Assembly: GCA_902526075.1 (NCBI GenBank)
Contig: CABZJM010000010.1
Coordinates: forward strand, 1-52,215
DNA from: an uncultured Bacteroidota bacterium
GTDB taxonomy: Bacteria; Bacteroidota; Bacteroidia; Flavobacteriales; Flavobacteriaceae
DNA: 52,215 bases
Reading direction: 5' to 3'
A model generated the notes under the pieces. That model had not been told where the DNA came from, searched no databases, and saw only the letters and a program-made list of their open reading frames with translations. This document shows positions 1 to 52,215 of this stretch, piece by piece (the first letter of the stretch is position 1; each line of letters begins with the position of its first letter). The position numbers and the translations under genes were made by a program.

Positions 1-15
1 AAAGCAAATAATTAA

Positions 16-840
16 ATGAAATTAGAGAATTTAATATATCAGATAAAAAATAAGGATTCTTTCTTATGTATAGGTCTTGACACAGACATTAATAAAATCC
101 CAAAATATTTATTAAATGACGATGATCCTATTTTCACGTTTAACAAATCAATCATTGATCACACACATAGATACTGTATTGCATATAAAGTAAATACTGC
201 ATTTTACGAGTCTTTGGGGGCTAAAGGTTGGGTGTCAATGAAAAAAACTGTTGATTATATAAATAATAATTATCCTAAAATATTCACAATAGCTGACGCA
301 AAGAGAGGAGATATTGGAAATACAAGCAAAATGTATGCTCAATCATTTTTTACAGAAATGAATTTTGACAGTGTGACGATAAATCCCTACATGGGTTCTG
401 ACTCTGTAAAACCATTTTTGGAATTTGAAAACAGAATTGCAATTTTACTTGGTTTAACTTCAAATACTGGAGCCAATGATATCCAGCTTAAAACCACTAA
501 TAATGATGATTTCATCTTTATGGAAATGATAAAATCATCTAAAAATTGGGGAGATAAAAACAACATGATGTACGTTGTTGGAGCAACCAAATCGGGGCAC
601 ATTGAAAAAATAAGATCAATTATTCCCGACCATTTTTTACTAATGCCTGGAGTTGGAGCGCAGGGAGGTGACTTAAATGAAATTTGTAAATATGCTCTAA
701 ATGATAATATTGGAATAATTGTTAATTCATCAAGATCTATTATTTACGCATCAGACAATGAAAAATATGCGTCTGCTGCGGCTGAACAAGCGATGATTCT
801 TCAAAATAAAATGAAGGTAATATTATCAGAAAGAAAATAG
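16..840 (+). CDS. pyrF: Orotidine 5'-phosphate decarboxylase (type 2 PyrF)
   Basis: Catalyses the last step of UMP synthesis, decarboxylating OMP in the cytoplasm. The 274-residue protein is longer than the E. coli type (about 245), as expected of the type 2 subfamily. The catalytic motif DAKRGD lies at residues 94-99 (D94, K96, D99), with an early GLDTD strand at 20-24 and a phosphate-binding MPGVGAQGGD loop near residue 212. The ATG at 16 is the first possible start in the window. The next gene begins 5 bp after the stop, so the two may be co-transcribed. The assignment is firm. Confidence 0.96.
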   Translation: MKLENLIYQIKNKDSFLCIGLDTDINKIPKYLLNDDDPIFTFNKSIIDHTHRYCIAYKVNTAFYESLGAKGWVSMKKTVDYINNNYPKIFTIADAKRGDIGNTSKMYAQSFFTEMNFDSVTINPYMGSDSVKPFLEFENRIAILLGLTSNTGANDIQLKTTNNDDFIFMEMIKSSKNWGDKNNMMYVVGATKSGHIEKIRSIIPDHFLLMPGVGAQGGDLNEICKYALNDNIGIIVNSSRSIIYASDNEKYASAAAEQAMILQNKMKVILSERK

Positions 841-845
841 AATTC

Positions 846-1760
846 ATGAAATTATCTGTCCTTTCTTTTTCGCTTTTTTTTTTCGCTTTTTTCACATATT
901 CACAGACAAGCGAATCTGATTACATTCAGGTATTAGGTATCGTACAGGATGCTGGGTATCCACACATTGGTTGTGAAAAAGATTGTTGTAACGCGGTTAG
1001 TCCAGGCGATTATTTTGTCAGTTGCCTTGGGTTAGTTGATAAAACAAATAATAAAAGATACTTATTTGATGCAACCCCCGATATACATAATCAGCTAAAT
1101 TTACTTGAGAAATTTCCTGATGCTAATCTTGTTGATGGTATTTTCTTAACCCATGCACATATTGGACATTATACAGGATTAATGTACTTAGGACGTGAGG
1201 GGCTAGGAGGTAAAAATATAATAGTCTATGCACTCAAAAGAATGTCTAAGTTTCTCACAAAAAATGGCCCTTGGGAACAGTTAGTCAAACTAAATAATAT
1301 TTCAATTCAAACAATATCCAACAAGGAATTTGTAAAACTTTCAGAAAATATTTTTGTTATACCTATCAGGGTCCCACACAGAGATGAATATTCTGAGACC
1401 GTTGGTTATAAAATAATTGGAAAATCAAAAAAAATACTTTTTATTCCTGATATTGATAAATGGGATGAATGGAAAAAGAGTATTATTGAAGAGGTAAAAC
1501 TTGTTGATTATGCTTTTATTGACGGAACTTTTTATAATGGTACAGAGCTTAATAGAGATATGAGAGAAATACCTCACCCCTCAATAGAAGAGACTTTACA
1601 ATTATTCTCTAATCAACCTGTTGCTGAGAGAAATAAAATATATTTTATACATATTAATCATACTAATCCTATTTTGGCAAATAAAAATGGTATTAGGGAT
1701 TTGGTTGAGGGTCTAGGTTTTAATATCGCGCAGAGGGGCTTAAAATTTAAATTGGATTAA
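846..1760 (+). CDS. Secreted MBL-fold metallohydrolase, PqqB-like
   Basis: A 304-residue metallo-beta-lactamase-fold protein with an N-terminal signal peptide (hydrophobic residues 4-19, probable cleavage after FFTYSQ), so it should act in the periplasm or be exported. The metal motif reads THAHIGHY (H103, H105, H108): the usual aspartate of HxHxDH is glycine. Further candidate ligands lie in VPHRDE and FIPDID, and an HINHTN stretch is near the C-terminus. A Cys cluster (GCEKDCC) at 43-48 is unusual. The family resembles PqqB, but no other pqq genes are present, so a role in PQQ synthesis is unlikely and the substrate is unknown. It follows pyrF by 5 bp. Confidence 0.8.
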   Translation: MKLSVLSFSLFFFAFFTYSQTSESDYIQVLGIVQDAGYPHIGCEKDCCNAVSPGDYFVSCLGLVDKTNNKRYLFDATPDIHNQLNLLEKFPDANLVDGIFLTHAHIGHYTGLMYLGREGLGGKNIIVYALKRMSKFLTKNGPWEQLVKLNNISIQTISNKEFVKLSENIFVIPIRVPHRDEYSETVGYKIIGKSKKILFIPDIDKWDEWKKSIIEEVKLVDYAFIDGTFYNGTELNRDMREIPHPSIEETLQLFSNQPVAERNKIYFIHINHTNPILANKNGIRDLVEGLGFNIAQRGLKFKLD

Positions 1761-1830
1761 CAAATCAAATATAAAACTATTTCAAATTTTCATAAACTTT
1801 TATCCACTGTGCATTGTATCTTTATAATTA

Positions 1831-2250
1831 ATGAATTGGAGCTGTAGGCACACTTGGAGAAAAGCATCTGTAAATACTTTATGGTGTTTATTAGGATGTA
1901 GTATCGGGGATTTTGGAACTATTTTTTACTTTCAAAATATTGATCATAGCCTTTTAACATGGCAAATAATGACTTTGGCCATCATAAATGGATTGTTGAC
2001 CAGTATTTTACTCGAAACCTTCATATTGTCAAGACAAATGATTTTAAAGGAGGCCTTTAAAGTTGCAATTGGTATGAGTTTTATAAGTATGATCGCTATG
2101 GAACTTGCGATGAATACAATAGATGTTATTCTCACTGGAGGGGCTAAATTGACATGGTGGGTTATTCCGATTATGTTATTCGTTGGATTTATAACTCCAC
2201 TCCCTTATAATTACTATCGATTAAAAAAATGGGGTTTTGGCTGTCACTAA
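1831..2250 (+). CDS. DUF4396-type integral membrane protein
   Basis: A 139-residue protein with about four predicted membrane segments (near residues 15-32, 42-62, 76-98 and 108-125). The opening SCRHTWRKA and the closing WGFGCH carry Cys/His pairs that could bind a metal. The overall pattern, with MELAMNTIDVILTGG followed by a PLPYNYYRLKKWG ending, matches DUF4396 proteins as I know them. The biochemical function of that family is not established. It stands alone, 70 bp after the MBL gene, and its stop is 2 bp from the convergent stop of the amidohydrolase gene. Confidence 0.7.
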   Translation: MNWSCRHTWRKASVNTLWCLLGCSIGDFGTIFYFQNIDHSLLTWQIMTLAIINGLLTSILLETFILSRQMILKEAFKVAIGMSFISMIAMELAMNTIDVILTGGAKLTWWVIPIMLFVGFITPLPYNYYRLKKWGFGCH

Positions 2251-2252
2251 AT

Positions 2253-3833
2253 CTATTTAATACCGGGCTGTTTTAACTCCCAATTTTCCTCAAGCTTTTT
2301 TTCGTCTACCATTTGTTTTACTTCAAGTAATAATCTTTTTGCATCATAAATTATTCCGTCTTTGATAGTAAATTTTACCCCACCAGACCTTATTACCTCA
2401 TTTTTTTCGTTTAGTTTTATTGCCCCTGTTCCATACAAAGATTTTAAATTTTCTAATGGGTTTTCATCTGTAATTACAAAGTCTGCATATTTTCCAACTT
2501 GTACACTACCAATCTTATCGTCCATTTTCAGTGCTTCAGCTCCATTCAATGTAGCTGCACGAATAATCTCAAGCGGATGGAATCCAGCTTCTCTAAGAAG
2601 TTCAAGCTCTCTAATATATGCAAACCCGTATAGTTGGTATATGAAACCTGAGTCTGAGCCTACAGAAACTCTACCGCCTCTATTTTTGAATTCGTTGATA
2701 AATTTCATCCACAACCTATAATTTTCTCTCCATTCAACCTCTTGCTCAGTACCCCAATAATGCCAATATGATCCGTGAGAAATTCTGCTTGGTTCGTAAA
2801 ATCTCCACAATGAGGGGAGTGTATAATCTTCATGCCATTCAGCCCTTCTAGCTCTATGTAAATCGCGGTTAGCCTCATATATATTAAAGGTAGGCACGAT
2901 AGTAAAGTCAAGAGAAATAAGTTCATTCATCACATTATTCCAATGATCAGAGTAGGGTTCAGCAGCTTGTGTCCATAGTTTTCCCGCTTCTTCAAATCTG
3001 TGTTGTTCATTTTGGTAATTATAATTTGGGGGGTAATTCTGAACAGTCCTATCATTAAACAATGCCTCTGGTAAACCATACCAATGCTCCATTGATGTTA
3101 ACCCTGCTCTAGCAGAATTTAATACATTCCATCTGGCTACACTTAGCTGAGCATGGTGCATAGCAGAGCCTAAACCTAATTTTTTATTCTCATCTAATGC
3201 GGCTTTCATTATTTCAGGTTCAGCTCCAAAAAATTTAATTCCATCAGCTCCTTTTTTTGCATTTGCTCTAACCCAAGTTCTTGCCATTTCTGGTGTACTT
3301 ATTGGTAAATCATTAAGAGGGTTGAAGACTTTACTTTTCTGTCCAAAACTAGTGTAGGCAAAAATTCTAGGAGCTACAATTTTATTTTCGGTACTCAATT
3401 TTTTTAAATTGACAGCCCAGTCAACTCCTCTTCCTCCTGGTTCTCTGACAGTGGTTATTCCATGAGCCATCCAGAGTCTAAAAACATAGTCATAATCTGC
3501 ACCTTGTCCTGTACCTCCTATATGACCATGCATGTCAATAAAGCCTGGAAGCAAAAACATTCCGTTTGCATCTAATTCAAATCCACCTTTCATGAGTTTG
3601 GGTCTAGATGAATCTTTTATTTCAACTCCGGGGTATCCTACACTTTTAATATTAACGATAATATTATTTTCAACAACGATATCTACAGGTCCCCTGGGTG
3701 GGGAGCCATCTCCATTGATTAAAGTTACACCTCTAATTATAAGTTGGTCATAGGGTCCGTCACCTAAATATTTTTCCTGAGAAAATCCATTAAATACAAA
3801 TAAGAGAATAAATAAAGAAATATATTTTTTCAT
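2253..3833 (-). CDS. Secreted amidohydrolase family protein
   Basis: A 526-residue metal-dependent hydrolase with a signal peptide (residues 1-18, ending NGFSQ). The amidohydrolase HxH motif is FIDMHGHIGG (H102, H104). It is followed by a MHHAQ/TSMEHW region in the middle of the barrel, and SVGSDSG provides the late metal Asp. The C-terminal IGSVQVGKYADFVI is the family's beta-sandwich signature. This group includes prolidase-like and imidazolonepropionase-like enzymes; the substrate cannot be read. The gene lies just downstream of the M14 peptidase on the same strand, with an 8-bp gap once the M14 frame is repaired. The pair probably forms an operon for periplasmic peptide degradation. Confidence 0.85.
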   Translation of the reverse strand: MKKYISLFILLFVFNGFSQEKYLGDGPYDQLIIRGVTLINGDGSPPRGPVDIVVENNIIVNIKSVGYPGVEIKDSSRPKLMKGGFELDANGMFLLPGFIDMHGHIGGTGQGADYDYVFRLWMAHGITTVREPGGRGVDWAVNLKKLSTENKIVAPRIFAYTSFGQKSKVFNPLNDLPISTPEMARTWVRANAKKGADGIKFFGAEPEIMKAALDENKKLGLGSAMHHAQLSVARWNVLNSARAGLTSMEHWYGLPEALFNDRTVQNYPPNYNYQNEQHRFEEAGKLWTQAAEPYSDHWNNVMNELISLDFTIVPTFNIYEANRDLHRARRAEWHEDYTLPSLWRFYEPSRISHGSYWHYWGTEQEVEWRENYRLWMKFINEFKNRGGRVSVGSDSGFIYQLYGFAYIRELELLREAGFHPLEIIRAATLNGAEALKMDDKIGSVQVGKYADFVITDENPLENLKSLYGTGAIKLNEKNEVIRSGGVKFTIKDGIIYDAKRLLLEVKQMVDEKKLEENWELKQPGIK

Positions 3834-3841
3834 TTTAAAAT

Positions 3842-3994
3842 TTAATTAGTTGGGACTGAAATATTGTTGCCTAAAAATATTGCATTTAGAAATAACTTAT
3901 TAGTTCCATACCAAGTTCCTCTAAAGTTTGGATTATCAGCAAATACTACAACTCTACCAGATCCAGCTTTAGAAATAATTGTTCTTAGTTTTAT
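3842..3994 (-). pseudogene. Out-of-frame C-terminal fragment of the M14 peptidase
   Basis: Read on the minus strand in the frame of the stop at 3842-3844, this stretch encodes KLRTIISKAGSGRVVVF, then ADNPNFRGTWYGTNKLFLNA and a short tail ending ISVPTN. This is the usual C-terminus of secreted Bacteroidota M14 peptidases. It is not in frame with the main gene, whose stop falls at 3969-3971, and the fragment frame has its own upstream stop at 3995-3997. The junction lies in the A-rich stretch 3972-3994. A sequencing or assembly error is a real alternative to a mutation. Confidence 0.8.
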
Positions 3995-6266
3995 TTATAA
4001 ATACATTATTATTCTTGTACACTGGAATAGAATTATCGTTATAGCCAAAAGCAATAGGATGAGTTAAATCTATATCAGCTTTTAAAATAACACCACCTAT
4101 TCTTTCCCTTCCGATAAACTCTCTTGCATCAACATAATTTTTTCTTGGGTGAGTTGAATCTTTTTTTGACTCAACTAAACTTTCATTTATAAGTTTTTTG
4201 CTGATAGCCCAACTTGAACCCCCAGCTATTGTAATCAAAGTGTTTCCCTCCTCAACCCATTTTTTTATCTTTTTTACTTCATCTTTTCCTAATTGATTAT
4301 AGGAGCCTGAAACCATTATCAGAGTCGTATATTTTTTTAATGATATTGCTGAAAATTGACTAAGTTTTAATTTAGTTAATGGTAGACCGATTCTTGTGTC
4401 TAACAGATGCCAAACCTCCCCTGCCTCATATGAATTTACCCCTTCACCAATTAATAATGCAACCTTAACAGGCTTATTTATTCTAAAATTATTACTTCCT
4501 AAATCAATTCCTTTAAGACTATAACCAGATTCTGAATTATAAACAGGAATCTCAAATCTATTTTGCATTTCAATAATAATATCAAATAGTTTTTCAGAGG
4601 ACATATTTTGTTTACTAACAGGAATTAATACTGAACCATAATTAAATTTCTTAGACGAATTCGTTCCGTTCACTTTAATTGTAAACGGCTTGAATGCTGA
4701 ATATGTAACAATTCCATTTTTTTGTAAGTGATTCAATGCGGCAGGTGAGTTATAATCATCCCAGTCCATTACATAAGCATAATTAGACATCTTTGGCTTT
4801 AAATTTTTTACAAAACCTTTGATAGTCTTTATTTCGGATTCACCAAAAAAACTTTTAAGCTCTTTTGATTTCATATTATATACATTCGATACGCTCCAAG
4901 CAGAAGCATCATAGAACACACTGTCAACATATTTACTATGTGTCTCAAAGAAATTTTTGACCATTCTAGATTGTGGTTGGTTGACAGGAACAACAAATTT
5001 ACCTTTGCTGTAGTATACTTTGATTTTATGTAATAATAATTTGTCAATAAAGGCTTTATTTCTGTTTTGATCATACATGTCACCAAACTCATAAGCTTTT
5101 ACTTTTTCGTTTTTAAACTCTGTGACTGAAGAATTAAAGAATCTCATTTGATAATCTCTTAGCAGTTCTTGGTTATCAACTGCGGCCTCAACCGTGGCAA
5201 TACTTGATAAATATTGGTTTCTAATTGTAAATCCAAAAGACATTGTTCCGTAGTTGGTTTCCTGTAAGTGCCCCCTTGAACTTGCCTGTTCAAATAGTAT
5301 TGCTACAGCGCCTTGAACATCAGGATATGAGGAGCCATAGCCTGGATAAGTTTCATCAAATGATTCTTTGGTGTAGTAAAAGGAACCAATACTATCGAGT
5401 GCTTTAACATAGTACTCAGCAAAAATCGGACTTAAAACACTGTAGTTTTCATCGGGAATCATAGGTTTTACTGATGCATTTCTTTTCATTGGTTCAAAGA
5501 AATAATTACTATTCGTACCCATTTCGTGAAAATCAGTAACAACATTTGGATACCAGCTGTGATACCATTCTAATTTACCTCTGCTTTCCGGATTAATTCC
5601 TAATAACCAATCTCTGTTTAAATCAAACCAATAGTGATTTGTTCTGCCTCGTGGCCATGCTTCATTATGCTCAGCATCATTACTATCTGCAACAAGATTA
5701 ATTGATTTATATTGATTTGCCCATTGTGAATGCCTATCTCTTCCATCTGGGTTGATTGTTGGATCAATAAAAATAACCGAGTTTTGAATTAATCTTTTGA
5801 CTTTATTGTTTTCGGATGCAACCAGCGTGTAGGCTGCTAGTATTGCAGCTTCAGCACTAGATGGTTCATTGCCATGCACACCGTATCCTAAATTTACAAT
5901 TATCGGTAAGCTACTATCAATTTTTGTTTTTGTCCCAGGAACAGTATGCTTAAGATGTTCATTCTTGATTTTTTCTAAATTATTTAAATTTTCTGTTGAT
6001 GAAACGGTAAGCATAATTAAATCTCTACCTTCATGAGATTCACCGTATTTTATGATTTGAGCTTTTTCAGAAATATTCGACAAATATTTTAGATAAGCCA
6101 CAATTAGATCATGACGAGTGTGTTCAAAGCCAATTTCATAACCAAGATATTCTTCAGGGCTTTGAATATTATTATCATACGGGCCGTTATTTTCAAGGAA
6201 ATAATCCTGAGCTGTAGCTGTATATAAATTAAAAATAAAAGCTATAAATATTGTTGTTAATCTCAT
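3969..6266 (-). CDS. M14-family zinc carboxypeptidase, C-terminus broken by frameshift
   Basis: A secreted peptidase (signal peptide 1-19, ending YTATAQ). Zinc ligands are in GVHGNEP (H131, E134) and the later TDFHEMG histidine. The catalytic Glu is in LFEQASS, and INPDGRD is typical of the family. A second domain (after about residue 450) resembles the glutamine amidotransferase-like fold often fused to Bacteroidota M14 peptidases. The frame ends early with VFINKTKNNYF. The expected family C-terminus is encoded just downstream in another frame (3842-3994), so about 30 residues plus the frame are lost. The catalytic part is intact and the protein may still work. This could be a real mutation or an assembly error. 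Confidence 0.85.
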   Translation of the reverse strand: MRLTTIFIAFIFNLYTATAQDYFLENNGPYDNNIQSPEEYLGYEIGFEHTRHDLIVAYLKYLSNISEKAQIIKYGESHEGRDLIMLTVSSTENLNNLEKIKNEHLKHTVPGTKTKIDSSLPIIVNLGYGVHGNEPSSAEAAILAAYTLVASENNKVKRLIQNSVIFIDPTINPDGRDRHSQWANQYKSINLVADSNDAEHNEAWPRGRTNHYWFDLNRDWLLGINPESRGKLEWYHSWYPNVVTDFHEMGTNSNYFFEPMKRNASVKPMIPDENYSVLSPIFAEYYVKALDSIGSFYYTKESFDETYPGYGSSYPDVQGAVAILFEQASSRGHLQETNYGTMSFGFTIRNQYLSSIATVEAAVDNQELLRDYQMRFFNSSVTEFKNEKVKAYEFGDMYDQNRNKAFIDKLLLHKIKVYYSKGKFVVPVNQPQSRMVKNFFETHSKYVDSVFYDASAWSVSNVYNMKSKELKSFFGESEIKTIKGFVKNLKPKMSNYAYVMDWDDYNSPAALNHLQKNGIVTYSAFKPFTIKVNGTNSSKKFNYGSVLIPVSKQNMSSEKLFDIIIEMQNRFEIPVYNSESGYSLKGIDLGSNNFRINKPVKVALLIGEGVNSYEAGEVWHLLDTRIGLPLTKLKLSQFSAISLKKYTTLIMVSGSYNQLGKDEVKKIKKWVEEGNTLITIAGGSSWAISKKLINESLVESKKDSTHPRKNYVDAREFIGRERIGGVILKADIDLTHPIAFGYNDNSIPVYKNNNVFINKTKNNYF

Positions 6267-6348
6267 AATTTTAAATTTTAGGCGAACTGTAAATTTAATA
6301 ATTAAAATTTATTGATTTGTTTTCGATGTATATTTTTAATTTTACCCA

Positions 6349-6954
6349 ATGCGATTGATTTTACTTTTTATTGTTTTTTTATTTTTTTCATGTAGAAGTG
6401 AAAAGAGATATGAAGATTTCAATTTAACCGAATATCAAAGGGAGGTTAATAATTATTTTAAAGACGCTTCTGTTTCCCCGCTCAAGACTAAAGATCTAAA
6501 AAATTTTAAAGGACTTGATTTTTTTGAATTTGATTCGTCATATGTTGTTTATGCTAAAATTCAGAAGACACCCAATAGCTTACCTTTTAAAATGAAAACA
6601 ACCACTAATATGCCAGCTGATTTTAGAATGTATGGAAAATTAATATTTAATCTCAATGATGAGCAACATTCATTAACAGTTTATGAAAATCTTGATTATA
6701 TAGGTGTGGATGGCTATAAAAATTATTTATTTCTTCCATTTCTTGATCAAACAAATGGATATGAAACTTATGGAGGTGGTAGATATATGGACCTATACCA
6801 ATATGATAATGATTCCATACTAATCAATTTCAATCGGGCATATAATCCTAAATGCGTCTACGATGAAAATTTTTCATGTCCGATTGTTCCAAGAGATAAC
6901 TTATTAAATCTAAGAGTTGAAGCAGGGGTTAAAAACTTTGTCAAAAATTATTAA
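6349..6954 (+). CDS. DUF1684 lipoprotein
   Basis: A 201-residue protein with a short lipoprotein signal, the lipobox being FFSC with Cys15 as the probable lipidated residue, so it should sit in the cell envelope. The body carries the DUF1684 signature: an MPADFRMYGKLIF-like strand, a central FLPFLDQTNG, a glycine-rich YGGGRYMDL, and an ending with NPKCVYDENFSCPIVPRDN. The family has no firmly known function. The gene is divergent from the M14 peptidase and its stop is 2 bp from the convergent crcB stop. Confidence 0.85.
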   Translation: MRLILLFIVFLFFSCRSEKRYEDFNLTEYQREVNNYFKDASVSPLKTKDLKNFKGLDFFEFDSSYVVYAKIQKTPNSLPFKMKTTTNMPADFRMYGKLIFNLNDEQHSLTVYENLDYIGVDGYKNYLFLPFLDQTNGYETYGGGRYMDLYQYDNDSILINFNRAYNPKCVYDENFSCPIVPRDNLLNLRVEAGVKNFVKNY

Positions 6955-6956
6955 AG

Positions 6957-7325
6957 CTATCTGTTGGTGAGATAAAAACTGATAAAAACAGCTAAAATTC
7001 CAATTAACACGGAACCAATAGTATAAACGGAGAAATTAAAAAGTTCTCCATTTTTTATAAGTTCTAAATTCTCATTTGCAAAGGCTGAAAATGTGGTAAA
7101 TCCACCACAAAACCCAGTGGCTAATAAAAGTGTTTGATTTGATGTTAGTGTGTTTTCCTTTTGGGCATATCCTAATATCAGTCCAATTAATAAACAACCT
7201 AGTATGTTAACAGTGAATGTACCATAGGGTAAAACTTTTGAGTATTGGTTCATTGCAATAGTAACTAAATATCTCAGACCACTTCCCAATCCTCCACCAA
7301 AAAAAACTAACAAAAAACTTTTCAT
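6957..7325 (-). CDS. crcB: Fluoride channel CrcB (Fluc)
   Basis: A 122-residue inner-membrane protein with four hydrophobic helices, the normal size for Fluc dimeric fluoride exporters. Family marks are visible: GGGLGSGLRY near the N-terminus, GTFTVNILGCLLIG in helix 2, and TGFCGGFTTFSAF with the pore Phe/Thr residues in helix 3. It protects the cell from cytoplasmic fluoride. I saw no fluoride-riboswitch-like structure in the short upstream region; instead an 11-bp palindrome lies 10 bp before the start. Confidence 0.95.
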   Translation of the reverse strand: MKSFLLVFFGGGLGSGLRYLVTIAMNQYSKVLPYGTFTVNILGCLLIGLILGYAQKENTLTSNQTLLLATGFCGGFTTFSAFANENLELIKNGELFNFSVYTIGSVLIGILAVFISFYLTNR

Positions 7326-7335
7326 AAAATTATTG

Positions 7336-7360
7336 TAAACAATTTACTTTAAATTGTTTA
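7336..7360. promoter_or_regulatory. 11-bp perfect inverted repeat, candidate operator
   Basis: Arms TAAACAATTTA (7336-7346) and TAAATTGTTTA (7350-7360) are exact reverse complements separated by CTT. The repeat sits between the divergent crcB and DPP III-like genes, 10 bp before the crcB start. It could be a repressor site or a weak hairpin. Chance is not excluded in such AT-rich DNA. Confidence 0.4.
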
Positions 7361-7426
7361 ACCATCATTACATATAAAGAAAAAAAATTTTTACTTTAGT
7401 TGCCCAATTTAAAACAAATTTTTCGC

Positions 7427-9445
7427 ATGAAAATTAGATCACTATTCTTAGCATTATTTTTATCTTTTTTATTATTCAATTGCGCAGATGAAAAAGGAAA
7501 TTACTATACCCCAAAAAGTGCAGATTCCTTTGAATTTAAAGTCGACCAATTTGCCGATCTGGCTATTTTAAGGTATCAAATTCCAGGTTGGGAGGAACTC
7601 ACTCTGAAAGAAAAAGAATTGGTTTATTATCTAACTCAGGCTGGTCTGGCAGGCAGAGATATGATTTGGGATCAGAAGTATAGGTATAACCTTGAAATAA
7701 GATCAGCTTTAGAAAATATTTACAGAAACTTTAGTGGTGATAGAAATTCTGATGAATGGAATGCATTTGAAGTTTACATAAAAAGAGTCTGGTTTAGTAA
7801 CGGTATTCATCATCATTATTCAAATGATAAGATGAAGCCAGGTTTTTCTAAAGAATATTTTGATAGTTTATTGGCTTCCTCGAATACAACACTTGAAGGA
7901 AATCCATATGATGTTATATTCAATGATGTTGATTCAAAGATGGTAGATAAAAGAAAGGGTGTTGATAATGTTTTAGAGTCCGCTGTAAATTTTTATGGAC
8001 CTAATATAACAATGGATGACGTTACTAAATTTTACAGCTTAAAAACCCAGCCTGATCCGACCAAGCCTTTGTCTTATGGTTTGAATTCAAAGTTGGTAAA
8101 AGAAAATGGTGTTGTTAAGGAAATTGTTTACAGTGAAAACAGTCTTTACTCTGAAGCTATTAAAGAAATTATCAAATGGATAAATAAAGCGGCTGATGTA
8201 GCAGAAAATGAACCACAAGGAGATGCTCTAAGAATTTTAGCAGAATATTATAGAACAGGTGATTTAAAAACATGGGATGACTATTGTGTAGCTTGGACGA
8301 AGGCGACGGAAGGCAACATAGATTATATCAATGGATTTATCGAAGTTTATAATGATCCTATTGGACTTAGAGGTTCATATGAAAATATTGTTCAAATTAA
8401 CGACTTTGACATGTCAAGAAAAATGTCTGTACTTTCAGAAAATGCACAATGGTTTGAGGACAATACAACATTGATGGAGGAACATAAGAAAGCAAATGTT
8501 GTTGGCGTAAGCTATAAAACTGTAAATGTTGCTGGTGAGGCTGGAGATGCATCACCAAGCACACCTATTGGGGTTAATTTACCCAATGCTAATTGGATTA
8601 GAGCCTCAGTAGGAAGTAAATCTGTATCTCTTGGAAATATAAAAAATGCATATAACAACGCAGGTAGTTCAGGAAGATTAGAAGAATTTGTTAATGATGA
8701 AGAGGAGCTTGAGCTTGAAATGAAGTATGGAGCACTTGCCGGCGATATGCATACTGCTTTACATGAGGTGATTGGTCATGCATCTGGCCAACTGATGCCT
8801 GGCGTAGGAACTCCAAGTGAAACTCTTAAGACATACAGATCAACAATGGAAGAGGGTAGAGCTGACCTATTAGCACTGTATTATGTATACAACTCAAAAA
8901 TTCAAGAACTAGGACTAGTTGAGGATTGGAGAGCAGTTGGAAAAGCTTCTTACGATGGATACATTAGAAATGGAATGATGACTCAACTAATCAGACTTAA
9001 TCTTGGGGACGATGTTGAACAGGCTCACATGCGAAATAGAAAATGGGTTAGTGAGTGGGTATATGAAAAAGGATTAGCAGATAATGTTATCGAAAAGGTT
9101 TCAAGAGACGGAAAAACCTATTTTAACATTAATGATTATGATAAGTTAAGAGAATTATTCGGACAATTGTTGAGAGAAACACAAAGGATTAAATCAGAAG
9201 GTGACTATGATGCTGCTGAAAAATTAGTTGAAGGATATGGTGTAAAAGTTGATCAGGATTTACATGCTGAAATACTTAAAAGAAATGAAAAATTTAAGGG
9301 TGCAGCTTATGCAGGATTTGTAAATCCAGAACTAGTACCAGTTTATAATCAAGAAAATGAACTTATTGATATTGAGGTAAGATATGTGGATGATTTTGCA
9401 TACCAAATGCTTGAGTACAGCGAGGAGTTTGGATTTTTGGACTAA
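7427..9445 (+). CDS. Dipeptidyl peptidase III-like M49 lipoprotein
   Basis: A zinc peptidase of the M49 family, which releases N-terminal dipeptides. The ATG at 7427 is preferred over an upstream TTG because it gives a clean lipoprotein signal (hydrophobic core then LLFNC, Cys22), placing the enzyme in the envelope. The M49 zinc motif HEVIGH is at about residues 446-451, and the second motif, EEGRAD, is at about 475-480 (family EExRxD). Total length is about 672 residues, typical for bacterial DPP III. It is divergent from crcB, and its last 4 bp overlap the convergent small membrane-protein gene. Confidence 0.9.
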   Translation: MKIRSLFLALFLSFLLFNCADEKGNYYTPKSADSFEFKVDQFADLAILRYQIPGWEELTLKEKELVYYLTQAGLAGRDMIWDQKYRYNLEIRSALENIYRNFSGDRNSDEWNAFEVYIKRVWFSNGIHHHYSNDKMKPGFSKEYFDSLLASSNTTLEGNPYDVIFNDVDSKMVDKRKGVDNVLESAVNFYGPNITMDDVTKFYSLKTQPDPTKPLSYGLNSKLVKENGVVKEIVYSENSLYSEAIKEIIKWINKAADVAENEPQGDALRILAEYYRTGDLKTWDDYCVAWTKATEGNIDYINGFIEVYNDPIGLRGSYENIVQINDFDMSRKMSVLSENAQWFEDNTTLMEEHKKANVVGVSYKTVNVAGEAGDASPSTPIGVNLPNANWIRASVGSKSVSLGNIKNAYNNAGSSGRLEEFVNDEEELELEMKYGALAGDMHTALHEVIGHASGQLMPGVGTPSETLKTYRSTMEEGRADLLALYYVYNSKIQELGLVEDWRAVGKASYDGYIRNGMMTQLIRLNLGDDVEQAHMRNRKWVSEWVYEKGLADNVIEKVSRDGKTYFNINDYDKLRELFGQLLRETQRIKSEGDYDAAEKLVEGYGVKVDQDLHAEILKRNEKFKGAAYAGFVNPELVPVYNQENELIDIEVRYVDDFAYQMLEYSEEFGFLD

Positions 9446-9636
9446 ATAAAAGCAAATTTAATAGCTGCGATCATTGCGATAAAGCTAATAAACGCTAAAA
9501 GAACCCATAGACTGCCTTTGTAGTATTTTTTGTGAAGTTTAGCGTCTTTTCTATAAGCAATAATTACAATTATTGTGAATGAAATTGCAAAAACCACCGC
9601 AAAAATTATTTGTCCTTTTGAAAACATCTTGTACAC
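9442..9636 (-). CDS. Small two-helix membrane protein
   Basis: A 64-residue protein with two hydrophobic segments (about residues 9-27 and 43-63) separated by a basic loop (YRKDAKLHKKYYKGS), suggesting both ends on the same side of the membrane. An internal ATG at 9627 (MFSKGQ) is an equally plausible start. It overlaps the end of the peptidase gene by 4 bp and is divergent from the MazG-like gene. I do not recognise a named family. The regular hydrophobic/basic pattern and the neat fit between neighbours make it a likely real gene. Confidence 0.65.
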   Translation of the reverse strand: MYKMFSKGQIIFAVVFAISFTIIVIIAYRKDAKLHKKYYKGSLWVLLAFISFIAMIAAIKFAFI

Positions 9637-9671
9637 TAAACTAAAGAAATATTGCTAAAAATTAAACTAAA

Positions 9672-10058
9672 ATGAAAGATAAAATTCAAGCTGTGAAGGA
9701 GTTTCACAAAGCATTTAAACTTGATTACTTAGAGCAGCCTAAAGCTAATATCGGTTTAGAGAAAAATAAATTAAGATTTAATTTAATGAATGAAGAAAAT
9801 GAAGAATATTTTGAAGCCGCAAATAATAACGATATAGTTGAGGTTGCTGATGCACTCGGAGATATGCTTTATATTCTTTGTGGAACCATAATTGAGCATG
9901 GCATGGAACATAAAATTGACGAAATCTTTAGAGAAATTCAAAATAGTAACATGAGCAAATTAGGTGCTGATGGCAGTCCAATTTATCGTGAAGACGGAAA
10001 GGTACTTAAAGGGCCTAATTATTTTAAACCTGATATTGAGGGAATATTAAATTCCTAA
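9672..10058 (+). CDS. MazG-like nucleoside triphosphate pyrophosphohydrolase
   Basis: A 128-residue all-helical protein of the MazG/HisE/dUTPase-2 superfamily, which hydrolyses NTPs or similar substrates to the monophosphate and PPi. The metal-binding acidic motif is visible as NEENEEYFEA (ExxEE-like) followed by DIVEVADALGDMLYILCG (ExxD). The N-terminal VKEFHKAF helix and C-terminal GPNYFKPDI are typical of the phosphoribosyl-ATP pyrophosphohydrolase-like group. It is not part of a his operon here, so housecleaning is more likely than histidine synthesis. It overlaps the convergent ilvE gene by 4 bp. Confidence 0.8.
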   Translation: MKDKIQAVKEFHKAFKLDYLEQPKANIGLEKNKLRFNLMNEENEEYFEAANNNDIVEVADALGDMLYILCGTIIEHGMEHKIDEIFREIQNSNMSKLGADGSPIYREDGKVLKGPNYFKPDIEGILNS

Positions 10059-11110
10059 ACTTTATACCTCCAACTATGATGATCTGCGAGTTGGTTGGTT
10101 TGAATGCCTACTAAATTTGACTTGAGCTTTTCTGCGTAAGAATTATCCAGTTCATTCAATTCAAATAATTCTCCTTTATGTTGAAAGGCATTAATCTGGC
10201 TTACTACCGCAGCAGTTCCTGCCCCAAAGATTTCTTTTAATGAACCGTTTTTAGCAGCATTTTTTAATTCGTCAACTTTTAGCTTTTTAATTTCCACATC
10301 AATTCCATTATCCTTAGCAATTTGAATTAGACTTTTTCTGGTTACTCCATCTAAAATTGTGTCAGTTGTAGGTGCAGTTATTAAAGTGTCATTAATTCTA
10401 AAGAAAATATTCATTGTACCGGCTTCTTCTAAATAATTATGCTCATTTGCATCGGTCCAAATAACTTGATCAAAGCCTTCATCATTTGCAAGTCTGGTTG
10501 GATAAAATTGGCCAGCATAATTCCCGGCAGCTTTGGCATAACCAACTCCCCCTGAAGCAGCTCTACTAAATTTATCTGCAACAAGTACCTTTAATTTTTT
10601 TGTGTAGTATAAAGTTGCAGGAGCACAAATAATCATGAACTTATAGTTTTTGGAAGGAACTGCCTGAATCGCGTAGTCATTTCCTATAACAAAAGGTCTA
10701 ATATATAATGATCTTCCGTCTCCGTGTTTAACCCAATCCCTTTCAATATTTACTAATTTAGTCAATGCATCATAAAATAAGTCATCAGGAAACTCAGGAA
10801 TTGCCATCCGAACGGCTGACTTATTAATTCTTTCAAAATTTTGATCAGGTCTGAACAACCAAACCTCATCATTTTTATCTTTGTAAGCTTTCATACCTTC
10901 AAAGATTGCCTGACCATAATGCAACACACTTGCCGATGGCTCAATGGAAATAGGTTGATATGGTTTAATTTTTGGATTTGCCCATTTCCCATCTATAAAA
11001 TCACATTCAAACATATGATCAGTAAATACAGATCCAAAAGAGAAATTATTAAAATCTAAATCATTAATTTTACTTTTTTCAATTCTTGTAATTTCGATTT
11101 TTTGACTCAT
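10055..11110 (-). CDS. ilvE: Branched-chain amino acid aminotransferase
   Basis: A PLP enzyme of fold type IV that makes and breaks down Ile, Leu and Val. It is 351 residues long, matching the longer eukaryote-like BCAT II group. The PLP lysine is in VGYAKAAGNYAGQ. Substrate and cofactor residues follow in YLEEAGTMNIFF and DGVTRKSL, and the GAGTAAVVSQI loop binds the phosphate. The start at 11110 leaves 68 bp to the divergent epimerase gene. The assignment is firm. Confidence 0.95.
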   Translation of the reverse strand: MSQKIEITRIEKSKINDLDFNNFSFGSVFTDHMFECDFIDGKWANPKIKPYQPISIEPSASVLHYGQAIFEGMKAYKDKNDEVWLFRPDQNFERINKSAVRMAIPEFPDDLFYDALTKLVNIERDWVKHGDGRSLYIRPFVIGNDYAIQAVPSKNYKFMIICAPATLYYTKKLKVLVADKFSRAASGGVGYAKAAGNYAGQFYPTRLANDEGFDQVIWTDANEHNYLEEAGTMNIFFRINDTLITAPTTDTILDGVTRKSLIQIAKDNGIDVEIKKLKVDELKNAAKNGSLKEIFGAGTAAVVSQINAFQHKGELFELNELDNSYAEKLKSNLVGIQTNQLADHHSWRYKV

Positions 11111-11178
11111 AATAAATCGGATAAAAGTTCACGCAAAATTAATCAATTAAATTATATTTACTTAAACTTTATTTGCAA

Positions 11179-12171
11179 ATGAAAATATTAATTACAGGTG
11201 CAACAGGTTTGATTGGAACTCAAATTATTAAAGATGCATTAAGTCAAGGGATAGAAGTTAACTTCTTAACGACTCAACGAATTAAAACTGTAAATGAAAA
11301 TAAATTAAGGGGATATTATTGGAACCCAGAAAATTCCATTATAGAAAATTTAGAATGTTTTGAAAAAGTAGATACTATAATCCACTTAGCAGGATCCAGA
11401 ATAGACAAAAGGTGGACAAAAAGTTATAAAAAGAAAATTTTACAAAGTAGGGTAAAATCACTAGAATTCTTATTTACTATCATAAAATCAAATAACTTTT
11501 CTGTAAATCATTTAGTTTCTGCCAGTGCAATTGGTTGTTATCCCTCATCTGAATCAAAAGAGTTTGATGAAAATGATTCCATAAAAACTGACAATTTTAT
11601 TTCAAAAGTCGTTAGTGACTGGGAAAGGGCTGCCAATAAATTTAGCTTAATAGGTATTCCTGTTTCGATTATAAGAATTGGATTGGTTGTGTCAGCAAAA
11701 GGAGGGTTTTTTAGAAAAACAGTTGAATCCATTTTTTTTTATAAAATTGCTGTAATTTTCGGGGAAGGAACGCAGTTCCAATCTTGGATACACATTAAAG
11801 ATATTTCAGAAATATTTTTATTTATATCAAAAAATAAACTTCTTGGAATTTATAATGCAGTTGCTCCAAATCCACTAACCAATTTTGATATTATAAATAC
11901 TGTAAAGAATCATTTTTATGAAGTTTTACGAAACAAGAATTTTGAAACTTTTTTAGGGAAATGGTTTTTTCGTACTGATTATGCTGAATTAAAGAAAAAT
12001 TTTCTTGTATATTTTACTTTGAAAGTACCAAAAAAAATTTTTCAATTAGTTCTTGGAGAAATGCATTCAATTTTATTTTATAGCAATAAAGTTTCGTCAA
12101 AAAAAATTCAAAGTGCAGGTTATAATTTTAGTTATACCAATTTTGAGAAGGCAATTAAAAATTTAGATTAG
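11179..12171 (+). CDS. TIGR01777-family epimerase (SDR, SulA-like)
   Basis: An extended short-chain dehydrogenase-type protein. The ATG at 11179 directly begins MKILITGATGLIG, whose GxxGxxG loop binds NAD(P), so the earlier TTG at 11173 is rejected. The order IIHLAGSRID, SASAIGCYP, then RIGLVVS and GEGTQFQSWIHIKDI follows the TIGR01777 family. At 330 residues it is a little longer than usual, with an insert near 250-275 (NKNFETFLGKWFFRTDY). The cellular role of the family is not settled. A TATATTTA element at 11153-11160 could be its promoter. Confidence 0.85.
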   Translation: MKILITGATGLIGTQIIKDALSQGIEVNFLTTQRIKTVNENKLRGYYWNPENSIIENLECFEKVDTIIHLAGSRIDKRWTKSYKKKILQSRVKSLEFLFTIIKSNNFSVNHLVSASAIGCYPSSESKEFDENDSIKTDNFISKVVSDWERAANKFSLIGIPVSIIRIGLVVSAKGGFFRKTVESIFFYKIAVIFGEGTQFQSWIHIKDISEIFLFISKNKLLGIYNAVAPNPLTNFDIINTVKNHFYEVLRNKNFETFLGKWFFRTDYAELKKNFLVYFTLKVPKKIFQLVLGEMHSILFYSNKVSSKKIQSAGYNFSYTNFEKAIKNLD

Positions 12172-12202
12172 TGTCATTATGGCATAAATTATATAATGGC
12201 AG

Positions 12203-12210
12203 TAATTTTG
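12203..12210 (+). promoter_or_regulatory. Bacteroidota -7 promoter element before grpE
   Basis: TAATTTTG fits the flavobacterial TAnnTTTG consensus and is followed by CAATG, like the GCAA extension of other promoters in this window. It lies 24 bp before the grpE start. I see no clear -33 TTG. Confidence 0.5.
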
Positions 12211-12234
12211 CAATGATCAAATAAAATTAGACAA

Positions 12235-12750
12235 ATGGCGAAGAAAAAATCAAAAAAGAAAGTTAAAATTGATAAGAATACAGAACCAGTCGAAAATTCA
12301 ATTGACAAAGTTGATTTAGAAGAACAGCTCAAAGAGGAAAAGGATAAATTCTTAAGGCTCTTTGCGGAATTTGAAAATTACAAAAGAAGAACTGCCAAAG
12401 AAAGAATTGAGCTTTTCTCGACAGCAAGTGAAGAAGTTATGGTTTCGTTATTACCAATTTTAGATGATTTTGATCGTGCATCAGCTGAAATAGAAAAGGA
12501 TAAAGACAATGAGATTTTCAAAGGGATTTTATTAATTAAAAATAAACTTATTGATTCTTTGAAATTAAAGGGTTTAGCTTTAATTGAAGTTAATAAAGGT
12601 GAAGAATTTAACGCAGATGACCATGAGGCAGTAAGTCAGATACCAGCGCTAAGTAAAGAGATGGTAGGAAAAATCATTGATGTTGTCGAAAAAGGGTATA
12701 AGTTAGGTGAAAAGGTAATCAGATATCCAAAAGTTGTAATAGGGAAATAG
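12235..12750 (+). CDS. grpE: Nucleotide exchange factor GrpE
   Basis: GrpE releases ADP from DnaK in the cytosolic heat-shock chaperone cycle. The 171-residue protein begins with a lysine-rich stretch, then has a long coiled-coil helix (about 25-70) with the family core [14 protein letters not shown]. The C-terminal beta domain includes [11 protein letters not shown] and a final [17 protein letters not shown]. dnaJ starts 2 bp after the stop, the usual grpE-dnaJ operon of the phylum; dnaK is not in this window. Confidence 0.96.
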
Positions 12751-12752
12751 TT

Positions 12753-13862
12753 ATGAAGGAAGATTATTACAACATATTAGGGGTAAGCAAAGGTGCTTCA
12801 GCATCTGAAATTAAAAAGGCATATCGAAAAATGGCCATCAAATATCATCCTGATAAAAATCCAGGTGATAAAGCTGCTGAAGAAAAATTTAAAGAGGCTG
12901 CTGAGGCATATGATGTGCTAAGCAACCCGGAAAAAAAATCTCGTTATGACCAATTTGGTCATCAGGCTTTCCAAAATGGTGGCGCTGGTTATGGAGGAGG
13001 AATGAATATGGATGATATTTTTAGCCAATTTGGAGATATTTTTGGAGGTGCTTTTGGTGGTTTTGGTGGTTTTGGTGGATCCCAAGGTAGACGAGTGATG
13101 AAGGGAAGTAATTTAAGAGTCAGAGTAAACCTCACACTTGAAGATATATGTAATGGAGTTGAGAAAAAAATAAAAGTTAAAAGAAAGGTACTAGCGCCAG
13201 GAGCTACTTTTTCAATATGTCCACATTGCAATGGTACTGGTCAGGTAACTAAAGTAACTAATACAATTTTAGGCAGAATGCAAACTTCAACAACATGTCC
13301 TCATTGTAATGGTTCTGGGCAAATTTTAGATAATAGGCCAAGCGGTTCCGACACAAATGGTATGATAATAAAGGAAGAAACTGTTAAAATACCTATTCCT
13401 GCGGGAGTTGTAGATGACATGCAGCTAAAAGTTACAGGAAAAGGAAACGAAGCGCCTGGAAATGGTATCAGTGGTGATTTGTTAGTGGTCATAAACGAGG
13501 TCCCTCACAAAAAACTTCAAAGAGAAGGTGATAATTTACACTATGAATTATATGTCAGTATGCCTGATGCAATTCTAGGATCTAACAAAGATATTGAAAC
13601 AGTTTCTGGTAAAGTTAGAATTAAGATTGAGGCAGGTATGCAATCCGGAAAAATTCTTAGACTTCGTGGAAAAGGTGTACCTAGCATAAATGGTTATGGC
13701 ACAGGTGATTTACTTGTTCACGTAAATGTTTGGACTCCAAAAACACTTGATAAAAAACAGAAACAGTTTTTTGAGTCAATGAAAGGAAATGAACATTTTG
13801 AACCAAAGCCTGAAAATTCTGAGAAGTCATTTTTTGACAGGGTCAAAGACATGTTTTCTTAA
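12753..13862 (+). CDS. dnaJ: Chaperone DnaJ with a reduced zinc-finger region
   Basis: The Hsp40 co-chaperone that delivers substrates to DnaK. The J domain holds HPD at residues 32-34, and a Gly/Phe-rich linker spans about 75-115. The zinc domain is short: only two CxxCxGxG motifs are present (C156/C159 and C182/C185) rather than four. The first and last repeats, which form zinc site I in E. coli DnaJ, are missing, while the central pair (zinc site II) remains. As far as I recall, other flavobacterial DnaJ proteins share this. The C-terminal substrate domains and a final RVKDMF are intact. It is 2 bp after grpE. Confidence 0.95.
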
Positions 13863-13938
13863 TTTTTTATTAAATATTTATTACAAAATAAATTACTTGA
13901 TCAATTAATATTATATTTAGGTTTCGGCAAAATATTTT

Positions 13939-14865
13939 ATGAAAAATCTTCTTAGCATTGACTCAGTTTCAAAAAATTTTGGATCATTTACTGCACTAAA
14001 CAATGTTTCCATTAATATTCCTGAGGGATGTATTTATGGTTTATTAGGTCCAAATGGAGCTGGAAAAACAACTCTGATTAGAATTATAAATCAAATTTCA
14101 TTGCCTGACACCGGCAAAGTACTTTTTAATGACCAGGAACTAAATGCTAGCCATGTTAGGCAAATTGGATATCTACCCGAGGAACGCGGCTTATATCCCA
14201 AAATGAAAATTGGAGAGCAGGCAATTTATCTAGCTCAACTCAAGGGAATGGATAGAAAAACAGCAAGATTAGAATTGAAAAAATGGTTTGAAAAGTTTGA
14301 GATCTCTGATTGGTGGAACAAAAAAGTTACAGAACTTTCAAAGGGAATGGCGCAAAAGGTTCAGTTTATTGTAACAGTACTTCATAAACCTAAATTATTG
14401 ATATTTGATGAGCCCTTTTCCGGATTTGACCCCATCAATGCCAATCTGATAAAGGATGAAATCTTAAAACTCAACAAAGAAGGTGCTACTGTGATATTTT
14501 CAACTCACAGGATGGAGTCCGTTGAAGAGCTATGTGAAAATATTGCCTTAATAAACAATTCAAATAAAATTTTGGACGGAAATTTAGATAAAATTAAGAA
14601 AGATTTTAAGACAAATACTTTTGAAGTTGCAGTAAACAGCCCAAACGTTAAAAATCTTGAGAGTAAATTGAAATCGGAGTATGAAACTTCTGCTCCAACA
14701 TTCAGAACTATTGGAGATAACTTGAGGATTAATATAAGATTAAAATCTGGTCAAAATTCCGAAAAGCTTATAAGTTTGCTAAACAGTAATTCCCAATTAA
14801 TTCACTTTAAGGAGGTAATACCCAATGTAAATGAAATATTTATTAATTCAGTTCAAAACGATTAA
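13939..14865 (+). CDS. ABC exporter ATP-binding protein (NatA-like)
   Basis: The nucleotide-binding half of an ABC-2 type exporter. Walker A is GPNGAGKTT (about residues 38-46), the signature is LSKGMAQKVQ, Walker B is LLIFDEPFSGFD, and the switch His is in FSTHRMES. The last 90 residues form the extra DUF4162-type domain common in NatA/CcmA-like subunits. The permease gene follows after 1 bp, so both are one transcription unit and form one transporter. The substrate is unknown; sodium or lipid-linked compounds are guesses only. Confidence 0.9.
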   Translation: MKNLLSIDSVSKNFGSFTALNNVSINIPEGCIYGLLGPNGAGKTTLIRIINQISLPDTGKVLFNDQELNASHVRQIGYLPEERGLYPKMKIGEQAIYLAQLKGMDRKTARLELKKWFEKFEISDWWNKKVTELSKGMAQKVQFIVTVLHKPKLLIFDEPFSGFDPINANLIKDEILKLNKEGATVIFSTHRMESVEELCENIALINNSNKILDGNLDKIKKDFKTNTFEVAVNSPNVKNLESKLKSEYETSAPTFRTIGDNLRINIRLKSGQNSEKLISLLNSNSQLIHFKEVIPNVNEIFINSVQND

Positions 14866-14866
14866 T

Positions 14867-16165
14867 ATGGAAAAATTTTTGATTATAACGTCAAGGGAGT
14901 ATTTGAATAAAATAACTAATAAAACTTTCATTCTATCAACGCTCTTTACCCCTTTGATTCTTGTCGGACTCATTTTTCTAATAGGTTGGTTTGCTAGTAT
15001 AAACAATGACCAAGTTAACAATGTTTCTGTTGTTGATAATTCTGGGTATATTTTTGATAAATTGGAATCAACTGAATCAATAAAATATATTCAATTAGAA
15101 AATTTTGACTTAGAGGAAGCTAAATTAATTTCAAAAACCAAATCAGATTTTGGGTTGTTATTTATTAAGAATTTTGAATCTCCCAAAGAAATTGCTGAAA
15201 CAATTACTTTCTACTCTGAAGATGCCCCATCTTTAACTGTGATTGGTAATATTGAAAACCAACTAGAAAATATTTTAACGAACAAAAATTATAAAATTAA
15301 TAATATTGATATTAACAAGATTAATAAAAACAAAGTATATGTAAGTTTATTTCAAGAAACATTTCAAGGAAAAAAGACCACCAAGGCTGATAGTTTTATA
15401 GGTCTTCTTTTTGGTATGTTTTTAGCTTTTTTGCTGTACATGTTGATTTTCGCCTATGGAGGGATGATTATGGCCAGTGTTATCGAAGAAAAAAGTAGTA
15501 GGATAATTGAAGTTATTGTATCGTCTGTCAAACCATTTTATTTGATTTCAGGAAAAATAGTAGGTACTTCTTTAGCTGGGATTACTCAATTTTTTGTTTG
15601 GGGTGTATTATTTTACGGATCTAGTTTCGTAATATCTACAACATTTGGTATCACTTCAACATATGATAATAATGAGTTTATGCTAGCTGCTGACAATAGC
15701 GCCATTTCTGACGCCTCACTTAATATGTTATCATCTTTCTTTAATTTACCTTTGGCAAATATTTTAATTGCCTTTATATTTTATTTTATTGGAGGTTATT
15801 TTCTATTTTCATCAATGTTTGCTGCTATTGGTGCTGCTGTTGATAATCAAACTGATGCCCAACAATTATTGTTGCCTATTACTTTCATCGTAATAATCGC
15901 TTTATATGTTGGTATTTTCACTGCTGAAAATCCTGACGGAATAGTCTCGGTGATTTTCTCAATGATACCCTTTACATCACCCATAGTAATGATGATGCGA
16001 ATTCCTAATGGTGTTCCAATTTCTGAGCAAATAATTTCTTTATTAATTCTATACTTAACTGTAATTTTGATTATTTGGATTGCAGCTAAAATATATAGAA
16101 TTGGTATATTGATGTATGGAAAAAAGCCTTCCTATAAAGAGTTAATTAAATGGCTTAAATACTAA
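14867..16165 (+). CDS. ABC-2 family exporter permease (NatB-like)
   Basis: The membrane subunit partner of the preceding ATPase. The ATG at 14867, one base after the upstream stop, gives MEKFLIITSREYLNKI, typical of NatB-like permeases, so I prefer it to the ATG at 14831 inside the upstream gene. The order is one N-terminal helix (about 20-42), a large extracytoplasmic domain to about 180, then five or more C-terminal helices. EEKSSRIIEVIVSSVKPF is the characteristic ABC-2 cytoplasmic motif. It is about 432 residues long. The response-regulator gene begins 4 bp later. Confidence 0.88.
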   Translation: MEKFLIITSREYLNKITNKTFILSTLFTPLILVGLIFLIGWFASINNDQVNNVSVVDNSGYIFDKLESTESIKYIQLENFDLEEAKLISKTKSDFGLLFIKNFESPKEIAETITFYSEDAPSLTVIGNIENQLENILTNKNYKINNIDINKINKNKVYVSLFQETFQGKKTTKADSFIGLLFGMFLAFLLYMLIFAYGGMIMASVIEEKSSRIIEVIVSSVKPFYLISGKIVGTSLAGITQFFVWGVLFYGSSFVISTTFGITSTYDNNEFMLAADNSAISDASLNMLSSFFNLPLANILIAFIFYFIGGYFLFSSMFAAIGAAVDNQTDAQQLLLPITFIVIIALYVGIFTAENPDGIVSVIFSMIPFTSPIVMMMRIPNGVPISEQIISLLILYLTVILIIWIAAKIYRIGILMYGKKPSYKELIKWLKY

Positions 16166-16169
16166 AATT

Positions 16170-17333
16170 ATGTCTAAAATTCTAATAATTGAAGATGAAC
16201 CAGCAATTAGAAGGGTTCTTGTAAAGATTCTCTCAGAGGAGGACAAATCTCATGAAATTGATGAAGCTGAAAACGGTATCGATGCAATTAATCAGATTAA
16301 GAAAAATTCTTATGATTTAATTATTTCAGATATAAAAATGCCAAAGGTTGATGGAATGGAGGTCCTGGATTATTCTAAAAAAAATACTCCAGAAACTCCA
16401 ATTATAATGATTTCTGGTCATGGAGATTTAGATTTAGCTGTTGATTCTATGAAAAAAGGAGCTTTTGACTATATTTCCAAACCCCCAGACTTAAATAGAT
16501 TATTAACAACGGTCAGGAATGCATTGGACAGAAAACAACTTGTTGTAGAAAATAAATTACTGAGAAAAAAAATTAGCAAGAATTTTGAAATGATAGGAAA
16601 AAGTAAGGCAATCAACGAAATTAAAGATTTAATTGATAAAGTTGCTGAGACTGATGCTAAGATTTTGGTTAATGGACCTAATGGTTCAGGAAAGGAACTT
16701 GTTGCTAAATCAATTCATAATCTAAGTAAAAGAGCTCATCAGCCATTAATTGAAGTAAATTGTGCTGCAATCCCAAGTGAATTGATCGAAAGTGAATTAT
16801 TTGGTCATGTAAAAGGATCATTTACAGGTGCAGTAAAAGATAAGGTTGGAAAATTTGAGGCAGCTCATAATGGTACGATTTTTCTAGATGAAATTGGAGA
16901 TATGAGTTTATCTGCTCAAGCAAAAGTATTAAGGGTTCTTCAAGATAACTGTATTCAAAAAGTTGGTGGAGCAAAGGATATCAAAATTGATGTTAGAGTC
17001 ATAGCTGCAACAAATAAAGATTTAAAAAAGGAAATTGAGAATGGAAAGTTTAGAGAAGACTTATATCATAGATTAGCAGTTATAATAATCGATGTACCTC
17101 CTCTAAACTCAAGAAAAGATGATATCCCACTATTAATTGATCACTTTGCAAAAAATATTGCTGACTCTCAAGGAAATGAGGTTAAAAAGTTTTCTGATAG
17201 AGCAATCGATTTAATGAAAAAATACGATTGGTCAGGAAATGTAAGGGAATTAAGAAATGTAATTGAAAGATTAATTATTCTGGGTGATAAAGAGATTTCC
17301 ATAAAAAATGTAAAAGATTTTATAAGAATTTAG
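16170..17333 (+). CDS. Sigma-54 activator-type response regulator lacking the HTH domain
   Basis: An NtrC-type regulator of 387 residues. The receiver domain has phospho-acceptor D54 (IISDIKMP) and switch residues SGHG and K104. The AAA+ domain has Walker A GPNGSGKE (169-176), the sigma-54 contact loop GSFTGA (216-221, more often GAFTGA), Walker B TIFLDEIG and the SGNVRELRN arginine region. The protein stops about 20 residues later, at KDFIRI, so the usual Fis-type DNA-binding helix-turn-helix is absent. It may act from solution or through another DNA-binding protein. No histidine kinase gene is adjacent. It abuts both neighbours and may belong to the ABC-transporter operon. Confidence 0.9.
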   Translation: MSKILIIEDEPAIRRVLVKILSEEDKSHEIDEAENGIDAINQIKKNSYDLIISDIKMPKVDGMEVLDYSKKNTPETPIIMISGHGDLDLAVDSMKKGAFDYISKPPDLNRLLTTVRNALDRKQLVVENKLLRKKISKNFEMIGKSKAINEIKDLIDKVAETDAKILVNGPNGSGKELVAKSIHNLSKRAHQPLIEVNCAAIPSELIESELFGHVKGSFTGAVKDKVGKFEAAHNGTIFLDEIGDMSLSAQAKVLRVLQDNCIQKVGGAKDIKIDVRVIAATNKDLKKEIENGKFREDLYHRLAVIIIDVPPLNSRKDDIPLLIDHFAKNIADSQGNEVKKFSDRAIDLMKKYDWSGNVRELRNVIERLIILGDKEISIKNVKDFIRI

Positions 17334-18713
17334 ATGAGGCTGATTTTTATTTTTCTAATATCTCTAGTTACTTTTGCCCAGACTGATGAGAAAGTATTCA
17401 AAGATATTTACGCAAATTCTTTGACCCAGGGTAAAAGTTATGAGTGGTTAGATTACCTTTCTAATCAAATTGGAGGCAGATTATCAGGCTCATTAAATGC
17501 GGAAAGAGCAGTTAATTGGACTAAGTCAGAATTAGAGCTTTTAGGTCTAGACAAGGTTTGGCTTCAACCAGTTATGGTGCCAAAATGGGTTAGAGGTGCT
17601 CCTGAATTTGCTTATATCGAAACATCTCCAGGAAAGACGACTAAGGTTAATGTATGTGCGCTTGGAGGTTCAATTTCAACACCTGTAACCGGACTCAAAG
17701 CAAAACTAGTGGAAGTAAAAAGTTTCGAGGAGCTTGAAAGTTTAGGAAGAGATAAAATACAAGGAAAAATTGTTTTTTATAACAGACCAATGGATGCCAC
17801 TGTAATCGATACCTTCAAGGCTTACGGTGGATGTGTAAATCAAAGATATGAAGGAGCAGTAAATGCAATAGAGTACGGTGCAGTTGGGGTTATAGTCAGG
17901 TCCATGAACCTAAAAATTGATGATCTACCACACACTGGAAGTATGACTTATGGTGAAATCCCTGTAAAGGATAGAATTCCCTCTGCTGCCATTAGTACTC
18001 TACATGCTGATTTGCTAAGTTCTATGTTAAAAATGGACAAGGATATACAATTCTACTTTAAACAAAACTGCAAACAGATGGACGATGTTCTTTCACACAA
18101 TGTTATTGGTGAAATAACTGGATCTGAATTTCCAGATGAATATATCGTTGTTGGTGGTCACCTTGATTCGTGGGATATTGGAGATGGGTCACATGATGAC
18201 GGGGCAGGATGTGTTCAATCCATGGATGTGTTAAGATTATTAAAAGTTTCAGGAGTTACACCTAAGAGAAGTATCAGGGTAGTTTTATTTATGAATGAAG
18301 AAAATGGTTTAAGAGGAGGGAAAAAATATGCAGAGGAAGCTTTTAGAAAAGGGGAGAATCACATTTTCGCTTTGGAAAGTGATGCAGGTGCATTTACCCC
18401 TAGAGGCTTCTATTTTGATGCCGATGAAAGCAACTTTGCTCAGATATTGAGCTGGAAGACTCTTTTTAAACCTTATCTTATTCATTTTTTTGAATTAGGA
18501 GGCAGTGGGGCTGATATAGGACCTCTAAAGACACCTTACAATGTTCTTAGTGGGTTGAAACCAGATTCACAAAGATATTTTGATCATCATCATTCTGCTA
18601 ATGATGTTTTTGAAACCATTCACAAAAGGGAACTTGAACTAGGAGCTGCGACTATGACAGCTTTGGTATATCTCATAGATAAATACGGAATTATTAACAA
18701 GGTTAAGCTTTAA
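17334..18713 (+). CDS. Secreted M28-family zinc aminopeptidase/carboxypeptidase Q-like
   Basis: A 459-residue exopeptidase with a signal peptide (MRLIFIFLISLVTFAQ). A protease-associated (PA) insert occupies about 115-230. The dinuclear zinc site is built from GGHLDSWD (H276, D278), GSHDDGAGC, the catalytic MNEENGL, LESDAG and the late HHHSAND. The arrangement is that of Bacteroidota M28 peptidases related to plasma glutamate carboxypeptidase. The start codon overlaps nothing but abuts the regulator stop (TAGATG). The last 4 bp overlap the convergent kdsA gene. The exact substrate is unknown. Confidence 0.9.
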   Translation: MRLIFIFLISLVTFAQTDEKVFKDIYANSLTQGKSYEWLDYLSNQIGGRLSGSLNAERAVNWTKSELELLGLDKVWLQPVMVPKWVRGAPEFAYIETSPGKTTKVNVCALGGSISTPVTGLKAKLVEVKSFEELESLGRDKIQGKIVFYNRPMDATVIDTFKAYGGCVNQRYEGAVNAIEYGAVGVIVRSMNLKIDDLPHTGSMTYGEIPVKDRIPSAAISTLHADLLSSMLKMDKDIQFYFKQNCKQMDDVLSHNVIGEITGSEFPDEYIVVGGHLDSWDIGDGSHDDGAGCVQSMDVLRLLKVSGVTPKRSIRVVLFMNEENGLRGGKKYAEEAFRKGENHIFALESDAGAFTPRGFYFDADESNFAQILSWKTLFKPYLIHFFELGGSGADIGPLKTPYNVLSGLKPDSQRYFDHHHSANDVFETIHKRELELGAATMTALVYLIDKYGIINKVKL

Positions 18714-19534
18714 GACTTAAAAGAATTAATTGTTTTTCTAATTGAAATTAATCTGCTTAATATTTCTTTTAGACTTTTAATTGGAAGCATATTCTTGCCG
18801 TCACTTAGTGCATTTTCTGGTTCAAAATGAGTTTCAATAAATAATCCATCAACTTCATTAACAACACCTGCGCGGGCAATGGTTTCTATCATGTTCGGAA
18901 AACCACCAGTGACACCTGAGGTATGATTAGGTTTTTGCAATGAATGCGTAACATCTAGTACTGTAGTTGCATATGATTTCATTGTAGGTATTCCCCTAAA
19001 ATCTACAATTAAATCTTTGTAGCCAAACATGGTACCTCTATCGGTAACCATTAAATTTTCATTTCCAGATTTGATAATTTTATTAACCGCAAACTGCATA
19101 CTTTCAGGACTCATAAATTGCCCTTTTTTGAGATTTATTATTTTATTTGTTTTTGCTGCAGCTACCAATAAATCCGTTTGCCTTACTAAAAATGCAGGAA
19201 TTTGAAGTATATCAACATATTCAGCTGCAAGTTCTGCATCATTTTCACTATGAATGTCTGTAATAACCGGTACGTTGAAATGATCTCTAATCTTTTTTAA
19301 TATAATTAATGCTTTTTTGTCTCCAATTCCAGTGAAACTATCAATTCTACTTCTATTAGCTTTTTTAAAGCTTCCTTTGAAAATATATGGGACTTTTAAT
19401 TTATCGCATATTTTTACACAATTTTCAGCAATTTTTAACGCCATTTCTTCACCTTCAATTGCACATGGCCCCGCAATCAAAAAGAAATTATCGGATTCTA
19501 AATTCTTTATATTCGGTATAACTTTTAAATCCAT
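18710..19534 (-). CDS. kdsA: 3-deoxy-8-phosphooctulonate synthase (KDO-8-P synthase)
   Basis: Condenses phosphoenolpyruvate with arabinose 5-phosphate in lipopolysaccharide core synthesis. The start at 19534 (MDLKVIPNI) is preferred to an ATG five codons upstream. The PEP-binding motif AGPCAIEGEE carries a Cys where E. coli KdsA has Asn, which marks the metal-dependent class. Other family marks are GSFKKANRS, ITDIHSEND, LQIPAFLVRQTDL, VTDRGTMFGY and FIETHFEPENALSDG. It is about 274 residues long. The gene is divergent from the proteorhodopsin gene. Confidence 0.94.
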   Translation of the reverse strand: MDLKVIPNIKNLESDNFFLIAGPCAIEGEEMALKIAENCVKICDKLKVPYIFKGSFKKANRSRIDSFTGIGDKKALIILKKIRDHFNVPVITDIHSENDAELAAEYVDILQIPAFLVRQTDLLVAAAKTNKIINLKKGQFMSPESMQFAVNKIIKSGNENLMVTDRGTMFGYKDLIVDFRGIPTMKSYATTVLDVTHSLQKPNHTSGVTGGFPNMIETIARAGVVNEVDGLFIETHFEPENALSDGKNMLPIKSLKEILSRLISIRKTINSFKS

Positions 19535-19549
19535 AATTAAATTTTTCAC

Positions 19550-19844
19550 AAATTTATCATTAAATATATGAACATAATGGTTTCTTTTTAGTTAATAATT
19601 TATAAAATATATTAAGCCTTTTTTTCTTAAAAGGTCAAATTTTACCAATTTTAGCCAAAATTCCGTATTTTCCCTACTGTTAATGAAAAACATCAAATTT
19701 AGATTTTTATTTATTTTTTCCCTGTTAAATCGTAATCAATTAAGTATAAACATTGATAAGTTCTCAATTTTTTAAGATTTTTTTAACAATGTGGCATATA
19801 TTTTGTGTATTTTTGGTGTATAACAAATTAAACACTATATAATT
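19550..19844. other. AT-rich divergent intergenic region, kdsA / proteorhodopsin
   Basis: About 295 bp without a convincing gene. It contains an imperfect hairpin near 19617-19634 (CCTTTT ... AAAAGG), runs of T, and the proposed proteorhodopsin promoter at the right end. I see no tRNA, no riboswitch and no conserved coding frame. Confidence 0.5.
19808..19815 (+). promoter_or_regulatory. Probable proteorhodopsin -7 promoter element
   Basis: TATTTTTG matches TAnnTTTG and lies 29 bp before the proteorhodopsin ATG. The -33 region, expected about 20 bp upstream, has no clear TTTG. This suggests either a weak or an activator-dependent promoter. Confidence 0.45.
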
Positions 19845-20564
19845 ATGGAAATGTTAAATTTTATTTTAGCCGGAACGATTGAGCCTGGTGATTTCACTGG
19901 TTTTACGTTCTTTATCGGCTCTGTTTCTATGTTAGCAGCGACTGTTTGGTTCTTAATGCAACACGGTCAAGTTGACAAGAAATTTAAAGATTCAATGCTT
20001 GTTGCAGCACTTATTACTGGTATTGCAGCTGTGCATTATTTTTACATGCGAGAGCAGTGGGTAGCTGGTTTAGGTTCCCCAACTGAATTAAGGTACATAG
20101 ACTGGATTCTAACAGTACCATTAATGGTAGTTGAGTTTGCTCTTTTAACAGGTGTAGGAATGAGAAAATTATTCTGGTTATCTGTCGTGATGTTAGTTAC
20201 TGGGTACTTCGGTGAATCAGGGGTAACAGGTGTTGGTAATGCTGCCATTTGGGGTGGTGTTTCCGGTGCTGCTTACTTTTGGATGGCTTATGAAGTTGGA
20301 TGTTTATCTCTCTTCGGAGGTCCATCAGGTGCCGTAGGTAACGCTCTTACTGGTGGTTCTGGAAAAATCCCAGAAGCTGGTAGAATGTTACAATGGTTTG
20401 TACTTGTTGGTTGGGCTATTTATCCACTTGGATATATGGCTGGTACTGACGGATGGTACAACTTTGTAGCTATTGATGAAGGAGCGATGAATATCATTTA
20501 CAATGTAGGTGATGCCATTAACAAAATTGGTTTCGGTATGGCCGTATGGTATGCTGCTAAGTAA
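19845..20564 (+). CDS. Proteorhodopsin, green-type light-driven proton pump
   Basis: A seven-helix retinal protein of 239 residues in the inner membrane. Helix C carries RYIDWILTVPLMVVEF: proton acceptor D86, T90 and proton donor E97, the DTE pattern of proton pumps, with His64 in helix B. The tuning position, equivalent to residue 105 of SAR86 proteorhodopsin, is Met94, as in green-absorbing flavobacterial forms. Helix G has the counter-ion D223 and the retinal Schiff-base lysine K227. Helix E contains a glycine-rich GGVSGAA stretch. A strong terminator follows, then blh, which supplies retinal. Chloride (NTQ) and sodium (NDQ) pump motifs are absent. Confidence 0.97.
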   Translation: MEMLNFILAGTIEPGDFTGFTFFIGSVSMLAATVWFLMQHGQVDKKFKDSMLVAALITGIAAVHYFYMREQWVAGLGSPTELRYIDWILTVPLMVVEFALLTGVGMRKLFWLSVVMLVTGYFGESGVTGVGNAAIWGGVSGAAYFWMAYEVGCLSLFGGPSGAVGNALTGGSGKIPEAGRMLQWFVLVGWAIYPLGYMAGTDGWYNFVAIDEGAMNIIYNVGDAINKIGFGMAVWYAAK

Positions 20565-20596
20565 TAGCTAATTTTAGTTAATTACCAACTAATAAG

Positions 20597-20630
20597 AAAA
20601 GGTGAAGATTAATCTTCACCTTTTTTTTTT
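20597..20630 (+). terminator. Rho-independent terminator after proteorhodopsin
   Basis: AAAAGGTGAAG (20597-20607), loop ATTAAT, CTTCACC (20614-20620), then ten Ts. The 7-bp GC-containing stem is extended by A-T pairs. It is 33 bp after the rhodopsin stop and should separate that transcript from blh. Confidence 0.85.
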
Positions 20631-20653
20631 ATATTTATTTAATAAACTAACCA

Positions 20654-21517
20654 ATGAATGTAATAGTTAAATCAAAACTTGCAGGACTAATTCTTGCTTT
20701 TTCAATCATATTTTTTGGACTTGAGAGCTCTTATTCAATATTATTATTCCTTTTTATTATGCTTTCTATTGGTATCCCTCACGGATCAGTAGACCATATT
20801 ATTGCATTTATTAACCCAAAGGCTAGAAAGTTTGAGAGTAAACTGACATTTTATGTAGTATACTTATCACTTATTGTTTTTAATATTATACTTTGGGTCA
20901 TATCTCCTTTTTTAGGTCTTTTAGTTTTTTTAATCGTATCATGTTATCATTTTGGCGAAACTCAAGTTATAGGTTACAATCCAACCGAAAATAAAACTTT
21001 AAATTTTGTTATCGGCGCAAATATTTTGTTATCCTTGTTCCTAAACAACATTATTGAATTACAAGAGATATTATATATTTTACCGCAATTTGCAAGCCTA
21101 GATTTATCTGGATTTGATAGTGTTTTATATCTTTTAATTTCCGTAGCTATTTTAATGCTATCAATTGTGAATTTTGAAATAAAAAGAAAAGTTCCTCTGT
21201 ATGCTGAAATTACAATTCTTTATATGGTATTTTTTCATACAGATTTATTAACGTCTTTTGCGTTGTATTTTGGTTTTTGTCATTCATTGCCAATGTTAAT
21301 GTTAGAGTTCAAGGAATTTAAAACGGATAGCTTTATTAAATTTTACCTAAAAACTTTACCGTTCACAATACTTTCAATAATTTTTGGTTTCTTATTATAT
21401 CAATTTAATAATGACTTACTTACAAGTGATAATTTAATATTATTTGTTTTTATCATTATTTCAAGCTTGACTCTTCCTCATGTGTTTATTATGAAGGATT
21501 TTGTAAAGGATAAATAA
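20654..21517 (+). CDS. blh: Beta-carotene 15,15'-dioxygenase, Brp/Blh family
   Basis: Cleaves beta-carotene into two retinal molecules, the chromophore of the neighbouring rhodopsin. It is an integral membrane protein of 287 residues with about eight hydrophobic segments. The family's iron-binding histidines are visible in IPHGSVDH, CYHFGE, FCHSLPM and LPHVF. It starts 89 bp after the rhodopsin stop, beyond a strong terminator, so it either has its own promoter or depends on read-through. The next gene follows after 11 bp. Confidence 0.93.
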   Translation: MNVIVKSKLAGLILAFSIIFFGLESSYSILLFLFIMLSIGIPHGSVDHIIAFINPKARKFESKLTFYVVYLSLIVFNIILWVISPFLGLLVFLIVSCYHFGETQVIGYNPTENKTLNFVIGANILLSLFLNNIIELQEILYILPQFASLDLSGFDSVLYLLISVAILMLSIVNFEIKRKVPLYAEITILYMVFFHTDLLTSFALYFGFCHSLPMLMLEFKEFKTDSFIKFYLKTLPFTILSIIFGFLLYQFNNDLLTSDNLILFVFIIISSLTLPHVFIMKDFVKDK

Positions 21518-21528
21518 ATTTATAATTA

Positions 21529-22500
21529 ATGTTTTCCATAAAAACTTACAACGATAGCTATAAAGTTGACTGGAATAATTTTATAGATATTTCTAAAAAC
21601 TCAACTTTTTTATTTAAAAGAGAATTTATGGATTACCATGCAGAAAAGTTTGAAGATTTTTCTTTACTAATATTTTACAATTTTGAACTTATCGCATTAT
21701 TTCCTTGTAATATTCGAGAGGGTAAGGTTTTTTCTCATGAGGGGCTAAGCTATGGAGGAGTTATAGTTAAGAGTGATATTAAATTTTTGATGTACCTAGA
21801 ATTATTTACTTACTTGCTCAAGTACTTTGACAAAAAGTCAATAAATAAGCTTTACATTAAACAAATTCCTTCCATTTACAATTCCAATTTTAACGGAGAA
21901 CTTGATTATTTGTCATTTATTACTGGAGCAAAAATATACAGGAGAGATATTATTTCTGTTATTGAAATGAAAAATGAAAATAAAATTTCAAAAGATAGAA
22001 TTCAAGGATATAAAAGGGGTAAAAAGAATAAATTAGAGATAAAAGAAACTGATGATTTAGATGAGTTTTGGAATTCTATATTAACACCAACACTATTGAA
22101 TAGACACAAGGTGAATCCAGTTCACAGTTTAGAGGAAATAAAAAAACTTAAAAGTTTCTTCAATAATAATATTAAACAATTTAATGTTTATCACAAAGAC
22201 CAAATAGTTGCTGGAACTACAATTTTTCTTACAAAGAATGTTGCTCATGTACAGTACATCGGGTCAAACACAGAGAAAAATTCACTTGGCTCACTTGATT
22301 TTCTATTTTACAACCTGATAACTGAACATCTATCTAGCTACAAGTACTTTGATTTTGGTAATTCCCATGAACAATATGGTATGAAGGTAAATAATGGGTT
22401 GAATTATTGGAAAGAAGGATATGGTGCTAGGTCACTAACACACGATTTTTATGAAATTACCACTTCAAATTTTTATAAATTAAATAATCTAATTGTTTAG
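21529..22500 (+). CDS. FemAB/GNAT-like acyltransferase
   Basis: A 323-residue protein whose two-lobed pattern resembles FemAB-type peptidoglycan or polysaccharide acyltransferases. The N-terminal lobe has LIFYNFELIALFPCN and a SHEGLSYGG turn. The C-terminal lobe has AGTTIFLTKNVAHVQYIGS followed by SLDFLFYNLI and YFDFGNSHEQYGMKVN, the acetyl-CoA-type fold ending. It opens the polysaccharide locus and follows blh by 11 bp, possibly in the same transcript. The donor and acceptor cannot be read. Confidence 0.65.
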   Translation: MFSIKTYNDSYKVDWNNFIDISKNSTFLFKREFMDYHAEKFEDFSLLIFYNFELIALFPCNIREGKVFSHEGLSYGGVIVKSDIKFLMYLELFTYLLKYFDKKSINKLYIKQIPSIYNSNFNGELDYLSFITGAKIYRRDIISVIEMKNENKISKDRIQGYKRGKKNKLEIKETDDLDEFWNSILTPTLLNRHKVNPVHSLEEIKKLKSFFNNNIKQFNVYHKDQIVAGTTIFLTKNVAHVQYIGSNTEKNSLGSLDFLFYNLITEHLSSYKYFDFGNSHEQYGMKVNNGLNYWKEGYGARSLTHDFYEITTSNFYKLNNLIV

Positions 22501-22524
22501 AAAAAAATTGTTGAGGGCCAAATT

Positions 22525-23778
22525 TTAATCTTTATTTATCCATAGAAGCTTCCTAAAGTGTAGATTTAATAAACTAAAATGGATTATGTAAGTTATAAAA
22601 TAGGAAATTGAAACGCCAACAAAGCCATATTTACCAACAAATAAATATGTCAATGCCACAAATACAACTGACCATTCAAGTTGAAAAAATATAAAACTTT
22701 TAGTATCTGCTTTAGAGATCATTATATTTCCTAAAACCCAACAATTTATTTTAATTATGTCTCCCATTAGGTGAAAGAAAATTATGGTATTGATTAACAT
22801 AAATTCTTCTGATAATAAAATATTTATGATTAGATCTTTTGTAATGTATACACCGGCAGTAATTATTATGATAATTGGAATCACTATTTTCCAAATTTTA
22901 AAAACCTCTTTTTTTAATTCATTGTTGTTTAGTTTAGAAAAAGTAGGTATTAAATAAAATTTAAAAGTTGTAATTAAAAATAAAAGATATATTGCTGAGA
23001 TTCTCCACATCGCTTCCCAAGATCCTGCATAATCAGATCCAAATTCAGCAAATATAAAATCTCTAACCATAAACGTCGAAATTATTAAGCATGTAGGTCC
23101 AACCATAGCCATTACAGAAAAACCTGATAATTTCTTCAAGTTTTCATAAACAAATTGTTTAAAAATCCATCCTGTTTCAAATGGTTTGAAAATGAAAAAG
23201 AATATGATATTAATCAAAAGTGAAAATATTTGATTAATTGCAAGTGCATAAAATGCACCAATTATTTCCATTTCTAAGACCAGAATTACAAGAATTATAG
23301 CAGATGCTATGTTTGAAAAAATATTAACTAATACAAAGAGTTTAATTTTATTGAGACCATTATAAATTGATAAAAAACAAGTGTGTATAGAAGCTGATAT
23401 TATCGAAAAAATCAAAATTAAAAAGTAAAAATTTTCACTAAAATTAATTTGAAGAAAATCGGTAATTTGATCTTTAAATGCTAAAATTAAAACCGAAAAA
23501 ATTAATGAACTTGCGAAGTTAATTTTAAAACCTGTTCCAATAATATCACTAAGTTTAGTTTTTTTATTTTCATACTCAGAAACATATTTGACTATTCCAT
23601 TTTCAATTCCAAATGAACCAATTGTGTTTCCTAATCTCAGAAAATCTTTAAGTTGTCCCATCAAAAACATACCATTCGTACCTAAGTAAACAGCAACAAT
23701 CTTTGTAGATATTAGTCTTGCTAATAAGCTAATAGCTGTACTTAACCCTGATAAAAATGAAGTTTTTATAAAATTCAT
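22525..23778 (-). CDS. Polysaccharide flippase, Wzx-like (MOP superfamily)
   Basis: A 417-residue membrane protein with about 12 hydrophobic segments and few charged loops, typical of lipid-linked oligosaccharide flippases that move O-antigen or exopolysaccharide repeat units across the inner membrane. The N-terminus, LSGLSTAISLLARLISTKIVAVYLG, is the usual opening of the Polysacc_synt family (given here only as a description of its hydrophobic first helix plus the KIVAVYLG turn). It is the last gene of a minus-strand set with the sulfotransferase (3 bp upstream) and a glycosyltransferase. Confidence 0.85.
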   Translation of the reverse strand: MNFIKTSFLSGLSTAISLLARLISTKIVAVYLGTNGMFLMGQLKDFLRLGNTIGSFGIENGIVKYVSEYENKKTKLSDIIGTGFKINFASSLIFSVLILAFKDQITDFLQINFSENFYFLILIFSIISASIHTCFLSIYNGLNKIKLFVLVNIFSNIASAIILVILVLEMEIIGAFYALAINQIFSLLINIIFFFIFKPFETGWIFKQFVYENLKKLSGFSVMAMVGPTCLIISTFMVRDFIFAEFGSDYAGSWEAMWRISAIYLLFLITTFKFYLIPTFSKLNNNELKKEVFKIWKIVIPIIIIITAGVYITKDLIINILLSEEFMLINTIIFFHLMGDIIKINCWVLGNIMISKADTKSFIFFQLEWSVVFVALTYLFVGKYGFVGVSISYFITYIIHFSLLNLHFRKLLWINKD

Positions 23779-23781
23779 TAT

Positions 23782-24699
23782 TTAATTTTTGAAATCTTCC
23801 CACTCTGGAAAATCATAATTTAATTTATCTTTTAATGCCATAACATCTTCATAATATATATCCTTTAACATTTTTCTATACTTGTTTGAAACTATTTCTT
23901 TTTTTGATTCGAAACTAATCCAATTTTTGATTACAATTTTTATTAGACTTTTGATTATTGTTCTGATTTTTTTTGGTAGAAAAAATTTACCAATCATTGT
24001 ATATTTCATTTTTCCAATTGAAGATTTCCTCAAAAAATGATATATGGTTGGAAAAATAATTTTGTTGGTTTTATTTGATTTGATAAATTTCACACTTTGC
24101 ATCCTACTTACTCCTAAAAACTCAAAACAAGAGTTTAATATATTCAATCTTTCTGAGACAAATTTTTCAAATGTCACTATTTTTATATTTTCTCTTCCAA
24201 AATTTTCAACAAATCTTGAAATCCATTTATTATATAATCCAAATTGATAATATTGTTTGGGGAAGTCCTCATATTCTTCAAAATCTAAATATCTTTCATC
24301 TTCGATTATTTCATCAATCCTTCTTTTTTCTTTCCCCAAACCTCTTAACCAATTACTATGTGATACGTATCTATCGATCGGATTCCTTAGAATAAAAATA
24401 AATTTAGGTGATTGTTGAAAATTATTTTTTACATTTCTTATAAAGCTTTCATAATACATATATGATGTTGTAGATTCTCCTTTAATTTTGACATCTTGCT
24501 TAAACAGATTTAAATATCTTGAAATTTCTTGATTTTCAAATTTGTTAAATAATTTATGGTTCCAATAAACTGGCTCCTTTTCATTTGACATAGAAATATC
24601 TGGGTGCGTGTCTAATAATTCATGTAGACTAGTTGTTCCTGATTTTGCCGCTCCAGGAATAAAAAAATTCGGTTTAAAATGTTGTTCTATTTTTCCCAA
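23782..24699 (-). CDS. PAPS-dependent sulfotransferase
   Basis: A 305-residue cytoplasmic sulfotransferase. The 5'-phosphosulfate loop is PGAAKSGTTSLHELL (about residues 16-30), followed by DISMSNEKEPVYW. The 3'-phosphate motif is ILRNPIDRYVSH near residue 105, and KIVTFEKF follows. This pattern matches the heparan sulfate N-deacetylase/NDST-like sulfotransferase domain common in bacterial glycan loci. It probably sulfates the surface glycan made here. It overlaps the upstream glycosyltransferase gene by 13 bp and is 3 bp from the flippase. Confidence 0.88.
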   Translation of the reverse strand: MGKIEQHFKPNFFIPGAAKSGTTSLHELLDTHPDISMSNEKEPVYWNHKLFNKFENQEISRYLNLFKQDVKIKGESTTSYMYYESFIRNVKNNFQQSPKFIFILRNPIDRYVSHSNWLRGLGKEKRRIDEIIEDERYLDFEEYEDFPKQYYQFGLYNKWISRFVENFGRENIKIVTFEKFVSERLNILNSCFEFLGVSRMQSVKFIKSNKTNKIIFPTIYHFLRKSSIGKMKYTMIGKFFLPKKIRTIIKSLIKIVIKNWISFESKKEIVSNKYRKMLKDIYYEDVMALKDKLNYDFPEWEDFKN

Positions 24700-25826
24700 T
24701 TAGCAATGTATTTTAATGCAATACTTTTATAATTATGATGGTCCTCAATAAACTTTCTTGCATTTTTAGAAATATTTTCCAAATGTATTGGATTTTCTAT
24801 TAGCCATGATAATTTATCTACAATTTTTGTAATATCTGGCAAAGCATTAATGGCAACTGTATCCTCTTTTATTTTGTAGTATTCTGACCATTCAACCTCT
24901 GCACCAGTAAATACAACTTTGCCTAAGGCCATGGCCTCTAGGGCATTGTAACCTTGATCATAAGCATACACTTGGTCAAGAAGAATATCACAATCTTCAA
25001 CGTTTTTAATATATGATGAATAAGGATTATCAATAGTTCTAATAATCTTTATTTTATCAGAATATTTTTTTTCGATGATTGATAAAGATTTTTCAAAAAA
25101 CTTGTTCCCTTTTTTTATTTTATTTTTAGAATTAATTGCATGCAAAATGTGAATTTTATCTCTTTTTGATGAATTGGTATTTTTTAATTTATCGATATTA
25201 ATTGGATTAGGTATCATTCCCAAATATTTTTCTTTTCCCTTGTATGGAATATGATAATCTAAATCTGAACTTATAATACCACTCACAATATTTTTTACAT
25301 ATTTACTAAGTCTCGAATAACTAGGACTCAAATACTTTAGTGTTTGTCTATATTCTTTTTTTTGAAATGAATTCTCAAAATATGGGGTTAGTATTGAATA
25401 CCTAAATTTTTTTTTATTTGCGTATGTAAGGCTAACATTGTCAACACCACTCGCCAATAAAAAAATTTTGTAGTTATTCTTGACCAAATTTTTTAGCAAA
25501 ATTTTTTCCATCCATGGTGAAGTTTTAAAAGCTCTTTCATTAATTAGCTGAACCACATCAAATTTTTTGAGAGCCTTGATTTTAAATAATGATTTTATAA
25601 AAAGTTCAATTTCATTTAAGCTAATTCCGGTAATTCTATCAACTATTTTGGCAATTATTTTTAGAAATTTTTTTTCAAAAAATGAAGATTTGATAAGAAT
25701 GTCTGCTTCATAACTTTTAAAACCATCACCATTGCCCAATAAAACGACTTTGTGTCCGTTCTTGACTAAACCTTGCTTCAAAGAGTTATGAAGATTACTG
25801 TATTCACCGATAAGTAGGATTTTCAT
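24687..25826 (-). CDS. Glycosyltransferase family 1/GT4-like
   Basis: A 379-residue GT-B fold protein. The N-terminal domain starts with MKILLIGEYSNLHNSL and the Rossmann pattern KVVLLGNGDG. The C-terminal sugar-nucleotide domain has KIHILHAINSKNKIKKG and the family's acidic donor motif region, DQGYNALEAMALGKVV (Glu-x7-Glu-like). Activity is presumably addition of a sugar to the lipid-linked repeat unit. It is the first gene of the minus-strand group and is divergent, by 36 bp, from the next glycosyltransferase gene. Confidence 0.8.
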   Translation of the reverse strand: MKILLIGEYSNLHNSLKQGLVKNGHKVVLLGNGDGFKSYEADILIKSSFFEKKFLKIIAKIVDRITGISLNEIELFIKSLFKIKALKKFDVVQLINERAFKTSPWMEKILLKNLVKNNYKIFLLASGVDNVSLTYANKKKFRYSILTPYFENSFQKKEYRQTLKYLSPSYSRLSKYVKNIVSGIISSDLDYHIPYKGKEKYLGMIPNPINIDKLKNTNSSKRDKIHILHAINSKNKIKKGNKFFEKSLSIIEKKYSDKIKIIRTIDNPYSSYIKNVEDCDILLDQVYAYDQGYNALEAMALGKVVFTGAEVEWSEYYKIKEDTVAINALPDITKIVDKLSWLIENPIHLENISKNARKFIEDHHNYKSIALKYIANWEK

Positions 25827-25862
25827 TATATTGTTATCACTTGTTTCAAATATATATTTTTA

Positions 25863-26672
25863 ATGCCGATTCAGTCTGACAAAAAACATAATTTAGAGAT
25901 ATTAATTTCTACAACGAAAAAAAACAATTTAGATTTTATCGAAAATATTTTTTTTGAAAACTATCAGCATAACTTTCCAATTATTATAGTCAATCAAGCA
26001 GGAAAAATAAAGGATTCCAACAACAAAAATATTAGGATAATCAATACCGATTCAAAAGGGCTTTCAAAAAGTAGAAACATGGCAATCAAATGTTCTTCAA
26101 AAAAATTCTGTTTACTAGCTGATGATGATATCATCTATAAAAATGGATTTTATAAAACTATTGAAGATTCTTTCGAGGAAAATTTAGATGCAGACATAAT
26201 AACCTTTATGATGGTTGATGAAAATGGAAAACATTTTAAAAAATATTCAGAAAATGTTAAGCATAATTATAAAAGTATTAGAGAGGTAAATTCAGTTGTA
26301 ATTGCATTTAAAAGGGAATCAATAATAAAAAATAATATACAATTTGACAGTTTATTTGGACTAGGGGCTACTTTTGAGACTGGAGAAGAATATTTATTTT
26401 TGAGAAATTGTATTGAAAAAGATTTGACTGTATTATTTTGCCCAAAAATAATTTTAGAACATAAATCTACCTCATCTGGAATATTGGCATTTAAAGACAA
26501 AAATATTTTTGCTAGGGCTGCAATTTTTCATAAGTTTTACGGAAATTTATCATACCTTAAGCTGATTCATCATATTTATTTATTAAAGAAAAAAAATATG
26601 ATTAGCTGGAAACAAGTTTATAGCAAATTCTTGGTTGGATTAGATGGAATTAAAAAATTTAAATCGGTATGA
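25863..26672 (+). CDS. Glycosyltransferase family 2-like protein
   Basis: A 269-residue protein with the GT-A nucleotide-sugar domain. It has an opening strand ILISTTKKNN, NTDSKGLSKSRNMAI, then the acidic DxD-like LLADDDI at about 90-96, and later GLGATFETGEEYLF with the conserved acidic residues of a GT2 catalytic base. The C-terminal third is basic and may associate with the membrane. The adjacent gene overlaps its stop by 4 bp (ATGA), so translation is probably coupled. Confidence 0.75.
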   Translation: MPIQSDKKHNLEILISTTKKNNLDFIENIFFENYQHNFPIIIVNQAGKIKDSNNKNIRIINTDSKGLSKSRNMAIKCSSKKFCLLADDDIIYKNGFYKTIEDSFEENLDADIITFMMVDENGKHFKKYSENVKHNYKSIREVNSVVIAFKRESIIKNNIQFDSLFGLGATFETGEEYLFLRNCIEKDLTVLFCPKIILEHKSTSSGILAFKDKNIFARAAIFHKFYGNLSYLKLIHHIYLLKKKNMISWKQVYSKFLVGLDGIKKFKSV

Positions 26673-27085
26673 AAACTAAAATTGACGATGTGGTTTTTAT
26701 TGATATCCCTAAAATAGTAGACCCACAGGGAAGAGGTAAGCTTTCGTTTATTGAAAAAGATGTAATCCCATTTTCAATAAAAAGAGTTTATTATTTATAT
26801 GATGTTCCAAGTGATGCATATAGAGGAGGCCATGCTCACAAAAAATTAATACAATTAATGATTTCCCTTAGTGGAAGTTTTGAGGTTTTATTAGATGATG
26901 GAAAAAAAAGAAAAAAAGTTATGTTAAATAAACCAGACAAAGGCTTATTGATTCCTAAGGGAATATGGAGGGAGATGGATAACTTTTCGTCAGGTGCAAT
27001 TTGCATGGTTTTGGCATCTGAAAATTTTGATGAGTCTGATTATTTTCGTGATTATGATCAGTTTAAACAGTTTAAGCATTCTTGA
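26669..27085 (+). CDS. FdtA/QdtA-like sugar 3,4-ketoisomerase (cupin)
   Basis: A 138-residue cupin of the WxcM/FdtA family, which isomerises dTDP-4-keto-6-deoxyglucose to the 3-keto sugar. Catalytic residues are visible in YRGGHAHK (R52, H55, H57), and LLIPKGIWREMDNFS and CMVLASE complete the barrel. The usual partner aminotransferase (FdtB/QdtB) and the rml genes that make its substrate are not in this window. It may depend on genes elsewhere or be a leftover of a larger cluster. It overlaps the preceding GT2 gene by 4 bp and the convergent GT2 by 14 bp. Confidence 0.85.
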   Translation: MKTKIDDVVFIDIPKIVDPQGRGKLSFIEKDVIPFSIKRVYYLYDVPSDAYRGGHAHKKLIQLMISLSGSFEVLLDDGKKRKKVMLNKPDKGLLIPKGIWREMDNFSSGAICMVLASENFDESDYFRDYDQFKQFKHS

Positions 27086-27953
27086 TTTTACACAAATAAT
27101 TTAGCCTGTATAGATCAAATAAAAATAAATTTGGGTCTTTACTATGTAAATTTCTGTTAAGTAAATTTTTAAACAAATCGGTTATTTTAACAAAGACGTT
27201 CTTCATCAGTAGAATGTCTAAAATTATATATGCCCTCAAAATAGAGATGCTATGTTTTTTAATTATTTTGTTATTGTATGAGCTAATAAGATTCTTGAGT
27301 GCATGATGAGTTTTTTTTATAAAAATTTGATTTTCATCAATATTATCTATTAAAACAGGATTATCAATATGTTTTATATAAATTCCCATTTTCTTAATCA
27401 ATGAACCAAAAATATAGTCATTTCCATAGGAAATAGAATTAATTGAAGATAAAATATCAATTAACACCTCTCTTTTACACATAAAATTACATGATGATAT
27501 ATACTTATAAGGATTTTTATTTCTAATATCACATCTGATTTCCTCTCTTGACTTACCAAATTTATATCTTAAACTAAAATTCTCATTTTTTGGTTTTTTG
27601 TATATACAACCACCAATTATTACCGTTCCCTTATTTAATTGATCGATATAATTTTTTAAGAAATTATCTTCGTTTGGTAAAGTGTCAACATCCAGAAATA
27701 TCAACCATTGGTATTGGGATTTTTCAGCTAGTAATAATCTGTTATTAATTCTTCCGATATTTTTTTTTGATTCAATAAACTTTGAATTAGTTAGAAGATT
27801 GATTTTTTGATTCAAATCATTCTTAGATGAGAATGATCCATCATCAATACAGATAATTTCAAAATCTATTTTTAGAATAAGCGCTTGTTTTTCTAATATA
27901 CTAACAAGTGGATAGGCATTATAATCAAAACATGGAATTAAAATAGATATCAT
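27072..27953 (-). CDS. Glycosyltransferase family 2
   Basis: A 293-residue GT-A enzyme. MISILIPCFDYNAYPLV begins the nucleotide-binding fold, IICIDDGSFSSKND is the first acidic motif, and WLIFLDVDTLPNEDNF holds the metal-binding DxD at about residues 92-94. A CNFMCKREVL segment and SYGNDYIFG supply the acceptor side. It overlaps the upstream ftsE gene by 4 bp, so the two are co-translated. Whether it serves the polysaccharide locus or an FtsE-linked envelope process is open. Confidence 0.85.
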   Translation of the reverse strand: MISILIPCFDYNAYPLVSILEKQALILKIDFEIICIDDGSFSSKNDLNQKINLLTNSKFIESKKNIGRINNRLLLAEKSQYQWLIFLDVDTLPNEDNFLKNYIDQLNKGTVIIGGCIYKKPKNENFSLRYKFGKSREEIRCDIRNKNPYKYISSCNFMCKREVLIDILSSINSISYGNDYIFGSLIKKMGIYIKHIDNPVLIDNIDENQIFIKKTHHALKNLISSYNNKIIKKHSISILRAYIILDILLMKNVFVKITDLFKNLLNRNLHSKDPNLFLFDLYRLNYLCKIKNA

Positions 27954-28654
27954 TCGTAAACAGTTTCAATATTGAGGTCTTTTTGATGGATTTCGTCAAT
28001 TTTTCCTTCCTTACATCTTAAAATTCTTCCCTTGAATTTATGTAGAAGACTGAAATCATGAGTTGCCATAACTATAGTATTACCATTTTGATTAATTTCC
28101 TTTAATACATTCATTATTTCAATACTACTTTTGGGATCTAGATTTCCTGTTGGCTCATCAGCTATAATTATCTCAGGATTATTTAATAAAGATCTTGCAA
28201 TTGCAACCTTTTGTTTTTGACCCCCAGAAAGTTGACTTGGAAACTTGTTTGATAAATCTAAAATATGGACTTTTTGTAAACAAGATTCAATCTTGTATTT
28301 CTTTTCATTTTGCTTTCTCCACCCAGTTGCATTTAAAACAAATTCTAAATTTTTATATACAGTTCGATCTTTCAAAAGCTGGAAGTCTTGAAATATAACT
28401 CCAATTTTTCTTCTAAGAAAAGGAATATTCTTTTCACTAATGGTCTTGAGGTTAGTATTTGAAATGTTAGCTTCTCCATCTAAAATTTTATTATCTGAAT
28501 ACATTGATTTCAAAATACTTGATTTTCCTGAACCAGTCTTTCCTATTAAAAAAACAAACTCCCCTTGGTTAACAATTAATGTCAATCCCAATATTTTTAA
28601 ATCAGAGTCTAATTGAATTTCTACATCTTTATATTCTAAAACTTTTTTATTCAT
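27950..28654 (-). CDS. ftsE: ABC ATPase FtsE-like
   Basis: A 234-residue ABC ATPase of the FtsE/LolD/MacB group. Walker A is LIGKTGSGKSS, the Q-loop is GVIFQDFQLL, the signature LSGGQKQKVAIARSL and Walker B IIIADEPTGNLD, with switch His in MATHDF. In Flavobacteriia a stand-alone gene of this kind is normally FtsE, which works with FtsX to control cell-wall hydrolases at division. No ftsX lies beside it, so the name rests on sequence type only; a LolD-type role is an alternative. It is 8 bp downstream of the NamZ-like gene. Confidence 0.8.
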   Translation of the reverse strand: MNKKVLEYKDVEIQLDSDLKILGLTLIVNQGEFVFLIGKTGSGKSSILKSMYSDNKILDGEANISNTNLKTISEKNIPFLRRKIGVIFQDFQLLKDRTVYKNLEFVLNATGWRKQNEKKYKIESCLQKVHILDLSNKFPSQLSGGQKQKVAIARSLLNNPEIIIADEPTGNLDPKSSIEIMNVLKEINQNGNTIVMATHDFSLLHKFKGRILRCKEGKIDEIHQKDLNIETVYE

Positions 28655-28661
28655 TAAAATT

Positions 28662-29870
28662 TTAATTATAGATTAAGTATTTAATCCTCATTCTCTTATA
28701 TATATTTAATTTTTCTTGCCATGATTCAATAATCTTATGCTCTACTTCTCCTTTAATGATTTGATTTTGTAAATCTTTAGTTCCTGACAGTTTAATAAAA
28801 TAATTATTAAAAAAATCTTCTTTATTCGAAGTGTCATTGTATGCATCTAAAATAAAAGATATATTTAATTTATTGAGTCTTTCAATATTATTTAAAATCT
28901 TTCCAAAGCATAGTTTATCTTCGTGTTTTGGATATTTAGATCCACTATTTTTTACAGGTATAAATTCATATTCATTTTTATTTTTATTTAAGAAGGGACT
29001 GCCATAAATTTGAAACTGTAAGTCTGTTCCTCTTCCAGCACTTACATTTGTTCCTTCAAATAAACAAAGTGATGGATATAAATTTACAGATTTATTGTTT
29101 GGTAAATTTGGGGATGGGATAATTGGTAAATCATATTCTTCATTTCTGTTATAATTTTCGAGTTTTATCAGGATTAATTCTGATTTTACTTTATTATCTA
29201 ACCAACCTTCATTATTTATCATTTTTGCATACTCTCCGATTGTTAATCCATATACAATGGGAACCTCATGCATTCCTACAAAACTTTTATTTTCTAATTC
29301 TAAAACCGGACCATCAACATAATGAGCATTGGGGTTTGGCCTATCAAGAATAATCAGTGGAATGTTATTTCTTGCTGAAGCTTCCATTACATAGTGTAAT
29401 GTAGATATGTGAGTATAGAATCTGACACCTACATCCTGAATATCAAAAATTAAAATATCTATGTTACTAAGATCTCTATCATCAATTTCTCCGTATTTTC
29501 TGTTTTTTCCATGTAATGAAATAATTTTTAGACCGGTTTTATTATCAATTTCATCATCAATATTAGCACCGTTTGGCTCCGTTCCTCTAAAACCATGCTC
29601 AGGGGCAAAAATTTTTCTTACATCAAAATCCAATTTAATTAATGAGTCAACAAGATGGGTATGACCTAAATCTTTTCTAAAAATAACCGAGGTGTGATTA
29701 GCAACAATTCCAATTCTTTTGTTTTGCAGTAGATTTTCATATTTTGATATTTGGTTAGCACCGACAATAACATTAGATTTATCATAGTTAGTTTTATTGT
29801 TTGGATATACGATTAAACTAAAATTAAGTATTAATATTATAAACAGAATTGGATTTTGAATTTTGAACAT
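28662..29870 (-). CDS. DUF1343 / NamZ-like exo-N-acetylmuramidase
   Basis: A 402-residue secreted protein with a signal anchor or peptide at residues 5-22. The body has the DUF1343 hallmarks: GIVANHTSV, FAPEHGFRG, LHGKNRKYGE, LIFDIQDVGVRFYTHI, ILDRPNPN, VPIVYGLTIGEYA, and GTNVSAGRGTD. Members of this family (NamZ) remove terminal MurNAc from peptidoglycan chains during cell-wall recycling. Its start lies inside the start of the divergent permease gene (15-bp overlap). ftsE follows after 7 bp, hinting at a shared cell-wall role. Confidence 0.9.
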   Translation of the reverse strand: MFKIQNPILFIILILNFSLIVYPNNKTNYDKSNVIVGANQISKYENLLQNKRIGIVANHTSVIFRKDLGHTHLVDSLIKLDFDVRKIFAPEHGFRGTEPNGANIDDEIDNKTGLKIISLHGKNRKYGEIDDRDLSNIDILIFDIQDVGVRFYTHISTLHYVMEASARNNIPLIILDRPNPNAHYVDGPVLELENKSFVGMHEVPIVYGLTIGEYAKMINNEGWLDNKVKSELILIKLENYNRNEEYDLPIIPSPNLPNNKSVNLYPSLCLFEGTNVSAGRGTDLQFQIYGSPFLNKNKNEYEFIPVKNSGSKYPKHEDKLCFGKILNNIERLNKLNISFILDAYNDTSNKEDFFNNYFIKLSGTKDLQNQIIKGEVEHKIIESWQEKLNIYKRMRIKYLIYN

Positions 29871-31088
29871 TTTTTATCAAAAAGAATTTTAAGTGCTAGA
29901 CCACATAAAAATAGTATATCAGCTCCAATTATAAAAATAGGAGTAATTGCAATTGCTGTTGGAATGATTGTAATGATAATTTCAGTTGGAGTTGGTTATG
30001 GAATGCAAAAAGAAATTAAGGATAAAATTTCATCTTTTGAAAGTCACATTACGATTCAAAGTTTTAATAATACAATTAACGAGAATTCTATAAACCCTAT
30101 TTCTCCAGAACTAAATTTTATAAATTATTTAAAGTCAATTCCAGAAGTAAAAAATATTGAAAAAATTATTTCAAAATTTGGAGTAGTTAGGACATCTCAA
30201 GATTTTGATGGATTATATTTTAAGGGAATTGATAAGAATTATGATTTTAATAGAATCAAAAAATATATAATTGATGGGAAAACCCCTTTGTTTTCAGAAA
30301 ATTTTTCTAATGATGTTTTAATTTCAAAAACACTAGCAGACAAACTTGATTTGAAACTGGACGAAAGTTTCCAAATGTTATTTTCAAGGTCGGATAATCA
30401 AAATCCTTCAATATTAAAATTAGTAGTTGTGGGTATTTATGAATCAGGTTTTGAGGAGTTAGATTCAAAATTTATTTTTGGGGATATTAAACAGATTAGA
30501 AGAGTTTCAAAATGGAAAAAAAATCAAATTGGCTCCCTTGAAATTCAACTTTATAGCCAAAGAGATTTAGAATCTACTAGTGAATCTATATTTTTAAACT
30601 CACCATCAGATTTTGATGTTGTTACTGTAAAGGAAAAATACTATTCAGTTTATGAATGGATAGAGCTTTTTGATAAAAATATTTATGCAATAATATTTAT
30701 CATGATACTGGTTGCATCAGTAAATATAATTTCTGTTTTGTTAGTTTTGATTATTGAAAGAACAAATATGATTGGAATTTTAAAAGCCTTAGGTGTATCA
30801 AATAAATCTCTTCAGAAGTTTTTTATTTACACCTCTTCCTATCTAATTTTTATAGGAATATTAATTGGGAATCTAATAGGATTATCAATTCTTTATATTC
30901 AGCATAAGTATAAAGTTATTTCATTGGATCCAAAAATTTATTATGTTGAAAGTGTTCCTGTATTTATTGAGTTTTATCAAATAATTGGCCTAAACATAAT
31001 TGTATTATTTTTGTGCATTATTTCGATTTACACCCCAAGCCTATTAGTTTCAAGGGTCAACCTAAAAGATTCAATTAAATTTAATTAA
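29856..31088 (+). CDS. LolC/E-FtsX-type ABC transporter permease
   Basis: A 410-residue permease with one N-terminal helix (about 25-50), a periplasmic domain to about residue 265, and three C-terminal helices, the MacB/FtsX topology. FEHFLSKRIL at the N-terminus and IKIGVIAIAVGMIVMIISVGVG in the first helix (hydrophobic core only) resemble the lipoprotein-release permeases LolC/LolE. ERTNMIGILKALGVS is the coupling-helix motif. Its ATPase is not adjacent on the same strand; the FtsE/LolD-type ATPase at 27950-28654 could serve it. Its 5' end overlaps the NamZ-like gene. Confidence 0.85.
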   Translation: MNFEHFLSKRILSARPHKNSISAPIIKIGVIAIAVGMIVMIISVGVGYGMQKEIKDKISSFESHITIQSFNNTINENSINPISPELNFINYLKSIPEVKNIEKIISKFGVVRTSQDFDGLYFKGIDKNYDFNRIKKYIIDGKTPLFSENFSNDVLISKTLADKLDLKLDESFQMLFSRSDNQNPSILKLVVVGIYESGFEELDSKFIFGDIKQIRRVSKWKKNQIGSLEIQLYSQRDLESTSESIFLNSPSDFDVVTVKEKYYSVYEWIELFDKNIYAIIFIMILVASVNIISVLLVLIIERTNMIGILKALGVSNKSLQKFFIYTSSYLIFIGILIGNLIGLSILYIQHKYKVISLDPKIYYVESVPVFIEFYQIIGLNIIVLFLCIISIYTPSLLVSRVNLKDSIKFN

Positions 31089-31115
31089 ATAGCCTAATTA
31101 TATGGTACATTAAAT

Positions 31116-31123
31116 TATATTTG
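31116..31123 (+). promoter_or_regulatory. -7 promoter element for cysteine synthase
   Basis: TATATTTG exactly matches TAnnTTTG, followed by CAAC. It lies only 9 bp before the ATG at 31133, so the transcript should have almost no leader. Confidence 0.65.
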
Positions 31124-31132
31124 CAACTCGCA

Positions 31133-32110
31133 ATGGGTTACTTCAATAATTTAACTGAATCAATAGGGAATACTCCAATGGTAGTATTAAATAATATCAC
31201 GAGGGATCTACCCTGTAAAGTGTGGGCTAAATATGAAACTTTCAACCCTGGAAATTCTGTGAAAGATAGGATTGGATTAAATATGGTATTACATGCAGAA
31301 GAAAAAGGATTTCTAAAGCCAGGTGGAACAATAATCGAAGGTACATCCGGAAACACCGGGATGGGATTGGTAATAGCAGCTATAGCAAGAGGATACAAAT
31401 GTATTTTTGTAACCAGTGACAAACAATCACAAGAAAAGGTCAATATATTAAAAGCTTTTGGAGCTGAAGTTGTAGTTTGTCCTACTAACGTTGAACCCGA
31501 TGATCCAAGATCATATTACTCTGTTTCAAAAAAAATATCAGAGGAAACAAAAAACTCATGGTATGTAAATCAGTATGATAACCCAAGTAATACCATGACT
31601 CATTATGAATTTACAGGGCCAGAAATTTGGGATCAAACAAATGGTAATGTTACACATTTTGTAGTTGGGGTTGGTACTGGCGGAACTATTTCTGGTGTTG
31701 GTAAATTTTTAAAAGAACAAAACCCAAATATAAAAATATGGGGAGTAGATGCATATGGTTCGGTTTTAAAAAAATACCATGAAACAGGAAAATTCGATAA
31801 GAGTGAAATATACCCTTATGTTACCGAAGGTATTGGAGAAGATATGATTCCAAAAAATATCAATTTTGATATTATTGATGGCTTCACAAAAGTAACGGAC
31901 AAAGATGCTGCTATTTTTTGCAGAGAACTATTAAAAAAAGAAGGTATGTTTTTAGGGAATTCAGCTGGTGCTGCGATTAAAGGAGTATTGCAATTAAAAG
32001 AAAACTTTAAAGCCGAAGATTTAGTGGTCGTTCTATTCCATGATCATGGAAGTCGGTATTTAAAAAAAATATATAATGACGATTGGATGAGTAAAATGGG
32101 TTACATGTAA
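31133..32110 (+). CDS. PLP-dependent cysteine synthase/cystathionine beta-synthase family
   Basis: A fold-type II PLP enzyme of about 325 residues. The ATG at 31133 (MGYFNNLTESIGNTP) replaces an upstream TTG inside the promoter. The PLP lysine is in PGNSVKDRIG, the substrate loop in EGTSGNTGMGL, the phosphate loop in GVGTGGTISGVG, and the late GNSAGAA binds the pyridine nitrogen side. This class makes cysteine from O-acetylserine (CysK/CysM) or cystathionine from serine and homocysteine. The closing HDHGSRYLKKIYNDDWM is shared with CBS-like and CysM-like members, so the exact substrate is open. Confidence 0.88.
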   Translation: MGYFNNLTESIGNTPMVVLNNITRDLPCKVWAKYETFNPGNSVKDRIGLNMVLHAEEKGFLKPGGTIIEGTSGNTGMGLVIAAIARGYKCIFVTSDKQSQEKVNILKAFGAEVVVCPTNVEPDDPRSYYSVSKKISEETKNSWYVNQYDNPSNTMTHYEFTGPEIWDQTNGNVTHFVVGVGTGGTISGVGKFLKEQNPNIKIWGVDAYGSVLKKYHETGKFDKSEIYPYVTEGIGEDMIPKNINFDIIDGFTKVTDKDAAIFCRELLKKEGMFLGNSAGAAIKGVLQLKENFKAEDLVVVLFHDHGSRYLKKIYNDDWMSKMGYM

Positions 32111-32169
32111 ATTAATTTTCAAAAATCTATTTTTTTTCTCATCTTGTAAACTTCATTCAAAAACACATC

Positions 32170-33699
32170 ATGAAAAAATATTTATTTCTTTTTTTATTAT
32201 TACTTAGCTCTGTAAATCTAAGTGCTCAAGAAAAGGGTTTAGATCAGCGAATTGACGAAGCATTTCAGCCTATTTCAGATTTTTTTAGTTCAGTAATATT
32301 TTTTGAAATATCAGGTTATCCCTTCGTAATATTATTACTAGTAGCAAGTGCTTTATTTTTTACACTATATTTTGGTTTTCCCAACTTAAGATATTTTTTG
32401 ACAGCAATCAATGTTGTTAGAGGAAGGTACGATAGTGTAGAAAAATCTGATTCGAAATCAGAAGATGGTGAGGTTTCTCATTTTCAAGCACTAGCAACAG
32501 CGGTTTCAGGAACTGTAGGAAATGGTAATATCGCTGGAGTCGCCTTAGCGATTGCGTTAGGTGGACCTGGTGCAACTTTTTGGATGATTATTTGTGGATT
32601 ATTAGGAATGTCCACAAAATTTGTTGAGTGTACACTCGGGGTATATTACAGAGATGTTGACGATGATGGGGTAGTTTATGGTGGACCTATGTATTACATA
32701 AGTAAGGGATTGAAATCAAAAGGCTTTAAAACTTTAGGTACGATCGCGGCATCACTCTTTGCTGTTTTCTGTATTGGAGGTTCTTTTGGTGGTGGCAATG
32801 CTGCTCAATCAAACCAGGCTACAATAGTAATAAAAAACTTATTTGGTTATGAATCGACTTTTGCTGGAGCAATGATAGGAATTGTTTTAGCTGTTCTGGT
32901 AGGTATAATTATTATTGGTGGTATCAAAAGAATTGCCTCTGTTACTGAAAAAGTAGTTCCATTTATGGCATTGCTTTATATTTTAGCATGTATTTATATT
33001 TTAGGTATTAACTTCTCATTTATTGATGATGCTTTTATATTAATTTTCAGTGAAGCTTTTAATCCAACCGCTGTCGGTGTAGGAGGAATAATTGGAGTTT
33101 TGATGGTTGGCTTTCAAAGAGCTGCCTTTTCAAACGAAGCCGGAGCTGGTTCAGCTTCAATAGCTCATTCGGCAGTCAAAACAAAATACGCAGCATCTGA
33201 GGGGTTAGTCGCTTTGCTTGAGCCATTTATTGATACAGTAGTTATTTGTACAATGACAGCTTTAGTTATAATCACATTTAATTCAAACGGTGCATTTGTT
33301 TATGGTGGAGATGGAACGGGTGCGGTCTTAATTGATGGGGTTGTTTATGAGGGGGCTGCTATAACTCAAATGGCCTTCGCTGAATATATTCCAGGTTCAG
33401 ATATATTTCTTACTGCTGCAGTTGTATTATTTGCAGTTTCTACTATGATTTCTTGGTCATATTACGGATTACAGTCATGGAAGTTTTTATTTGGAAGAGG
33501 TTATGTTGCTGATTTAACTTACAAGTTTTTATTTTTAATGTTTGTTATTATAGGAGCTGCCGCTAGCATGAATTCGATATGGGCCTTTTCAGACGCTATG
33601 ATTTTTGCTATGGTATTTCCAAATATGGTAGGTCTATACTTTTTATTCCCAATTGTTAAAGAACAACTAAAAAAATATTTAGAAGCAATTAAAAGTTAA
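32170..33699 (+). CDS. Alanine/glycine:cation symporter (AGCS family)
   Basis: A 509-residue sodium- or proton-coupled amino acid transporter in the inner membrane. It begins with a cleavable-looking signal sequence (MKKYLFLFLLLLSS, then NLSAQ), frequent in flavobacterial members. The AGCS signatures are present: ATAVSGTVGNGNIAGVALA, the GGPMYYISKGL loop, and AAFSNEAGAGSASIAHS. About ten to eleven hydrophobic helices are seen. The gene stands alone, 59 bp after cysteine synthase, and could be in the same transcript. Confidence 0.93.
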   Translation: MKKYLFLFLLLLSSVNLSAQEKGLDQRIDEAFQPISDFFSSVIFFEISGYPFVILLLVASALFFTLYFGFPNLRYFLTAINVVRGRYDSVEKSDSKSEDGEVSHFQALATAVSGTVGNGNIAGVALAIALGGPGATFWMIICGLLGMSTKFVECTLGVYYRDVDDDGVVYGGPMYYISKGLKSKGFKTLGTIAASLFAVFCIGGSFGGGNAAQSNQATIVIKNLFGYESTFAGAMIGIVLAVLVGIIIIGGIKRIASVTEKVVPFMALLYILACIYILGINFSFIDDAFILIFSEAFNPTAVGVGGIIGVLMVGFQRAAFSNEAGAGSASIAHSAVKTKYAASEGLVALLEPFIDTVVICTMTALVIITFNSNGAFVYGGDGTGAVLIDGVVYEGAAITQMAFAEYIPGSDIFLTAAVVLFAVSTMISWSYYGLQSWKFLFGRGYVADLTYKFLFLMFVIIGAAASMNSIWAFSDAMIFAMVFPNMVGLYFLFPIVKEQLKKYLEAIKS

Positions 33700-33738
33700 T
33701 TTTTCCGTATAAAATCTTTTGTTAGATTATTTTTAGTT

Positions 33739-33746
33739 TATATTTG
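33739..33746 (+). promoter_or_regulatory. -7 promoter element for rpsU
   Basis: TATATTTG (TAnnTTTG) followed by CAAC, 31 bp before the rpsU ATG. TTTTGTTAG at 33717-33725 contains a possible -33 TTTG, though the spacing is slightly short. Confidence 0.65.
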
Positions 33747-33761
33747 CAACAAATTTTAAAG

Positions 33762-33770
33762 AAAGGAGGT
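33762..33770 (+). promoter_or_regulatory. Unusually strong Shine-Dalgarno sequence before rpsU
   Basis: AAAGGAGGT pairs over nine bases with the anti-SD end of 16S rRNA, 7 bp before the ATG. I see no comparable site before other genes here, as expected for Bacteroidota, where bS21 and partners hide the anti-SD. An rpsU gene with a perfect SD fits autoregulation by bS21. Confidence 0.85.
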
Positions 33771-33777
33771 TTGTAAT

Positions 33778-33972
33778 ATGCTAATAATACCTATCAAAGA
33801 CGGAGAAAATATCGACAGAGCATTGAAGCGTTTCAAAAGAAAGTTTGACAAAACCGGAACGAAAAGATCATTACAAACCAGAAAAGAATTTGTAAAACCT
33901 TCAATAAAAAGAAGAGCTGTGATTCAAAAAGCTCAGCATGTACAAAGACTCAGAGACCAAGAAGATATTTAA
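33778..33972 (+). CDS. rpsU: 30S ribosomal protein bS21
   Basis: A 64-residue, strongly basic ribosomal protein. The opening LIIPIKDGENIDRALKRFKRKF is the family's signature (quoted in outline: IxIKDGEnxdrALkRFKRKF), followed by RSLQTRKEFVKPS and a helical basic tail. In Bacteroidota ribosomes bS21 helps to sequester the anti-Shine-Dalgarno sequence; its own mRNA has a strong SD, so shortage of bS21 should raise its own translation. xerC follows 61 bp later, the usual order in Flavobacteriia. Confidence 0.96.
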   Translation: MLIIPIKDGENIDRALKRFKRKFDKTGTKRSLQTRKEFVKPSIKRRAVIQKAQHVQRLRDQEDI

Positions 33973-34033
33973 AATATCTCCAATCCTACTGAAATAAATA
34001 CTAATAATTTTTAAATTTATACTTATTTGAGTT

Positions 34034-34924
34034 ATGGAATTCAATTCATTTCTTGATTATTTACTGTTTGAGAAAAAATACTCTCAAAAAACTATTGTTG
34101 CTTACAAAAACGACTTAAATACTTTTTATGATTTTAACTTAGATAAGTTTGAACAAAAAGGGATAAAAAAAGTTAATTATTCTCAAATTAGATCATGGAT
34201 TGTTTCTCTTGTAGCCGATAAAATTTCTAATTCTTCAATAAATCGTAAAATATCATCTCTGAACAGTTATTATAAGTTTTTACTCAAGACGGGAGATATT
34301 AAAACAAACCCTTTAAATGAACATAAATCTTTAAAAACAAAATCTACAATTCAATTACCATTTTCTGAAAGTGAGATTTTAGATGCCTTAAATTATAAAA
34401 ATTTTAAAATCTCCTTTGAAGGATATAGAGATTATCTTGTATTAGAACTTTTGTACACAACAGGGATTAGAAGACAAGAGTTAATCGATTTAAAAATTCA
34501 AAACATAGATTACCCCAATAGAAGAATAAAAGTTTTAGGCAAGAGAAACAAGGAAAGATATGTGCCACTTATTGACTCATGTATAAACTCAATTAAAAAA
34601 TATATGGAATTCAGGAATAAGCTAAAAAATATAAAAAGTAATGACGCACTTTTTTTAACTTCAAAAGGAAAAAAAATTTATGATAATCTGGTTTACAGAA
34701 TCACCAAAAAATATTTTTCAGGTTTTACAACTAAGCTTAAAAAAAGCCCACATATCCTTCGTCATTCTTTTGCCACCCATCTTTTAAATAATGGAGCCGA
34801 TTTAAATTCAGTTAAAGATTTATTGGGGCATACAAGCCTTGCCGCTACACAGGTTTACACAAATAGATCAATCGAAGAAATAAAAAAAGTTTTTAAGAAA
34901 TCTCACCCCCGAAACAAAGGTTGA
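34034..34924 (+). CDS. xerC: Xer-type tyrosine recombinase (chromosomal)
   Basis: A 296-residue tyrosine recombinase of the XerC/D type, which resolves chromosome dimers. The N-terminal SAM-like core-binding domain covers 1-95. Catalytic residues are R146 (TTGIRRQEL), K170, H240 and R243 (HILRHSFATHL), H266 (LLGHTS) and nucleophile Y275. It is a housekeeping gene: it lies in the conserved rpsU-xerC-tRNA-tuf neighbourhood and outside the att repeats, so it is not the integrase of the element at 35.3-39.9 kb. In other Flavobacteriia hpf commonly follows; it is absent here. Confidence 0.92.
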   Translation: MEFNSFLDYLLFEKKYSQKTIVAYKNDLNTFYDFNLDKFEQKGIKKVNYSQIRSWIVSLVADKISNSSINRKISSLNSYYKFLLKTGDIKTNPLNEHKSLKTKSTIQLPFSESEILDALNYKNFKISFEGYRDYLVLELLYTTGIRRQELIDLKIQNIDYPNRRIKVLGKRNKERYVPLIDSCINSIKKYMEFRNKLKNIKSNDALFLTSKGKKIYDNLVYRITKKYFSGFTTKLKKSPHILRHSFATHLLNNGADLNSVKDLLGHTSLAATQVYTNRSIEEIKKVFKKSHPRNKG

Positions 34925-34986
34925 TTTTTGTTTGATTTTCTGATTAAAAAAAAATATAATTTGTTTTGATTGAAAAAATAAATATT

Positions 34987-34994
34987 TACATTTG
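34987..34994 (+). promoter_or_regulatory. -7 promoter element for the tRNA cluster
   Basis: TACATTTG (TAnnTTTG) with a CAAT extension. A TTTTG at 34964-34968 lies 18 bp upstream as a -33 element. It is 41 bp before the first tRNA. Confidence 0.7.
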
Positions 34995-34998
34995 CAAT

Positions 34999-35021
34999 CC
35001 GCTCAAAGCGGGCTTTTTTTT
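34999..35021 (+). terminator. Small hairpin plus T-run in the tRNA leader (attenuator-like)
   Basis: CCGCT, loop CAA, AGCGG, then GC and eight Ts. It lies immediately after the -7 element, so it would form at the very 5' end of the transcript. It looks like a terminator but is too close to the start for normal termination; early pausing or attenuation of the stable-RNA transcript is possible. Confidence 0.45.
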
Positions 35022-35034
35022 GAAAAAACTACAA

Positions 35035-35108
35035 GCCGATGTAGCTCAGCTGGCTAGAGCAGCTGATTTGTAATCAGCAGGTCGTGGGTTCGAGTCCCTC
35101 CATCGGCT
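35035..35108 (+). tRNA. tRNA-Thr (TGT)
   Basis: A full cloverleaf of 74 nt: acceptor GCCGATG pairs with CATCGGC, the anticodon stem GCTGA/TCAGC holds loop TTTGTAA with anticodon TGT, and the T loop is TTCGAGT. The discriminator is T and CCA is not encoded. It is the first gene of the cluster. Confidence 0.95.
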
Positions 35109-35131
35109 CAGTTCTTTAAAATACTTAATTC

Positions 35132-35214
35132 GGGGAGATACTCAAGCGGCCAACGAGGACAGACTGTAAATCTGTTGGTTTTTACCTTCGCAGGTTCGAA
35201 TCCTGCTCTCCCCA
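35132..35214 (+). tRNA. tRNA-Tyr (GTA)
   Basis: 83 nt with a long variable arm, as expected for bacterial tRNA-Tyr. Acceptor GGGGAGA pairs with TCTCCCC, discriminator A. The anticodon loop CTGTAAA carries GTA within the CAGA/TCTG stem. The T loop is TTCGAAT. Confidence 0.95.
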
Positions 35215-35221
35215 CAATAAT

Positions 35222-35294
35222 GCGGGAGTAGCTCAGTTGGTAGAGCGTCAGCCTTCCAAGCTGAATGTCGCCGGTTCGAACCCGGTCTCCCGCT
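35222..35294 (+). tRNA. tRNA-Gly (TCC)
   Basis: 73 nt. Acceptor GCGGGAG pairs with CTCCCGC. The anticodon stem CAGC/GCTG surrounds loop CTTCCAA with anticodon TCC. The T loop is TTCGAAC; discriminator T. Confidence 0.95.
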
Positions 35295-35308
35295 CTAAAA
35301 AATCACTA

Positions 35309-35380
35309 GCCGGTGTAGCTCAGTGGTAGAGCGCTTCCTTGGTAAGGAAGAGGTCAGGGATTCAATTTCCCTCACTGGCT
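35309..35380 (+). tRNA. tRNA-Thr (GGT), integration target of the element
   Basis: 72 nt. Acceptor GCCGGTG pairs with CACTGGC (one G-T pair), anticodon stem CTTCC/GGAAG with loop TTGGTAA, anticodon GGT. The T arm is AGGGA/TCCCT. The 18-bp segment 35338-35355 recurs exactly at 39857-39874, where a different T arm follows. The 3' half of this tRNA therefore appears to have been supplied by the inserted element, keeping the gene functional. Confidence 0.95.
35338..35355 (+). repeat. attL core (within tRNA-Thr GGT)
   Basis: CTTGGTAAGGAAGAGGTC covers the anticodon loop, the 3' side of the anticodon stem and the variable region of the tRNA. The same 18 bp occur at 39857-39874. Tyrosine recombinases commonly cross over in the anticodon arm. 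Confidence 0.85.
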
Positions 35381-35421
35381 CATCTGTAAATTAGCCTTTT
35401 ACTACTTCCTTATTTATTCAC

Positions 35422-35447
35422 TCACTGAACTTATAGTGAACTTATAA
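35422..35447 (+). repeat. Left arm-type repeat of the element
   Basis: Two head-to-tail units ACTGAACTTAT and AGTGAACTTAT. The 26-bp block matches the block at 39737-39762 at 23 of 26 positions in the same orientation. It lies 67 bp inside the left att core. Probable integrase arm-binding sites. Confidence 0.65.
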
Positions 35448-35495
35448 GGATTTTTTTTTCATTTTAGGCTTATTCTGTATGTAAAGCCTTTTCCC

Positions 35496-35861
35496 TTAAG
35501 CATTAAACATTTTATTTAAATCTTGTACTAAACCTAAATCTGTATTATCTAGACTTTCTAGGGTCTCTTTCATAACCTTTTCTCTTTCTGTTACATCATT
35601 CCCTTTGTTATCTAGAATGGTTATTTCAACCTGTTGAGGTCTCTCTTCAGTATTTAAATCTATGACTTGAGATTGTAGCTTTGGTATAGCATACTGCAAA
35701 CAAACTTGTATGAGCTTAATCTTTTCAAGCTTTGATAGTGTATCAATATCTAAACTTTCCATAGTAACATCTATAATGTCCCCAATCTTGCTTCTTAAAT
35801 CACTTGTTAATCTGTTGGGTGTGCCTTTTATTCTACCACCAGTTTTATATCCTTTTGCCAT
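35496..35861 (-). CDS. Small terminase-like / DNA-binding protein of the element
   Basis: A 121-residue protein beginning MAKGYKTGGRIKGTPNRLT. The GGRxKGTPN motif opens many small DNA-binding proteins of Bacteroidota phages and mobile elements that are placed near or called small terminase subunits. A helical middle (KLEKIKLIQVCLQYAIPKL) and an acidic C-terminus follow. If it is a TerS homologue, it could direct packaging of the element by a helper phage. It is the gene nearest attL and last on its strand. The motif match comes from memory and the function is not proven. Confidence 0.55.
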   Translation of the reverse strand: MAKGYKTGGRIKGTPNRLTSDLRSKIGDIIDVTMESLDIDTLSKLEKIKLIQVCLQYAIPKLQSQVIDLNTEERPQQVEITILDNKGNDVTEREKVMKETLESLDNTDLGLVQDLNKMFNA

Positions 35862-35890
35862 AATCTATTAATATCTACTTTACATACTTA

Positions 35891-35939
35891 GGGGTTCAGA
35901 GATGTGAACTGGATAGGTAATGTTACAGAATAGAACCCC
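35891..35939 (-). other. Long-loop inverted repeat between two element genes
   Basis: GGGGTTC (35891-35897) and GAACCCC (35933-35939) are exact complements around a 35-nt loop, in the 95-bp gap between the 181-residue and 121-residue genes. It may form an RNA hairpin in their joint transcript, or be a protein site or replication origin feature. Confidence 0.35.
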
Positions 35940-35956
35940 CTTGTATGACCCTGAAA

Positions 35957-36502
35957 TCACAGGTTTGGAATATATTTATTTCTTGTATAATCAAACTTTA
36001 TAAATGCTGAAACTCCTCTTTGAATATCTATTGGATATATCTTGGTGTACTTAGAAACCATATCTAAACTATGTATGAGCTGATTGGCTCTAATTACCTT
36101 TTCATTTTCCTCTTCTGTTGAGGTATATCTGGTATAATCTTCCAAAGAAACTCCAGTAACGAAATCATCTTTATCTACATATACATTGGCTTGAATACTC
36201 TCGTATTGCTTCTGTATTGAATAAAGTTTTGTGATATGAATGTCTAAAAGAAAATGTAGCTTCTCAACTGCTATTTCTTGTTTAACTATATCGCCTTTCT
36301 GTTGAACTACTTGCCTGTTGAACTCCTCAACCATATCTGACAGAAATTTCTTTCTATCTATCTTATCAGTATCGATATGCTTAGCGCACCATTCAAGACC
36401 GACTTCAATAACTTTGATTTTACTTTCTGCATCTTTTACTGCTCTATTATAAGCTGATACATCTTCATAGACTTTCATCTTTACAAATTCTTTTGATTTC
36501 AT
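35957..36502 (-). CDS. Unknown element protein, helical (181 aa)
   Basis: I do not recognise a family. The protein is mostly helical and charged, with a coiled-coil-like stretch at about 60-105 (VEEFNRQVVQQKGDI to SIQKQYES). The C-terminal third (SKYTKIYPIDIQRGVSAFIK) may be a small folded domain. There is no signal peptide or membrane segment. An internal ATG (MKVYEDVS) eight codons in is an alternative start. It lies on the same strand as the integrase and the terminase-like gene, 18 bp from the divergent small membrane-protein gene. Confidence 0.65.
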   Translation of the reverse strand: MKSKEFVKMKVYEDVSAYNRAVKDAESKIKVIEVGLEWCAKHIDTDKIDRKKFLSDMVEEFNRQVVQQKGDIVKQEIAVEKLHFLLDIHITKLYSIQKQYESIQANVYVDKDDFVTGVSLEDYTRYTSTEEENEKVIRANQLIHSLDMVSKYTKIYPIDIQRGVSAFIKFDYTRNKYIPNL

Positions 36503-36520
36503 ATTTATTATATTTGGTTA

Positions 36521-36748
36521 ATGTTAAATACTTTCTTTTTTGGTTATCTCCCTTTAAAATGGAAACGACTTGCAAGAGTTTTATCCTTTATAACTTCTCC
36601 TTTAATGGGTTATGTCTTTGTTATTACTGATGCTTTATATATTGGTTGTTGTGTTGATGAAGAAAACTTCATTATAGGTTCAGTAGCTCACATAGTATCA
36701 GTTATTATTATTAGCTACACCCTAAAACCTTTTGTAGTCAAAGACTAA
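36521..36748 (+). CDS. Small membrane protein of the element (75 aa)
   Basis: Two clear hydrophobic segments (about residues 22-45 and 52-68) following a basic, aromatic N-terminus (GYLPLKWKRLARVL). It is one of only two plus-strand genes in the element, divergent from the 181-residue gene by 18 bp and overlapping the convergent 71-residue gene by 4 bp. No family is recognised. A role in superinfection exclusion or as a holin-like protein would be guesswork. Moderate confidence that it is a real gene. Confidence 0.5.
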   Translation: MLNTFFFGYLPLKWKRLARVLSFITSPLMGYVFVITDALYIGCCVDEENFIIGSVAHIVSVIIISYTLKPFVVKD

Positions 36749-36960
36749 AGCTGACTAACCTGTTTGATAAACTCTTCTAATAGTTGCTCGTTTGAACTAT
36801 GTTTTCCTATGGCTCTAGACATCATATCTAAGTGCTTTTTTTGAACCTTTACATTCAACTCGATATACTTGTTTTTCCTAGCCTTTTTTAAGGCAGTAAC
36901 TTGCTTATCGTTATATACTTCGATATCTGACTCATTCCCTCGAAATCTAAATAATGTCAT
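36745..36960 (-). CDS. Unknown small basic element protein (71 aa)
   Basis: A charged, helical protein with a basic middle (VTALKKARKNKYIELNVKVQKKH) and a C-terminal helix ending FIKQVSQL. The short strand YIELNVKV followed by two helices is compatible with a ribbon-helix-helix type DNA-binding protein, but I cannot assign it. The start overlaps the end of the 45-residue RHH-like gene by 14 bp, in the same direction, so it is probably translated from the same mRNA. Confidence 0.5.
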   Translation of the reverse strand: MTLFRFRGNESDIEVYNDKQVTALKKARKNKYIELNVKVQKKHLDMMSRAIGKHSSNEQLLEEFIKQVSQL

Positions 36961-37084
36961 CAGCCAGTGCTTTGAGGGTTATCATTCTGACTAAGCTACT
37001 TTTAGCTAGACCTTTTCTTTGCGCTTCTCTGACTATTTTGTCATAGGATTGCTTCTTGAACTTTACTAATATTTGTTCTTCCAT
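36947..37084 (-). CDS. Ribbon-helix-helix-like mini protein (45 aa)
   Basis: An ATG at 37084 directly follows the stop of the 179-residue gene (TAAATG) and opens a 45-codon frame ending at 36947. The protein begins MEEQILVKFKKQSYDKIV, a beta strand then a helix. A turn around RKGLAKSS leads to a second helix (LVRMITLKALAD). This is the layout of ribbon-helix-helix repressors and relaxosome or copy-control proteins. It overlaps the next gene by 14 bp. Likely a DNA-binding regulator of the element. Short length limits certainty. Confidence 0.55.
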   Translation of the reverse strand: MEEQILVKFKKQSYDKIVREAQRKGLAKSSLVRMITLKALADDII

Positions 37085-37624
37085 TTAATAATATAAATTG
37101 TGATAGCTGAGGGACTTCCCTATATGTTTTGTAAAGTATCCCATACCATCTGTTAAACTATGAGTATCTCTTAAATACTCCCTATTAATTCTCATATAAC
37201 TTGCTAGAGAATTTTTACTTAAATAATTGCCTTTATAGGCAAAATGAATATTGTTACTGAGCCTATGTACATATCCAGTATCCTTATCAATATCTGGTTC
37301 AATACACGCCCATACAAAATCTATGTTGTTACGCTTAATTAGGTTATTCATATACCAGTCAACTTGCTTAGAATGTAACTTATCACTGGTGGTATCATTA
37401 TAGATGCTATACTCATCTTTTACTGCTTTGTTTACTTTAAATATGTTTGAATCATATCTTCTGTATCTTATAATATTATGATGTGTAAAACCCATACTAG
37501 CTAAACTTTTACCATACTCAATTCTATTTGCTACATTCATACCTTTAAGTTGTTTAAGGATACAAGAACGCCCTTTGCATAAACGCCTATATACTATTAA
37601 CAAGCTATCTATATAATTTTGCAT
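37085..37624 (-). CDS. Unknown element protein, possibly Rep-like (179 aa)
   Basis: No family is firmly recognised. The C-terminal half has the order of a rolling-circle Rep nuclease: a strand FVWACIEPD, a LSNNIHFAYKGN segment in the place of the HUH motif (but with Asn for the first His), and GMGYFTKHIGK resembling the YxxK motif with the catalytic tyrosine. The N-terminal half is basic and helical. At 179 residues it lacks a helicase domain. It heads a tight minus-strand operon with the RHH-like and 71-residue genes. A replication role would fit, but this is a weak inference. Confidence 0.55.
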   Translation of the reverse strand: MQNYIDSLLIVYRRLCKGRSCILKQLKGMNVANRIEYGKSLASMGFTHHNIIRYRRYDSNIFKVNKAVKDEYSIYNDTTSDKLHSKQVDWYMNNLIKRNNIDFVWACIEPDIDKDTGYVHRLSNNIHFAYKGNYLSKNSLASYMRINREYLRDTHSLTDGMGYFTKHIGKSLSYHNLYY

Positions 37625-37735
37625 TTTTGTTTATGAAATATTACTGGAAATATACTCTCAACAGAGAAGAATCTGTTAATAAGTTTTTTCAAACCTAAAT
37701 TTTGCAACTCTCTATTAGAGCTATCTTGTCTAACT

Positions 37736-37924
37736 ATGAATTGTGTACATTGTGGTGCTGAATGCTCCGATAATAATTTTGATGCTTACCCACTATATCC
37801 AAAAGATAATGTCGTTTGTGGCAAGTGTGTTTTTGAAGTAATCTTTAAAAAGAATGATTGTAGGGTAACTGGTATTAAATACTGGAAATATGACTGGAGC
37901 TACTATCCTTTAAAGCCTGTTTAG
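37736..37924 (+). CDS. Small zinc-ribbon-like protein (62 aa)
   Basis: Two CxxC knuckles, MNCVHCGAEC and NVVCGKCVFE, 26 residues apart, could bind one zinc ion as in rubredoxin-like ribbons. A tyrosine/tryptophan-rich tail (YWKYDWSYYPLKPV) follows. It lies on the plus strand, convergent with the integrase gene and overlapping its end by 4 bp. Small zinc-ribbon proteins are common in phages and mobile elements; the role is unknown. Confidence 0.55.
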   Translation: MNCVHCGAECSDNNFDAYPLYPKDNVVCGKCVFEVIFKKNDCRVTGIKYWKYDWSYYPLKPV

Positions 37925-39714
37925 TTACGCTTTATTTTACTACTCTCTATTTGCTCTTTTCTTTCTTTTATTAAGTCTTTTAATTCTTTTGAGTAGGTTA
38001 CTTTTCCTCTGACTGCATTACCATCATCATCTATATCATCAAATACAACATCATTCTCTTTATTCATTAATCTTTGATACTCTTCCTCTTTACGCCAAGA
38101 CCAGTAGGATAGGGGTATTTCTAGAGCTTCTAACTCATTCTTTTTAACCATAGGACTCAAACCATCTAGCTTAATTAAAGGACGCTCTAAGCCTTTGTAT
38201 TGAAATGTCTGTTTATTGCAATATTTAACCAGTAGCTTAAGCACTTTATTGATGCTGTAAGACTTCAAAACTTCTACTTGTAAAATATCCATTTTGTATT
38301 GTGGAATCTTAACATAACGCTCGATTAATTTCTTCTTTCTATGTCCTAATGATACTGATAATAATCTTTCAGCACCATTACCACCATACACAATACTTAA
38401 TTCTCTTGTAAAAGTATGTCTTGTATGCTTTAGCTTACCATTTATACCGCATAACTTCTTTAGCTCTTTTGTGTAAGTACCTTGTAAGTTCTTCCATTTC
38501 TTTTTACCACTTTTGGAAAAGTAATCTATATTGTAGAGCTTCATAGGGTCATCCCCTTTATATAAAAGTTCTGGTCTGTTAATGCTTATCATATGCTTTA
38601 ACAACCTATGAATAATTAGGGTAGGATAGTGGTTGAAGAGAATTCTAATACCTACTGACTTTCTACTTGTTTTCTTTCTGTAACCCCTTATATAAACCTT
38701 TTTATCAGTAGCTTCAAACCTATTTGGAATCTTACTTAATAGATGCTTTACATCTTTAAAATTAGGGTCACCATCAAAAGTGTATTTATTAACCAGATTT
38801 GTGTAATTAGGTATGTAATGCATAATGTCTTTGGGGTCTACTTTATTTCCCTTTTCATCTTCTAGCCAGTTCTTATCCATTATACATATATCAGCACCAT
38901 CTACACCCCTTAAGCTAAACGCTAAAAGCCAGAATAGGTATGCTTCCAGCCAATATGTGTTGTTGCCTATTTTTAGTATGCCTTCACTTAATTCAGACCT
39001 CAACAAGAACTTATTTTGTTCTGTTTGACTATCATCAGCAACTTCAAACTTATTCTTGAATACTTGAGCATCACTAGTGTTAGGATTTACAAAGGATGCA
39101 TAGTTGAGGCTTTCTAGATATCTGTTCTTTGTTTCGTTGTTTGCTCCTTTATGTTTCTGCAATAACTCTTCTATTGTAGATATATGGTGACTTGATAATC
39201 GTAAGTGTGACCATCTTAATCTTTGATATTGTATTGCACCAGAATCATACAGGGCGGTTTGAACTGCATTAATGTGTTTTATATGTTTTTCAATAGCATC
39301 ACCAGTAATAAGGTTTCCCTTTCTATTACGCCTCTTGATTTTGCAGAACTTCTCAAATGTATCTAATACTTCACCATCTTTAACAATATTTAATATCTGG
39401 TCAAATGCCTGTAAGTGATTTATCTTGCTTTTATGTAAGTCTAATAATATGGATGGCTTTTTTGCTTCAAAGTCTTTTAACCATTCTACATACTTAAGAT
39501 ACTGCTGGTGATAATCTTGTTTTATCTCTTGCTTCTTTTTATTCCACGCTATCATAGGAATGGTGATAGGGGTAGCCTTAACTGATTTCTTACCGCTACC
39601 AAACTTATGAGTCAAGTAAAGTCTTTTCTCAGATTTACTGGATGGTTGCCATCTTTCATTAAATCCTATCCTTAAGTTGTGTTTAGAGCTTTTTTGTCTT
39701 GTGACCGCTTCCAT
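37921..39714 (-). CDS. Large tyrosine recombinase (integrase of the element)
   Basis: At 597 residues it is much longer than a Xer protein (about 300). The catalytic set is recognisable in the C-terminal half: R269 (FSLRGVDGADI), the KHTRHTF motif with R432 and H433 (Lys429 in the usual HxxR first position), H458 (SLGHRKKK) and nucleophile Y467 (ERYVKIP). About 120 extra residues follow the tyrosine. The first 240 residues hold the basic arm-binding and core-binding parts. It begins 143 bp from attR, the classic position. It should excise and integrate the 35338-39874 element. Confidence 0.88.
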   Translation of the reverse strand: MEAVTRQKSSKHNLRIGFNERWQPSSKSEKRLYLTHKFGSGKKSVKATPITIPMIAWNKKKQEIKQDYHQQYLKYVEWLKDFEAKKPSILLDLHKSKINHLQAFDQILNIVKDGEVLDTFEKFCKIKRRNRKGNLITGDAIEKHIKHINAVQTALYDSGAIQYQRLRWSHLRLSSHHISTIEELLQKHKGANNETKNRYLESLNYASFVNPNTSDAQVFKNKFEVADDSQTEQNKFLLRSELSEGILKIGNNTYWLEAYLFWLLAFSLRGVDGADICIMDKNWLEDEKGNKVDPKDIMHYIPNYTNLVNKYTFDGDPNFKDVKHLLSKIPNRFEATDKKVYIRGYRKKTSRKSVGIRILFNHYPTLIIHRLLKHMISINRPELLYKGDDPMKLYNIDYFSKSGKKKWKNLQGTYTKELKKLCGINGKLKHTRHTFTRELSIVYGGNGAERLLSVSLGHRKKKLIERYVKIPQYKMDILQVEVLKSYSINKVLKLLVKYCNKQTFQYKGLERPLIKLDGLSPMVKKNELEALEIPLSYWSWRKEEEYQRLMNKENDVVFDDIDDDGNAVRGKVTYSKELKDLIKERKEQIESSKIKRN

Positions 39715-39736
39715 AAAAATATTACCTTTTACAGAG

Positions 39737-39762
39737 TCACTGAACTTTTACTGAACTTTTAA
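39737..39762 (+). repeat. Right arm-type repeat of the element
   Basis: Two units ACTGAACTTTT and ACTGAACTTTT in tandem, 95 bp inside the right att core and 23 bp upstream of the integrase start. Same orientation as the left copy with three mismatches. Besides integrase binding, it could serve autoregulation of the integrase promoter. Confidence 0.65.
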
Positions 39763-39856
39763 CGATTTGTTTATTTAACCAGTAAACACTATCTTTACTC
39801 TGTATATCCAATGTAAATATACAAAAAAAAGTAATATGACAAACAGGATGCGGTTA

Positions 39857-39904
39857 CTTGGTAAGGAAGAGGTCCCGAGTTCAATTCTCGGCATTGGCTC
39901 ATCT
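39857..39904 (+). repeat. attR: displaced 3' half of tRNA-Thr
   Basis: Begins with the 18-bp core CTTGGTAAGGAAGAGGTC, then a T arm CCGAG/CTCGG with loop TTCAATT and acceptor strand CATTGGC-T, then CATCT, as after the intact tRNA. There is no 5' half upstream, so it is not a tRNA gene. It is probably the original chromosomal 3' end pushed aside by integration. Confidence 0.85.
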
Positions 39905-40027
39905 TTTAGAGCTGTTATATAATCTTCCATTTATTTTGTTATGGTTAAAAATAGGATAAATATAATTTTGTCTTTTTTTTTGTACTTTTCTTTAGTGAAA
40001 AAGCCAAAGTCAAAAACAATCAATACT

Positions 40028-40480
40028 ATGAAAAATTTAGTTTTATTTTCTCTTATTTTTTTATTTACAAATTCAATTTATGCTCAAAAAATAAAAAAAT
40101 CTCATTTGAAATCATTAGATAGAAGGGCAGAGTTAATTCAGCTAAAACCCATTGATAAAAATGATTTAATTTACATTGGTGATATAACTACAAATAAGGG
40201 GAGAGATAAGGCAAGAATGAAGCAGGAATTTGTGAAATATTTTGGGTTAAACGGATTTAAACTAACTACTGATAAAAAAAGTGCAAAATTAATAATTGAG
40301 GGTGGTTATAGTCATGACTTAATAGCGCCAAGCCAAATCTTAGGTTTTGATATCAATATTAGTAATAATGAAGGATTATTAGTTGTTACCTATTCTAAAA
40401 GAAGTAATAGTTTTGTGGGTCCAGTATTTGATACTGCAATTGTTTCATACCTTGTTAGTAATCTGAACCTTACAGATTAA
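40028..40480 (+). CDS. Small secreted protein between two att scars (150 aa)
   Basis: The ATG at 40028 gives a clear signal peptide (MKNLVLFSLIFLFTNSIYAQ), better than an upstream ATG at 39941. The mature part of about 130 residues has alternating strands (LIYIGDIT, KLIIEGGYS, GLLVVTYSKRSNSF) and no recognised family. It is the only gene in the 0.6-kb stretch between attR and the third tRNA remnant, so it may be cargo of an older insertion or a host gene captured between sites. No membrane segment besides the signal. Confidence 0.65.
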   Translation: MKNLVLFSLIFLFTNSIYAQKIKKSHLKSLDRRAELIQLKPIDKNDLIYIGDITTNKGRDKARMKQEFVKYFGLNGFKLTTDKKSAKLIIEGGYSHDLIAPSQILGFDINISNNEGLLVVTYSKRSNSFVGPVFDTAIVSYLVSNLNLTD

Positions 40481-40502
40481 AATCGTATTAAGAAAGTTTT
40501 TT

Positions 40503-40547
40503 CCTTGCTAAGTAAGAGGTCCCGAGTTCAATTCTCGGCATTGACTC
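40503..40547 (+). repeat. Third, degenerate tRNA-Thr 3' half (older att scar)
   Basis: AAGAGGTCCCGAGTTCAATT and the following CTCGGCATTG are identical to attR, but the anticodon part reads CTTGCTAAGTAAG instead of CTTGGTAAGGAAG, and the acceptor has one change (TTGACTC). It marks a second insertion or duplication event at the same tRNA, about 600 bp beyond attR. Confidence 0.8.
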
Positions 40548-40739
40548 TTACTTATTTTCAAATCTACCCCAATTACCACCACCATCATAGTCATTTTCAT
40601 CAGATTGATTAAGTAGCTTTTCGTCTTTTTCCCTTCTTCTTCGTTGATCATCGTGAGAAGATTTAATCATCCAGAGTAATCCAGACATGTAAAGCAGGAA
40701 TATTATAAATCCGATTATAAACATTAATGGGCTTAACAT
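40548..40739 (-). CDS. Small single-helix membrane protein (63 aa)
   Basis: One N-terminal membrane helix (MLSPLMFIIGFIIFLLYMSG) followed by a basic then acidic hydrophilic tail with DYDGGGNWGRF. Its stop lies directly against the third tRNA remnant (40547). It is 3 bp downstream of another tiny membrane-protein gene on the same strand, probably in one operon with the DoxX-like and flavodoxin-fold genes. No family recognised. Confidence 0.55.
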   Translation of the reverse strand: MLSPLMFIIGFIIFLLYMSGLLWMIKSSHDDQRRRREKDEKLLNQSDENDYDGGGNWGRFENK

Positions 40740-40742
40740 ATC

Positions 40743-40928
40743 TTATTTTCTTGAGTTATAGTCTCTTCTTCTTTGACGTATTGCAATTGCAAAAAGTAAA
40801 ATTGTTCCAGGCCAATGAGCGGTATATTGAGCTTCAGCTGAATTTCCTGATAATCCAAGGCCTACAGAGTATAAAAGGCATATAAATGCTAAAATTACGG
40901 GATAATAAATTTCAATTATTTTTTTCAT
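40743..40928 (-). CDS. Small two-helix membrane protein (61 aa)
   Basis: Two hydrophobic segments (about residues 8-25 and 41-50) with a short polar loop (GNSAEAQYTAHWPG) and a basic tail (RQRRRDYNSRK). It overlaps the upstream DoxX-like gene by 4 bp, which supports translation as a coupled pair. No named family. Confidence 0.55.
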   Translation of the reverse strand: MKKIIEIYYPVILAFICLLYSVGLGLSGNSAEAQYTAHWPGTILLFAIAIRQRRRDYNSRK

Positions 40929-41341
40929 TTTAATTTAATTTTAAGATAACTTCTACCTATAATTAGGGCAGCAGTAATTATTATTATATTTTTTATTATG
41001 TATTGCCCCTCAAGTGTTGGCAGAAAAGGGTTCCCGTCTTGAAAGGTTATATCTGGTAAAATCACCAACGGTAAAAAAGTTCCTGCCATCTGCAGAAACA
41101 TCAAGATAACAGCGGCAAGTGTTGTGTTTTTACTTAAAAAACAAACTCCAATTGCCATTTCCCAATATCCTATGACTATTGACCAAGTTTTGGCTGATAA
41201 AAATGGCATCCAAAAAACAGTATCAACTATTAATTCAGTTGCTGGGGAAAGATCAAGTACTTTTAGGATTCCAAACCAGAAAAAAATAATAAATAGTGGA
41301 ATTCTGATTAAATAATCATTAGTATTAAACCTTTTTAACAT
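40925..41341 (-). CDS. DoxX/DUF417-like membrane protein
   Basis: A 138-residue protein with four hydrophobic helices. IIFFWFGILKVLDLSPA in the first helix and an IVIGYWEMAIGVCFL second helix are typical of the DoxX/YkgB (DUF417) superfamily, whose members often accompany redox enzymes in the membrane. The flavodoxin-fold gene lies 2 bp upstream on the same strand, matching that association. The reaction is unknown. Confidence 0.75.
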   Translation of the reverse strand: MLKRFNTNDYLIRIPLFIIFFWFGILKVLDLSPATELIVDTVFWMPFLSAKTWSIVIGYWEMAIGVCFLSKNTTLAAVILMFLQMAGTFLPLVILPDITFQDGNPFLPTLEGQYIIKNIIIITAALIIGRSYLKIKLK

Positions 41342-41343
41342 GC

Positions 41344-41958
41344 TTAATTATTTTCCAAAGCTGGTTTGTGACTAAAAATATTTTTAGCCCTTAGATCATT
41401 TCTAATATCATTTAACACAACAGCTAAATATTTTTTTCTTTTCTTATCACTTACAAAAGGGACCGACCAAAATTGTTTGGTTTTAAACCAAAGTGATGGT
41501 TTCCATCCAAATACAAAAGAATAAACACCCATTACTAATCTTAATTTTACCGAGTTAAAGTAAAGTGTTTTTACAGGAAGAGCCGGAGCTCCATGAGTAA
41601 TATAAGTGCGCACTTTTTTATCCTTTAGGAATGGTTTTGGATATGCATAAGTTTTTGTAATATTCACGAACTGATATGCAAATCCTGGAGTTAGTACTTC
41701 ATCGAAGAAGACTTCCATTCTTGGAGTTAATCTAAACCACCATACAGGTGAAATTATATATATTCTTTCACTCCAGAGCACTAATTTTTTATATTTTTCA
41801 ATCAGTTTTGTTCGGGGTCTAGAAAAACTGTCTCTATATAAATCAATTACCTCTAATTCTTGACCAGACTTATCTATTTCATTAAAAATTGTTTTAAAAA
41901 TCCCATTGTAACAAAATGATTTTTTATAAGGGTGACCAATAATTATGAGGTTTTTCAT
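41344..41958 (-). CDS. Flavodoxin-fold NAD(P)H oxidoreductase
   Basis: A 204-residue protein of the NAD(P)H quinone oxidoreductase/modulator-of-drug-activity type. MKNLIIIGHPYKKSF is the flavin phosphate loop, RIYIISPVWWFRLTPRMEVFFDEV (in outline: SPVWWFxxP...FFDEV) holds the family's central signature, and THGAP follows the third strand. It probably reduces quinones or nitro compounds using FMN or FAD. It is first in a four-gene minus-strand operon with the DoxX-like and two tiny membrane proteins. Confidence 0.85.
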   Translation of the reverse strand: MKNLIIIGHPYKKSFCYNGIFKTIFNEIDKSGQELEVIDLYRDSFSRPRTKLIEKYKKLVLWSERIYIISPVWWFRLTPRMEVFFDEVLTPGFAYQFVNITKTYAYPKPFLKDKKVRTYITHGAPALPVKTLYFNSVKLRLVMGVYSFVFGWKPSLWFKTKQFWSVPFVSDKKRKKYLAVVLNDIRNDLRAKNIFSHKPALENN

Positions 41959-42071
41959 TAAGTTAATTTTAATATATTCATCAAATCATGTGCCACTGTA
42001 AAAATATTTATCTTAATTTAATAACAAACTAAGTTTAATTCATTACATAACGGCATAAATATTGTAAGTGT

Positions 42072-42935
42072 TTGGATATGAACAAAATCGAAACTTTGCA
42101 TTCAAATGTTTTTTCCAAAAAAAATGTAGAATTATTTGAAAAAAACATTATGTTTTTGGCAGTTGGAGGTTTTATTATACACCTGCTTTTGATATTTTTT
42201 GAAAATTTTTATGCAGTAGATTTATTTTCATCTAAAACAAATTTATCAAGTAATCCAATTTCCGCCCTATACACGCCATTCACCTTCATTCTTGTTTATG
42301 AAGCGTTTCTATTGATACATTATCTACCAAGGTCTTTTACAACGTCAGTTGCAAAAGAATATGAAATTATTTCTCTTGTTTTAATTAGAAAAATTTTTAA
42401 AGATTTACCTGAACTAAGTTTAGACAGTACAACTATTTTAAGTTTGAACAATTTACAATTAATTTATGATCTACTTGCGGTTATTGTAATCTTTTACTTG
42501 ATTTATTTGTTTAAGAAAACATGGGTCAATATCCCTAAACGAAAAACAAATAAAAGCTTAAATAAATTTATTAGTTACAAAAAGCTAATTTCAATTTTAT
42601 TAGTTCCAACACTTATTATACTTTGTTTTATTAATTTTTATGAATGGGTAATACAAGTGTTTATCGCAGAAGAAAATGTAACGAATTTAAATGGTTTCTT
42701 TATTGATTTTTTTACAATCCTGATTCTTGTAGACGTATTTATTCTTTTGATTTCATTTCAGTTTACGGAGAGATATTCTCAGCTCATCAGAAACACAGGC
42801 TTTATAATTTCAACCATTTTACTAAGGCTTTCTTTTGGTGCTGAGGGACTTTACAGTATTCTATTACTTATACTTGGGGTTGTTTTTGGACTTGTTATCT
42901 TAAGGATATACAAATTGGCAGAAGAAACATATTAG
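42072..42935 (+). CDS. Unknown integral membrane protein (287 aa)
   Basis: About seven hydrophobic segments: near 28-44, 70-88, 132-148, 172-192, 210-232, 240-258 and 262-280. The N-terminal 25 residues and the loop IFKDLPELSLDS are hydrophilic. No family is recognised; the arrangement is that of a conserved flavobacterial membrane protein. An ATG two codons in (MNKIETL) is an alternative start. The AlkA gene starts 6 bp after it, so they are likely co-transcribed. Confidence 0.65.
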   Translation: MDMNKIETLHSNVFSKKNVELFEKNIMFLAVGGFIIHLLLIFFENFYAVDLFSSKTNLSSNPISALYTPFTFILVYEAFLLIHYLPRSFTTSVAKEYEIISLVLIRKIFKDLPELSLDSTTILSLNNLQLIYDLLAVIVIFYLIYLFKKTWVNIPKRKTNKSLNKFISYKKLISILLVPTLIILCFINFYEWVIQVFIAEENVTNLNGFFIDFFTILILVDVFILLISFQFTERYSQLIRNTGFIISTILLRLSFGAEGLYSILLLILGVVFGLVILRIYKLAEETY

Positions 42936-42941
42936 CTTTTA

Positions 42942-43559
42942 ATGAGAAATTCCATCAGGTTAGCTTATGACCATTTGACAAAAGATAAAGTAATGTCCTT
43001 TCTAATTGATAAATTTCATGATAAAATTGATTGGGGCAACAGATATAATTCAAATTATCCCCTTTCTATTGCGAACCTTATTATTGAACAGCAAATAAGT
43101 TTCAAAGCAGCGATAACTGTTAAGAAAAGATTTGCAAAAATAGTTGATAAAAAATCTCAATCTGAAATAATTAAAATTTCAACTACTGATCTTCAGTCTA
43201 TCGGGATTTCCTTCCGTAAAGCAGAATATATTAAAAATGTTTTCCGTTTTTTTAAAAATAAAACTATTGATTTTGATAAAATGTCAGACAAAGAGGTTAT
43301 TGATTGTTTAGTTGCAATTAAAGGCGTAGGAGAGTGGACAGCTCAGATGTTTTTAATATTCAATTTATTTAGGCAAGATATTTTTTCTCCCAAGGATTTG
43401 GCATTAATCAATAGCATAAAGAAAAATTATCTGATGGAGTCAGTTGGAAAAGTTGAAATTGAGAAACTAACAAGAAAATGGGCCCCTTATAACTCGATTG
43501 CATGTCTTTTGCTCTGGGAATCAGTAGAAAATCAGATTTTTTTCAAAGACCATAAGTAG
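42942..43559 (+). CDS. DNA-3-methyladenine glycosylase II (AlkA-like)
   Basis: A base-excision repair glycosylase of the HhH-GPD superfamily, 205 residues, lacking the N-terminal domain of E. coli AlkA. The helix-hairpin-helix is VAIKGVGEWTAQMFL (about 124-138). The catalytic aspartate is D152 in FSPKDLALI. The family opening LIIEQQISFKAA lies at residues 47-58. It removes alkylated bases such as 3-methyladenine. It is 6 bp after the membrane-protein gene. Confidence 0.88.
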   Translation: MRNSIRLAYDHLTKDKVMSFLIDKFHDKIDWGNRYNSNYPLSIANLIIEQQISFKAAITVKKRFAKIVDKKSQSEIIKISTTDLQSIGISFRKAEYIKNVFRFFKNKTIDFDKMSDKEVIDCLVAIKGVGEWTAQMFLIFNLFRQDIFSPKDLALINSIKKNYLMESVGKVEIEKLTRKWAPYNSIACLLLWESVENQIFFKDHK

Positions 43560-43664
43560 TTGGTTTTTATATAATTAAAGTTCTAAATTTCTTTATTTTT
43601 TTTTACAGATTAGGCTCTTCAAAAAAAATTAACAAATAAATTGGTTAATTATATATAAAAATTT

Positions 43665-43672
43665 TATATTTG
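43665..43672 (+). promoter_or_regulatory. tuf promoter (-7 element)
   Basis: TATATTTG matches TAnnTTTG, with TTGG at 43641-43644 as the -33 element 20 bp upstream. It is 33 bp before the tuf ATG. The best-formed promoter in the window. Confidence 0.75.
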
Positions 43673-43705
43673 CGCTCATTTTAAAAGCAACTAAAATATT
43701 ATATT

Positions 43706-44893
43706 ATGGCAAAGGAAAATTTTGATCGTTCGAAACCGCACTTAAATATCGGTACTATCGGACATGTAGATCATGGTAAAACTACGCTCACAGCTGCTAT
43801 TACAACAGTATTAGCTGATGCTGGTTTATCTGAAAAAAGAGATTTTGATACTATTGATAATGCCCCTGAAGAAAAAGAAAGAGGTATAACTATCAATACT
43901 TCACACGTTGAGTATGCAACTGAAAATCGTCATTACGCTCACGTAGACTGTCCAGGTCACGCCGACTATGTCAAAAACATGGTAACTGGTGCTGCACAAA
44001 TGGACGGGGCAATACTTGTTGTTGCTGCTACTGATGGGCCAATGCCACAAACTCGTGAGCACATTCTTCTTGGAAGACAGGTTGGTATCCCAAGAATTGT
44101 TGTATTCATGAACAAAGTAGACATGGTAGATGATGACGAGCTTTTAGAACTTGTTGAAATGGAGATTCGTGAATTATTATCATTCTACGAATATGATGGT
44201 GACAACGGACCTGTTATCGCTGGTTCTGCATTAGGAGCTCTAAATGGCGAGCAAAAGTGGGTTGACACAGTTTTAGAATTAATGAAAAATGTTGACTCAT
44301 GGATTGAATTACCCACTAGAGAGGTTGATAAAGACTTTTTAATGCCAATTGAGGATGTATTCTCAATTACTGGTAGAGGTACTGTAGCCACGGGTAGAAT
44401 TGAAACAGGTGTTGCCAATACTGGTGACGCAGTTGATATCATTGGAATGGGTGCAGAAAAATTAACTTCTACTGTAACTGGTGTTGAGATGTTCCGTAAA
44501 ATCTTAGATAGAGGTGAAGCTGGTGACAACGTAGGTATCCTGCTAAGAGGTATTGAAAAAACTGATATCAGTAGAGGAATGGTTATCTGTAAACAAGGAT
44601 CTGTAACTCCACATAAAAAGTTTAAAGCAGAGGTTTATATTCTTAAAAAAGAAGAAGGTGGGCGTCACACTCCATTCCATAATAACTATAGACCTCAGTT
44701 CTATGTAAGAACTACTGATGTAACTGGTACAATTGAGTTACCATCTGGAGTTGAAATGGTTATGCCTGGTGACAACTTAACAATTACAGTTGACTTAATA
44801 CAGCCAATTGCAATGAACGTTGGTTTACGTTTTGCTATCCGTGAAGGTGGTAGAACTGTAGGTGCTGGTCAGGTTACTGAAATTTTAGACTAA
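43706..44893 (+). CDS. tuf: Translation elongation factor EF-Tu
   Basis: The GTPase that carries aminoacyl-tRNA to the ribosome, 395 residues. G1 is [10 protein letters not shown], switch I contains the [12 protein letters not shown] segment, G3 is DCPGHADYV, and G4 is MNKVDMVDD. Domains 2 and 3 follow with [18 protein letters not shown] and a terminal [10 protein letters not shown]. Codon usage looks biased as in highly expressed genes. It has its own strong promoter and is followed by a perfect hairpin before tRNA-Trp. Confidence 0.98.
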
Positions 44894-44914
44894 AAAAAAC
44901 CCATAATAGACGTT

Positions 44915-44948
44915 AAGGTATTTTGTTTGTCGTCAAACAAAATACCTT
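44915..44948 (+). terminator. 15-bp perfect hairpin between tuf and tRNA-Trp
   Basis: AAGGTATTTTGTTTG (44915-44929) pairs without mismatch with CAAACAAAATACCTT (44934-44948) around loop TCGT. No T-run follows, so it is not a classic terminator. It may be a processing or 3'-end-stabilising structure, or a partial attenuator. Confidence 0.6.
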
Positions 44949-44959
44949 GACTTGTGTTT

Positions 44960-45032
44960 ACGGGTTTAGCTCAGTTGGTAGAGCACTGGTCTCCAAAACC
45001 AGGTGTCGGGAGTTCGAGTCTCTCAACCCGTG
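44960..45032 (+). tRNA. tRNA-Trp (CCA)
   Basis: 73 nt. Acceptor ACGGGTT pairs with AACCCGT, discriminator G, CCA not encoded. The anticodon stem CTGGT/ACCAG holds loop CTCCAAA with anticodon CCA. It is in its usual place between tuf and secE; secE begins 15 bp after it. Confidence 0.95.
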
Positions 45033-45047
45033 CAAAAAAAATATAAT

Positions 45048-45242
45048 ATGACAGGAATTGTTAAATATGTTAGAGAGTCTTTTGAAGAATTAAAGTCACA
45101 TGTTAGTTGGCCTAGTTTTAATGAAGGATTGAATTTAACAGTTTTAGTTGCTGTATTTTCAGTGATTTTTTCACTTATTATTTGGGGATTAGATTCTATG
45201 TTTAGTAGAGTTATTAAAGAATTTTTTAATCTTATAAGTTAG
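45048..45242 (+). CDS. secE: Protein translocase subunit SecE
   Basis: A 64-residue single-helix subunit of the SecYEG channel in the inner membrane. The ATG at 45048 (MTGIVKYVRESFEEL) is chosen because upstream in-frame codons fall inside tRNA-Trp. The cytoplasmic amphipathic part, with ELKSHVSWPSFNEG, is the most conserved SecE motif, and the membrane helix spans about 28-50. nusG begins 6 bp later, the universal secE-nusG pair. Confidence 0.95.
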   Translation: MTGIVKYVRESFEELKSHVSWPSFNEGLNLTVLVAVFSVIFSLIIWGLDSMFSRVIKEFFNLIS

Positions 45243-45248
45243 ATAATT

Positions 45249-45806
45249 ATGTCTGATAAAAATTCGCTTTTTAAATGGTATGTTGTTAGGGCTGTTAGCG
45301 GTCAAGAAAATAAGATCAAGACATATATTGAAAATGAGATTACCAGGGTTGGTATGGATAGCTTTATTGAGGAAATTCTTGTGCCCTCTGAAAAAGTTGT
45401 TCAAATTAGAAACGGTAAAAAGGTTACAAAAGATAAAACCTATTTTCCGGGTTATATAATGATTAAGGCTAACTTAACCGGTGAAGTACCACACATTATT
45501 AAGTCTGTAACCAATGTTATTGGATTTTTAGGTGAGACAAAAGGTGGAGACCCTATTCCATTGCGACAAAGTGAAGTGAACAGAATGTTAGGTAAAGTCG
45601 ATGAGTTATCCCTGCAGGAAGAATCTGATATTATTATTCCATTTATTCATGGTGAAAATGTTAAGGTTATAGACGGACCATTTAACGGATTTGATGGAAC
45701 GATTGAAAAAATAAATGAAGAAAAAAGAAAACTTGAGGTTATGGTTAAAATCTTTGGTAGAAAAACACCATTAGAGCTTAGTTATATGCAAGTTGAAAAA
45801 TTATAA
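45249..45806 (+). CDS. nusG: Transcription termination/antitermination factor NusG
   Basis: A 185-residue factor that binds RNA polymerase and couples it to ribosomes or Rho. The NGN domain starts KWYVVRAVSGQENKI, with FPGYIMIKANL and SVTNVIGFLG. The C-terminal KOW domain contains ENVKVIDGPFNGFDGTI and ends LELSYMQVEKL. It is 6 bp after secE. rplK follows after 67 bp with no clear terminator between. Confidence 0.97.
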   Translation: MSDKNSLFKWYVVRAVSGQENKIKTYIENEITRVGMDSFIEEILVPSEKVVQIRNGKKVTKDKTYFPGYIMIKANLTGEVPHIIKSVTNVIGFLGETKGGDPIPLRQSEVNRMLGKVDELSLQEESDIIIPFIHGENVKVIDGPFNGFDGTIEKINEEKRKLEVMVKIFGRKTPLELSYMQVEKL

Positions 45807-45873
45807 ATGTTACATAATATAAAATGATACTATAGCTTCCAATAATAGGATCTTAGAAACTTAAATTAGTAAT

Positions 45874-46314
45874 ATGGCAAAAGAAATAGGTAAAGTTCTT
45901 AAGTTACAAGTAAGAGGAGGTGCTGCAAACCCATCTCCACCAGTAGGTCCTGCATTAGGAGCTGCAGGTGTAAACATAATGGATTTTTGTAAGCAATTCA
46001 ACGCTAGAACTCAGGATAAACCAGGGAAAGTTTTACCTGTGGTGATAACGGTTTTTAAAGACAAATCATTTGATTTTGTTATTAAAACTCCTCCAGCCGC
46101 CGTTCAACTTTTAGAGGCAGCAAGAGTTAAAAAAGGATCTGGAGAGCCAAACATTAATAAAGTTTCTAAGGTAACGTGGGACCAGGTCAAAGCAATCGCT
46201 GAAGATAAAATGGTTGATTTAAATGCATTTACTGTTGAATCTGCGATGAAAATGGTTGCTGGAACTGCTAGATCTATGGGTATAAATGTTAAGGGAGGTA
46301 AAGCCCCTGAATAA
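45874..46314 (+). CDS. rplK: 50S ribosomal protein uL11
   Basis: A 146-residue ribosomal protein of the GTPase-associated centre. The N-terminal proline-rich [18 protein letters not shown], which contacts elongation factors, and the rRNA-binding C-terminal domain with [11 protein letters not shown] and [11 protein letters not shown] are both intact. rplA starts 10 bp after the stop. Confidence 0.98.
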
Positions 46315-46324
46315 TTCAAATAAA

Positions 46325-47011
46325 ATGGGAAAATTAACTAAGAATAGAAAATTATCGGAAGCAAAAATTGATAATACTAAGTTATACAATTTAGACGAAG
46401 CATGTTCATTGCTTAAAGATATTACTACAACAAAGTTTGATGCATCTGTTGATTTAGCTGTAAGGTTAGGAGTTGATCCTAAAAAGGCTAATGAAATGGT
46501 TAGAGGTGTAGTTTCTCTTCCAAATGGAACTGGGAAAGACATGAAAGTTCTTGCTTTAGTTTCACCTGATAAAGAAGATGAGGCTAAGAAAGCTGGGGCT
46601 GACTTTGTTGGTCTTGACGAATATATTGACAAGATCAAAGGTGGTTGGACTGATGTAGACGTAATCGTAACTATGCCTAGTGTTATGGGTAAGCTAGGTC
46701 CATTAGGTAGAATTTTAGGACCTAGAGGCTTAATGCCTAATCCAAAAACTGGAACAGTTACTATGGATGTAGCAAAAGCGGTTTCTGATGTTAAGGCTGG
46801 AAAAATCGATTTTAAGGTTGACAAGGCAGGTATTGTTCATGCTCCGATTGGAAAAGTTTCTTTTTCGACTGATAAAATTGCCGGTAATGCAAGTGAATTA
46901 ATTCAAACATTGATAAAACTTAAGCCAACATCAGCAAAGGGTACTTACATAAAAAGTATTTTTATTTCATCAACTATGAGTCCTGGTTTAGCTATTGACC
47001 CTAAAATATAA
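46325..47011 (+). CDS. rplA: 50S ribosomal protein uL1
   Basis: A 228-residue protein of the ribosomal L1 stalk and, in many bacteria, translational repressor of the L11 operon. The ATG at 46325 ([10 protein letters not shown]) is chosen over an ATG at 46286 that overlaps rplK. The signature [20 protein letters not shown] is followed by [15 protein letters not shown] could not identify its regulatory RNA target by eye. It is 10 bp after rplK. Confidence 0.97.
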
Positions 47012-47019
47012 TTGTAATT

Positions 47020-47535
47020 ATGACAAGAGAAGAAAAATCAGTAGCGATTAACGAAATAGTTGAAGTATTAAAGTCAAATCAAAACATTTATTTGGCTGAT
47101 ATTTCAGGCTTAAATGCTCTTGAGACATCAAATCTAAGAAGAATGTGTTTCAAAGCTGGTGTAAAATTATCAGTTGTTAAAAATACATTGCTTGAAAAAG
47201 CAATGGACGGTTCCAAAAAAGATTTTGGTGAGTTAAAAGAGACGCTTAAAGGTAATACTTCAGTTATGTTTGCTGAGGTTAGTAGTGCTCCTGCAAAGGT
47301 TATTAAGAATTTTAGAAAAAAATCTGAAAGACCGATATTGAAGGGTGCTATGATTGAAGAAGATATTTATATTGGTGATAGCCAGTTAGAAACATTATTT
47401 GCAATTAAGTCCAAAGAAGAATTAATTGGGGATATAATAATGTTATTACAGTCACCAGCAAAGAATTTAGTTTCTGCACTTTCATCAAGTGGAGGAAGAC
47501 TTTCAGGAATTCTTCAAACATTATCAAACAAATAA
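47020..47535 (+). CDS. rplJ: 50S ribosomal protein uL10
   Basis: A 171-residue protein that forms the base of the L7/L12 stalk. The N-terminal domain has IYLADISGLNALETSNLRR and LSVVKNTLLEKA, which bind rRNA near L11. The C-terminal helix (LVSALSSSGGRLSGIL) anchors L7/L12 dimers. It follows rplA by 8 bp and precedes rplL by 33 bp, the usual operon. Confidence 0.97.
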   Translation: MTREEKSVAINEIVEVLKSNQNIYLADISGLNALETSNLRRMCFKAGVKLSVVKNTLLEKAMDGSKKDFGELKETLKGNTSVMFAEVSSAPAKVIKNFRKKSERPILKGAMIEEDIYIGDSQLETLFAIKSKEELIGDIIMLLQSPAKNLVSALSSSGGRLSGILQTLSNK

Positions 47536-47568
47536 TTTAATATAATAAAGTAAAATAAAAACAGAAAA

Positions 47569-47949
47569 ATGGCAGATTTAAAAACTTTCGCAGAACAGTT
47601 AGTAAATTTATCAGTAAAAGAGGTAAGTGAGTTAGCTGACATTCTAAAAAATGAATATGGTATTGAGCCAGCGGCAACTGCAGTTGCAGCTCCTGCAGCA
47701 GCAGGTGCTGGTGCAGCCGCTGATGCAGGTGAAGAAAAATCAGAATTTGATGTAGTTCTCACAGCAGCAGGTGGATCTAAGCTTGCGGTTGTAAAATTGG
47801 TTAAAGAGTTAACAGGTTTAGGTCTAAAAGATGCTAAAGAGCTTGTTGATGGCGCACCAAAGACAATCAAAGAAGGAGTTAGCAAAGACGAAGCTGAAGG
47901 ATTCAAAAAATCCTTAGAAGAAGCTGGAGCTGAAGTTGAACTTAAATAA
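47569..47949 (+). CDS. rplL: 50S ribosomal protein bL12 (L7/L12)
   Basis: A 126-residue acidic stalk protein. The N-terminal dimerisation domain (about 1-33) is followed by the flexible Ala/Gly/Pro-rich hinge ([17 protein letters not shown]). The C-terminal factor-binding domain (about 53-126) contains [20 protein letters not shown] and [14 protein letters not shown] two-part hairpin lies between it and rpoB. Confidence 0.98.
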
Positions 47950-47968
47950 GCTCAACTTTAATCAAATT

Positions 47969-48006
47969 AAGGCATAGTTATAGATTAGTATCTATGACCA
48001 TGCCTT
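47969..48006 (+). terminator. Two-stem hairpin between rplL and rpoB (attenuator-like)
   Basis: Outer stem AAGGCAT (47969-47975) with ATGCCTT (48000-48006); inner stem ATAGAT (47980-47985) with ATCTAT (47990-47995) and loop TAGT. A short T-run (CCTTTTGG) follows. It probably lets only part of the ribosomal-protein transcripts continue into rpoBC, as the rplL-rpoB attenuator does in E. coli. Confidence 0.6.
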
Positions 48007-48057
48007 TTGGTGTAATTAAACGATTTTTTCAATATTCATTTTTAAAATAAAAACTAT

Positions 48058-51000
48058 ATGTCAACCAAATTAGCTGAAAGAATAAACTTTTCTTCAATTA
48101 AAAACGCTAGTCAGTATCCTGATTTTCTCGATATTCAGATTAAATCCTTCAAGGATTTCTTTCAATTAGAAACCAAATCAGATGAACGTGGAGAAGAGGG
48201 TTTATATAATACATTTCAGGATAACTTTCCTATTACCGATGCTCGAAATCAATTTGTATTAGAATTCTTAGATTATTTTGTTGATCCACCTAGATATTCC
48301 ATTCAGGAATGTATTGAAAGAGGATTAACATACAGCGTGCCACTCAAAGCTAGATTGAAGCTTTATTGTACAGACCCTGAACACGAAGATTTTGAAACAA
48401 TTGTCCAGGATGTATATCTTGGTACGATTCCATATATGACACCAAGTGGAACTTTCTGTATTAATGGTGCGGAAAGAGTAGTCGTTTCACAGTTACATAG
48501 GTCGCCTGGTGTATTTTTTGGCCAGTCTTTTCATGCAAATGGAACAAAGTTGTATTCAGCTCGTGTAATACCTTTTAAAGGGTCTTGGATAGAATTTGCA
48601 ACTGATATTAATAGTGTAATGTATGCATACATTGATAGAAAAAAGAAGCTTCCTGTTACTACGCTATTTAGAGCTATTGGTTATGAAAGAGATAAAGACA
48701 TTTTAGAAATATTTGATTTAGCAGAGGAGATAAAAGTTTCTAAAGCAAATCTAAAAAAGTATTATGGCAGGAAACTGGCAGCGCGTGTCCTTAATACTTG
48801 GCATGAAGATTTTGTTGACGAGGATACAGGTGAGGTTGTTTCAATTGAAAGAAATGAAATTGTACTTGACAGGGACACAGAGGTTGATAAAGACAATGTC
48901 GAGGAAATAATCGATTCGGGTGTTAAAACTATATTAATTCACAAAGAAATTACTCAACAGGGTGAATACGCTATTATTCACAATACACTTCAAAAGGACC
49001 CTACAAATTCAGAAAAGGAAGCTGTTGAACACATTTACAGACAGCTCAGAAATGCTGAGCCACCAGATGAAGAAACTGCCAGAGGAATTATCGATAAATT
49101 ATTTTTCAGTGACCAAAGATATAATCTTGGTGATGTGGGTAGATACAGAATGAATAAAAAACTTGGTTTAGATATCGGAATGGATAAACAGGTTTTAACA
49201 ACTGAAGATATAATAACCATTATAAAGTATTTAATAGAACTTATCAATTCAAAAGCTGAGATTGATGATATTGACCACTTGTCAAATAGAAGGGTTAGAA
49301 CAGTTGGCGAACAGTTGTCATCCCAATTTGGTGTTGGTCTAGCCAGAATGGCAAGAACAATCAGAGAAAGAATGAATGTTCGTGATAATGAGGTATTTAC
49401 ACCTATTGATTTAATTAATGCGAAGACTTTATCATCTGTTATTAATTCATTTTTCGGAACAAATCAGTTATCTCAATTTATGGATCAAACTAACCCACTT
49501 GCAGAAATAACCCACAAAAGAAGGTTATCCGCACTAGGTCCTGGTGGTTTGTCTAGAGAAAGAGCTGGTTTTGAAGTCCGTGACGTTCATTACACTCACT
49601 ATGGTAGGTTATGTCCAATTGAAACTCCTGAAGGACCAAATATTGGATTAATTTCATCATTAGGTGTCTTTGCGAAGATCAACAATATGGGATTCATTGA
49701 AACTCCTTACAGAAGGGTCAAGGGTGGCGTCGTTGATTTAAAGTCAGAGCCAGTATATCTCAGTGCAGAAGAAGAAGAAAACAAGCTAATCGCACAATCA
49801 AATATAAGCGTTGATAAATCAGGTAAAATACTAGACGAAAAGGTTATTGCAAGGCAAGAGGGAGACTTTCCTCTTACAGAACCTTCCAATGTACATTACA
49901 CCGATGTTGCACCAAATCAGATTGCATCAATTTCCGCATCTTTAATTCCTTTTTTAGAACATGATGATGCAAACCGAGCATTAATGGGATCAAATATGAT
50001 GCGTCAAGCTGTTCCATTATTATTACCACAGTCCCCAATAGTAGGCACTGGTTTAGAAAAGCAGGTTGCATCTGATTCTAGAGTTCTCATTAATGCCGAG
50101 GCAGATGGTGTTGTAGAATATGTTGATGCTAATGAGATTACAATAAAATATAACAGAAATAAAAACGAAGTTTTAACAAGTTTTGAATCCAATACTGTAA
50201 CATATAAACTTACTAAGTTTAAAAAGACAAATCAGGGTACTTGCGTAAATTTAAAATCTATTGTTTTCAAAGGAGATAAAGTTACTCAGGGTCAGGTTTT
50301 ATGTGAGGGATACGCAACAAACAATGGTGAATTAGCCTTAGGAAGAAACATACAAGTTGCTTTTATGCCATGGAAAGGTTATAACTTTGAGGATGCTATT
50401 GTAATTTCAGAAAAGGTAGTAAGAGATGATGTTTTCACATCAATTCATATTGATGAATATTCCATAGAGGTTAGAGATACGAAACTTGGTAATGAAGAAT
50501 TAACCAATGATATTCCAAATGTTTCTGAAGAGGCAACAAAAGATCTTGATGAAAATGGTATGATTAGAATTGGAGCTGAAATAAATGCAGGTGACATTCT
50601 TATAGGTAAAATTACACCAAAAGGTGAAAGTGATCCAACTCCGGAAGAAAAGCTATTAAGAGCTATTTTTGGTGATAAGGCAGGAGATGTTAAAGATGCT
50701 TCTCTTAAAGCCCCACCATCTCTTAAAGGTGTTGTCATTGATAAAAAGTTGTTTGCTAGGTCAGTTAAAGACAAAAGGAAGAGAATTCAAGATAAAGAAG
50801 ATCTAAAGTTATTGGAAGATTCGTACGATCTAAAGTTTTTGGAGCTTAAAAATATTTTAGTTGAAAAACTATACAGCGTATTAAACGGTAAAACATCCCA
50901 AGGTATATTTAATGATTTAGGAGAAGAAGTTTTTCCAAAGGGTAAAAAGTTTACTCAAAAAATGTTGAATTCTGCTGATGATTTTGCCCACTTAGTTTCA

Positions 51001-51870
51001 ACAAAATGGGTTACAGATAAATCAATAAACGAGATTGTTTCTCAAATTATTCACAATTATAAAATAAAAGAGAACGACTTACAAGGTTCATTAAGAAGAG
51101 AAAAGTTTACAATTTCAGTTGGTGATGAATTACCATCAGGTATATTAAAATTAGCTAAGGTATACATTGCAAAAAAGAGAAAGCTCAAAGTAGGGGATAA
51201 AATGGCAGGTAGACATGGTAATAAGGGAATTGTTGCCAAAATTGTAAGGGAAGAAGATATGCCTTTCCTTGAAGATGGAAAGCCTGTAGATATTGTATTA
51301 AATCCGTTAGGCGTACCATCCAGGATGAATATAGGCCAAATCTATGAAACTGTTCTAGGTTGGGCAGGTTTGAAGCTTGACAAAAAATACGCAACTCCGA
51401 TTTTTGATGGTGCGTCAATTGATGAGATTAATAAAATAACTGATCAAGCTGGTTTACCCAAATTTGGTCATACATACCTTTATGATGGAGGTACAGGTGA
51501 AAAATTTGATCAAGCTGCAACAGTGGGTGTAATTTATATGCTAAAGTTAGGACACATGGTTGATGATAAAATGCACTCCAGATCTATTGGTCCTTACTCA
51601 TTAATTACACAACAACCACTAGGAGGTAAGGCTCAGTTTGGTGGTCAAAGATTTGGTGAGATGGAAGTTTGGGCATTAGAAGCCTACGGTGCTTCAAGTA
51701 CTTTACGTGAAATTTTAACAGTAAAGTCAGATGATGTTATTGGAAGAGCAAAAACTTATGAGGCTATTGTAAAAGGTGAATCCATGCCTACACCGGGATT
51801 ACCTGAGTCATTCAATGTATTGATGCATGAGTTAAAGGGCTTAGGATTAGATATAAGATTAGAAGAATAA
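48058..51870 (+). CDS. rpoB: RNA polymerase beta subunit
   Basis: The 1270-residue catalytic-core subunit. The rifampicin pocket region carries [18 protein letters not shown] and [32 protein letters not shown]-type [19 protein letters not shown], and the late [26 protein letters not shown] and [20 protein letters not shown] are all in place. The C-terminus [10 protein letters not shown] is normal. The rifampicin cluster looks wild-type (D in FMDQ, H in THKRR, S in RLSALG). rpoC follows after 18 bp. Confidence 0.98.
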
Positions 51871-51873
51871 TAA

Positions 51874-52215
<342 letters not shown>

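What the first reader, a model, noticed from the sequence alone, without database searches (positions are those of the whole stretch)
35338..39874. Compact ~4.5-kb integrative element in tRNA-Thr(GGT), with no known class
Seen: an 18-bp perfect direct repeat of the tRNA anticodon arm at both ends, a 597-residue tyrosine recombinase next to the right end, and seven other small genes with no obvious transposition, conjugation or capsid genes. Known: tyrosine integrases often use tRNA anticodon arms. Inference: a very small satellite or mobilizable island not matching a named group I know. It splits the normally conserved tRNA-tuf neighbourhood of Flavobacteriia.
Basis: partly seen in the sequence, partly recalled or inferred. 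Interest (0 to 1): 0.78.

Follow-up and report, generated by a model that had tools for sequence, protein, structure and literature searches.

The report
Tiny tRNA-targeting mobile element with cassettes
A 4.5-kb piece of mobile DNA has inserted itself into a threonine tRNA gene of an uncultured, probably marine bacterium, at a spot where related species hold interchangeable single-gene inserts with similar ends, which hints at a small gene-swapping system.

Summary
A 4,519-bp element (35338-39856) sits in tRNA-Thr(GGT) with an identical 18-bp core at each end. It brought its own tRNA 3' half; joining the flanks restores a tRNA identical to 15 of 16 copies from relatives. Two distant relatives of its integrase lie in other genera of the family, both at tRNA-Thr(GGT), integrase beside the far att; one (G615, 5.1 kb) keeps four genes in order. 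In the window and G615 elements the only 11-bp-period repeats lie near the two ends (0 of 400 shuffles): likely integrase arm sites.

The larger finding lies outside the given coordinates. A third tRNA half at 40504 bounds a one-gene segment. Seven of 15 relatives with downstream sequence carry such integrase-less cassettes here; 6 of 10 left arms show an 11-bp repeat at matching spacing. One cassette is 97.5% identical between species whose flanking genes are 68-84% identical. I infer one-gene cassettes moved by integrases in trans; not shown, and arm sequences differ. Arrays with and without integrases at one tRNA or tmRNA are known, so: a new variant of a known kind.

The parts
35309..35381 (+). 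tRNA-Thr(GGT), the target; bases after 35355 are the 3' half carried in by the element
   Evidence: ARAGORN; comparison with 16 copies from relatives
35338..35355 (+). left core (attL), identical to 39857-39874
35426..35447 (+). left arm: direct repeat TGAACTTATAG/TGAACTTATAA, period 11, proposed integrase arm site
35496..35861 (-). TerS-like 121-aa protein (N-terminus MAKGYKTGGR.KGT.N)
   Evidence: 39% identity over 82 columns to the G615 counterpart; same N-terminal motif in small ORFs just upstream of TerL in L153 and L154
35957..36502 (-). 181-aa conserved element protein, function unknown (coiled-coil is my guess, untested)
   Evidence: 44% identity over 179 columns to G615 counterpart
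36521..36748 (+). 75-aa probable membrane protein (own reading)
   Evidence: 42% match in G303 in a stretch with tRNA-Asn, L161, E 3e-13
36745..36960 (-). 71-aa protein, perhaps a small DNA-binding protein (own reading)
   Evidence: similar to G615 72-aa protein, z 7.0, 0 of 1000 shuffles
36947..37084 (-). 45-aa ribbon-helix-helix-like protein (own reading)
   Evidence: phrog_26865 E 0.003, unknown function
37085..37624 (-). 179-aa protein in the place of a Rep-like gene of the G615 element
   Evidence: same position as G615 141-aa protein with HFH and YVTKY motifs (PF23343 E 0.063, below cut-off); similarity only z 1.5 to 2.1
37736..37924 (+). 62-aa zinc-ribbon-like protein (CxxC pairs, own reading)
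   Evidence: PF23895 E 0.047, below cut-off
37921..39714 (-). 597-aa tyrosine recombinase; R269, R432 and Y467 invariant in three relatives, H458 in two of three
   Evidence: alignment A1; motif positions
39741..39762 (+). right arm: direct repeat TGAACTTTTAC/TGAACTTTTAA, period 11
39857..39901 (+). right core (attR, 39857-39874) and native tRNA-Thr 3' half
39902..40503 (+). one-gene cassette: left arm with a 9/11 period-11 repeat at 39943, then gene
   Evidence: arm 89% identical to the type-A arm of G305
40028..40480 (+). cassette gene, secreted-protein-like (ORF open from 39941; start at 40028 fits a signal peptide, own reading)
   Evidence: no significant family hit
40504..40548 (+). third, degenerate tRNA-Thr 3' half closing the cassette

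Best explanation
The element is an integrative mobile element of an undescribed family whose tyrosine recombinase targets tRNA-Thr(GGT). Shown by comparison: it entered a native tRNA-Thr, replaced the tRNA 3' half with its own and displaced the native half to the right end; related integrases lie at the same tRNA in two other genera. Inferred: the integrase binds the core in the tRNA and paired 11-bp-period arm repeats near both ends and excises a 4.5-kb circle, and the circle is passed on with a helper, possibly a phage (TerS-like gene), perhaps after replication by a Rep-like protein. The same tRNA holds one-gene cassettes without an integrase, with similarly built left ends, at least one of which has moved between species; I infer that integrases of this or a similar kind move them in trans.
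For: tRNA 3'-half swap and restored site. G311, the relative nearest by the protein at 42942-43559 (94%), lacks the element and has a native tRNA followed by a cassette with a similar arm. Both strong integrase relatives are at tRNA-Thr(GGT), integrase next to the far att. Gene order shared with G615: integrase, a gene at the Rep position, 71/72-aa, 181/183-aa and TerS-like. Period-11 repeats: window and G615 each have two sites, one near each end; shuffle mean 0.08 sites, 0 of 400 shuffles with both ends, for each element; the period was noticed in the window and cassettes first, so G615 is the independent test. Cassette left arms: 6 of 10 have a 10/11 repeat 42-44 nt after the tRNA, the element's own is at 43, and 0 of 7 flanks without arms have one. 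A cassette shared at 97.5% DNA identity between G303 and G306, six flanking genes 68-84%.
Against: No circular form, excision or transfer was seen. The arm words of the element (TGAACTTATA) differ from those of the cassettes (AGGTCAAAT, AGGATAAA), so this integrase may not serve them, and no integrase with the cassette arm words was found. Cassette right ends hold no such pair; five of the right ends aligned share about 50 bp and two of those are the same cassette. 4 of 10 cassette left arms lack a 10/11 repeat, and the arms are related by descent, so the counts are not independent. The second shared cassette (G306/G310, 97.0% DNA) is only mildly above its flanking genes (83-91%). The TerS-like motif also occurs in phages near an integrase with no terminase annotated in the 9-10 kb shown. 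The 179-aa protein lacks a clear HUH motif and is only marginally similar to the G615 protein. The G593 island (about 22.5 kb) has no left repeat, identical tRNA halves at both ends and none of the other element genes at E 1e-3.
Confidence: 0.72

Rival explanations
1. The element is a phage satellite in the PICI/PICMI/VEIME sense, packaged by a helper phage through its TerS-like protein; the one-gene cassettes are unrelated to it.
For: Compact size; TerS-like gene whose N-terminal motif matches ORFs just upstream of terminase large subunit in L153 and L154, kept in G615.
Against: No primase, AlpA, repressor or capsid-size gene was hit in Pfam, PHROGs or NCBIfam for the window proteins, nor in Pfam or PHROGs for the G615 proteins scanned. 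No relative of the integrase or of the Rep-position proteins in viral contigs or phage records, by searches that mostly reach close relatives. The TerS-like motif also lies near integrases in two Bacteroides phages, no terminase annotated in the stretch shown.
Confidence: 0.35
2. The one-gene segments are decayed remnants (CIME-like) of larger islands left by accretion and deletion, and do not move by their own att sites.
For: Several closing tRNA halves are degenerate (window third copy, G311, G314, the middle copy of G312, the last copy of G303). CIME accretion is described for ICEs and IMEs (PMC5704250, passages) and considered for ssrA islands (PMC3146451, passages).
Against: The closed segments are regularly one main gene long, most with a common left arm and five with a common right end; random decay would not readily give this. 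Recent transfer of a whole cassette.
Confidence: 0.3
3. Cassettes are exchanged by homologous recombination through the conserved tRNA cluster and downstream genes, with no site-specific enzyme.
For: The 347-bp tRNA cluster is 92-97% identical in 16 of 20 relatives. In the G303/G306 pair the left arms are of different type (73% identical) though the proteins are 99.7% identical, as a crossover near the gene start would give.
Against: The right context of the shared cassette differs between G303 and G306; in G306 it is followed by a second cassette. The closed segments end in a tRNA half.
Confidence: 0.25
4. Assembly or amplification chimera.
For: Incomplete draft genome (62% complete).
Against: Cassettes in 7 separate relatives and a related element in another genus; the tRNA 3'-half swap is exact.
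Confidence: 0.02

Closest known systems
Additive flexible genomic islands at tRNA-Lys of Methylophilaceae (PMC10872708, passages)
   Different: No arm repeats or integrase family for these islands in the passages seen; different bacterial group and tRNA
Dehalococcoides ssrA islands (PMC3146451, passages)
   Same: Tandem islands at one RNA gene, 16 with an integration module and 15 without, the latter possibly cis-mobilizable
   Different: Serine recombinase, tmRNA target, rdhA-bearing islands rather than one-gene cassettes
Tycheposons and VEIMEs (named in PMC10803314 and PMC10872708, passages)
   Same: Marine, integrated elements; tycheposons have a tRNA border, a tyrosine recombinase and 4-200 kb
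   Different: No sequences of either were compared here; the window element shows no recognisable metabolic cargo
PICMI satellites (PMC10803314, passages)
   Same: Very small marine element with few genes
   Different: PICMI require int, alpA and primase, and the prototype sits by fis; no alpA or primase hit here
Integrons and CALIN arrays (PMC11389934, passages)
   Same: Cassettes at one site, integrase supplied from elsewhere in CALINs
   Different: Here the boundaries are tRNA 3' halves; no attC model was run and no integron integrase was seen

Membership tests
tRNA-targeting tyrosine-integrase element (general) | Integrase next to one att; tRNA restored; displaced 3' fragment at the other end | tested here: met
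tRNA-targeting tyrosine-integrase element (general) | Tyrosine recombinase catalytic residues | tested here: met
   R269, R432, Y467 invariant in A1, H458 in two of three; no Pfam Phage_integrase hit, hhalign aligns only box I, so the class rests on motif and on weak matches of residues about 412-476 to other integrase-like ORFs
PICI / PICMI satellites | AlpA-type regulator and primase | tested here: not met
   no hit in Pfam, PHROGs, NCBIfam
PICI / PICMI satellites | Induction and packaging by a helper phage | not testable with these tools
   needs culture; the TerS-like gene is only a hint
Tycheposon | tRNA border and tyrosine recombinase | tested here: met
Tycheposon | Integrase homologous to tycheposon integrases | not tested
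   no tycheposon sequences at hand
IME / ICE | Relaxase or conjugation genes | tested here: not met
   no hit; a divergent relaxase would be missed
Integron / CALIN | attC sites and IntI-type integrase | tested here: inconclusive
   boundaries are tRNA 3' halves; no attC model was run
CIME (for the one-gene cassettes) | attL and attR without integrase or transfer genes | tested here: met
   8 closed segments with a gene in 7 relatives, and the window's
CIME (for the one-gene cassettes) | Derived by decay of an integrase-bearing element | tested here: inconclusive
   no integrase remnant noticed among listed ORFs of the cassettes, common arms instead

The most novel reading that the evidence does not exclude
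tRNA-Thr(GGT) in this genus is an integron-like platform: the tRNA 3' half acts as the attachment site, one-gene cassettes with their own, perhaps promoter-bearing, left arm and paired 11-bp-period integrase sites are inserted next to the tRNA, and the integrase comes in trans from small tRNA-Thr elements like the one in the window. Cargo includes defence-like and secreted proteins.
Probability: 0.38. Interest if true: 0.8.

Novelty: new variant of a known kind. Interest (0 to 1): 0.58.

Why it matters
How small-genome ocean bacteria gain single genes is an open question. A tRNA-based cassette system would give a route for exchange of one gene at a time, with defence-like genes among the cargo (AIPR, PD-(D/E)XK nuclease). 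It also gives an integrase family whose arm sites can be read from sequence, so predictions about which cassettes it can move are testable.

Tried and rejected
Structure prediction of the integrase (mean pLDDT 33.7) and of the 179-aa protein (45.2) was too poor to use; fold searches with the latter gave no match at E 0.001 or better in either library. PDB sequence search with the integrase gave three matches at E 1.4 to 2.3, taken as chance. hhalign of the integrase against profiles of nine and of four other recombinases aligned only the box I region, with low probability. A Pfam scan of its catalytic part alone gave no integrase hit. The foreign T-arm was sought, exact letters only, in 397 family genomes; only the window itself matched. 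Viral contigs were scanned eight times: integrase, TerS-like, 179-aa protein, G615 Rep-position protein, integrase alignment and three DNA patterns; only the TerS-like query gave relatives. The type-B arm searched in 397 family genomes gave 4 short hits, none over the whole arm, not followed. An alignment search for the integrase in 376 genomes of the order gave only the window at E 1e-8. The 44 of 397 genomes are the window, G615, G593 and 41 weak ones (E 1e-4 to 0.01), which I do not count as members. The idea that the 179-aa protein is an intact HUH Rep was dropped. One of 7 stretches (a Tannerellaceae contig) was not followed.
Full report
Observation. The window (G000:C10, a 1.24-Mb, 62% complete assembly) has tRNA-Thr(TGT), Tyr, Gly and Thr(GGT) in a row. 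The core CTTGGTAAGGAAGAGGTC stands at 35338 in tRNA-Thr(GGT) and again at 39857. The element is 35338-39856. I take eight ORFs as genes: a 597-aa recombinase on the minus strand next to the right end and seven small ones. No hit reaches a Pfam or NCBIfam cut-off and no PHROGs hit is better than E 0.003.

Proof of integration. The genus search covers 21 genomes. I fetched 17 stretches from 16 of the other 20; G298, whose contig ends at the tRNA cluster, and G299, G300 and G302, without a full match to the cluster, were not fetched. Of the 17 stretches, 16 contain tRNA-Thr(GGT) (15 genomes, G297 twice, one of its contigs ending at the tRNA); the G296 stretch does not. All 16 copies have the native 3' half; the window has another one, and the native half lies at 39857-39901. 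Joining the flanks gives a tRNA identical to 15 of 16; the other (G309) differs by one base. The foreign 3' half, exact, was found in no other of 397 family genomes. G311, nearest by the protein at 42942-43559 (94%), has a native tRNA and no element.

Relatives of the element. At E 1e-10 the only match in 296 genomes of the order is the window itself; within the genus one other match has E 0.08 (G302). No match at E 0.01 in phage or plasmid records, none in viral contigs by peptide patterns, which reach close relatives. In 397 family genomes 44 had a match at E 0.01 or better: the window, G615 (8.5e-43), G593 (1.6e-13) and 41 weak ones. An alignment search in 376 genomes of the order found only the window at E 1e-8. 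G615, of another genus, has tRNA-Thr(TGT)-Tyr-Gly-Thr(GGT) and an element of 5,106 bp from core 5372 to core 10478 of L186, each core with one mismatch to the window's; its two tRNA halves differ as in the window. Its genes match those of the window in order: integrase 33.5% over 597 columns, 183-aa protein 44%, TerS-like protein 39% (compared with ten proteins only), and a 72-aa protein (z 7.0). It has three more genes near the tRNA, one with an HNH domain (PF01844). The gene at the Rep position has HFH and YVTKY motifs and a sub-threshold PF23343 match (E 0.063); the window protein there is only marginally similar (z 1.5 to 2.1). In G593 an integrase (25% over 516 columns) lies beside a tRNA half about 22.5 kb from tRNA-Thr(GGT); the halves are identical, the genes between read as metabolic (own reading), and none of the other element genes is found at E 1e-3. 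R269, R432 and Y467 are invariant in the three integrases.

Arm sites. One search showed, among periods 8 to 24, best repeats of period 11 in the window element and in several cassette arms. I then looked in whole elements for period-11 repeats with at least 10 of 11 identical. The window element has two sites, 35426 and 39741; the G615 element has two, 5458 and 10362 of L186; in both they lie near the two ends in the same orientation. Dinucleotide shuffles give 0.08 sites on average; 1 of 400 shuffles has two or more, and 0 of 400 has sites at both ends, for each element. G593 has three copies near the right att and none at the left. I read these as binding sites of the integrase arm domain; this is inference.

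The cassette hotspot. Of 15 relatives with sequence downstream of tRNA-Thr(GGT), 7 have further tRNA halves (G312, G311, G314, G305, G303, G310, G306), 4 have the next conserved gene within 45 bp (G304, G309, G297, G315), and 4 have other inserts or spacers without a second half at up to 3 mismatches (G313, G301, G308, G307). The 7 hold eight closed segments with one main gene each and no integrase (G312 two), one gene-less 100-bp segment (G303), and in G306 a second, unclosed segment. The window has one closed segment to the right of the element. For arms I took 10 cassette or cassette-like left ends (window, first of G312, G311, G314, G305, G303, G310, both of G306, G308) and the element; I left out the second segment of G312 and the short one of G303, which show no arm. 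Seven flanks without arm hits served as control. A 10/11 period-11 repeat stands 42-44 nt after the tRNA in 6 of 10 cassette arms and at 43 in the element; 0 of 7 control flanks have one, though two have a T-rich 9/11 match at position 1. The window cassette has a 9/11 form; G311, G308 and the second of G306 have none. The arms are related by descent, so these are not independent counts. The repeat words differ: AGGATAAA (type A), AGGTCAAAT (type B), TGAACTTATA (element). Five right ends share about 50 bp (G312 first, G305, G303, G310, G306 first); the other four cassette right ends aligned do not.

Movement. The G303 and first G306 cassettes are 97.5% identical over 1,169 bp, proteins 99.7%; six flanking genes are 68-84% identical in DNA (tuf 84%). 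A second cassette is 97.0% identical between G306 and G310, flanking genes 83-91%, a weaker case. The left arms of the first pair are of different type, so a crossover near the gene start, homologous or site-specific, seems to have happened. Cargo by Pfam: AIPR (G312 second), PD-(D/E)XK nuclease (G314), kelch with Por tail (G311), DUF285 (G305), alpha/beta hydrolase-like (G303/G306, below cut-off; G308), TPR (G312 first), none for the G310/G306 protein.

Arm searches in the genus found near-whole arms only at this tRNA, other hits being short. The pattern search of named genomes gave 7 stretches: 6 from uncultured Bacteroidetes isolates AG-461-G08, AG-917-J15, AG-461-C17, AG-333-B03, AG-337-I03 and AG-333-D18, whose contig lengths equal those of G312, G310, G311, G303, G306 and G305, and one Tannerellaceae contig not followed. 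That AG names denote single-cell genomes of a tropical ocean survey is recalled.

Mechanism. Shown by comparison: integration at tRNA-Thr with exchange of the 3' half, the same tRNA in 3 of 3 members found, and transfer of a cassette between species. Inferred: arm function, excision, trans-action on cassettes, helper. A TerS-like gene suggests a phage helper: its N-terminal motif occurs in ORFs directly before terminase large subunit in L153 and L154 (Terminase_6N E 1.9e-8; L152 weaker, below cut-off), but in two Bacteroides phages it lies near an integrase with no terminase annotated in the 9-10 kb shown.

Known kinds. Repeats of a tRNA end bounding additive islands are described in Methylophilaceae (PMC10872708, passages), and arrays with and without integration modules at ssrA in Dehalococcoides (PMC3146451, passages). 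CIME accretion is reviewed in PMC5704250 (passages). Searches aimed at the same thing gave nothing on it by title: 1 paper with 5 of 6 terms; 0 papers; 31 papers, 15 listed. Nine paper searches were run in all. Only open-licence papers are held, so this is no proof of absence. I therefore call it a new variant of a known kind.

Noticed in passing
L161 (G303:C1:70000-78000), 6546-6773: A 42% relative of the window's 75-aa protein lies in a stretch that also has tRNA-Asn and integrase pieces with stops, so that small gene may travel on other elements too.
   Followed up: partly
G297:C9 end, G298:C8 start: Two contigs end at tRNA-Thr(GGT) itself, as can happen where cells or copies differ; may mark variation there.
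   Followed up: no
L187/L188 (G593:C3): An island of about 22.5 kb with genes that read as aldehyde dehydrogenases, a sulfatase and a TonB-type protein lies between tRNA-Thr(GGT) and a related integrase (own reading).
   Followed up: partly
L050 (G312), 3243-4445 of the turned sequence: A cassette codes for an AIPR protein (E 6e-22), a family linked to phage defence (recalled); G314 has a PD-(D/E)XK nuclease in its cassette.
   Followed up: partly
L186:10524-11273: A leucine-rich-repeat gene follows the right att of the G615 element and may be another cassette; the contig ends there.
   Followed up: no
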